64,000 nucleotides of DNA from Cliona cf. orientalis. Its lineage: Eukaryota; Porifera; Demospongiae; Clionaida; Clionaidae. The first letter of the stretch is position 1. Every line of letters starts with the position of its first letter. This document shows, piece after piece, positions 1 to 64,000 of the stretch. The DNA is taken from contig OZ005696.1 of assembly GCA_963930775.1 (NCBI GenBank), forward strand, positions 992,001 to 1,056,000, written 5' to 3'. The position numbers and the translations under genes are program-made. The notes beneath the pieces were generated by a model, which worked only from the letters and a program-made list of their open reading frames with translations, was not told the origin of the DNA and ran no database searches.

Positions 1-3000
1 TGTAGCCATCATGGAAACTGCAAGACCTAACAAATGAGGCATACTCTCCACTCTGTCTTCCGATGTTCAGGAATGCAAGGGCAAATCTGGGGTCAAAGGA
101 CTCTGTGTGGCCAAGCTGACCGCAACCGATAAACTGCACCCCCTGCAGCTGTGCTGAACCACGATAGTTGGCATTGCTACTGACAAGAACACGGCAACCA
201 AATGCTTCTCGATCGGCATAATCTGGTGCTCCATTCTTAATAGTGATCCTTTTGGTCAGAAGACCAACTTCGGCTCGATAGTGGAAAGTTCTTGACGATC
301 CAATGCTTTCACTAACACCGGCATGTCTATACTGGAGTGGGCTGGTCAAGGTGATGGTACTACCACTCACAGATTGAATTTCATGAACTTCTGATTCAAA
401 CGGATCATATGAGGTGGAGGTGATTACGATAGAATCACCCGGTTGCCAATCGTCGACTGAATTTTCTACTTGAATTGTTGAGCTTCCTGCTTCTCCTGTT
501 TGTGAGAGGAAAGTCCATGAGACTTCTGGAACTCTGGCAATGAGAACCAGTTGGCCAAACACTCCAATTGCTTTGGCTCCAACTGGGGGACTGGCACCGT
601 CTCGGAAATCAAATTCTGCAGTGGAGGTGTTACCATTAAGAGTGATTGCCAGTTTGTTTGAGAAAGGGTTATCCTCTGATCCTGCAATGAATGATCCTCC
701 ATCTATGATGATTAGGTCAGCTTGTATATCGTGATCCATCGAATCTTCAATCTCAAGATCTCCTTGAATGTGGATCATACCAAGACGGGGAATTGGAGTA
801 TCAACGAGGATGCACCGAGAACTGTTGATGAATAAATTGTCCCCCTCTGCTGGGAATACACCGTTTGGCCAGGTGCTTGCTTCAGACCAACGCTGCACAT
901 TTTCACATCTAGGTCCCGGAGGTGGAAGAGTGGGGGGAGGAGGTGGCACGCAGCCATCATAGAAACATCGGAACGTTGCGTAAGTTATCTGTTGCTCAAT
1001 ATTGTTTGGATCTCCTTTCAGGATATAGGAGAGAGTGTTGTTGTCTCCTAGAAACGTGTCGCCCGACTGAAGAGAACCTGGGGTAAGAAAATCGGACTCA
1101 TTCACAATATTGGCCATGCTGTTGACGAGTGTTGAGTCAAGCGCTCTTGGGTACCGCTGACTGAAGATGACATAGTTGTCAGCATCAAAACCAGAAGTGA
1201 TAAGTGAGTAGCTAATGTTGGTAAACTGACGGCCTTCAATGAAATCAAGCTGATAGGTGTCGTTGAATTGCAGTTGTGCCATGAAGCCAGAGCCACCCCT
1301 TAGTCGTTTATCACGATAAATGAGTGTGTCATTTCCATTGTCATTGATAACGGAAATATCGGTAAATTCCAAGCTGCTTGGTCGGGCATCAAAGAGGGCA
1401 ATTCGACCAAATTGAACATTTCCATTACAGATAGACCCTCCACTTGGTTGTCCGTTCATGAATGAGCCTGGATGAACCTGACAAGAGGAAGGATCGAGAA
1501 GACCATTGGTTGGGATGAGAAGCATAGGTGAGCCAGGTACTCCATTGTTAGTAAGAGTACCATCCATATCTCTGTGAATGTGTTCATGCTTCCAGTTCCA
1601 CCGTGTAAGCTGATTATTGCCAGCATTGATGAACTTAATTTGCTCATATCTGCTCTCAAATCCACCTTGTAGTTCCCTGCAGTGAGAGCAAGCTTGAATG
1701 GGATAGCAGCCAGGTCTATCAAAGTTTGCAAATGTTACTCCAGATATGGTGAGGAAGTAGCTGTGTGGTGTCTTGACACCTGCTTCTGTGCAGCTGAAAG
1801 TGGCATCTCCTTGGGTTATGTCACTCCGACCGACTATTAGTGTGTTTGTAATGAGGGGTCCTTGTTCACCCCACTCAGTGTTCGATAAATCAGTGTACTC
1901 CACACCTGCCAGTCGGTTATCCATCATGATGCTGTCTCGAAGCTGAAGTGATCCGACATCGGAAAATTCCACTCCTCTGTCATTTCTCCAAGACAGGAAC
2001 CTATCAAAGTACGAAGGAGCAGGTTCATTGTCCGAGCACTCTCCAGTACGTGTGGGGTAGTAGAACTCAAACACCCATAGGCCGTACCAACCAAAAGAGT
2101 GAGCAGTATTATCAGCAAACTCTTCAACTCGCTGCTTGCGTGGGCACACGGAAGTGGTAGCAGAAGGTCCTTCTGGATGTGTTGGTAGGCGGTACCAGAA
2201 GCCAAAGTGAGTCCCACCGGCAGCTGCATTTCGTCGAATAATGTTCTGTGCATTTACAGCCCAGAAGGTTGCGGGAGTGATGTCAACGTTTAAGAGGCTG
2301 CTAGAGCCACGGACGAAGATACCAAGGTTGTCTTGGATGATGTTATGTTGTTCGATTCCATCCTCCAAGAAGTAGGCATGGCCCATGATGTTGTAGGCAA
2401 CGTTCTTCTCCACCAGAAGATTGTCGACAGCATGAATGGTGACTGCTCGATTGAAGGTGTGGTGGATAGCACAGCCTCTCACGTAAGAATCACTGACATC
2501 ACCGTTCAAATGGAAATGGATTGGATATCTCCCAAGACGGAAAGCCTGACCAGCGTGAGTGACTTCAATGTATTCAAATCGACCAATCACAAATGTCTTG
2601 TCGGGGGTAGCAAATTCTGGGCCGTGGATCATAATCTGCGATCCAAACTGATCACTAAGTGTTTCTGGACCAAATCTCCCGAGGAAGCAGCTCTGCACTT
2701 CAAATTGACCAGGTCGGAATTCTCTTTCACAGGCATCTGCTTGCCCAATCCACTCTTCATTATTGTTGCCTCGAACAACGATGTTACGTGTCAAGTAGCC
2801 CACCTCTCCACTGGTATCGATGTACCGACCATCAATGGTCTGTTGGACAGAGATATGCTCATATACTAGAGACTCGTTCAGCATTAGGATTGATCCTCGT
2901 GGTCCTGCAGAGATACCAACGATCGTGTGCTCCTCGTTTTCACGCTGACTAAAGCTTGTTGAGGCAAGGACGATCTTCCCACCTACCTCCCAATCAACGT

Positions 3001-6000
3001 AGTCTTGGAGCTCAATCTGTGTGGTGCCTGCTGGTGCAGTGGTGGCTAGTCTCGTCCAGGTGACATTAAGTGGTCTACCATGCATGTCTATCACTCCTTC
3101 CCTCAGGGCAAGCGTCTTGGCACCATACACCGGGATCTCGGTAGACAAAACGTGGCCATAGAGTACCAGCTCTGTCTTGGCTAGGAAAGGTTCTTCTTCT
3201 GTGCCGATTTGTAGCCGACCTCCGCTCGTGATTAGACCACCTTGAGTGTGAAGACTGACTTCATTGTCACCTTTCTCGGGATCAAAGATCAGTTCTCCAC
3301 CTTGGATCAGAATGTACGCAAGAATGGGGGTGTTTACGTCAAGAAGGAGGGTCTGTCCTCTCGGAATAACAACAAATTCATCCTCCTGTGGAAGAGGCCC
3401 TCCGCCCCAGGTGAATGGAGAGCTCCACAGATCCACGAACCAAAATGTGGTGTTCTCGGGTGATCGTGAAATGGCGTAGTTTCCATTGATTGAGACTTGC
3501 ACAGGAGCTCTGATGGTTCGCCCGGTACGGTTTGTAACACAAACGATGGTTGTTTCAGTTTGTTCGACAACATCGCACTCAGTTCCTGCAATTTCTACAC
3601 GTGCACTACCAGTGAAATTGGTGCCTCGTATCATGATAGGAGAGCCACCTTCCGTTCCTCCTCTTGTCCTGTTGATGCTGTCCAGGAACGGGGTGAGGTT
3701 GATGTCATACGTGTAGCCATTCCTGATGGTATCATTTCTGCCTCTGCTGCTAATCACAATGTCACATGTCAAGCTTCCAAGAGTGTAGTCTGCGGGAGGA
3801 ACAATGCAAGATATCGCTGTTTCAGTTTGGACCACTTCACGAGAAATGTTGCACACTTCTCCACAGATGGTAACTGTTGTATTTGCCGGATCTGCTCCAT
3901 CTATGGGGATTGTTATTGTGTTCATTCCTGCAAAACTACCAGTGCTGTTTGACGGTGGGCCAGATGTGGCGAGGATGTAGTCAAAGAGAGCGCCACTGTC
4001 TGTGATCCCGGTACCCAATCCCTCTATGGTGATTTCTGGAAGGACTGTACCAGCAAAGTGGTCTCCAAGCATACACACAACACTGGTATCACTGCTCATG
4101 TCCGCCATGACTAAGCATGGAGAGAAATCAAAGTTGATCGACACAGAGCTGGGATCAGAACCAAATCCACTACCCTCGATTGTGATCATATCTCCACCCC
4201 GTCCCATCGTGGGACTGATGGTATTGGCTCTTGGTGTGCTGTTCATGGCATATGTGTAAATGAGGCTGTCTTGTGGAAAGCTGGCAAGGCCCGTGATCTG
4301 GACATTAATGTAGTGGTCTCCTTCACTATTATCATTCGTTATGCACACGATTGTGCTGTAATTTGCAAACTCAACCTCACAAGGAGCACCACCAATGTCC
4401 ACGGAGATTGCTGTGATGTCAGACGAAAATCCTGTGCCGGTGATGGTCAGCGTCGTACCACCTTGTACACTTCCCCTCATCGGAGACACATCGGTGAGAT
4501 TGGCAACACTAGTGACCACCGAGGCACTTTCATCAATGGCTGCATAACCAAAGCATCGAGTGTCAGAGACATTACAAACCTTCACGGTCAGTTTGTAGTT
4601 GTTAGCAGGGAGTGCGGGCAGACTGCAGACAATCTCTGATGATGTCGCTGATATAGGCATACAGTAATAACCTTCTCCAATTGTTATTTCGTTGTCGTCT
4701 GGTAGGTCGGCAAATCCGGAGCCTTCGATCATGATCTCCATCTCTCCGCTATATGATGAAGGTGTCACAGCTGTAACCATGGGAGTGTGCTCGAGAGAGT
4801 AGGAATAGGAGCAACCACTGATGCACATTGCAGACCTCTCGGGCGAACCACACCATACGCTCAAGTTGAGCTCTCTCGGGGAATCTACTGCCTCCGTCCT
4901 ACACTCAATCTCGGTGTAGTTATACCTGGTTATGTTGCAAGACTGGTCGCCAATTCTGACTTGGATGGGAATTTCATCGGGGCACTTGAAGCCTTCTCCA
5001 GTGATGAGGATATCTGTGCCTCCTTCCACTGAGCCAGCCATTGGGTAAATGTCATAGATAGTGGGCCTAATTTCAATGTTGGTTTCTGAGGTATCACTAA
5101 TGTAGGCATTGCCTGTGCCGGGGTCAAGTACTTGTAGGAAGAGGCCAAGTTGAGTGAACGATGCTGGCAGCTCTATGTCTGGTGAGATTATGCAAGTAAT
5201 TTCTGCAGCGGTACTGTTCACAACATAGCAGTCAAAATCACCAAACATGACTTCATTGTTTTCTTCTGTCTCACTAAACAGTAATCCTGAGATAGTGAAT
5301 GGTGTAGTCAGTCCATACCCAACTTGTGGCGTTACGTAAAACACAGTAGGTGTAACACAGGAACTGTAGATATACGGCAGCCCATCCGATTCACTCGACA
5401 GTGCAATATTATCATACTGTATATCATCCATGCATGGCTCATTATTTGGTTCAAGCTGCATAGACTGTCGTCTTCGCCGGACCACTCCTGCCGCCTCATC
5501 TTCAGTGATGAATTCAGCCTCGAAGCCTCCAACAATGACCTGGATTGGAGCTGCAGAAGATAGCGGCTCACTGACTCGGATAATCCCTCGAACTTGTGCC
5601 AGAGTAAGTTGTGGCTGGATGGTATTTCCAATGTAGTAGAAGGTTCCAACTTCAGTAAAGTTCACACTGTGGGAAGTGGAAGACACGGAGCTAGCGAAGC
5701 CACCTGGGAAGGGTTGAGTTGATTCATTGTCCATGGTTTCAAAAATTTCAAAGCTGAATACTGGATATCCGGGAATCTGAAGATTCCAATTCCATTCCAC
5801 TATGTCTCCCACTTGGATGACAATCTCAGGCTGGCTCCAAGTTAGATTAACAGTGTTATCAACTGCAAAAAAAGCAACAGAATTTGTAAATATCACTTCC
5901 CAAAGATAATTACTATTATAAGCTTACGAGTACATGTATATTTAACATGCTAGATGGCTTACTGTTTAGTTGAGAGCGACGTAATCCAATGTAGTGTGTC

Positions 6001-7481
6001 CTGGTCGAAGTTGGAGTGTAGAACGTCACTTCATTTTCATTCATTGATTCAATTTCTGCTTCCACTCCTCCAAAGGTGACTTTCGTGTAGTTCGCTACGA
6101 ATATCCCTCCAGTCAGTGTTATCGATGTCCCGCCAAAAGTCGATCCTCTCAGTGGAGTAGTTGGATCGTACACCACTACCAGCTTGTAGGTGAATATGGG
6201 GAACGGTGGGAGGTCAGAGGATTCATCATCACTTTCTGACATACCGAAGCCCTCTCCACTTCCTGATGCATAATATGCGGATTCTTGCTCTAACAGTTCC
6301 TTGAGAGCAGCCTTCCATATGGCTACCCCATTTGGTGTTGAGACGTAGACAGGTTCATGGCTTGGTCCGTTTGGTGGTAGAAAGCACTCTATGAGGGTGC
6401 TGTTAGCGGAAAGTACGTAGCAAGGATTCTCACCAACGTACACTGTGACATCTTCTGTGGTGTACGCACCAAAGTCATAGCCAGTGATCGTGAGAAGTGT
6501 GTTTCCGACTACAGCTCCCTCTGAGGGATCAATCGTATCAATGAAGACCGTCTCGTTGATATCGATTTCAAATGCATCCTCGATGTGAACGTACTCTGTG
6601 AGAACAATCACGGTAAGATTGACAGACTGGGGCAGGTTAAGAGCTGGCACACACTGAATCGCACTGACGTTGGATTCAGTGATGATGCAAGGGAGTCCAC
6701 CAAGAAGCACATAGGATGGAAGGTGGAGGTATATGTTGAAGAGGTGAGAATAGAATGCCTCCACGTTGAAGCGTCCATCATTAACCAGATCGAAATCGTC
6801 ATTTTCTGACATGTTACCGTGTCCCATAAAGTCATCTATGTCATCGATAGCTCTATACACGTGGTATGGGGTGAACATATCGAGATATTTGTGACTCGCT
6901 ACCAGTTTTTGCTCAATCGCTGCAGGGCAAAGGTTGAGGTACTGGATTCTTCTGACATAGGGCAAGCCAAGGCCGTACTTAAACCAGGGCAGGGTGGAGA
7001 TTTCTGGGACCCCAAACTCATCTTTATCGTGATTCTCAAACTGCATAAACCCATTCCCAGTAATGGTGACAACTTGTCCTCCACCTATTCCTCCAGAGCC
7101 GGGCGAGATGCCATCAACGCTAAGAAGGTATCGGAAGCAGATCGACTCATTTATGGCTGCCCTCCCTTGACCTTCGATTTGGACTTGGACATTATACCAC
7201 CCAGCCGTGTGATCAGAAGCTACACACTCGATGTAAGTATCATTTGAGCTGGTCACGTAACAAGGTGCATTGCCAATGACGACCTCTATATCAGACGCTA
7301 CGCTTGTGAATCCCTCTCCATATAAGGTAACCGTCGTGCCTCCTTGGCCCTCGTATGGGTAGATCAGGTCGACTCTTGGTGGATCAACAAACGTAAAATT
7401 GCAAACGTTTCCTCGGCAGGAGGAAGGGATATCATTGATGATCACTTCAACCTGCATAAAATTTAAATTTTTGATTCTCTC

Positions 7482-7528
<47 letters not shown>

Positions 7529-10500
7529 CCCCCCCCCTCTCTCTCTCCCAGTATATTATGGTCTAGCATCACTATGTTTTGTACTGATTTTCAAACCTGG
7601 GGCATTTCTTTAGGCACTCTCAGCATATCTCCTCTGAGAGGTCGTATCCAGGTGCCACCATCGAGCAGCGGCTGTGACTCAATCTTCGGTTCTGTTCCTT
7701 CTAGGTCCTCCCCAGACACGTTCAGTAGTGGCTGATCTCCTCCCTTAGTATCCCACGACACATCGTACAAATATCCAGCACAGCTTCCTGATCTGGTCAC
7801 GCTGAACCCTGTAATATCATACAAACAACATGATAAGATTGCCAGCAACTTCATGCTACACTCTCCATGCTTCATACTCAACTCTTCACTATACTCACAT
7901 TGTCACCATACTATCGAAATTAATTTTTGTAGCTATACTATATGTACCTCCTTCCTCTGGAAACTGCACAGACATGAGAGTCGCCAGCTGCTCAGCGGTG
8001 ATGTCGGCTGGAAACTGCAGGGTTGTCTCTCCGATGGTGACATTGAAATAACCTGACACACCCCTCGACGCTTCTTCCTCCTGCAGGAATGCATCATGCA
8101 ACATATGTGTCAATAATTATTATGAAGAGAAGCGCTGGCAAGATTTTGTCATCCAAAGGCTAAATTTATATTCTATGGTATATTCTGTCCAGTCTGAAGT
8201 CATTGTCTCAAAACTAATGCAGGATTAGGTATAGCTCCACATCATATTCTTTACTAAGGCCAGACCAATTTAATTTGTTGTTGCTCGGATATTGTGAGGT
8301 AAAAATTGGAGCGAGCGATCGAAAAAAAAAGAAAAAAAAGCAATTAATTGGGTGTGGTTATAGACCACAATCTAATTAAGACAGACTAATGTGACTGTCT
8401 AGGACCAGGAAATCAAGATAGAATACAAAAACCACTCTACTGTACATAAGCTCCACCCAACTTAATTAAAAAAAATTTTTCTGTTTGCCCAAAAATTGGA
8501 GCGAGCGAATCCGTGCAACAACTTATTTAATTGGTCTGGCCTAATGGCTAAAAGTCTCATAATACTTATACCTGTTCAATATCCACCTCAACAGTCATAG
8601 GTTCATAGCCATCAACCTCATAGTAACCCACTGGCAGTGGCAGTCCATATCCACAGTCCAGTACTGAGAATGAAATCTGAAATTTGGACAATTCCATGAC
8701 AAATTTAGGCTCATCACTATCAGTATCATTATCGGTTTCTTGAGTCTTATTGCATAGATCGATATATTCGTCTGGATAAAGACCAGGGTCGTCACCAAGA
8801 CTGCTGTTGGAACTCAAATTGAAACATGGAGAACCGGATCCTGACTCATTCCTGGAATCAGAATTGAAGTATGGAAGAAGAACTGGAACAGGTAGAGGTT
8901 CTCCCGTGACTTCCACTGCATCGACAATGATATCATTTGGAGATATTCGAGGTTGACTTCTGACACGAGTCACTATGAGAAAAGAACATAAAACTAAATC
9001 ATTAAATTTTATTAGGATGAATTGCGGAAATGCTCACCGCCAATGTTCTGTAAACCAGACAGGAGTACAAACTCATCAATCCAAAAGTCCGCTCTGATGT
9101 TAAAGTGGACCCACCTGAGTCTCAGTTCATGCAAATCATTGCCACTCAATGCTGGCAAGCTCTCTAGACAGCTCCTCAAGTTGATACACTGGTGTTCAGA
9201 CCATCCATCGTCATCCATAGCAACCGATGGGAAACAGGAGCTATTGAGGAAAATTGAACAATATTACGCACACATAGAAGGGATGTGATTATATTTACCG
9301 AAGTTGTAGATTTCTGAAGCCGGAGGACACGATAACATTTGTATCTGGATTAACTTCCAGAAACGATACCCTCACAACCATACCAACGAAAGTCCCTTTG
9401 TATGCAAAGCAAATCTGAGTGGGAAAAGATGGTATAATAAAAATTTATTTCTTTCTCTTCAACATCAGTGGAGTATATTCATTCTGTTTTGGTTAAGTGA
9501 AGTTAATGAGCTTACCTGGAATGGACTGTTGCCAATGTCAATGAAATCTCCTCCCCTGCCGATCCACACTAACCCTGGACTATTCAGTGAGCCATGTCCA
9601 CAGAAGGAGGTCTTCACATCTAACACTCCATTTGCACCACCACGATCCATGTTTTCATACGTCTGGTACACTTGAATCTGCTGTTGGAGCTGGTTGCTTG
9701 ATTGGCTAGTGCAACCCCAGCCAAACAGGTCAAACAAGGCACTCTCAAGTCTATCAGCTGTGACATCAATGGGAAAGTCATTTGTGAATCTGCTTCCCGA
9801 CATAATGTTTAAGTTTTCGTAGCCAATCTTGAAGCTATCCGGGATGGTGAGATTCTGGATGGTGTTAAGTTCAACTCTCACATAGAGTTTATTCTCGTCA
9901 ATGGGATCAGTTTCATTGTTGAGATTAATGCAATCAAACACTGATACATCTGAGTTGATTGTGATTTCAGGAACATAGCTTTCAAGCGCTGTGACACTGA
10001 CAAAGAAAAATTTCAGTCCAACCTCTTGACTATGCTCATCTCTGAAAAATTTGACTGCAACATGAATTTCGGTGTCAATTCCAGCACTGTATAGGCTCTT
10101 TTTTAACCCTTCTTCCACATCCTCTGGCTTATCGAGAGGAGAGAGTGTGATATTGACCGTGGTATAGTCTCCGTCACCTCCAGCGAAAGTGAAGGACAAA
10201 GGAAGGGGGCAGCTGACATTGGTGTTGTCGTTTGGCTCAAACTGAGGGTAGATTCGGAGCTCTTTCACAGCTGGTAGAGCGTTAAGGCTTACTCCCTGAA
10301 AAACAAGTCAAGGTAAAATAATTTCATTGTCCCTATCCAAAAATCTACTCTTAGCTAGCTCTACTTGGGATATCTATGACAATCCACTATGCTAGTAAAT
10401 TCACTTACTATCTTCTCTCTGACAACAGTTGATGAGATGTTTATTCTTTGTGTCTCCCTGTCTCCCTGGTAGGGGTAGGTGGTTTCATTCAGGCAGTGCA

Positions 10501-13500
10501 ACTTGGCGCCAAGCCCAAGATCCCAGGGGCCACCTCCTTGATTGGACACCACTTGGAAGTAATAGTATTCTCCAGCCTCGAGGTAGATGGGCTCTGAAAA
10601 CTGCTGAGGAAAATAGTCCCACCTGCATATAATAATAATTATTGAGTAGTCAGACGAAGGAAAGGCTAGCTAGTATGCAGTATATTCCACCTGAAGTAAG
10701 CATAACAAGTGCATGCTTGAAATGGCAAAAATAAGGAGTAGCAACATGCATAATTACGAAATAAATCAGAATTAAGGGAAACAATAGTTCTTACAAGATT
10801 CGTAATTATCATACCTGAAACGGGTATGCTGTGGTACACTAATGAGCGGAGTGTCAGGGAGCTCAGTTGACGATGCATTTCGGCTGAAATAGAGTCGGCT
10901 TAAATCATCAGAGCGAAGGTTAAGCGTATAGAGACATGAGACAGGAGGAACAAAGAATCCAGTTAGTCGTTGTGTAAAACTAGTTTCTTCTCCAAACTCT
11001 GGTGTGCTATAATACGTGCTCCTGTACAACTTTTCAATGACTGAATTCAGTTCACTGGGAGGACGTCCCCTCACGAGATTTATATCTATATTTCCACCAA
11101 TAAACACCTCCCTGTGGACGCCACGCTCACCTAAAAAAAAATAAATAAATAATAGGATGAAGCGTAAAAATCAATTATTGTACATGTAGGAGTGTTGCAA
11201 TTTAATTAGCTTGCATACCAGGGTAGTAGGTCTGCTTTGGAGGCTCTGGGCCAGTTATGCATTCGATGAAAGACTGACCAGTACTGTTATAAATCAGATC
11301 AGTTACCTCACACAGCACTCCTGTACACGAATTATGTAAAAATGACATTAGGCCAAATAAAATTGAATATTAGTTTCTCATCCCCGCCCGCCTCTAGTTT
11401 TTCCTCCGCCTGACCACATTTTGAATATCATTAAAACTATCATTAAAAAATGCATGAGGCATTACGTCATAGATGCGCCAATTTTTTAATGAAATTCATG
11501 ACATAATAATTTAATGATATTCATGACAAAAAAATAAAATAAAACGCCACCCTCCCGCCTGGGAAAATTCCTGAATATAGGATGAGAAACTAATAATCAA
11601 TTTTGCTTGGCTTATAATAGTATTATGATGTAATACAGAATACAGACTCCAGTAATTCTGGCGCTTGGGATCAACCACATCTACAATTTCATACACGGAG
11701 TAAGATTAGACTGGTGTACTATGACTGGAATCAGATAATGTGTCATTGTATAATATAGTACACATTGCAGTTGTTTAGTTGTTCTGGTCTACTGTACACC
11801 CTCACCTCCCACGTAGACTTTGATATCCTCTCTGGGGTAGTCGGTAAGGGGGCCAGAGTTGACGGCGATGGAAATTTTGGTTCCCCCCTGATTGCTGCCA
11901 AAGGTGGGACTCACGCTCAGAATATCTGTAAACGTTAAAAGATTGAATGTGTATCTATCATAATAATGTACAGATCTACGAAAATTTTAATAGTGAAAAT
12001 GGCCATATGCTCACACCCATTACCATACTATTATCATGCAAGTTTTGCCAGTAAACTTTAAACTATATGGAAGCTATGGTACAGCCATCGGTACTTTACG
12101 TGCAGTGAAAAGTGTGATAATATGGTGGGAGTACCTGCATGCGTTTGGAAGGCATACGGCTGCAGTTTGTTGTCAATGGACAAGAGTTCACTGTCGAGTG
12201 GAATATGAGAGTTTCCTCTCCTGCCCAGAATCACCGTAGCATCTGCAGACTCAATGGCAAAGGTATTCTCTGGCCGACAGCTTATAGTGGCATCCCTGAG
12301 ATTGTCTTCATTCAGTGTGCCGCCATAGCTGTGTAGTAATATTATGGAAAATGAATAATGAGCTTTCCTTGGTGTTCATGCAAGAAGCTCTATATTATGA
12401 CATAAAAGGGTAAGATTCTTTGTGGCTCCATACAATGTCATGTTATGATACCGTAACAATGTTATTTCAGTGTTTCACTGTTGTGTGGTCAATGCAACAT
12501 AAAACATTCCACGAACATTTCTATACATCTTCTCAGCACGTACACATGCACACACACACACATAATAGTTATCTGACAGTAATTGGGGTGCATGAGATGC
12601 ATGATCGAATGCACCCCAATTACTGTCAGATAACTATTTTGTTGGTAGTTGGCCTCTGTTCATCATTGGACTACTTTACGATGACCCATCCCCTTCCCAT
12701 AGCCGGCAAACTGCCTATAAAAACTTTGGTTGCTAGGCAACTACCAATAAACACAGATACATAATCACACAAGCATGCACATACACATCATCCGCAAACA
12801 TTATATCCTCGTACAAAAAATTATAATAATTATGAGGCCGTACAGTAACTAATCTCTACATTGTGCGTCATTCTTTGACTCACGCTGATCCATTGTCCCT
12901 CCGTGGGTTGCAGCCCCGCCCACCAACGAGGATCCTCGTGTAGAAATCCGTGGCGTCATCTTCTTCAGTTTCGTTGAACTGAGAGGCGTAAAGCTCTCCA
13001 CGAAAGCTGATCACATCACCGAATGTGGCTGCTGGTGGTTCAATGTTCCTCACAATTGGAGTCCTGGAGCCTCGGTTAAACTATAAAAAATAACTGCTAT
13101 TAATTTTATGCAATTGTATGTATACTGCATGGGCTATATTATTAATATTAATGATTTCTTACAGTAAATCTGCACCAGGAGCACACTTCAATGTCCTCAA
13201 AGCCATCTCCAGTGCCATCGTTGACTTGAACTTCGATTCTGTACACTGAGCTACTGTCCAGATCTTTAGCTGGCCTGTACAATAGTTAATATTATGTAGC
13301 ATCAAGGGGTCTATAAGCCCAGACTATAATACTATACCTACCGTGTGTCACATACGATCTGCCTCGGTCCTGTGTAGTACCTGATGACATCACATTCAAG
13401 TTTATCGTTTTCATCATCCACATTGATAAAAATAACTCTATTTCCACCATCCAACTGGTTAGCACTAAATCCTGCACATGAGAATTAATGGTCACATTTC

Positions 13501-13519
13501 TGTGCTGATGTAGGGTATT

Positions 13520-13555
<36 letters not shown>

Positions 13556-16500
13556 TTGTGTTAATCTGTGTTAAGCTGACTGATTAATAATATCCTGGTT
13601 GGTGCTAAGCACTTAAAATATGTTTCATTTTTCACACCTTCTCCTTGGAGAGTGCATCTCGTTCCACCAGCCACACTACCAGATGTCGTCAAAAGATTAG
13701 TCACTCCTGCAGCATAAAAAAAAAACATGAGTTAAATTCTGCACGGAGATAATAATTATTTATGAAGATGCAGTATTCTCCCCTATTGTAGCAATAAGCC
13801 TCCTATAATAATTATAGATTTTCCTTTGATGCACAAACATGGTGTGTTGAAATACTCTGATGTGGCAGCCACAGAACCCTGGGCCCTCCCCTCCCCCCTC
13901 CACACACATACACACACACACACCCCATGCCCTCCTCCAAACAATGTTACCACGGTGAAATGAAATCATGGCTGCTCTACGCAACGTGTGCGATTAACCT
14001 TCCCTTCCTCCCATGCACTCCCTCCCACTCCCTCTCTTTGCTAACTTCCTGATCAAAATAGCTGAGATTGTTGAAGCAAATCGAGACAATAATGACTAAG
14101 CTTGCAAGAGTATCACGAGTTGAGTAAACACAGCCATGGCATCCATTGCATTCTGTGACAGATCAAGAGCCACTGCCCACAGTGACACCGGAAGCTCGTG
14201 TTACAGCTCGAATTAGCACACCCTCCCTCCCATCTCCTTACTTGTCCAACCAATGGAGTGGTTTATCCCAAGAGTATCTTTTGTTCGGTCGTAAACAGAT
14301 TAATTATTAAGCACTCATGGTCTAGCTATAGCTGACTATGCAGCATCATTATTACACAACCTTGAGTTCATTACGTTCTAATTAAGTATTCTCCATAATG
14401 GGCATGAGATCTTGGACATCCCACTGCCTCCCGTAATCCAATACTTGACATTCCGAAACTCTCAAAATTTGCCACGCATGAACAATAGTACACAATTAAA
14501 ATTAATCATCCCAATAATCCATGCCAGACGAGAATGAAGTGGCAATCGTCAGGTAAGCTGGCTATTGCTCACTAAGCGAGTCACGTTCACAAAACAATGA
14601 AAAGCTCGTGCAAATAAAATTGATGAAATTACTTATCCAAGTATGATTGGGCATTATAGAGCTGTAAAATGTATTGTGTACAAGACCTAAATGTTTCAAC
14701 AGGAAGTACAGTATTATATTATTAATTTTTTGGCCAAATTATGCTCAAAACAAGAATCACTGGTGGAAGAAATTTTGTGGTTTTACTCAGACCAGTAAAA
14801 GTATCAATCTCAAGATACCTTAAGGATACTTTTGTTTGTGGGTACTAAATTTAGCGATATTATTGATTATCCCGATTTTTGCTAATATTTGTACCCGCGA
14901 ATATTAAAATTTTCAACTAAAATTTAATAGTTTTGAAAAATCGCTAAAATGAGTACCCGCTAAACACACTATTTCCAAAATCCACTAAGATTTGTACCCA
15001 CAAATAATCGTAGCCCTAAGGTAGACTACAGAGCTATATATACATGAGTGGCTCTGTAGTATAATATAGGTACCGAAGAATCATACCAGTTTGTATGCAT
15101 TAAACTGACCGGAACTTCGAGAGTATCATCCCTTCCTCCCCCTACATACTCCGCATTCCAGAATTAATTGATCTTAACACTACCATAATACTATACCAGA
15201 CATAGCTAGAATTTAATATTCTTCTACGGGCACTTGAACCTCTGAGTGACCACCTCCACAAAAGGTATGACTACAATGTTATCAATCAACAATGCCATGC
15301 TTGAATGTAACAAAAATTGGGAAGATGGTTGTGGGGAAATGTGACTTACTTCTGACGGGAGAAGGGGGACCCGGTTCGTCTTCTGGAACCACAGCTGGTT
15401 GGTTGCTCAATGCTGCAGAAAACAAAGGAGAATTGTTATTGAGATTACGTAATCCAGTTGTTTGTGATATGGGATGGAATTAAGTCACGTATAAGAATAA
15501 ACTTTGTATGCTGATCTAGCAAGATGGTCCACATTTTTTCGCATTCAAGCAAAACTGCTGCCAGCTGCAGCTGCAATAATCATTACAACACTTGGTGACT
15601 GTGTGGACGAGGCTAGTTTATCCTAGAGTATTCTTCAAAATAATAGTTGCTATTGTCCAACTCCCCTCTAAATCTTTCATGATGTAGGTAAAGGCATCGA
15701 TTGATCTGTCCATGTAAACATTTGAAAGCTAAGCTAGCTCCTGCATGGTCGATTAATGCACTCGAGTGTGATCTTTGGTAATCCCATCCCTCTCTCCCAC
15801 ATACACGGTCACGGCTAGAGACTTAGTCAGTGGTATAGATTTGTGCTGCTTGGCCGTATGATAGCCATAGCGGCATTAATGAACAGACAGGCAGAATCGG
15901 CTTGCAGTTAGCTAACATAGGATACATTACCCTAAATTAAAACTCAATCAGACTGCTATACATTACATTGTTTGGAGTTCCCCATAAGCCACAGATACAA
16001 TAGCTATTGGGTGATTGGCCAGTAATAATAATTTACATACCTCTGGGAGCGTCTCCATGGCAATGAAGTCACTTAGAAATGACCCTTTCATGGCAGTAAT
16101 TACAACTGAGTGATCATCTAGCTAGCTATAATAGGTGCATAATTATTTCAGCCTTGGTCATGACTGTTATGCATACATACTCAAATGTTGCTATGGTTAC
16201 TAGGGATTAACCAAACCATGCTACCATCACCACAAACGATACAGAGGGATTGAATTCTTCACCAGCACTGCCTCAATTACAGTTAAACCCGAGTACAGTG
16301 GTATCTCCATGTACGGCAAGCTCAGCCACCTCCTTATTACAGCCACTTAGTTCAAGCTCAAAATGGCGAAGCTCCTCAGTGTCATAGATGGTTACATTAT
16401 GCTGGCCCAAGGATGACCGTTATAAACAGATTCCATAATATTGTACGAGATTATCAGTACTACTGTAGTACATAGAAAATTTAATCATGCCAGCAGCTTA

Positions 16501-17909
16501 CCACAGAGAGCACTGGTCAAGATAACATCGGAAGATACAGTTTGGAATTGAATACACTGCTGAGGCTCCTGGTCTCGGCGTCTACACCTCCCGGTTCGTC
16601 CACCACAGCCGCTAGTGGACGGCATGAACAGAGCCGAGTCGTAGTAAATTGGATCGTAAGCGCAGACGACCAGGTAGGCATTGAAGAACTTCCCTCCTCC
16701 AGGAGTAGCCAGACTTGGGCAGAGAAAGTTGTGACAGCCCATTTTGGATGTTATAGACCATTGTACTGGCTAGAGGGAGATGGAGAGAGAGAGTGAGGGG
16801 GGAGGTCATTTTTATAGATAGACACACGTGTGCATTCAGATCATTTACTATGAAGTACCTGTCCTGTGACGGTAATTCTGAAACTCGGCTGGCGTTCATT
16901 GTGCCAGTCCTCAACCAGATCAGCGAATGAGTACTCCTCATCAGTCTCACTGGTGTTGTAAGCTATATTCAGTCCAGTCTCCACGCGTGCAGGCACGTTG
17001 CAAGCCTCACTGAACTCCTGGGCTTTTTCTGCCAATTCTACAGACCACTCCTGCAATAGTATTGATCATGGGACAGTCAAATTATTCGCAAAATGAAAAA
17101 CTTGACCACATCCCCAGTAACTACATAGTTCTAATGGTGCATGTGGTAAAAGGTCGTCAATATACACATCGATGCCGGGGCCTCAATCGCAGAGACCGAC
17201 TCACGACTTCGAGTTTCGATGCTTCAATCAAAGGAGATGAACTCGACAGCACGGTACAGCTTCCGAACTTCAGATCGGTCGTGGCATGACGCGTGCTATA
17301 AATAGCGCAAGGCTAGCTTTATTTATCCACAGGATTACGTCAGCCAAGAGAACGCGTGAAGTTCGGCCAGCATTACTTGTCGGAGAAAGTAGCACTCAGC
17401 TTTTAATGTATTCGCTGGGTATGTATGTAAGTTAAATATATGATTCTATTGATTTTCAGGTCTCAGAAGTGTTCTGTAAAGGCTCTGAATTTTAGCGCTA
17501 TGACGACATAGGTTACATCATAATTACAACATAATTACCTTATAACCGCAAAAAAGTAAATTTATACTGGGGATGTAATTATTAGTGTCCGCGAGTAGCA
17601 AAATAATTAATAGACCACTAATTCAATAATAAAATTTGTGAACTGGTGATAACGTATGAATAGTATAGATACTCGACTCGAATCTGTATATAGCAGTATT
17701 GAAGTGCAGTGCAATAATAATTAATTTTTTCAACTCACAAGTTGGTTCATGTCTGCTGCTCTCACTGAAGCCCTGCGGTAGTTGTGCGAATCCAGAAGCA
17801 GCTGCTTGTCTTCGCGGCTAAGCTGAGCCACGGCAGCGGTGTTGATCAGTAGCACGAATGCAATGGCCGCCGCTGCTACAGTAGCGACTGGATTTGTTGA
17901 AGACCCCAT
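1..17909 (-). CDS. CAP-domain fibrocystin-L (PKHD1L1-like) giant surface/secreted protein, 3' end outside window
   Basis: Exons, 5' to 3': 17909-17739, 17050-16859, 16769-16502, 15412-15350, 13706-13638, 13471-13342, 13274-13163, 13080-12884, 12328-12135, 11925-11806, 11320-11219, 11130-10815, 10622-10409, 10295-9516, 9414-9299, 9240-9038, 8972-8572, 8080-7948, 7808-7597, 7451-5963, 5862 to beyond base 1. Phases match at every junction and give about 3,781 residues so far. Order: signal peptide (about 1-29); CAP/SCP domain (about 38-185, with SHNYRR and EDWHNE); a Pro-rich linker; TIG/IPT domains; PA14 (about 540-715); more TIG domains, four of them in exon 20; G8 domain 1 (about 2635-2765); a parallel beta-helix region; G8 domain 2 (about 3472-3600). 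From the TIG domains onward this is the fibrocystin-L plan. Fibrocystin-L is a large animal surface protein; the role of this one is unknown. The CAP head is unexpected for the family. The last exon is a single open frame of at least 5,862 bases. Confidence 0.88.
7475..7548. repeat. CT microsatellite with C run
   Basis: A (CT)n tract, interrupted by TTTC and a run of about nine C, lies in the intron between exons 7808-7597 and 7451-5963 of the fibrocystin-L gene. Confidence 0.9.
8258..8541. mobile_element. Harbinger/Tourist-like MITE, copy 1
   Basis: This 284-bp element begins GGCCAGACCAATT and ends with the inverted counterpart AATTGGTCTGGCC. TAA lies directly outside both ends (8255-8257 and 8542-8544). 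The inverted similarity runs inward well beyond the tips: TTGTTGC with GCAACAA, and the sequence AAAATTGGAGCGAGCGA near both ends. There is no coding capacity. A 3-bp TAA/TTA duplication with GGCC-type ends is the known signature of PIF/Harbinger (Tourist) MITEs. It sits in an intron of the fibrocystin-L gene. Confidence 0.8.
12564..12638. repeat. Perfect 30-bp-stem inverted repeat
   Basis: The 30 bases at 12564-12593 are the exact reverse complement of 12609-12638, with a 15-base loop that itself contains ATGCAT. It lies in the intron between exons 13080-12884 and 12328-12135 of the fibrocystin-L gene, right after a short CA repeat. A weaker inverted pair follows (GTTGGTAGTTG near 12643, CAACTACCAATAA near 12737). 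It could be a young palindromic insertion or a small-RNA hairpin. Confidence 0.85.
13522..13554. repeat. Poly-G tract, 33 G
   Basis: This is an uninterrupted run of 33 G on the plus strand (C on the coding strand), in an intron of the fibrocystin-L gene. Confidence 0.95.
13707..15349 (-). other. Large intron of the fibrocystin-L gene
   Basis: This 1.6-kb intron separates the CAP/linker exons from the first TIG exon. Apart from a CA-rich patch near 13,910 and the MITE at 14816-15023, I see no coding region or RNA gene in it. Confidence 0.7.
14816..15023. mobile_element. TA-ended MITE with TACCTTA termini
   Basis: Inverted ends of about 30 bases: the left begins TACCTTAAGGATAC and continues to TTTGTGGGTAC; the reverse complement of the right begins TACCTTAGGGCTAC and continues to TTTGTGGGTAC. 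The terminal TA could be a TA target duplication as in Tc1/mariner-type MITEs. It is about 208 bp and non-coding. Confidence 0.65.
15413..16501 (-). other. Intron of the fibrocystin-L gene, with a possible pogo-type remnant
   Basis: This intron follows the last CAP exon. Near 16,296-16,420 is a stretch beginning CAGTGGTATCTCCATG that resembles the terminal repeat style of pogo-like elements. No matching second end was found, so the assignment is weak. Otherwise I see nothing in this interval. Confidence 0.45.
17051..17738 (-). other. Intron 1 of the fibrocystin-L gene
   Basis: A 688-base intron inside the CAP coding region. It contains a TATAAATAG sequence near 17,298 and an open plus-strand stretch, but I found no splice-linked coding sequence. 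I treat it as intron only. Confidence 0.6.
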
Positions 17910-18118
17910 TTTGGCGGTCTTCGTCGTGGTTTTTTTTTAGAATTGGACCACGAGTGTGGATCGATCTGGCGTCCAAGCTGATGGTGCGGGGTGCACGAAA
18001 AATACACTGCGACGAGGTAGCTAACGCTTAGTGCTACTTGTCAGCAATTCACACCACTTCACGGTTCGGTGATTAAATACAATTGCACGACCATAGATCA
18101 ATCTTGCGTGAAGTGTAG

Positions 18119-18130
18119 TGCGCATGCGCA
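18119..18130. promoter_or_regulatory. NRF-1-type palindrome in the fibrocystin-L upstream region
   Basis: TGCGCATGCGCA lies about 210 bp upstream of the start codon at 17909, within the 353-bp gap to the neighbouring receptor gene. It matches the known NRF-1 consensus (YGCGCAYGCGCR). Use as a promoter element is inferred from position. Confidence 0.5.
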
Positions 18131-18262
18131 AACGCTTTGGATGGATTACCTAATAATTGTATAAACTCCTGGAATGGCATGTGTAGATGTTTGATAATAT
18201 GAGTAGTATCATCTATTGTACAAACAATTAAACACAGGATGACATCAAAAGTTTTAGAGTTA

Positions 18263-21200
18263 TTATGTTTTACTATCCTCCTCGCTTTCAGTTTCCTCCA
18301 TAACAGTCTCTAGCCCATTTCTGCAAAAAAATGAAGCATATCATTAAATATTGTACTAATTAATACCAAAATTTGATACTTTTACACCTATACCTGTTGA
18401 ATGGGGCATTTTCATTTTTGACTCTCCCATTACTCTTGTTTGCATCATGATTGTGTTCATGCTCCAGCTCATCATCATCTTGATCACCACCAGAAAGCTG
18501 TGCCATGGCATCATCAGACTTCTCACAACACGTCTGATGAGCAAACCAGTCCTTGAGCTGACACTCTTCCGAACAATACCCTTGTTTCTCACACCTGGAG
18601 CACTCAAATTCAGCTTCTTTACCACAGATGCAGACATCGATGCTCGGAGTTGAGCTACTTGTCAGCGATGATCTAGACTTGGATTTCTTATGCTTCTTGT
18701 GGTGCTTTTTGTGCTTTTTCTTCTTCTTCTTCTTTGATTTCGACGATTTCGACTGCTTTCTCTGTTTCTTTTCTTCGACCTTTTCTTGACAGATCATTGC
18801 ATGTTTGAACCAGTCGTCCTGCTGGCAGTCCAAACTGCAGTAGCCCCTGAGACCACACTCACTGCACTCCAAGTCAGCAAACTTTCCACATACACACAGC
18901 TCCATTGTAACTGTAGCTATAATTATTATGATGAAATGGAATCAATATATAACTTTAATGCCGTGCACTATGTCAAGGATATTAATTTTAATGTTTGGCA
19001 ACTGCATGTGCTAACATAAAGGTACTATAAATATGATAACTATATTATTATATACCTGGATCAATGTTCTCTATGTACATGGTTCTAGGTTGTACCAGGC
19101 TGTGCTCGATCTGATTCAAAAGTGTTTCATCTTCCGTATCAATCTCAATGAAGTCTCCAGGAACATCTGATTTGAGCAGCTGAAAGTAACGATCATTGTT
19201 CTCCAGTGTTTCCAACTCGATGAAGCCATTCCTGAGATCCTTGAGTGTTTGGTCCGGAGTAAGGTACACGCCCCTCTTGTACAAGATCTCTGTCATGTGA
19301 TCATCGGCAGACTCACTTCTAGTGGGCTCTCCGCTGTACTTTGACTTTGGACTCTCTTGTGTGATTTTACTAACCTCTAGACTGCTGTCTCCCTGCACAC
19401 GTATAAACCACATAAAAGATTTATAAGCAAAGAGTATTTATGGTTCTCCCTTGCTTCCCTCACTTCTCAGAGCAACAATAAACAAGAGGGCTGTATTCAG
19501 TTGTCAACTTACGTCAATTTCTTTCTTGACTAGGTCCTCGATCTCTTCATTACACTCTCCCGGCTGGTCAGAGTCACCAACTCCAGCAGCTCTCTTCTTA
19601 TTCTGATCTTCAGCTCCATCAACAGGCGGAGGGGGTGTGTTCTTCTTCTCATCTACTGATAGCGGTGATTTGGATTTTGCTGGTATCAGTCGAATTATCT
19701 GCCATCTTAGCTTTCCGTTGAGCTCAGCTGGTTCCTTGAATTCTGTCTCTTCTTCATCTCCATTAGTTTTCTTATCAGAGTGGTTTTTGAAAATATCAAC
19801 GAGCTCCTTTCCTGCAAAGAAAATTTTAATTTTGTGTATCCATGCATATAATAATATTATCATTACGTATAATTGTCATACAGAAAAGGTGTATGCCTTT
19901 GAGATGCTTAGAAGTAATTACTTGTGTTACAGTGATGATTGTAGTAATGTGATATCTATTATGGACTATCAAAACAAAGTGACTCGATCTGTCAAATTAC
20001 CTTTTGGCACGAGCACTTCGAGTGATTTTGCTCTAGTGATGTTCAGATCTGAGCCACTGCTGCTGCCACTAACATTGGTAGCTACCTCATCACTGATTGC
20101 TGCTTTGTTTTGAGACACAAGATCTCCAGTCTCATCATCAGTGATAGGGAGGACCTGATGTGTGCATGCATACAAGCGTATCATGTGACTATCACATGAC
20201 AGGATATTGCTCAATACACTGATACCTTCTTTCGTTTCTTTTTCCTCACGAGAACAATGATGATGATGATCAGGCATACCACTAGCACAGCCAGTAGGAC
20301 GGCCACCACTGCGCCCACCACTGCCCACCATATTTGGAAGGTGGTTGGTTCCGGTGATGGAGTTACTGAGAATTTGAAATATGCATACCAGAAAAATGGA
20401 TAGTTGCAATTGCTTCATTGCTAGCTCAACTTACAATCTGAATTGTGGTGCTATTGTAAGAGTATAATCATGTTTTGCAACAGATTTAGCCTCATCCCTT
20501 GCCTCCCACCAAACCCATGCATTTTTTAGCATTTTGATGTCATACTCCAAATTTTCATTATGTAATATAGCTATCCAAACTCAGGAATAAAACATTATAT
20601 ATTATTATACCTTCGAGTTCACATAATTCTCCAGTCCAGCTATCAAGACAGTCACATGACCCGTTAACGTGGTGGCACGATCTTGTTCCGGTCATGAAGC
20701 ACGGACACTGCGAGGCACAGCTCAGCCCATAGGTGCCATTAGGGCACAGCTGGTGACACGTTGCCCCCATGAAACCAGCCGAGCAGTTACAGAATCCCGT
20801 CATCCTATTACACTCCTCGTCTTTGTTGCATGTGCAGATTTCCTGGCAATTACTGCCAAAGAGACCACTGGGACAGGCTGCATTATGAAGTGATAGGAGA
20901 AATAATGATTGTGGAATCACAACCCAAAATTTATTTACTGAATTGGAGAAATAAGATAAAATATGACATTATTAATAATATTATTATACTCACTAAACTC
21001 TAGTGGTCAAGCCATGAGTATATATAATATTATGGAACCTTGCATTGAGGGCATCCATTCCCGCTTTTCTTAAACTTACATATGTTGCAATACGTTCCCA
21101 TCCAGCCTGGAGTACGAGTACACATGCACTCTCCAGTAATGTAATCGCACTCCGCTTCATTCTCGCACAGACATACTCCTGAGCAGCCTTTCCCCCACGC

Positions 21201-24200
21201 GCCAGCTGGACACCCTAGTGTAGGATGAAAATTAACATTAATTTTACCTGATACTGGTGTAATTTACAGCATGGTGTAAATTAACAGGAACTTACTCATC
21301 TCACAGCTGTCTCCCATCCACCCTGGATTGCAGTCACATGATCCGTCAATTGGTGAGCAGGTACCTCTGTTGCTGCAGTCACATGATCCCCGGCACTCCT
21401 CTCCCCACAATCCTTGTGGGCAAACTATGACGTCAAAAAAGTAATGATGATAAAAATTTAGCATACTATTTGTGTGTACTTATACCATTTGAGCAATCAT
21501 CTCCATAGTGACCATCTGGGCAGACCTCCAAAACAGTGAAAATTGAGCCTAATGCAACTCCAAACTGGCAGAGTACATCAGTCTCAGTTCCATTCCTCAG
21601 TTTCACTTCATCAGTGAATTGGGATTTCCTGATCCACATTCTTGAAGTCCCATTCCAGTATGCACACTGAAGATTGCTAGCATTAGAATAACTAACCAAG
21701 ATGGGAAATACAAGATCAATTTGTTCTGAATCTGGTGCCACATTTCTGGCTACTCGTGTTGGAGGTAAGCTACTTCCTGAAGCTTCCAAGATTGAACCAT
21801 TTCGAGGGTTGAGGAGGTACAGCTGGAATAGCAGAGATTTCAGTCGCGCTTCATACTCACTTCCCTGCCATAGGAGATTATGTTTGTGCTGTGCTGATGT
21901 CAAGCAAACCCCTGAACAATACAACAACTCAGATTCTGCATCACCAATTTCCATTGCAGCTGCACAGGGCCACCAAAGGTACCGCTCAAACAGAATCGAA
22001 CTAAAATTGGCTGTCACCTTTGGAACTTTTTCACTCAAGCATGTTTTTGCTTTTCTGCTGTTAGCTTGTCTTGCACTGCACTGCTCAGTAGACTGATAAT
22101 TTGATGGAAGATTTGCTTGAGAGGCTTTGAGATATGATGAACTGGCTCCATTGACAAAAGAATGTCGCTCGCTTGTGCATAGACCAAAGCCAAGTTTTGG
22201 AATGATGTCGAGAAATTCTTGAGTCATAGAGTTTGCTTGAATACGAGAAATACTGTCAGATATCTGGCCATTACCAGTGGCTATTAAATTCTGAAGGATC
22301 TTGAGAACAATCTGACTCTCTGTAGTGGAAAATCCGGGTAAGGAAAAGATCTTCTGTTCATCAAAGTTGTTGTAGGAATCTACAAGAATCCGAATAAAAT
22401 CAATGATCCTCGTGATTAATTCATTATTCAAGGAACTTAGAGAGCTTGTTGTGCTCTGAAGCAAACTAGCAATCACACTGAGGTATGGCTTTGTATTTGG
22501 AATGTATGATTCGTAGATGTCTAGAACAATTTCTGTTGCTTTCATTTTAAACTGGGCTCTCTGACCCTGTGACAAATTGAAGTATGGGGAATTGAATGAG
22601 CTGACTTCAGCAAATGATACTAGAGTTGTTAGCTGAGCTAACGCATCTCTCCAATTGTTCCGAGATAGCTGCTGGAATCCATCAAGCATAGCTAGTACAT
22701 CAATCTGCTCTCTTCTTGGAGCATCCACCATTGGCTGGAGCAGCTCTGTTGAATCATCATCCGTCACCACTGGTGGCTCTGTGAAAATTTGGTCAAGATT
22801 TTGGGATGCCTCAGATTTAGCTCCATTCTTATCAAATACACGAACCAGCAGTTCAACTTGTGCAGGTACTCCATTCATGGCTTGAGGCAGAAAAGGTAGC
22901 GTGGTTTGTAGATCATTCCGCTCAGAGACACCAGTGCTGAAGAAATCGCATACACTCGACACATTTTCAGGCGTGCTCATAGAGAGTGAACTGTTATCAT
23001 TGTAAAATAGATTACAGCAAGAAGGAAGTGGCTGCCTTGAATCTGATGACTCTGTTGTGTTGAAGAAAATGTATCTAAATCCAAACTGGTACAGTAAAGG
23101 TGTGTCACCAATATTATCAGTCCAGCCAGGAGCGGAGAGAGAGAAGATGGTTGCAAGAGGGGAGCCAGTTTGTGGGCTGATGAGAAGCCTTCCAGACGAA
23201 GGCACAGATTGAGTTTGGATGTCCACCTCTGCAAATCCCGAGTTACCCAATTCATCGTAGGTCGTGAACTTAAATCTGTAGGAATTCTGAGGGAGGAGGG
23301 TGTTACTAGTGACAACTAAGCTAATCCGATTTATCAAGGAGTTTGAATAGCTACTATTTGTGAAGAGGAGAGGTGATATTTCGGAGAAATTTGACGTCCT
23401 TGAATCAATTCCCGTGATGTTGTACCTCAGAGGAGACCTCGTATTATCTTCATTAAGGTCCAGCTGAGCATACCCTGCAGAATTTTATAAATGAATATCG
23501 TTCTGTCGAAAGCATACATTAGCATTCATTACTGTTTAAAGAAAGTCATCATAATGACCTTTCATATATTCATGGTATAACGTTATCATTGTAGCTATTC
23601 ATAGCCAAGCTGTGATGTCCATTCCCATGGTTACAGATGTAAACATATGCCGGGCAATAATGTAATTTTACTAGCGTGCAGTACACATGTACTTACCAAT
23701 CACATACTCAGACGTCCATTGACCAATTCCGGGAAAATTTGATTGCACGCCAATGTTCAGAATTAATTCATTATGCACCAAAACTGATTCCAGATCCATA
23801 CCTACATTCTCTGCTTGAATGACATCTACTCTTGGAACCGGGAATGGGAATACGACCACCACTTGGTATGTGCTGGACTCCAGCATCACAGTACTATTCT
23901 GAGAATCTGACGTCAAACGCAAATTTAATGAGAAATTGTACTCTCCTGGAGGTAGTTCACCACGAGGGATGATTTGAACCAAGCTATTGGCTGAAAACGA
24001 AAAAGCTTGCCCATTTTGACCAATGCATTCATCATTCGAGGCTAGTGAGGCACATCTCCATGCAACATCCAGTGCTAGTGAACTAGTGTTAACATACTGA
24101 GATTGTCGCCCATCTAGCAGAATATCTTCATTTGTTCCAATAGATCTCCTTACTCCACCATTGATTCTTGCAATGAGGTTGAACAATTCAACATCAGTTA

Positions 24201-25935
24201 TTAACACTGCCGAAGCTTCAACGATTACTGAATTGAAGTCCACGCTCAGGGTAGCAGTGTATTCCAATCCTAACTCTAACGAATAAGGAGGTAATACCAG
24301 CACTGAGGAGTGAGAAGTATCACCCGGTAAATTTATTGCTCTGCCAAATTGATCAGCAATTCTCCAAGTGTAGGCCACTGGTTCATATAGTCCTATCATG
24401 CAGGCATCACTAGGAAGGATCACACGACCGTCTAGTATTGTCTCGTCTGATATTTCAATCCTTCTATTTTCTCCACCAACTATTAACACACTTGGCTGTA
24501 CAATCTCAGCTCTAGTGATATTGGTAAGTGTTGCCATTGAAGTAAAACCGAGAAAATTTCTAACATGAAGTTGGATGTCGAAGTTACTTGGTAACATGAG
24601 TGGAGCACCACTCCCTGATCCCCCCGAACCAACATGAAGAAGGTCTGGATTGAATATGTCCGACGAGAGCTCTAAGACTGACTGAGATGTGAATCCAGTT
24701 GGTATGTGATCCGCAAGAATCCTGTCTTGAATAAGGGTACCGTTTTCGTCGTATCGTGTACCAATGATCCACATGTATTGAAGCCCTCTTGAGCCTCCGT
24801 ACTGTGACTTCTCTCCACTAACAGTGAAATTGCCACAATATGGAATAACACTCGGAGCTTCTATGATAGCCACGGGCAGAAACTGCGGTGAGTCTGCCTC
24901 GGGCAAGGAGACAACGGCATTTCCACTAGCAAGTTGGGAGTACTGCACATATCTTGTACGTATGGTGTCGTTTCTGATGGTTAACTGTGATCCTAACTCG
25001 ACTGACGTATCTGAAGCTAGCTCTATGATCACCTCTCGTTGCTGGGTATTGTACCAGAAACAGATTGAGCTCAGACCGATCACATTCTGCAGCGTTTCTT
25101 GTGCAAAAATTTCATCGCAAGAGATTTCAGTAGTAGATGAAATTGGACTTGTATCATTAGTCTGCTGTTCTCCACCAATTTCTACTTCCCTGTCAAACGA
25201 TAGAAGCAATTGTGCGTAGGAGAGGGTAAATCGACAGGACTGGATTCTGGGAGGGGAAGAGAAATAGGTAAAGGTTGTTGAATTTTCCATGCGTGGTGCA
25301 ATATTGGCTATGGCCTGACCATTCATTGATGCAGCAATGACTACTCGTGCTGTCTCTGGGAATGGGACTAGCTGACACTGAAGGAAACTGGAATTGATAT
25401 ACTGGGCTGGAACTTTGTAGGAACCAGCCACGCTGCAGGTAAGCTCATTAGTGTCTAGAAAATTCTCTCCTGTGATTGATAAGGTGATATTTGTTGAATT
25501 TGCCAATCCTTCGGTTGGTGAAATGCTCCAGACTCGTATCTGCTCGAGATCATATAATAAAAATCCAACGCTGCTTGAGCCACTTCCTGGGGCGCCAGTG
25601 ATTGTGAAACTAACCATTTCTCCACCCTGAAGCATAGAATCAGTCAAATATGCAATCTCTGGTTGATAACAGGTCAAAAATGTCTGATTGTGCAAGATGT
25701 TTCGTTCACTGAGTGAAGCTCCTCTAAGAGATCGCTCAAATCTGCATTTTGATCGATCAGATCCAGTGGTGATAAATCCTGCCCCTGTGACATTGATCTC
25801 TGTACCTCCAGATATTGGTCCACTCTTTGGAGTGTAATCAAGAAGTATTTGACAGTCAGCTACTCCAGACCACAATATTACACACAGCATAAATGCAATG
25901 CATGCCATCTTTGCAGCACCGCCTATTTTTCTCAC
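18263..25935 (-). CDS. Single-pass TIG-REJ-EGF receptor with two cytoplasmic MYND zinc fingers
   Basis: Exons: 25935-23697, 23474-21486, 21424-21296, 21214-21080, 20877-20611, 20365-20226, 20154-20001, 19811-19513, 19392-19056, 18910-18394, 18320-18263 (stop). Phases match throughout: 2,087 residues. Order: signal peptide (1 to about 28); TIG/IPT domains (about 30-230); a REJ region (about 355 to 1050 or beyond), as in polycystin-1 and egg-jelly receptors; a GPS-like segment (about 1345-1400) without the HL-S/T cleavage motif; four EGF modules (about 1400-1585); a membrane span (about 1599-1626) followed by RKKKRKK. The tail holds MYND 1 (about 1902-1937), a Lys-rich tract (about 1950-1972) and MYND 2 (about 1990-2025). 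Each finger keeps seven Cys and one His, but its first pair is C-x-C rather than the usual C-x2-C. MYND fingers usually bind peptides in nuclear or cytosolic proteins. Ligand and role are unknown. Confidence 0.85.
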
Positions 25936-26516
25936 AGCTGGCTTCTGAATTGTTGCCGCAAATGTTGCAACGCTCCAAAGTTCATGGATAATCGCTACTT
26001 CAAACCTTACCGCTTACCATCAACATCTTAGCCACCGTGCCCCGCCCTCTAAATTATGGCTGAAGTCTTCCGGCATGGCCTAAGGATATGGATATGGGCG
26101 TTACGCGCGACTCCCTGGCGCCAAGCTTGCACAGCGCGCGCAGCCCGCGATCGGTACTGCGGTTTGCATGTTAGACAGGAAATTCGTTAGGTATGCACGA
26201 TAATCATTAATTAGTGGTTGTTTCCAGCTCAAAAATTCTCAGAGCAAGCTGACCGCAAGTGATAATTAGTGCCGTCCATGTGATCGAAAACCTTGGAAGG
26301 CCTAGGATAAGACACAGATCTAGCTACTTGTATGTTGGAAAGAAATAGAAATTCATTACTCGATCGCAAAGCTATTGTTCAACCGTTTGCGAATTACGAT
26401 TATTGTTTAGACTTGGTCGCATGTGTCTCAAGGGAGTATCATCTCCGAATTCAACGCGCCGCCTGAGAGCACACGCTATCCATAACTGAGCCGATCGACA
26501 TATACGGTCATCGATT
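25936..26516. promoter_or_regulatory. Head-to-head promoter region of the MYND receptor and RIPOR genes
   Basis: The 581 bp between two divergent start codons are CpG-richer than the surroundings (for example CAGCGCGCGCAGCCCGCG near 26,130). No TATA box is evident. A shared bidirectional promoter is inferred from geometry alone. Confidence 0.5.
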
Positions 26517-43392
<16,876 letters not shown>

Positions 43393-43401
43393 CTGAAGAA
43401 A

Positions 43402-43407
43402 AATAAA
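43402..43407 (+). terminator. RIPOR poly(A) signal
   Basis: AATAAA lies 10 bp after the RIPOR stop codon. It also sets a limit before the next gene, whose start codon follows about 200 bp downstream. Confidence 0.55.
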
Positions 43408-43548
43408 AATTAATTCTTATTGTCCACCTCAGTATTGCTACATTAATATTATACCGTTTGCATACCCATGTCTTTTTTTACATTGTGTATTCAAGTTTTT
43501 GTCCCAATCACGCTCACGCTAAATTATTTTATATATATTGGGAGTGGT

Positions 43549-43558
43549 GCGCATGCGC
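43549..43558. promoter_or_regulatory. GCGCATGCGC site upstream of the first MGC gene
   Basis: The perfect palindrome is 46 bp before the start codon at 43604 and follows an AT-rich stretch containing TATATATA at about 43,530. The spacing suggests a core promoter, by inference only. Confidence 0.4.
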
Positions 43559-43603
43559 GGTGATTATCCTACTGTCAAGCAAGATTATAATGATAAAGTA
43601 AGA

Positions 43604-44026
43604 ATGGGGTGCCGTTCTTCAAGGTGTTCTGAAGATGGCGAACACGACGTACATGTACACTCGCCAACATCGATATCGACGAAAACCGAGTTAGAAGAAA
43701 CGAGTTTCACCGAGTCGGAAGCACACGCGAAGATGATATTAATTGACGTAAAGGGCGGCCAGGTGGAGAGCGCAGACTGTTCGAAAGGAGTGCAGAACAC
43801 GGCGGAGAGAGATCCAGAGGAAGAGAAGGCGGAGAGAGAAGAAACAGATATGTTAGAGATAGAAGCGCAGCAGACGGACCCAATTGAAACGATCGCTAGT
43901 ACTACTACTACTACTAGTGATGTGATGCAGAGCGCGAGCGGCGCTCCGCCAATTGCGAAGAGTGTGACTATATCAATGGCAGAAAGTAAGGACGCAAGAT
44001 ACTGGGTACAAGATTTGAAGGGATGA
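43604..44026 (+). CDS. MGC-family small acylated protein, copy 1
   Basis: Single exon, 140 residues. I do not recognise the family. The protein starts MGCRSSRCS; Gly2 with nearby Cys predicts N-myristoylation plus palmitoylation and thus attachment to the inner membrane face. The start chosen has a good context (A at -3, G at +4); upstream in-frame codons would hide Gly2. The middle is acidic and disordered, with a Thr run. The end, ISMAESKDARYWVQDLKG, matches the C-termini of the next two genes. It is the longest copy and the most divergent in the final motif. No intron is needed, unlike most genes around it. Confidence 0.7.
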   Translation: MGCRSSRCSEDGEHDVHVHSPTSISTKTELEETSFTESEAHAKMILIDVKGGQVESADCSKGVQNTAERDPEEEKAEREETDMLEIEAQQTDPIETIASTTTTTSDVMQSASGAPPIAKSVTISMAESKDARYWVQDLKG

Positions 44027-44197
44027 AATTAATGTCTACATAAATCTGTATACTAATATTACATTTTCTTCCTGCACAATACAATACTATTCTCTGCTGA
44101 ACTGCATTAATTTTCTGAAGTGAATTTTAGCGCGAGCGGAAGCGTTAGACCATAGACCTAATCAACGAATGGGCGTGACTAGGTTCATGCAGTAATG

Positions 44198-44539
44198 ATG
44201 GGGTGTTGCCGATCACGACCAGAGTCAACAGAGGAAGACAGAACAAATGCACACGTAAACCTGCTACAGGTGACAGAGACAGAGGCGGGAGAAGGTGAAA
44301 CTGAGCTTGGATCTTGTGAGGGCGGGCTATCGGGCGCTGATGAGAGCCTACATGATGTACAGAAGGTCGAGCAGCAACTGAGCAGGGAAGAAATGACAGA
44401 ATCAGCCCGTGATCACTCCGATTCCATGAACACTAATCCAACTTCGGACTCGGAAGCCGACAAAGAGATCGTCTTGACGATGTCTATGGTATCGAACAAA
44501 GACGAGCGCTACTGGAAGTACGAATTCAAAGGACCTTGA
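44198..44539 (+). CDS. MGC-family small acylated protein, copy 2
   Basis: Single exon, 113 residues from the second of two adjacent ATG codons. The protein starts MGCCRSRPE and ends MSMVSNKDERYWKYEFKGP. Both ATGs are in frame. The second has the better context (A at -3, G at +4) and is the only one that places Gly at position 2 for N-myristoyltransferase. The interior is rich in Glu, Ser and Asp and likely disordered. Same strand and 171 bp after copy 1. Function unknown; membrane-anchored adaptor is the natural guess from the two conserved ends. Confidence 0.72.
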   Translation: MGCCRSRPESTEEDRTNAHVNLLQVTETEAGEGETELGSCEGGLSGADESLHDVQKVEQQLSREEMTESARDHSDSMNTNPTSDSEADKEIVLTMSMVSNKDERYWKYEFKGP

Positions 44540-45724
44540 ACCTTGTCTATGCGCATTAAATTTTATCACTGAATTATTATTGAATGCGAATGCATGAACC
44601 CATCAAATGCGCATGCCCAATGGCATCGGTACGCGCGCGGCGCGGGCGGGGGAATTACATCTAATCATTATCTTTGATCTGTCTGGCGCTTGACCTTGCA
44701 AGCGATATTCACAATGCCTGGATTGTTTCAATCCGTTTCCAAACTTAGCCATGGGAAGGTACTGCTAAATTATACGTAGAGTAGGGTTGGCATATTTCGG
44801 ACAGCTAAGAAAAGACAGCGTTATATCACAGACAAATGAGCAGCACTAGATCGCGAGTATGCAACCACAGATAGGCCCAAACACCACCTACTAAACGAGC
44901 CCTTAACCGTGGCCCCACCTACTTCCGTTCGTGCAGGGCGTGCGCACAAAGTACCGCTGGTTCTGGAGGTAGAGAGCGGACAGTGTCGACCATTACCGGA
45001 CAAAGGTGAAAGAAAATACATAAAAAATCGCGGCTGCGGTTATCAATATATGACACATAAATGGCATCAAATGCATCATGAACAACATCCTTCTTACATC
45101 CTGCCTTTAAATTTGAAGATTCATCCAAAAATTGTGAAATAATAGACTACATGAATACATAAAGTAATGCAATATATGCATTGTCCAGAAACTACCTCTG
45201 AAAGTTCTTTACAAAAAAAATCTGGTTTATGCTTACAATAAGGTCAAAAAATTCCGGAAAAAATTCTAAAAATTCTCCATACATTCTAGTATGCACATAC
45301 CAAATGAAAAAATAATTCATCAAAAATTGATGCCGCTGTACCATAGTAATAATATTTATAAATCTTAGCTACCATGAAAAAACAGCTTCTTGAAAAAAAT
45401 ACGAAAAAGTTGCAACTGTTTAGAGCAGTGTTGTGCAGCTTCTGTGTGGATGCACACCACAAGAAATGAGATATAGGTAGTACTTATATGGCCCCTACCT
45501 CATGGCAAATGGTGAAAGATTACGTAATACCGTTGGCCGTATAAACGCAATTATGTGCGAGGCGTCCAGTAACTGCCTCCGTCCGATAATACCCTACCCT
45601 ACTCTATTTTTTTATATTATTACTAGGAATCGTAGGATAAAATAATTTTGTGCTCGCGTTGAAATTGTCAGCTGGTGTGGGCGTGGCTTACAAATATCGC
45701 CGGCTATAGGCTGATTACTAGTTC
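44540..45724. other. Intergenic region between MGC copies 2 and 3
   Basis: It starts with a CpG-rich patch near 44,630-44,655 and is mostly filled by the inverted-repeat element at 44778-45603. A short open stretch at 44,714 ends at a possible splice donor but no partner exon is seen. I support no gene here. Confidence 0.6.
44778..45603. mobile_element. Nonautonomous DNA transposon with AGAGTAGGG ends
   Basis: The left end reads TAGAGTAGGGTTGGCATATT and the reverse complement of the right end reads TAGAGTAGGGTAGGGTATTA; both continue to TCGGAC, giving imperfect inverted repeats of about 30 bp. The 826-bp body is AT-rich with no convincing transposase. No target duplication was clear. Its position splits copies 2 and 3 of the tandem MGC genes. 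Confidence 0.6.
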
Positions 45725-45727
45725 ATG

Positions 45728-45949
45728 ATGGGGTGTTTTGAGTCGCGACGAGGGGAGGCTGGAACCGTCGAAGAATCGCATCAGGGTGAGCGGTTCCATC
45801 AGAGCGAGATAAAAACGAATAACTTTGTACACCTTCAACACGAAACGCTCGTCAGCTATCATCCAGAACCTGATGATAAGAAGCTGACACTGTCGATGAT
45901 CTCGAACAAGGACAAACGGTACTGGGACTACGATTTTAAAGGGACGTGA
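45728..45949 (+). CDS. MGC-family small acylated protein, copy 3
   Basis: Single exon, 73 residues from the second of two adjacent in-frame ATGs, the same arrangement as copy 2 (ATGATGGGGTGTT at both starts). The protein starts MGCFESRRG and ends LSMISNKDKRYWDYDFKGT. Its variable middle is short, so this copy is close to the minimal form: an acylation signal, a spacer and the C-terminal motif. A poly(A) signal AATAAA follows at 46054-46059. It converges with DNAJC25. Confidence 0.72.
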   Translation: MGCFESRRGEAGTVEESHQGERFHQSEIKTNNFVHLQHETLVSYHPEPDDKKLTLSMISNKDKRYWDYDFKGT

Positions 45950-46053
45950 CTGCGCATGCACCCTGGCCACGACGCATCTATATGCCAGGCAAAGTACGTA
46001 TGAATGAATATCTACACCATGTATATACTGAATTTACCATTCTAGCAAGCTAC

Positions 46054-46059
46054 AATAAA
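46054..46059 (+). terminator. Poly(A) signal of MGC copy 3
   Basis: AATAAA about 105 bp after the stop codon at 45949. Confidence 0.5.
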
Positions 46060-46125
46060 TTATTACTATTGTTACACTGTTATGATCATAATTATAGTCA
46101 CTGCTCATGTGTTTTTTCACTGTTT

Positions 46126-49100
46126 TCAGTAGTCATCGTAATCTGGCATTGATTGTCTTGATTTCTTCATGTGTCGTCTATGCAAATGTGAAATAAGAAG
46201 ACATATCATTCTTTTTGTATTCATATAAGTAGAAGGATGAAAAAATGGAATATTGGACTACACCATATCACATTCTACCAACAAAATTTCCACCAACAAA
46301 AAAAAAAATTAAAACATGACAATTGTGCAATAATTATTAATTTTAATCTCCACAGATTACAACATTTGCCATACCTATACATCTTGAATCTTGAGCTCTC
46401 GGCCATCTTTGCCTTCATCTGATCCTGCTGACTCTGCTTGAAGAGCTGCCAGTTCTCGTCGATCCACAGCTCTCCTCCCATCATATCCTGACGCACCTGC
46501 TCACCAGCAGCCTACAGAGAGAAAACTTAAATTATTAACAAAGAATATTAATATTTCAGGAATGTCCAGGATTGCCAGTGAACGTCCCGAGATGTCCTGG
46601 TCCCCTAACCCTAACCCTATCCCCATACCCATCCCCTAAACCCAGGACACCCTATGGCAATACCGATATTTTGGGAACTACACTAGTTATCTTCAGCCCC
46701 CCCTCCCCCCCTCCCCCCCTCCCCCCCCTCCCCCCCTTGCCCAAGAGAACCTGGGAAAGGTTTACTCAAGATCAACATATTTTATCCTTAGTTGTTAATA
46801 GGGAGGATTCCCCTTTGGAGGAGGATTGTAGCATGATACTTTGTCCTCATCGTAAGTAACATGGAGGCTTATTGTATTGTGTCACTCATATGGAGTGTCC
46901 TTTGTCAGAGATCAACTACTCCACTCTTGATATAATAATATTATAGTACACACATACCACTCTGACTCTATTGCTATCTATACAAATGTACACAGTTAAT
47001 TAAATCATGAATATCACAGGTAAGTGCTCATGTGGGCCAAAATTGTAAGTTATGCATAAGTACCCACGGGTGCTTTCTTGGGGCACTACGATAATAATTT
47101 CATTACACATACCTCCCATTGTCCCTGTGAGAGTCCAACCCTGAGTCTTGTGAGGTAGGCCTTCTCCTCCGGACCAAAAGGCTCACCGTTGATCGTGAAC
47201 TTAGCATGCCATCTCATACACGACCAAATGGCACGCAGAATCTTGTACGGACTAATACAACATAAAGAGAAAAGTTGCTAGACCTGTATGTTTAATATCT
47301 CCCAGTTGTGCTAATTAAGTGTTGAGCGAACTCGAACTTACAATAGCACCAGCTGGGCCACGAAGAGATCACTGAATGTTGCTTTACGGTAACCACCTCT
47401 GCAAGGAAAAAACATCATTATCATACTGATAGTACATGTAGGCAGTATCCCATATCTACTCCTGACGGATGTAGGTAATAAAACATATCATGCAAAAATC
47501 TTAAAGGAGAACCTGAAGTCAAAGGTAGAGATGGAAATTTGGTCGTTATCACAATAATATGCGAGTAAGAAGTATCGCCAAACTGCCAAATTGAAAGCTT
47601 TCCCAGCCATAATTATGATAATATTATTATGATAAAAAGTTATCTTCTTACACGATAGTGACTCTCTCCTTGAAGACTTTGAGCAAAATGGCGTCCTCCT
47701 CCGTTTTCTTCTCGTCTTTCAGCTCCTTCTTGTTCATCCTCTTCAAGTCTTTCTTGCTGAGGTTGGCATGCGTGTCCACCCAAAGGCCCTTCTCCTTTGC
47801 CAGCTCAATCGCTTGCTGACGATACTTGGGATACTGTAAGGCCTGCCGCAGCGACGAATCAAACGTATGTTGCCAGGCAACCCACTGTAACAATAGTGAA
47901 AAGAAGACAATACACGGTCACTGGATTATGCTGACGAGGCGATCAGATAGCTCTTTATAGCCAGGACCCTATATACTTGGTACAAGCAGATCATGTTTAT
48001 CTGAAGATCTTTACCAACTTAGTAGAAGGGACGTCTTAAGGTGCAAGATATTTAGTATATTACTGTATAGCGGGAAATTTTCAAGGGAGAAAACTTCCGC
48101 GGATTGGTAGGAAAGGAGCATTTTGTGGAGAAAACTTTCACAGAATGCTCAAAACTGGTCGCATAATGGGTGTGGCATGCCTAGAATTTCGTGGAGAGAA
48201 TTTTCGCGGATGGCTGAAAAATCGCGAAATTTGTGAAAATTTTCTCCCTCGAAAGTTTCCCGCTATACGGTATACCAGCGGATCATGTTTATCTGAAGAT
48301 CTTTACCAACTTAGTAGAAGGGACGTCATAAGGTGCAAGATATTTAATATTTTTTACAAAGCTACAACACAATACCAGCAGGTCCAGCACACACAGGAGC
48401 ACTGAGACACATCCTATCCAAACCCACAAAAATATTCATGTACAGGTACAAGGAGCCTGCCTCACAATTGACATCACACAGGTATGTACAACAAATATTG
48501 GGATCCGATTGGTTACTCAGAGGCCCGAGGCTGTAGCATCCCGAGCAAAACAAAGTGAAATAGTGGACCGCCAACTGATCAATCAGATTCCTGACCTACA
48601 TTACCCTACAATACCTTACAATACCTTAAAATACCTTACAATACCTACAATACCTACATTACCCTATAGTTGTAATAAATACTGTAATTCGATTGGTCAC
48701 TCAGGGGCCTGAGGCTGTAGCATCCCGAGCAAAGCAAAGTGAAGTAGTGGACTGCCAACTGACCAATCAGATTCCTGACCTACATTACCCTACAATACCT
48801 TATAATACCTTACAATACCTACAATACCTACATTACCCTATATATGTACTAGTAACAAATACTGTGATCCGATTGGTCACTCGGAGGCCCGAGGCTGTAG
48901 CATCCATAGCAAAGCAAAGCGAAATATATATATATACTGTGAATAATTCATGATTTTTGAAAAAAAAATAGTCCCAATCATCCCTCCCCCCGGGCCGAGG
49001 TGCCGCAGCTTCGGTGATCCGTTTGGGAGTGACCCTGCAGACATTACCGCAGCTGGCATACTTCCAGGGATGGGGGGGTATTCAAGGGAGGAACCTGGGC

Positions 49101-51416
49101 GACCCCTAAGCCATATATGCCCAGGACCATGTGCAGTTTTCAGCTGCAGGTGCCAGAGGGGGTACCCCTGACACCATCTAGCCCCGTTATCGATAGCAAA
49201 ACGCGTATGGTTTTCACGTTGGAATGTATGACGTAATTAAGAGCTATGAATATCATTAATTCTATACCTCGGCGTGCGCCAAAATGTATCTCAGCAACGG
49301 AAAGAGCTATGGAGCTGGAACAAAAACCAAAATGTAGCTCTTGAGCAGATGAAAGCAGCTACCATGGTCCTGAACATGTTTGACTATGCCATATACATAC
49401 CAAGTTTCTTCAAAGACACTTGCATGTCATAGTATATAGCAAAAGCACATCTTTGTAACAGTGATTGTTATGGAACTGGAACAAAGACCAAAATGTAGCT
49501 CATAATCAACGATAAATATTGTTTCAGACAATCAGTGTCCTTACCTGGGGGGTATTACTGTGAATAACTCATGTATATTTGTAAGATATCAAACATACTA
49601 AGTCTTGTATTGTAGGTAATATATTATATTTATAATGACAAGTATGTTTAATGTCACAATCATGGGATAATGTAGCTAGCATGCATGATCATCTATTAAC
49701 AGTACATGCTCACAAACATAGAGACATAGTTTATGCACAAACAGTATCGTGCCTGGGAAAGATTGCCCATTAGTACCGTGTGCATGCGCAGATGGAAGCG
49801 GTTGCAGAGGCCACACCCCTCAAACCAAGCAGCTCCAACTATTAAGTGTGCTATGGCGACGTTCGAGCAGTTGAACAGACCTCGCCTCTCGCTTCGCTCG
49901 AGGCTCGGTGGCTAGTGCCAGCGCCTGCTTAGCAGGCTTTTTGAAATGTGCGGCGCTTTCGCGCCGATCGTTCGACAATGCGTCTCTAGCTGTAGCTATG
50001 GCCCGAGGCATTAAAGCCACTCTTCTTTGTGCACACGGCCCTACAGTTCTGCCCAATCCTGAGCCTTGTAGTGCAGCTCGTTCATAGCAACCGGGCATAT
50101 CCAAGACGCGTATCCATGCTCTCATGTAATGACACGGACTATAATAAGAAAAATGACCATCTGAAAAATATTTTTCGTTGTATATAGTATAACAATGTCA
50201 TGCATAATAATAGCAGGAGTGTGAGTTGGAATGACAAATATGGCCAGTCTACCGTAGTATAGTATGACATCATTATAACATCACCTGAAACGCTGATATT
50301 CCCAAGATCAGGACAGTGAGAACGACTCTGATGTCTAGTTTCGGTTTCACTCTCTTCTTGTAGTAGCGATAGTAGTGACGATAAATATCATCTACGGCGA
50401 GACACAGTCATTATACAGAATAGTCATTACATACAACCTTAAGCTTGGCTACGTACCGTAGGTCGGGTTTTAATCGCGAGTACCTATTAATTGCGAATTG
50501 TGAGTTTTTCTACGTTTCACAATTAATATATTCGCAAACATAAACGTGCACGTATACTACAGTACGGTACAGGGTCGTCCATCGCAATTATTGGATTCGC
50601 AGTTTGGCCTGACTTGACTAGAACACAATAATTATTAAACTACGCAATTAAAACCCGTCCTACGGTAATTTCGTTCTTACTTGGGTTCTCTAAGAGATAG
50701 TCGTAGTTGAGTCTTTCCTCGTCGTCTTTGAGAATCTCGTAGGCTGTTCTTATCAGCTGGAACATCTCACTGGCACCACGGTCCTGAAATCACACAAGAC
50801 GGTATATCAACTATAAGTGATCCAGTGTTCTCCCCAGGCAAAATTGATAATAGGGCATAGCTTGGGTGGAGACTGTGGCCACATCAAAGCTTATAATATG
50901 GATTGCCACTATTCGCACATCAAAGGGAATTATAAACTGAAGGCTTGTTGGGCCGACATGCCTTATTTATGCTGGCAAGAGTATATAATACTGGGGAGAA
51001 CACTGAGTGATCATTAACTCAGGGAAAGAGGGAGGGAGGGAGAGAGACTTAATAGCTACTCACCTTATTTTTATCGGGGTGATATTTTACAGCCATTTTT
51101 CTGTATCCCCTTCTGATTTCACTCTGTTGAAATATCAACAATCAAGAATAAGCTGAATGAATCTTAGATTTATTTAGACAATGAATAAGTAAATTGATAC
51201 GCTGACTTACAGCATCTGCTGTGTTCTTGACGCCAAGAACTGCAGCCAAACAGAGTATGAAATTATCTATGGAAAGAATAATAATTTTGATGATTTTCGA
51301 TACTCACGTTCATAGCAGTTGTGTTTTCCGCAGTAGAGCCTCTCAATGAGGCCATTGGCGCAGCTGCAAGTCACCAGGAGGTACAGCAACGGCCACAGCA
51401 GCCGCTGAGCCCTCAT
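46126..51416 (-). CDS. DNAJC25: DnaJ homologue subfamily C member 25
   Basis: Exons: 51416-51308, 51239-51211, 51123-51064, 50783-50681, 50391-50285, 47884-47652, 47398-47342, 47251-47113, 46511-46375, 46177-46126. All phases agree: 341 residues, close to the human protein of about 360. The N-terminal hydrophobic segment (residues about 1-22) is followed by LIERLYCGKHNCYELLGV, typical of DNAJC25. The J domain keeps the HPD triad (exon 3) needed to stimulate Hsp70 ATPase. HYYRYYKKR and a hydrophobic segment follow, then a Lys-rich region, a second hydrophobic stretch (FVAQLVLLFPYKILRAIW) and the ending YRRHMKKSRQSMPDYDDY. DNAJC25 is a poorly studied membrane J protein, presumed to work with ER Hsp70. 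The 29-nt exon 2 and the 2.4-kb fifth intron, loaded with repeats, are notable. Confidence 0.93.
46603..46736. repeat. CCCTAA-like and C-rich simple sequence
   Basis: CCCTAACCCTAACCCTA at 46,603 is followed, after unrelated bases, by a tract of C runs separated by T (46,697-46,736). It lies in a DNAJC25 intron. The telomere-like part is too short to mean more. Confidence 0.7.
47985..48350. repeat. Direct duplication flanking a MITE
   Basis: A segment of about 70 bp beginning GATCATGTTTATCTGAAG occurs at 47,988 and again at 48,280, with one copy on each side of the MITE at 48061-48272. The period is about 292 bp. It lies in DNAJC25 intron 5. Confidence 0.8.
48061..48272. mobile_element. MITE with TACYGTATAGCGGGAAA ends
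   Basis: The left end TACTGTATAGCGGGAAA matches the reverse complement of the right end TACCGTATAGCGGGAAA, and the match continues through AGGGAGAAAA. The body is 212 bp and non-coding, with internal palindromic copies of GGAGARAATTTTCGCGGA-like sequence. The TA ends suggest a TA target. Confidence 0.75.
48488..48925. repeat. Tandem repeat, period about 180-184 bp, 2.3 copies
   Basis: The unit beginning CGATTGGTYACTCRGRGGCC starts near 48,506, 48,690 and 48,870. The first two units each include a nested ladder of TACCTTACAA/TACCTACAA sequences. It lies in DNAJC25 intron 5, is non-coding, and its spacers are not unique, so it is not a CRISPR array. Confidence 0.85.
49305..49504. repeat. Imperfect direct repeat, about 161 bp apart
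   Basis: TATGGAGCTGGAACAAAAAC near 49,309 recurs as TATGGAACTGGAACAAAGAC near 49,470. Each is followed by CAAAATGTAGCTC. It is non-coding intron sequence. Confidence 0.6.
49750..50130. other. GC-rich block with serial short hairpins in DNAJC25 intron 5
   Basis: Between AT-rich flanks is a block with adjacent short hairpins: GCCTGC/GCAGGC (near 49,925) and CGGCGC/GCGCCG (near 49,952), after a TCGC/GCGA-rich stretch at 49,888-49,912. The minus strand is open for about 100 codons, but the peptide is Arg/Ala-rich without recognisable homology and lacks splice partners. It could be a dispersed repeat or a structured non-coding RNA. Confidence 0.4.
50454..50667. mobile_element. MITE with TACCGTAGG ends
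   Basis: The left end TACCGTAGGTCGGGTTTTAA matches the reverse complement of the right end TACCGTAGGACGGGTTTTAA. It is 214 bp and non-coding. The internal sequence GTACAGGGTCGT also occurs in the element at 58142-58336, linking the two. It lies in DNAJC25 intron 4. Confidence 0.78.
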
Positions 51417-51640
51417 CTTTGCGCAATGTGATGGGCACCAATTAGAATGACAACATAACCTTTGACCCTTCCATTTCGCTGCAACAACTCGGTAAAGATC
51501 GTTATTATAACATGCTCGCAACATAAACATCCAACAACTCAATATAATATTCACACACATTCGCACAAATGAACTGGTAATAATATTTTTATGACAAGAA
51601 AAATTGTTATGTATGTATAATTGTTTAAAAATTACTGTCA

Positions 51641-53544
51641 TCAGGTTGACGAAGAACGTTTAAATATAAAAATCTTGTACAAGCTGAGTGGTTTGATTCC
51701 GGCAGACTGCAGAGCAGCTCCGGAAAGAATAATAGCAGTGAGGTAAGCAACGATGAGAAATGTGGCTGGGGAGTGGTCGTAGTTCAGAAAAGACTGCAAG
51801 AAAGAAACAGAAATATGATAGAATGACCCGGGCCCCCAATCTTCAATATCGTAATTATTCCTACTGCAGTATCTCCCCTTGGTCATAATATTATTATATT
51901 CAATCCTCCAATCTTCAAATCTATAGTCCTATGGCTATGCCCCCCCCCCCCCCCCCCCCCCCCCCCACTCACTAATCTGACTATAACTGATGGCCAACTG
52001 CAGGTCTGTCTCACAGTATTATAGATTAACTCACCAGAGCAGATATGAGCATGTGGGAGGCAACAACGACAAAGACTTTGATGAGTCCGATGTAGAGGTG
52101 GGGCCAGCCAGAGATCTTGATCTGATCAAAGCCATCAAAGAAGAGCACACCCCAGCACACGTGAAGAATAATGATGGCATTAGTGGCAAACGCTAGAGAA
52201 AATAATAATGCAGTAGAGATCAGAATGATTGTCAGTACAAGGCTTAAAGTAACTACCATCTCTATCCAGTATTGGACACTAATACTCTCAGCATATTATA
52301 TTATTCTAATATTAGTGAAATTTCACTCTTCACTCACCAGAAGAGAGAACAAAGAACTGCGATCCTCCACCGTTCACTCCAACAATAGCAGGCCCTCCAC
52401 TCTGCTGCAAGGTATTGGCGAAAGCCACAACTCCAGCTATTATTCCAAAACCAAGGCCGCTGACTGAGGGGGAGGGAGGGAGGGAGGGAGGGAGGGAGGG
52501 GAGGAGGGGAGGGGAGGAGAGATTAGAGTAAGTCAATCACACTTAAACATGTCATAATCTTACCATAGGCAAACTTGTGTCTTCTTCGTGGACTCTTATC
52601 GTCACTGACAACCTCCAACACCTTGTCTGCTCTCCTCAAGAGTCGGTAGAGGAGCCAGTGAAACACTTCCTGTAGGATCACGGAGACAGGGAGGGCCAGC
52701 GCGGGAAGATCGTGCAGCGGGTTGTTCTTCCCTGCTCCAGTCACAATCCAGATGATAGAGGTTATTAGCAACGATAGTAGCCAAAAGAAAGCCCTGGATA
52801 TTTAATACACAAAATATTTATAGTTATGATAAAATTTAAGAAAACACATCACAGTAATTGAAGCAACACAGATATAGGGGATCAAGTGGCAAGAACAGCC
52901 CCACGAAATTTTTCAACCATAGAAGATACCGGTGACCTAAAACCCTGTCACAATAGCACGCGAAAATTTGGGGGCCGTTTATGGCACTTGACCCAGTATA
53001 AGGCCAGTGTTAGTTGTAAACGTGTTTCTGGTCACCCGCCCGCATGCTATTTTGGAGGCCGCCTGTTTTGACCATTATTGCCATTATTTGGCACTGCGCA
53101 TGCTCAGTTCAATTACCAAAATTAATGTCACCATCCTGTCTGTGGTTTGTCCAGGAAATGTTCAAATTGTACAGGATATGCTGAGGTAAAATAATGGAAT
53201 AATGAATAATGATAACCGCCCGCCCGCATGGCTAAGTGAGCTCTGATGTGACCAGAAACACGTTTACAACAAACAGTGGCCTAAGTACTGGGAAAAGTAA
53301 AAGTATTATTTTAGCTTGTTAGCTGGGGCACTTGTTGGTATGAGCACAGATCTCAGTGATGACACAAATTGAGGTAGGGACACCATACATGTAGGTTGGA
53401 TCCAAATAAATTATATATTTTTTTCACTTACGATGACATTAGAATGATGACTTCATGGGAGTTTCTGAACACTGTGGCGAAGAAGAGCGCCGCCATCGGG
53501 CCGAACGCGATAGATCCATAGCTGAAAACGGCCAAAACAGTCAT
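51641..53544 (-). CDS. APH1: Gamma-secretase subunit APH-1
   Basis: Exons: 53544-53432, 52793-52564, 52463-52338, 52192-52035, 51793-51641 (stop). Total 259 residues, the usual length of APH-1. This multipass protein scaffolds gamma-secretase with nicastrin, presenilin and PEN-2, cutting single-pass proteins such as Notch and APP within the membrane. Visible hallmarks: the N-terminus FGPMAALFFATVF; FFWLLSLLL in the second segment; QEVFHWLLYRLLRRAD; the GxxxGxxxG assembly motif in SGLGFGIIAG (about residues 116-125); and the two conserved intramembrane histidines (about 167 in ILHVCWG and 203 in VASHML). DNAJC25 follows on the same strand 224 bp downstream. The next gene upstream is divergent, 175 bp away. 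Confidence 0.95.
51940..51966. repeat. Poly-C tract, 27 C
   Basis: An uninterrupted C run in the last APH-1 intron (G on the transcribed RNA). Confidence 0.95.
52467..52512. repeat. GGGA microsatellite at an APH-1 acceptor
   Basis: A (GGGA)n tract, read as (TCCC)n in the APH-1 transcript, ends a few bases before the acceptor of exon 52463-52338 and forms its polypyrimidine tract. Confidence 0.9.
52879..52994 (+). mobile_element. 116-bp MITE with GRTCAAGTGGC ends, copy 1
   Basis: It starts GGATCAAGTGGCAAGAAC and ends ATGGCACTTGACCC, so the tips form inverted repeats. An inverted copy lies at 60539-60654. It is non-coding and in APH-1 intron 1, 7 bp from the next MITE. Confidence 0.75.
53002..53281. 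mobile_element. Harbinger/Tourist-like MITE, copy 3
   Basis: A 280-bp element. The left end GGCCAGTGTTAGTTGTAAAC matches the reverse complement of the right end GGCCACTGTTTGTTGTAAAC, continuing through GTGTTTCTGGTCAC. TAA flanks both sides (52999-53001, 53282-53284). It lies in APH-1 intron 1. Confidence 0.82.
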
Positions 53545-53719
53545 CTTGTTTCCCCGGCTCCTTTGGCTGTGTTTGATGTTCGAAATTATTGGTCGTACGG
53601 ATAATTAGATCAAGCAGTCACACGAGCCCCGCCCACGTATTCTGCAATAGCACTGGCAGAGGGTTGTATCAGAGAAAGCCAGTAAACTATTCTAGAAGAG
53701 GTTTTCAAATCATTTCGTG
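53545..53719. promoter_or_regulatory. Bidirectional promoter region, APH-1 and the disordered-protein gene
   Basis: Only 175 bp separate the two divergent start codons, so both 5' UTRs and any promoter must share this gap. No TATA box is evident. Confidence 0.55.
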
Positions 53720-56700
53720 ATGTCGGAAAGCAAAGCTGCAGAAGATTATAAGGTCTTCGAATCTTTGCGCAGTCGTTTTAGCGACGCGAATAATATCACC
53801 AGCAGTTCCAATTCGCCGACGCGATCTGAGCCACGGAAATCTTCCAAGCGGCGCTTTGATCCTCGCTCCAACGCTCCGCCTCTCAGGCCTTTGATCGAGG
53901 AAGGGGATCAGCTCCAAGAGGCCTTGGTGAGTTTTCTGCAGAAGATGAGAAGGAGGGGCTGGGCTGCAAAAACCAGAGGGGGGAGGGGCTGGGTGCTTTG
54001 CAGGTGCACTGTACTGACCACAAAATTGCCTACTAATTTTTTTTTGTTGGTCAAAGGTTGCATAGTAAGTAGCTATAGTAAAGTCATTTAACTATTAAAT
54101 TTTTCATTTGGTAGGTTTCCGGATCTGGGTCACCAATTAAAGGATCGTGGAAACATGCCAATCAAACCAAGTGAGTAAAAAAAAAAAAAATACTTTTATG
54201 AAAAACTTGAAATTCCTTCAATTAGAATGATATAATATAGCCAGCGGATATGGTGTATATCTGTGCGTATATTATATATTATCAAAACCTTAAAATATAA
54301 TTATTATTACGGGCATATAGATCCACTATCATCTACACACAACGACACATTGTAGTGGACAAAAAGAATTATTGCATAACCAAGTCCACAAATTAAAAAA
54401 AAAAAACGATTAATATTGTAAAGGAGACAGTGCCACGTGAAGTGTAGGAGGAGATTTGGTATGTACGAGGGAGGGAGAGGAGAGGACAGGTTAACAGCAT
54501 TCCAGCCAATGATTACACTGCCAAGATATCCATGCAGATGGTACACCGAGATTCATAATGATTTGCGATTCCAAATTCATTGCCTTGTTTACTCTTGGGG
54601 ACGCTGGGCATGGCAAATAGTCAGACTAAGCCGATGATGAATTTTTGCCACCAAAGGAGAGTACCAGACGATCTATTTCTCATGTACGTATATAGTGTGC
54701 AAGTTCTTTGAACTATGATCAACAGATCAATCGTTTAACTCAATTCAATGGCATTAGGTCATTTTAGGAACAGGAACTGAGGAAGCAGCAAATGCCTTCC
54801 TCCGCAGCTGATAACAAACTTCCTTCTTGAAATTATTCATTAATTTTGTTGAGTCACTGTTTCATAGAGAGCTTCAGAATTAATTTTCTCTGTGCTTTTC
54901 AAGGCATGCAATAAACATAACAATTATTATCCTGGAGCAGGCTACAGTTTACTAATAGGGTGACCAATAATAATTATTATGATGCCGGGATAATAACATC
55001 ATGCATTACTTATACGGTAAATGACGATTCTAATTTCCACAGATGCAATCATCTCAATGGACCGGACTTTGATCCCCTGGAGACGTCGTCCACGACCAGT
55101 CTTAGCTCCGCCTACTCCGAGCCCGGCAACTTCAGTCCACTCATGGGTAGCTCCCTCAGTGAATTATCAGACGCCGGATCATGCGAAACATTCTCCGAGT
55201 ACGACATCAAGCGAAACAAGGTACATGAAACTTTTATGATTATTGCCAATTATTTTTTTATTAGCGATGAGTGAGTATGTGAGTGTAATGTGAAATCAAA
55301 AGCTAGAAACTGACTAGAAACTGAATTTTCATGACAGCTAACACCTATATAGCAGGCTATAATTAAATTCATAGTTAGTACATGCTGCATGGGGTTTATT
55401 CAGATGGTAACTCGATACTGGTTTAATTGTTGAGTCTAAACATAGAGAAAACCATTCATATCATGGGCATGTCACCTCACTTGAACCCTGGCACATGGAT
55501 TGCACACTGTTACCAGGCAATAAATGTAGTTTGGTTATCATGATACAGATGATACTGCATGCAATATTCCCATGGTCACTCTCTCTCTCTTTCTCTCTCT
55601 TTCTCTCCCTCTCTCTCTCTCCCTCTCCCTCTCTCTCTCCTCTCTCCCTCTCTCTATCTCTCTCTCCTCTCTCCCTCTCTCTATCTCTCCCTCCCTCCCT
55701 CCCTCCCATATAATATTATTATTATACACACTAGCAGCAACATCAGTCGAGAATAACATCTCTGAAAGCCTCCTTTGAGCGCAACATCTATGATAGCACA
55801 CACATTCGAAGTCCCACTAAGCACAAGGAGAACAACGTCGCTGATGCTGACATCCCTGAAAACTTCGTCAACACGAACACGAAGGCCTGGGATAAGGTCA
55901 TAGGTGACTGGATGTTCAACGGCATACACCAATCCCCTTCGCCCAGCTCGCAATCAAAACCGAAAGTGCGTCGACCTTCGAGCGAGGTGAGAGTACCCAC
56001 CCCTCTATCTACGCCACTGGGAAGCAGTGACAATCTACTGAATGACAGCGGAAGCAGGTAAAGCCCTAATCTATTATGTCATCACAGAATTGGGTGACCC
56101 ATGAACCTAGCAACTTTATTCACAAATTTTCTTTTTTTTTGCACAGGTCTTCCGTGCTGAGCAATAATGAATCAACAGTCAGTAGCGATGACTATCCCAA
56201 TGGATGGAACTATGAGCGAAAGCTGTACCCCGGGCGACTGCTCAACAAACCCCCTAGCCGACCAAGCTCTGCATCATGCATACAGACAAACTACAAAAGA
56301 AAATCTCTCACCATGGTAGAGAATGAAGACCGATCTTCTTCTGAAACCAACCTACTCCTACAGACGTCTACCGCCGCGAGCGAGCCAGCGCAGCAAAATG
56401 ACGAACCTTCGTCACAAGGTGGTGTTGTTGAAAGAGACACTGATGAAGACGCAGAAGCGTTTTTGCTGCAACCGAAGGAGTACAAAATGGGCAAGTTTCT
56501 ATCGATATCTGATACCATGCTACCAGCCGAGGAGCGCGTGCATGAGTATATTGCCGAGAGCCCAGCGCCGCCACCACCACCACGACCGATAGTAACACGG
56601 AAAGTAGAAGACGAAGTAACTAAAGCACAATCATCAGTGAAAGAGGAAAATGGAGACGAGAAAGAGGCAGCAAAAGATGAGGAAGGGGAGAAATTTGAAG

Positions 56701-57575
56701 AGGATGAAGTACCGAGAGACTATCAACCTGGAAAATTTGTGACTCAGTCAGATCCCACCTCGAACTCGCAGTCAGAAGAAATCAAAGATGCAGCGGAAGA
56801 AGAGGAGGTGGAAAAATCAGACCCACCAGCCACAGCTGTGGAGATGCAGCTTGGAAAATTTGCATCACAGAACAACACCGTTAATTCACTACCAGATGAT
56901 GCAAACGATCATGACGTGAAAACAGGTCTAGAAAAACCAACTCCTCTAGTCATCACGGACTTGGAGGGAGAGAAATCTGTGATTGTTGAGCCAGAAAAGA
57001 CCAGTGAACAGTCCAGCAAGACAGAAAACAAGACAAATAGATGGTTTGATGCATACATGAAGTGCAGGGCAGCACAGGCCAAGGCAGCTCCGGTAAGAAA
57101 GAGGATACCCCCAGTAATTAAGGAAGTTCCAGACAAAAAGCCTATAAAGCAAGAAGAACCTCCTCCAGAGCCACCAGTGAACGCTCGCAACATCAATATG
57201 GATGACTTCGAGAAAGTGCAAAAGATTACCCCCTCTAAATCTCAAAAATGGCGCGAGGCTATGCTAAAATACAAAGCTCTGGAACAGAAAACTACGACTC
57301 CGAGTGCTGAAGCAACTAGCAGCAGTGGCAGTGAGGAAAAGAACTCTGAAAGCTCATCAGCAAAGTCTCCGCAAAAATCAGCAGAAGAACCAACTTATTC
57401 ATCACTAGCTCAACGCGCTCAGATGTTTGGGGGCATGAGAAAAAAGCCACCGCTTAGACGAGCAAAAAGTTTTCAGATTGGAAGCAGTGACAGTGCTAGT
57501 AGCCCTCTTGCTAGCGGACTAACGAGACCCACTAGGGTCCTAAAGAGACAATCTACCGCCAGTTCCTTTAATTAG
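53720..57575 (+). CDS. Unrecognised disordered protein with repeated GKF motifs and paired W-helix motifs
   Basis: Exons: 53720-53926, 54115-54170, 55043-55220, 55735-56057, 56147-57575. Phases agree: 730 residues. No known domain is recognised. Most of it is low-complexity, rich in Ser, Glu, Lys and Pro, and presumably unfolded and cytosolic. Two kinds of repeated short motif stand out. EYKMGKFLSISD, DYQPGKFVTQSD and EMQLGKFASQNN occur in the Glu-rich middle (residues about 390-515), and NRWFDAYMKCRAAQ and QKWREAMLKYKALE in the C-terminal part (about 560-635), predicted short helices. The N-terminal exon has RRFDPRSNAPPLRPLIEEGD. The C-terminus is basic (KKPPLRRAKSF, RPTRVLKRQST), with RAKSF and KRQST resembling basophilic kinase sites. 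A cytoskeletal or scaffold role is possible but not shown. Confidence 0.78.
54171..55042 (+). other. Intron of the disordered-protein gene
   Basis: AT-rich with A-runs near 54,179 and 54,395. I see no exon or element in it. Confidence 0.6.
55579..55707. repeat. CT/CCCT microsatellite
   Basis: A mixed (CT)n, (CCCT)n tract about 27 bp upstream of the acceptor of the exon at 55735-56057. Confidence 0.9.
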
Positions 57576-57856
57576 AAATGTAATATTGAGTTTGCATGGT
57601 TACTTATAGTTACTTACATGTAAATAATTGCTGCTTTTACGTAACATACATGTACAGGTATAATTTTTATAGTACACTAGTTAGTACCGATATAAGTTCA
57701 AAATTAAATTTTTGTAAATAATATAGTGAATACTGCTGATACAGCATTTTTATACACTCTGCATAAAAATTATAACTTCTGGCAGCTGTGCTGTGCCAAA
57801 ATTAAAGTTTTTGAAACGTGACCAACCATGAGTTAATTGATTACATCATTATGATG

Positions 57857-60800
57857 TCATACTGAACCTTGAGGATAGTTTGAGGAGCCTGCTCCACTCT
57901 CACTCGAAGTCTCTCTGTAAGTGCTTGAGCCGTTTCTAACTATCCCAGGCTCTGGACTATCGTCAGTCTTCCTATAGTGTCAATATAAAATTATTATAAT
58001 AAGGAGTAAAGATTACATCATAGTGATGTAATTATATAAATTCACGGTTCATCCTAACTTACTCCCAAACGTCTTAAGCACACATACATAGGAGTAGGGG
58101 CCTAGAGGGGACTACATGCACAGAGCAATGAGATGACCAATTACTGTATTATAAAAATAGTATTATTTCGTTGTTAAAATATTTTCGGACAGCATGGTTT
58201 GCGCGAAAATTAAACACACGAAATACATACGCAATATTAACGATATTGCAGTACAGGGTCGTTTGTCCGAAAATTATTTGGTGCGAAAAATAATTGCACG
58301 AATATTTTAGACACGAAATATTTGTGATTTACGGTAGCTAGCTCACCGTTTCTTCCTCCTGTGGCAGTCATCACTGCTCTCACTCTCCCCGCAGTCAGAT
58401 CCCTCGTCAGAGGAGCTACTGCTGCTGCTAGAGTCGGAGGAACTGCTCGAAGGAAGACCAGACTCTTTATTCAAGTCAACACCATCAGCTATGTCTGCCA
58501 ACTCGGGCCGATGCTCCTGGAGGGAGGGAGGGAGGGAGGGAGGGAGGGAGGGAGGGAGGGAGGGAGGGAGGGAGGGAGGGAGGGAGAGAGAATCAATGTC
58601 TACCTGAGATTACCGTAGTTAATCGAATACAACGTATGATCCAATCTAACGTAAGAAATTAGCATTTTACAAATTCTGACAACATGTACATGTATATATA
58701 TATATGGAGTGATTGACGACCTTTACCAGAAAAGCGCACGTTTTTAAAAATTGAAAATTTTTTTCCATAGTAGTATTAGATTAAGTACGGTATGCACTAG
58801 GCTCAAAACTTTTGGAATGGCTATAATTCTTAATTATTATGCTCTTACTCAGGGACTTACTCTTAGTGATTTGTACCACTTCTTTGACAGCTTTGGTCTT
58901 CCCCGGACCGTCTTGTGCCAGACAACGGGGAAATTGGTGACAGAGACAAAGTTCTGAGTGACTGCTATGGTGCTGTCCAGGTTGAGTACAACATGCCACC
59001 AGCCGCCTGGGACAAACACCGTCTCACCAGGTCTCTGAAGAATCTCAAGCTATGGAGGGAGAAATCGGAGCCAATCATCAGTAGTCTCACCAGAAAATTT
59101 TTTTTTTCTAGTTAGCTACTGCTGATGAAATACAGCATAGATCAGCAGATGTACTATTGCAGGTGAAATTTTAATAGCTATTTTTGCATAGTATACTCCT
59201 ATTTTGATGAAATGGTAAAAAATGTTCAATCTGGTTTTGGGGAAATATCACTCAAAATTCACAAAACGTACTGGTTTGAATTCCTTTGGCCAATTGGGCA
59301 TCTGAGTCCGGGGGTATATAACGTGAAACCACATCACAGCCTCATCCTTCTGGTTCCCCCCTTGTCCGGGGGGAATCTTCAAAAGTTCCTTTGGTGTGTT
59401 AGGGGGGAACAGCGCCCATCTCTTATGGCCCTGTACTAGAGCGTTCCAAGCGCTGGTCCCCAGGGGGTCGATGTGAATTCCGGTCCCCGAACGACCTGGG
59501 CCCATAACGAACCAGCGATAGGGGGGCCGCTTGGCCTCCCCCGCATACTTGAATAGATCATCACGGAAGTATTTAGGGATAACATAGTCTTCTAGCAGTC
59601 TGCACTTCTTTGGGTGCTGTGGACAAGACAAGGAAATGGATCAGATTACTGTCTATGAGGTCAAAAGGTACAAAGAATAATCGTGCACTGTCCTTCATAC
59701 TATCGCTTAACCACACAAATTACATTGGTTCCGCTGTTTGTGCATGCTCATAGCAAGCACTAGGTAGGATTCACACGACGGAAACACTTAAACTATGATA
59801 ATATGCGTCCCTATTGTACATGTATGAAATATACACTATCTGGATTGCCCAACACATCAAAAGAGGACAAATTTTATGAATATTTTTAGCAACCGATTTC
59901 TTGCACTGTTTCTTCTAGTACAGCAGTTGCTACAAAAGCCACACCCACCTCTCCGAAGGTTCCATCAAATATATACATGGGGCTATCGTCAGTGCTGTGC
60001 TCCATGTACTGGGCATAGTACTTCATCTTCATCTTGACAGAGTAGCCATCGTTGTCCTCACCACACTTGAACTTCTGATTCCGGTACTTCCTCGTGAGCC
60101 TCTGCCATATAAATTTTTAATACGTAAGCATAATAATATACTATTATGGTAACTACCATATAGGTGAGCCACCATGATACTGAGATATCATACTATAAGA
60201 ATCAGTATACATTGTCTGTAAAAATATTTGAATGTTTGTCATTTTTGTATACCTGATGTTACTGCAGCTCAATACTACCAGTGGAGAGCTTATCCATGAT
60301 AAAGTATCATCATAACAGTGGTGTATGAAGTATGGGCATGGCTACGAGTTTGTGTTGCGGATTAGACATTAATACAGCTATTATGTTTCGTGGCATGTTT
60401 ACCAATCACTGGTTAGTGTAAACAAATTGGACTAATACAAATAAACAAGAAATTTAATACGTGTACTAAAGGTACTGAATGATATTACTGTGTACAGCAG
60501 AGTCACTGAAATGAGGACATCTATTTCGTGGTCCCAGCGGGTCAAGTGGCATAAACGGTCCCCAAATTTTCGTGTGCTATTGTGATAGGGTTTTAGGTCA
60601 CCGGTATCTTCTATGGTTGCAAATTTTCACGGGGCCGTTCTTGCCACTTGATCCGTCCTAGCTACACAGAATACAAGCATACAGTACTATCCTGAAATGA
60701 GGATACCCCTCTAATTAATCTTCTACCCTGAAATGAGGACGCCCCTCTAATTAACCCTCTACCTCAACTGTCCACTTTTTGTTCGCCTGCCATTCCAGTT

Positions 60801-61131
60801 GGCTGTCTGTGACCACCACAGGGACATTGGGGTGCTCAAACCTCTCAATGAAGGCTTGTTCGTCAATGTCAAGGTAGCTGATCCGTTCACAGTTGTCTTT
60901 GACAGCCTCTTTGCCAATGGGAAATGTTCTCCAGAACTGGTGCCTAGACCAACCTTCATCTCCCTTCAGTTCTGTATGTGAGAGAGAGAGAGAGAGAGAG
61001 AGATATTTAACATACGGATATCATAAAGCTTACAGTCGTGCTATACCTGGCCTGGCTCTGTCCTTGGCCTCACTGATCCTGTCCAATGTCCGCTTGTGTG
61101 ACAACCTCTCCTCCTCCATGATCTGATGCAT
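57857..61131 (-). CDS. JMJD6: JmjC-domain hydroxylase/demethylase JMJD6
   Basis: Exons: 61131-61047, 60971-60763, 60101-59949, 59616-59272, 59049-58861, 58516-58347, 57971-57857 (stop). Total 421 residues (human 403). An in-frame TAG sits two codons before the chosen ATG; Met5 is the alternative. JMJD6 is an Fe(II)- and 2-oxoglutarate-dependent oxygenase, best supported as a lysyl hydroxylase of splicing factors in the nucleus. Present are [20 protein letters not shown], the iron-binding H-x-D (HID, residues about 197-199) in [16 protein letters not shown], the distal iron His (about 283) in [13 protein letters not shown], and [16 protein letters not shown] poly-Ser stretch (about 350-360) is followed by HRRKKRRK, a nuclear signal, as in vertebrates. 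The last exon is divergent. It converges with the preceding gene. Confidence 0.96.
58142..58336. mobile_element. MITE with TACYGTA ends
   Basis: The left end TACTGTATTATAAAAATAG and the reverse complement of the right end TACCGTAAATCACAAATA match imperfectly; the similarity continues through TTTCGT and AAAATATT. The internal GTACAGGGTCGT is shared with the element at 50454-50667. It lies in the last JMJD6 intron. Confidence 0.6.
58520..58584. repeat. AGGG microsatellite at a JMJD6 acceptor
   Basis: About 16 units of AGGG, read as CCCT in the JMJD6 transcript, abut the acceptor of exon 58516-58347. Confidence 0.95.
60539..60654 (-). mobile_element. 116-bp MITE with GGTCAAGTGGC ends, copy 2
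   Basis: A reverse-complement copy of 52879-52994, sharing for example ACCGGTGACCTAAAACCC (here as its complement) and the terminal inverted repeats. It lies in a JMJD6 intron. Confidence 0.78.
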
Positions 61132-61421
61132 CAACTAGCAAGGTAATGGTCGTCAATAAACACGTGCTACTTAGATTATGCATGTAGTTTTTTGCGCGCG
61201 CGAACTTTTATACGCGAAATATTATGGCGCGCATCACGGCGCGGGTTGCACAAAGAACATTATTATAAAATGGAATAGCTTTGCCATCAAGTTGGAGGTC
61301 TTGATGACCTTTCTCCCAGATCGAGCTCCTCGATTGGGCACTCTGGAATGTTATCAATAACCAACCGCAATTGAGTCCACCTCGATTCATGGAAAATAAG
61401 GCGGATTCTTCACAAAAAGTC
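61132..61421. promoter_or_regulatory. Head-to-head promoter region of JMJD6 and secreted-protein gene A
   Basis: The 290 bp between divergent starts include a CpG-rich stretch (TTGCGCGCGCGAAC, TGGCGCGCATCACGGCGCGG) at 61,192-61,245. Promoter use is inferred from position. Confidence 0.45.
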
Positions 61422-62456
61422 ATGAAAAGTGTCGCTATTCTACTCGTGTGTATGTATGCCCTGTCTGCTGAAGGAGTTCCTACATTCTCAGAGACATTCA
61501 ACGCAACTGTAAGCTCTTCCTCCCGATTTATTGCGCATGCGCAATAACTAGTTTGCACACATGATCTCTCTCTCTTCCCAGTTGCTAGTTCAGTATGTTG
61601 GAGGAACTGCCTCGTGTAAGCTAAGCACTGAGGCTCAGTGTTGACGTAATATACCATTATAAACATTGAATATACCACTTTCAGCTAAACTTGTGAGGGA
61701 TGCAAATGCAGGAAAGGAATACTGGGCTATTTACTCAGAATCAGACAATAGCTATGTTGGCCAAATACTTGATTATGGTGCCAAACAGTCCTACAACATT
61801 ATTAAGTAAGAGCATTTGGTGCACATTAATTAATTACTGTGATCCTTCTTCTAGTGGCATTTCCAATACTTAATCCATAGATATGGACCTGTGGATGGAT
61901 GCCTCCCTCTACCCATCAATGGCTCTCTTCCCAACTTTTGGGATTGGGTGGGCAAAGCAAAAGACGCTGGAAAGTCTGATTACATGGACAATGAAGTTGA
62001 AGTCTGGGCAGGCAGGGATAATGTAAGCAGTATAATACAACTATTTAGTAAGATCTTAGCTTGTGTGTAAATTCCCAGACAACGGACTCTTCCTTTTTGT
62101 CACAGAAGGGGCTGGTCCGCCAGATTAGTAATATCGAACTGACAGACTTATAGTAAATTATTATTATGCAATGTCGTGACATTGTCTATGTCGATATGCA
62201 GGCTGGAAATTACCATGAAGTAGGAGTGTCCCCATCAAATCCCAATAGGCCAATCTACACTATCATTGGGACTAACCGAACTGCTGTACAATTCACCTGG
62301 CTGGAGTACAGTGAAACTGTCATTCCCCTGATCTTTGACCTAGCTGGATTTGGCTGCACCTCGAGCTCGCCACACGCTCGCATGGACTATTCAGCTATAC
62401 CAGGAATGATGACTCCATTTAGGCTGGATGTGCCTAAACCTTTTCACCACTTCTAA
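61422..62456 (+). CDS. Small secreted protein, tandem paralogue A (possibly ependymin-like)
   Basis: Exons: 61422-61508, 61582-61615, 61685-61805, 61881-62022, 62202-62456. Total 212 residues. A signal peptide (MKSVAILLVCMYALSAEG) is followed by SETFNAT; an upstream in-frame ATG at 61389 would bury it, and copy B supports the start used. The mature part includes QILDYGAKQSYNI, a GPVDGCLPLP cysteine, FWDWVGKAKDAGK, VEVWAGRDN, AGNYHEVGV and a final Cys-containing region, with N-glycosylation sites. The layout (Cys, W-x-G, hydrophobic strands, Cys) resembles ependymin-related lysosomal/secreted proteins, but I cannot confirm that. Exon phases are identical to copy B, so the pair arose by tandem duplication. 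Confidence 0.8.
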
Positions 62457-62867
62457 CACTTAGAGCTGGATAGTGGAGAATGCAGTGACTCGTAGTAATT
62501 AATGACAATTGGTACTCATAATTATTGTGTGAATGCACCACAGTTTGATATAGCGGTAGCTAGCTAGCTAAGCTATATAGTTTTGCTAGCAAAAGTAATA
62601 ATTATTAAACGCAAGAGTTCCTTATTATTAATGGTATATAATATGTGAACACTATCATTATGACACATCTCTGGTCTAGTCACTGGCTAGACTGGGACAT
62701 GTTTTCCCTGGTCTATCACAGTGCACATGGTTGTGTTCCAAAGTCAGGTGAATCATGCTCATGATAGTGCTGTGGTCTGATTCTCTATAAGAAGCAAATT
62801 GCTGGGAACAAAACACCATTTGGAGCTTGAGGTAGCTACCACTCTTTCAAGAGAAATTTGGTCAATC
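62457..62867. other. Intergenic region between the two secreted-protein genes
   Basis: 411 bp of AT-rich sequence. It must hold the end of gene A and the promoter of gene B. No poly(A) signal AATAAA or TATA box stands out. Confidence 0.6.
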
Positions 62868-63271
62868 ATGAAGATCGTCTGCATTCTACTAGTGTGTATT
62901 TGTGCACTAAGAGCTGAGGGAGGTGCTCCTGCATTCTCTGAGACATTCAATGCTTCAGTGAGTCTGAGCAGCACTTCCACATGCATGACCACTGCGCATG
63001 CGCAGTATAGTTTTGCTGCATGCATTTTATATTGATTTTTTCCTCCTCCAGCTACTAGTCCAGTACATTGGAGGAACGTCTGTGTGTAAGCTAATCAGAA
63101 ATGATTGTACTTGGATTGGCTTATAATGGACTATTATCTTGCAGCTTACATTTTGAGAGATGCAAATGCACAAAAAGAATACTGGGCTCTATATTCAAGA
63201 GAAGAAAATATTTACACTGGACAATTATTAGATTATGGTGCCAAGCAATCCTACAACATTTTGAAGTGAGT

Positions 63272-63341
<70 letters not shown>

Positions 63342-63939
63342 GAGAAATAATAATTGAATAACTACGTAAGTCTTGATCAATTCGATAGCTTTGGGCCTGT
63401 GCAAGGATGCTTCCCTCTTGCTACCACTGGCTCACTTCCCAAGTTCTGGGACTGGATGAGCAATGCAACGGACGCTGGAAAGGCTCAGTTTATGGACTCT
63501 GTTGTGGAAGTATGGGCAGGAAAAGATGCTGTAAGCACTCTCACCATTATGAAAAACACTGTTAGGAAATAATTACCTCTATTTGTATAACAATTTCTCT
63601 GCATAAAGTTAATGTATATTATTATACGAGGACCGGCTCACAAGATTGTTAATAATGGCTGTATATTGTTTCTTTTTACAGGCTGGAAATTACCGTGAAG
63701 TTGGTGTGGACCCATCTGACACCACTAGACCGGTCTACACTGTCATAGTGACCCACAAAACAGCAGTACAGTTCACTTGGATGCATTACAGTACAGACAT
63801 GTCTGGTGCAAGTTTCGATACGCCACTGAGTTGCGCCTCTTCAAGCAAGCCATCGACTCTGATGAGGCCGTCAGCCATACCTGGGATGATGGCTCCATTC
63901 AGTCTCGGCGTGCCTAGGCCATTTCACCACTTTCACTGA
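62868..63939 (+). CDS. Small secreted protein, tandem paralogue B (possibly ependymin-like)
   Basis: Exons: 62868-62957, 63052-63085, 63145-63265, 63389-63530, 63682-63939. Total 214 residues. It begins MKIVCILLVCICALRAEGG (signal peptide), then FSETFNAS. The middle three exons equal those of gene A in length (34, 121, 142), and all phases match. Shared residues include LLVQYIGGT, RDANAQKEYWALYS, LDYGAKQSYNI, GPVQGC, FWDWM, VEVWAGKDA, AGNYREVGV and the end PFHHF. The two differ most in the segment before exon 5 and near the C-terminal Cys. The intron after exon 3 is filled by a GA microsatellite. Function unknown. Confidence 0.8.
63269..63347. repeat. GA microsatellite in gene B intron 3
   Basis: About 35 GA units begin directly after the donor of exon 63145-63265 and occupy most of the 123-bp intron. 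The corresponding intron of gene A is 75 bp and has none. Confidence 0.95.
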
Positions 63940-64000
63940 TCTGATGCAATTTATCAGAGAAAGAGTGTAGAAAATTTAAAGAGTGTAGAAAATTTATTAA

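Follow-up and report, generated by a model that had tools for sequence, protein, structure and literature searches.

The question raised by this locus is whether a polycystin-like surface receptor carries MYND zinc fingers on its cytoplasmic tail, or whether receptor exons and MYND exons have been misjoined in one gene model. The window analyzed here is a 64,000-nucleotide stretch of the Cliona cf. orientalis genome, and a sequence-only reading of it had proposed a single gene of eleven phase-matched exons. All 11 are found on the minus strand from 25,908 to 18,263, with AG/GT borders throughout and agreeing phases, and the spliced frame of 2,080 residues contains zero internal stops. The span given in that reading was 18263..25935; 25,935 is just the GTG start of a mechanical open reading frame, the ATG that opens the signal-peptide-like N terminus being at 25,908. 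The features are as follows, in window positions.

23697..25908, minus strand: exon 1, signal peptide, two TIG stretches, and first half of REJ (borders, frame, and Pfam TIG and REJ)
22795..24378, minus strand: REJ domain, residues 511-964, spanning intron 1 (Pfam; genome match C8:1014795-1016378)
21486..23474, minus strand: exon 2, second half of REJ and GAIN-like region with a degenerate GPS (profile match to class B, defined below)
21296..21424, minus strand: exon 3, EGF-like repeat (borders, Pfam; 63% identity to P0002)
21080..21214, minus strand: exon 4, EGF-like repeat (borders, Pfam, P0002 alignment)
20611..20877, minus strand: exon 5, EGF-like repeats (borders, P0002 alignment)
20226..20365, minus strand: exon 6, with the one membrane span (about 20,333-20,250) plus a basic stop-transfer (hydropathy)
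20001..20154, minus strand: exon 7, juxtamembrane tail with a conserved SLEVLVPKGK box (similar stretch in P0011, P0014, P0018, P0020, P0023, and P0025)
19513..19811, minus strand: exon 8, a conserved EFKEP..GKLRWQII box, then a variable insert (tail alignment, P0011 model)
19056..19392, minus strand: exon 9, core of the putative ubiquitin-like segment (about 19,287-19,057; conserved in 29 aligned relatives, P0011 structural look-up)
18394..18916, minus strand: exon 10, MYND 1, polybasic linker, MYND 2 (Pfam zf-MYND twice)
18789..18893, minus strand: MYND finger 1 (33.4 bits, genome six-frame search)
18663..18788, minus strand: polybasic linker separating the fingers (51 residues, 22 of them K or R)
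18525..18626, minus strand: MYND finger 2 (31.7 bits, genome six-frame search)
18263..18320, minus strand: exon 11, the C-terminal 19 residues with the stop codon, weakly supported (phase and splice borders only)

In the joined protein, Pfam finds REJ (E 2.5e-32), two TIG stretches (E 1.6e-12), and two zf-MYND stretches (E 4.3e-8, 33.5 bits versus a cut-off of 22.7). EGF_Teneurin lies barely above its cut-off (24.7 versus 24.3), and the other EGF families fall below theirs. In the hydropathy profile, the signal peptide stands out along with a single strong membrane span at about residue 1,597 (3.85); weaker hydrophobic stretches at residues 1371 (1.88) and 561 (1.72) both lie in the ectodomain. 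The signal peptide, the TIG, REJ, and EGF ectodomain, and the one span described from sequence are thus borne out by Pfam and hydropathy, and the two MYND fingers of the tail are recovered both by Pfam on the joined protein and by a six-frame search of the whole genome, in which each exceeds the Pfam cut-off.

Two neighboring features can be mentioned here. The next gene just downstream of the receptor, on the same strand (window about 17,909-17,000, minus), has a signal-peptide-like start and a motif that we take to resemble a CAP/CRISP protein. About 11 kb downstream of the receptor, at window 5,916-7,457 on the minus strand, lies a 513-residue open frame with four TIG stretches (E 4.5e-44).

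As phase agreement alone might be due to chance, homologues that cross the doubtful junctions were sought. One search returned nine matches, one of which contains MYND: P0002, a 1,759-residue "MYND-type domain-containing protein" of Amphimedon queenslandica. The remaining eight, EGF proteins and others, come from molluscs, a turtle, and one EukProt entry. P0002 has the order TIG, EGF-like, span, tail, and two MYND fingers, the same as the window gene; the alignment of the two has 28% identity over 1,972 columns and scores 617 bits, and REJ is not called in P0002 by Pfam. Identity is 30% across exons 1 and 2, 49 to 63% in the EGF exons, 24% in the span exon, and then 36, 41, 47, and 50% in exons 7, 8, 9, and 10, respectively; 0 of the 19 residues of exon 11 align. 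Judged by this alignment, P0002 is likely to be the orthologue of the window gene. A separate search with the tail gave 38 matching proteins, including the window's own frame (P0026), and among these the 377-residue P0011 runs from membrane span to both MYND fingers in one frame. The joins from membrane exon to MYND exon are therefore bridged unbroken by P0002, at full length, and by P0011.

A second gene of this kind is present in the same genome, which holds at least two REJ matches, the window gene and a paralogue, both on contig C8. The paralogue lies about 92 kb from the window gene, outside the window. We refer to the window gene type as class A and to the paralogue type as class B. Its features, in contig positions, are as follows.

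C8:912580-918609 (L011, 1780-7809): one-exon paralogue: TIG, REJ, GPS motif, and span, then a single MYND and a long tail rich in Ser
C8:896337-909005 (L048 3537-10000, L047 1-6205): giant open frame upstream of the paralogue, with 35 cadherin stretches

The paralogue's open frame of 2,009 codons, which includes the MYND match, is recognized by Pfam for REJ (E 6.2e-40), TIG (3.9e-7), and MYND (2.4e-6). As no splicing is needed to link its REJ to its MYND, the architecture is read straight from the DNA. Upstream on the same strand, two abutting open frames of at least 2,154 and at least 2,068 codons contain 17 and 18 cadherin stretches; the first opens signal-peptide-like, and Cys-rich frames come after the cadherin frames. 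The cadherin frame is probably the N-terminal part of the paralogue gene, as in Amphimedon XP_003386184.1, and would be spliced to the paralogue's REJ exon. The idea that the paralogue is a retrocopy was abandoned because what appear to be more frames of this gene are found upstream, with gaps between them. Three other loci with long MYND frames, which account for 8 of the 29 MYND matches in the genome, have Tudor or DUF4470 partners and no REJ, 971 residues having been scanned of the 4,173-codon frame at the first of them.

The class B architecture recurs among relatives; relatives of both classes come mostly from metagenome contigs. A search with the class B tail gave 65 proteins (P0048-P0112), a set that excludes the Amphimedon cadherin, which exceeds the length limit of the search. 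By precomputed Pfam calls, 49 carry REJ and MYND, 13 REJ without MYND, and 3 MYND without REJ; P0093, among these 13, does exceed the MYND cut-off when scanned directly. The MYND pattern is present in all 65, as is a hydrophobic span 148 to 169 residues ahead of it (60 under a position filter). Over the searched region, P0049 matches the query at 98% identity and may come from the same species. Across 66 sequences, the ubiquitin-like and MYND tail has a median pairwise identity of 63% (48 to 99), and the last 400 ectodomain residues one of 33% (21 to 94). That the tail is the more constrained part suggests that its partner inside the cell is fixed while the ligands outside change. Near the C terminus, 36 of the 65 tails contain the acidic di-leucine-like stretch EPLLESDE; stretches of this type may serve in sorting. 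In three assemblies, a piece of class A and a protein of class B lie on contigs of equal size (488,471, 687,366, and 731,131 bases); 11 of 38 class A pieces are located on contigs of at least 90 kb. Contig size is an indirect indicator, but it suggests that the linkage of the two classes is old, and they are probably linked in other species too.

Taken together, these observations leave us highly confident that the architecture is conserved, with a REJ-type ectodomain at the surface and a pair of MYND fingers on the tail, and that it is no artifact of gene-model fusion. A separate MYND gene starting from the ATG at 18,904 and misjoined to the receptor, for which an open reading frame beginning at that ATG does exist (18,360-18,905), is rejected as extremely improbable, as homologues continue through the junction: P0002 and P0011 cross it unbroken, the paralogue crosses it in genomic DNA, REJ and MYND share one protein in those 49 relatives, and AATAAA is absent from the minus strand between 20,365 and 18,263.

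Two parts of the window protein had no place in the earlier description, a GAIN-like region (about residues 1003-1385) and a ubiquitin-like segment. For the first, class B provides the reference. The HL|S/T motif of a GPS is present in 63 of the 65 class B proteins; Pfam GPS gives no match to the class B GPS segments and none in five class B proteins scanned. A predicted class B model matches GAIN structures, with the register ending at the cleavage site in five of nine rows and CELSR1 at rank 4 in the structural look-up. An invariant Cys pair (C529 and C566 in P0061), a candidate disulfide, flanks the GPS, and a Pro/Thr-rich stalk of about 55 residues leads from GPS to span in P0061. When a post-REJ profile of the window protein and P0002 was compared with class B, it matched with a probability of 97.5% (E 6.5e-12), the row for P0048 in the class B profile being a wrong stretch, as the motif occurs twice in that protein. 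On the strength of this profile match, the region after REJ in the window gene can be called GAIN-like. Its GPS position reads CQFGVALGSIF, with no HL|S/T triad; the window's own GPS segment has no Pfam GPS match, and that of the Amphimedon orthologue scores 17 bits, under the cut-off of 22.5.

"Polycystin-type" describes the REJ and GAIN-like part of the window protein and nothing beyond it. A Pfam scan at E<=1 detects no PLAT/LH2, PKD_channel, SET, or cadherin repeats, and neither an eleven-span part nor a seven-span domain after the GAIN-like region is seen by Pfam or hydropathy. With one strong span and no PLAT or channel, a polycystin proper is rejected; PKD_channel is found elsewhere in the genome, on C3 and C4. 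A genome-wide GPS search listed 127 sites, with neither the window gene nor the paralogue among them. Dense GPS clusters at C16:1.61-1.80 Mb and at C5:0.24-0.41 and 2.81-2.98 Mb suggest expanded adhesion-GPCR-like arrays.

In the tail, structural look-up of P0011 suggests a ubiquitin-like fold for the exon 9 segment, whose core has a single match in the genome, and the EFKEP..GKLRWQII box of exon 8 is proposed to be the first strand of this predicted fold. The structural look-up of class B covered a region outside its ubiquitin-like segment and, as the profile comparison failed, a common origin of the class A and class B segments is not claimed. Both MYND fingers retain the C4-C2HC zinc ligands as well as the Tyr, Gln, and Trp of the peptide site, residues that are invariant across 57 aligned MYND sequences. 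The earlier suggestion that the tail recruits peptide ligands fits this conservation. The linker between the fingers is also strongly basic in P0002 (13 of 36 residues K or R) and P0011 (13 of 32); in the window protein its Lys-rich tract is low-complexity. An NCBIfam scan gave nothing useful.

When these results are placed into context, the explanation that we favor overall, with a little more than even confidence, is that contig C8 carries two genes of a type I receptor family with a scaffold tail, the window gene among them. The detailed mechanism is a tentative proposal, which we hold at slightly less than even confidence. In it, the TIG, REJ, and GAIN-like ectodomain would bind or sense something extracellular, and we infer a type I topology in which the single span is followed on the cytosolic side by a ubiquitin-like segment and either one or two MYND fingers. 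The tail would most probably act as a membrane-bound signaling scaffold, its fingers holding PxLxP-type peptides of cytosolic partners; the two fingers of the window gene would allow two-site binding, and the ubiquitin-like segment might supply a second contact. In the giant-cadherin-like sister gene, GAIN would cut itself at HL|S with the outer fragment retained noncovalently, so that cell-cell pull or a ligand could strip that fragment away. The HL|S site is gone from the window gene, in which no cadherins precede TIG and EGF repeats separate the GAIN-like region from the membrane.

Two other roles for the tail rank behind a membrane scaffold. The second-ranked follows the Notch analogy of the sequence-only reading: after loss of the ectodomain, the tail would be cut within the membrane and reach the nucleus, where MYND would recruit co-repressors. 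We consider this unlikely. The linker is basic in the window protein, P0002, and P0011, and the sister class retains its GPS motif (63 of 65); against this, the Lys tract of the window linker is low-complexity, and the paralogue has one finger and therefore no inter-finger linker. A basic run after a membrane span is moreover ordinary stop-transfer, which also counts against release. Analogy lends the idea some support, as MYND partners include co-repressors (PMC4742278, in the part available) and, according to the available part of PMC10502374, a soluble polycystin-1 tail fragment gets to the nucleus or mitochondria. Somewhat less probable still is the third-ranked role, in which the tail does not signal but governs how an adhesion or matrix receptor is trafficked or turned over, through sorting or degradation factors that its ubiquitin-like segment and MYND bind. 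The suggested ubiquitin-like fold, the EPLLESDE stretch in 36 of 65 class B tails, and the cadherins upstream in the sister gene would suit such a role; the invariance of the MYND peptide site in 57 sequences is, in our judgment, seemingly more than trafficking alone requires.

A further reading, which we regard as improbable, is a third class of GAIN receptor alongside adhesion GPCRs and polycystins. It would consist of single-pass adhesion receptors, comprising a giant cadherin with its outer part retained by a self-cleaved GAIN and a non-cutting, cadherin-free sister (the window gene). Freeing or switching of their ubiquitin-like/MYND tails would recruit PxLxP co-regulators and so couple cell contact directly to gene control in sponges. 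According to PMC11697300 (2025), adhesion GPCRs and PKD1-like proteins are the only proteins with GAIN domains. If there is a conserved REJ-GAIN family with one span and a MYND tail, it would be a third kind of GAIN protein, would show a polycystin-like ectodomain module operating without a channel, and would place MYND fingers in a cell-surface role. Its single span and compact tail would also allow direct tests of GAIN cleavage and of recruitment by the tail.

Several known systems can be compared with the two genes. P0002 is like the window gene in layout over its whole length, at 1,759 residues and with REJ uncalled by Pfam. Adhesion GPCRs, including CELSR, share the GAIN fold predicted for class B, which would combine cadherins and GAIN as CELSR1 does; neither gene has a seven-span part, and a stalk (P0061 of class B) or EGF repeats (window gene) precede the span instead. 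Sea urchin suREJ1 is a single-pass REJ protein and so shares REJ ectodomain and single span with the window gene; we know of no MYND tail on it. Its role is in the acrosome reaction (PMC9265791, in the part available). Polycystin-1 and PKD1-like proteins have REJ followed by GAIN, and a putative GAIN-like region follows REJ here, but they have eleven spans where one strong span and a MYND tail are found here, and the window gene is without HL|S/T. According to the available part of PMC4810088, GPS cleavage of polycystin-1 requires the REJ-GAIN region, and its GPS region has one disulfide, C3015-C3043, with which the invariant class B Cys pair compares. BS69/ZMYND11, DEAF-1, and RUNX1T1 (ETO) have MYND with the same Tyr/Gln/Trp peptide site (PMC4742278), but are transcriptional regulators, whereas here the finger is on a receptor tail. 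SMYD methyltransferases differ in their SET domain, absent from the window protein (Pfam, E<=1).

Fat/Dachsous cadherins have repeats that are absent from the window protein and present upstream of the paralogue, and it is here that an earlier record exists. A 2013 study of Hippo genes (PMC3620549) reported VSP, IPT, REJ, and MYND in an Amphimedon queenslandica cadherin treated as dachsous, XP_003386184.1, and in A. queenslandica only among the dachsous genes there compared. VSP, IPT, and REJ lie at 5114-6215, a stretch that recurs in a Branchiostoma protein of 2,603 residues, and sequence similar to the 4900-6300 region occurs in two Monosiga proteins. Domain letters are listed there, and MYND, GAIN, and GPS go undiscussed in the available part of the text. 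As XP_003386184.1 has the class B layout, REJ plus MYND was already published, unremarked as a receptor tail in that part of the text, and the claim that no MYND finger was known on a REJ-type receptor fails for this one case. Among the matches listed, the combination of REJ or polycystin-1 with MYND is otherwise absent from the open-licence literature; class A, with EGF repeats, two MYND fingers, and a lost GPS, and the reading of both classes as single-pass GAIN-type receptors are, as far as we searched, undescribed. A sponge protein once read as dachsous would appear in a new light: by its published domain listing, XP_003386184.1 shares cadherins, IPT (TIG), REJ, and MYND with class B, whereas the window gene is without cadherins ahead of TIG and has EGF repeats and two MYND fingers.
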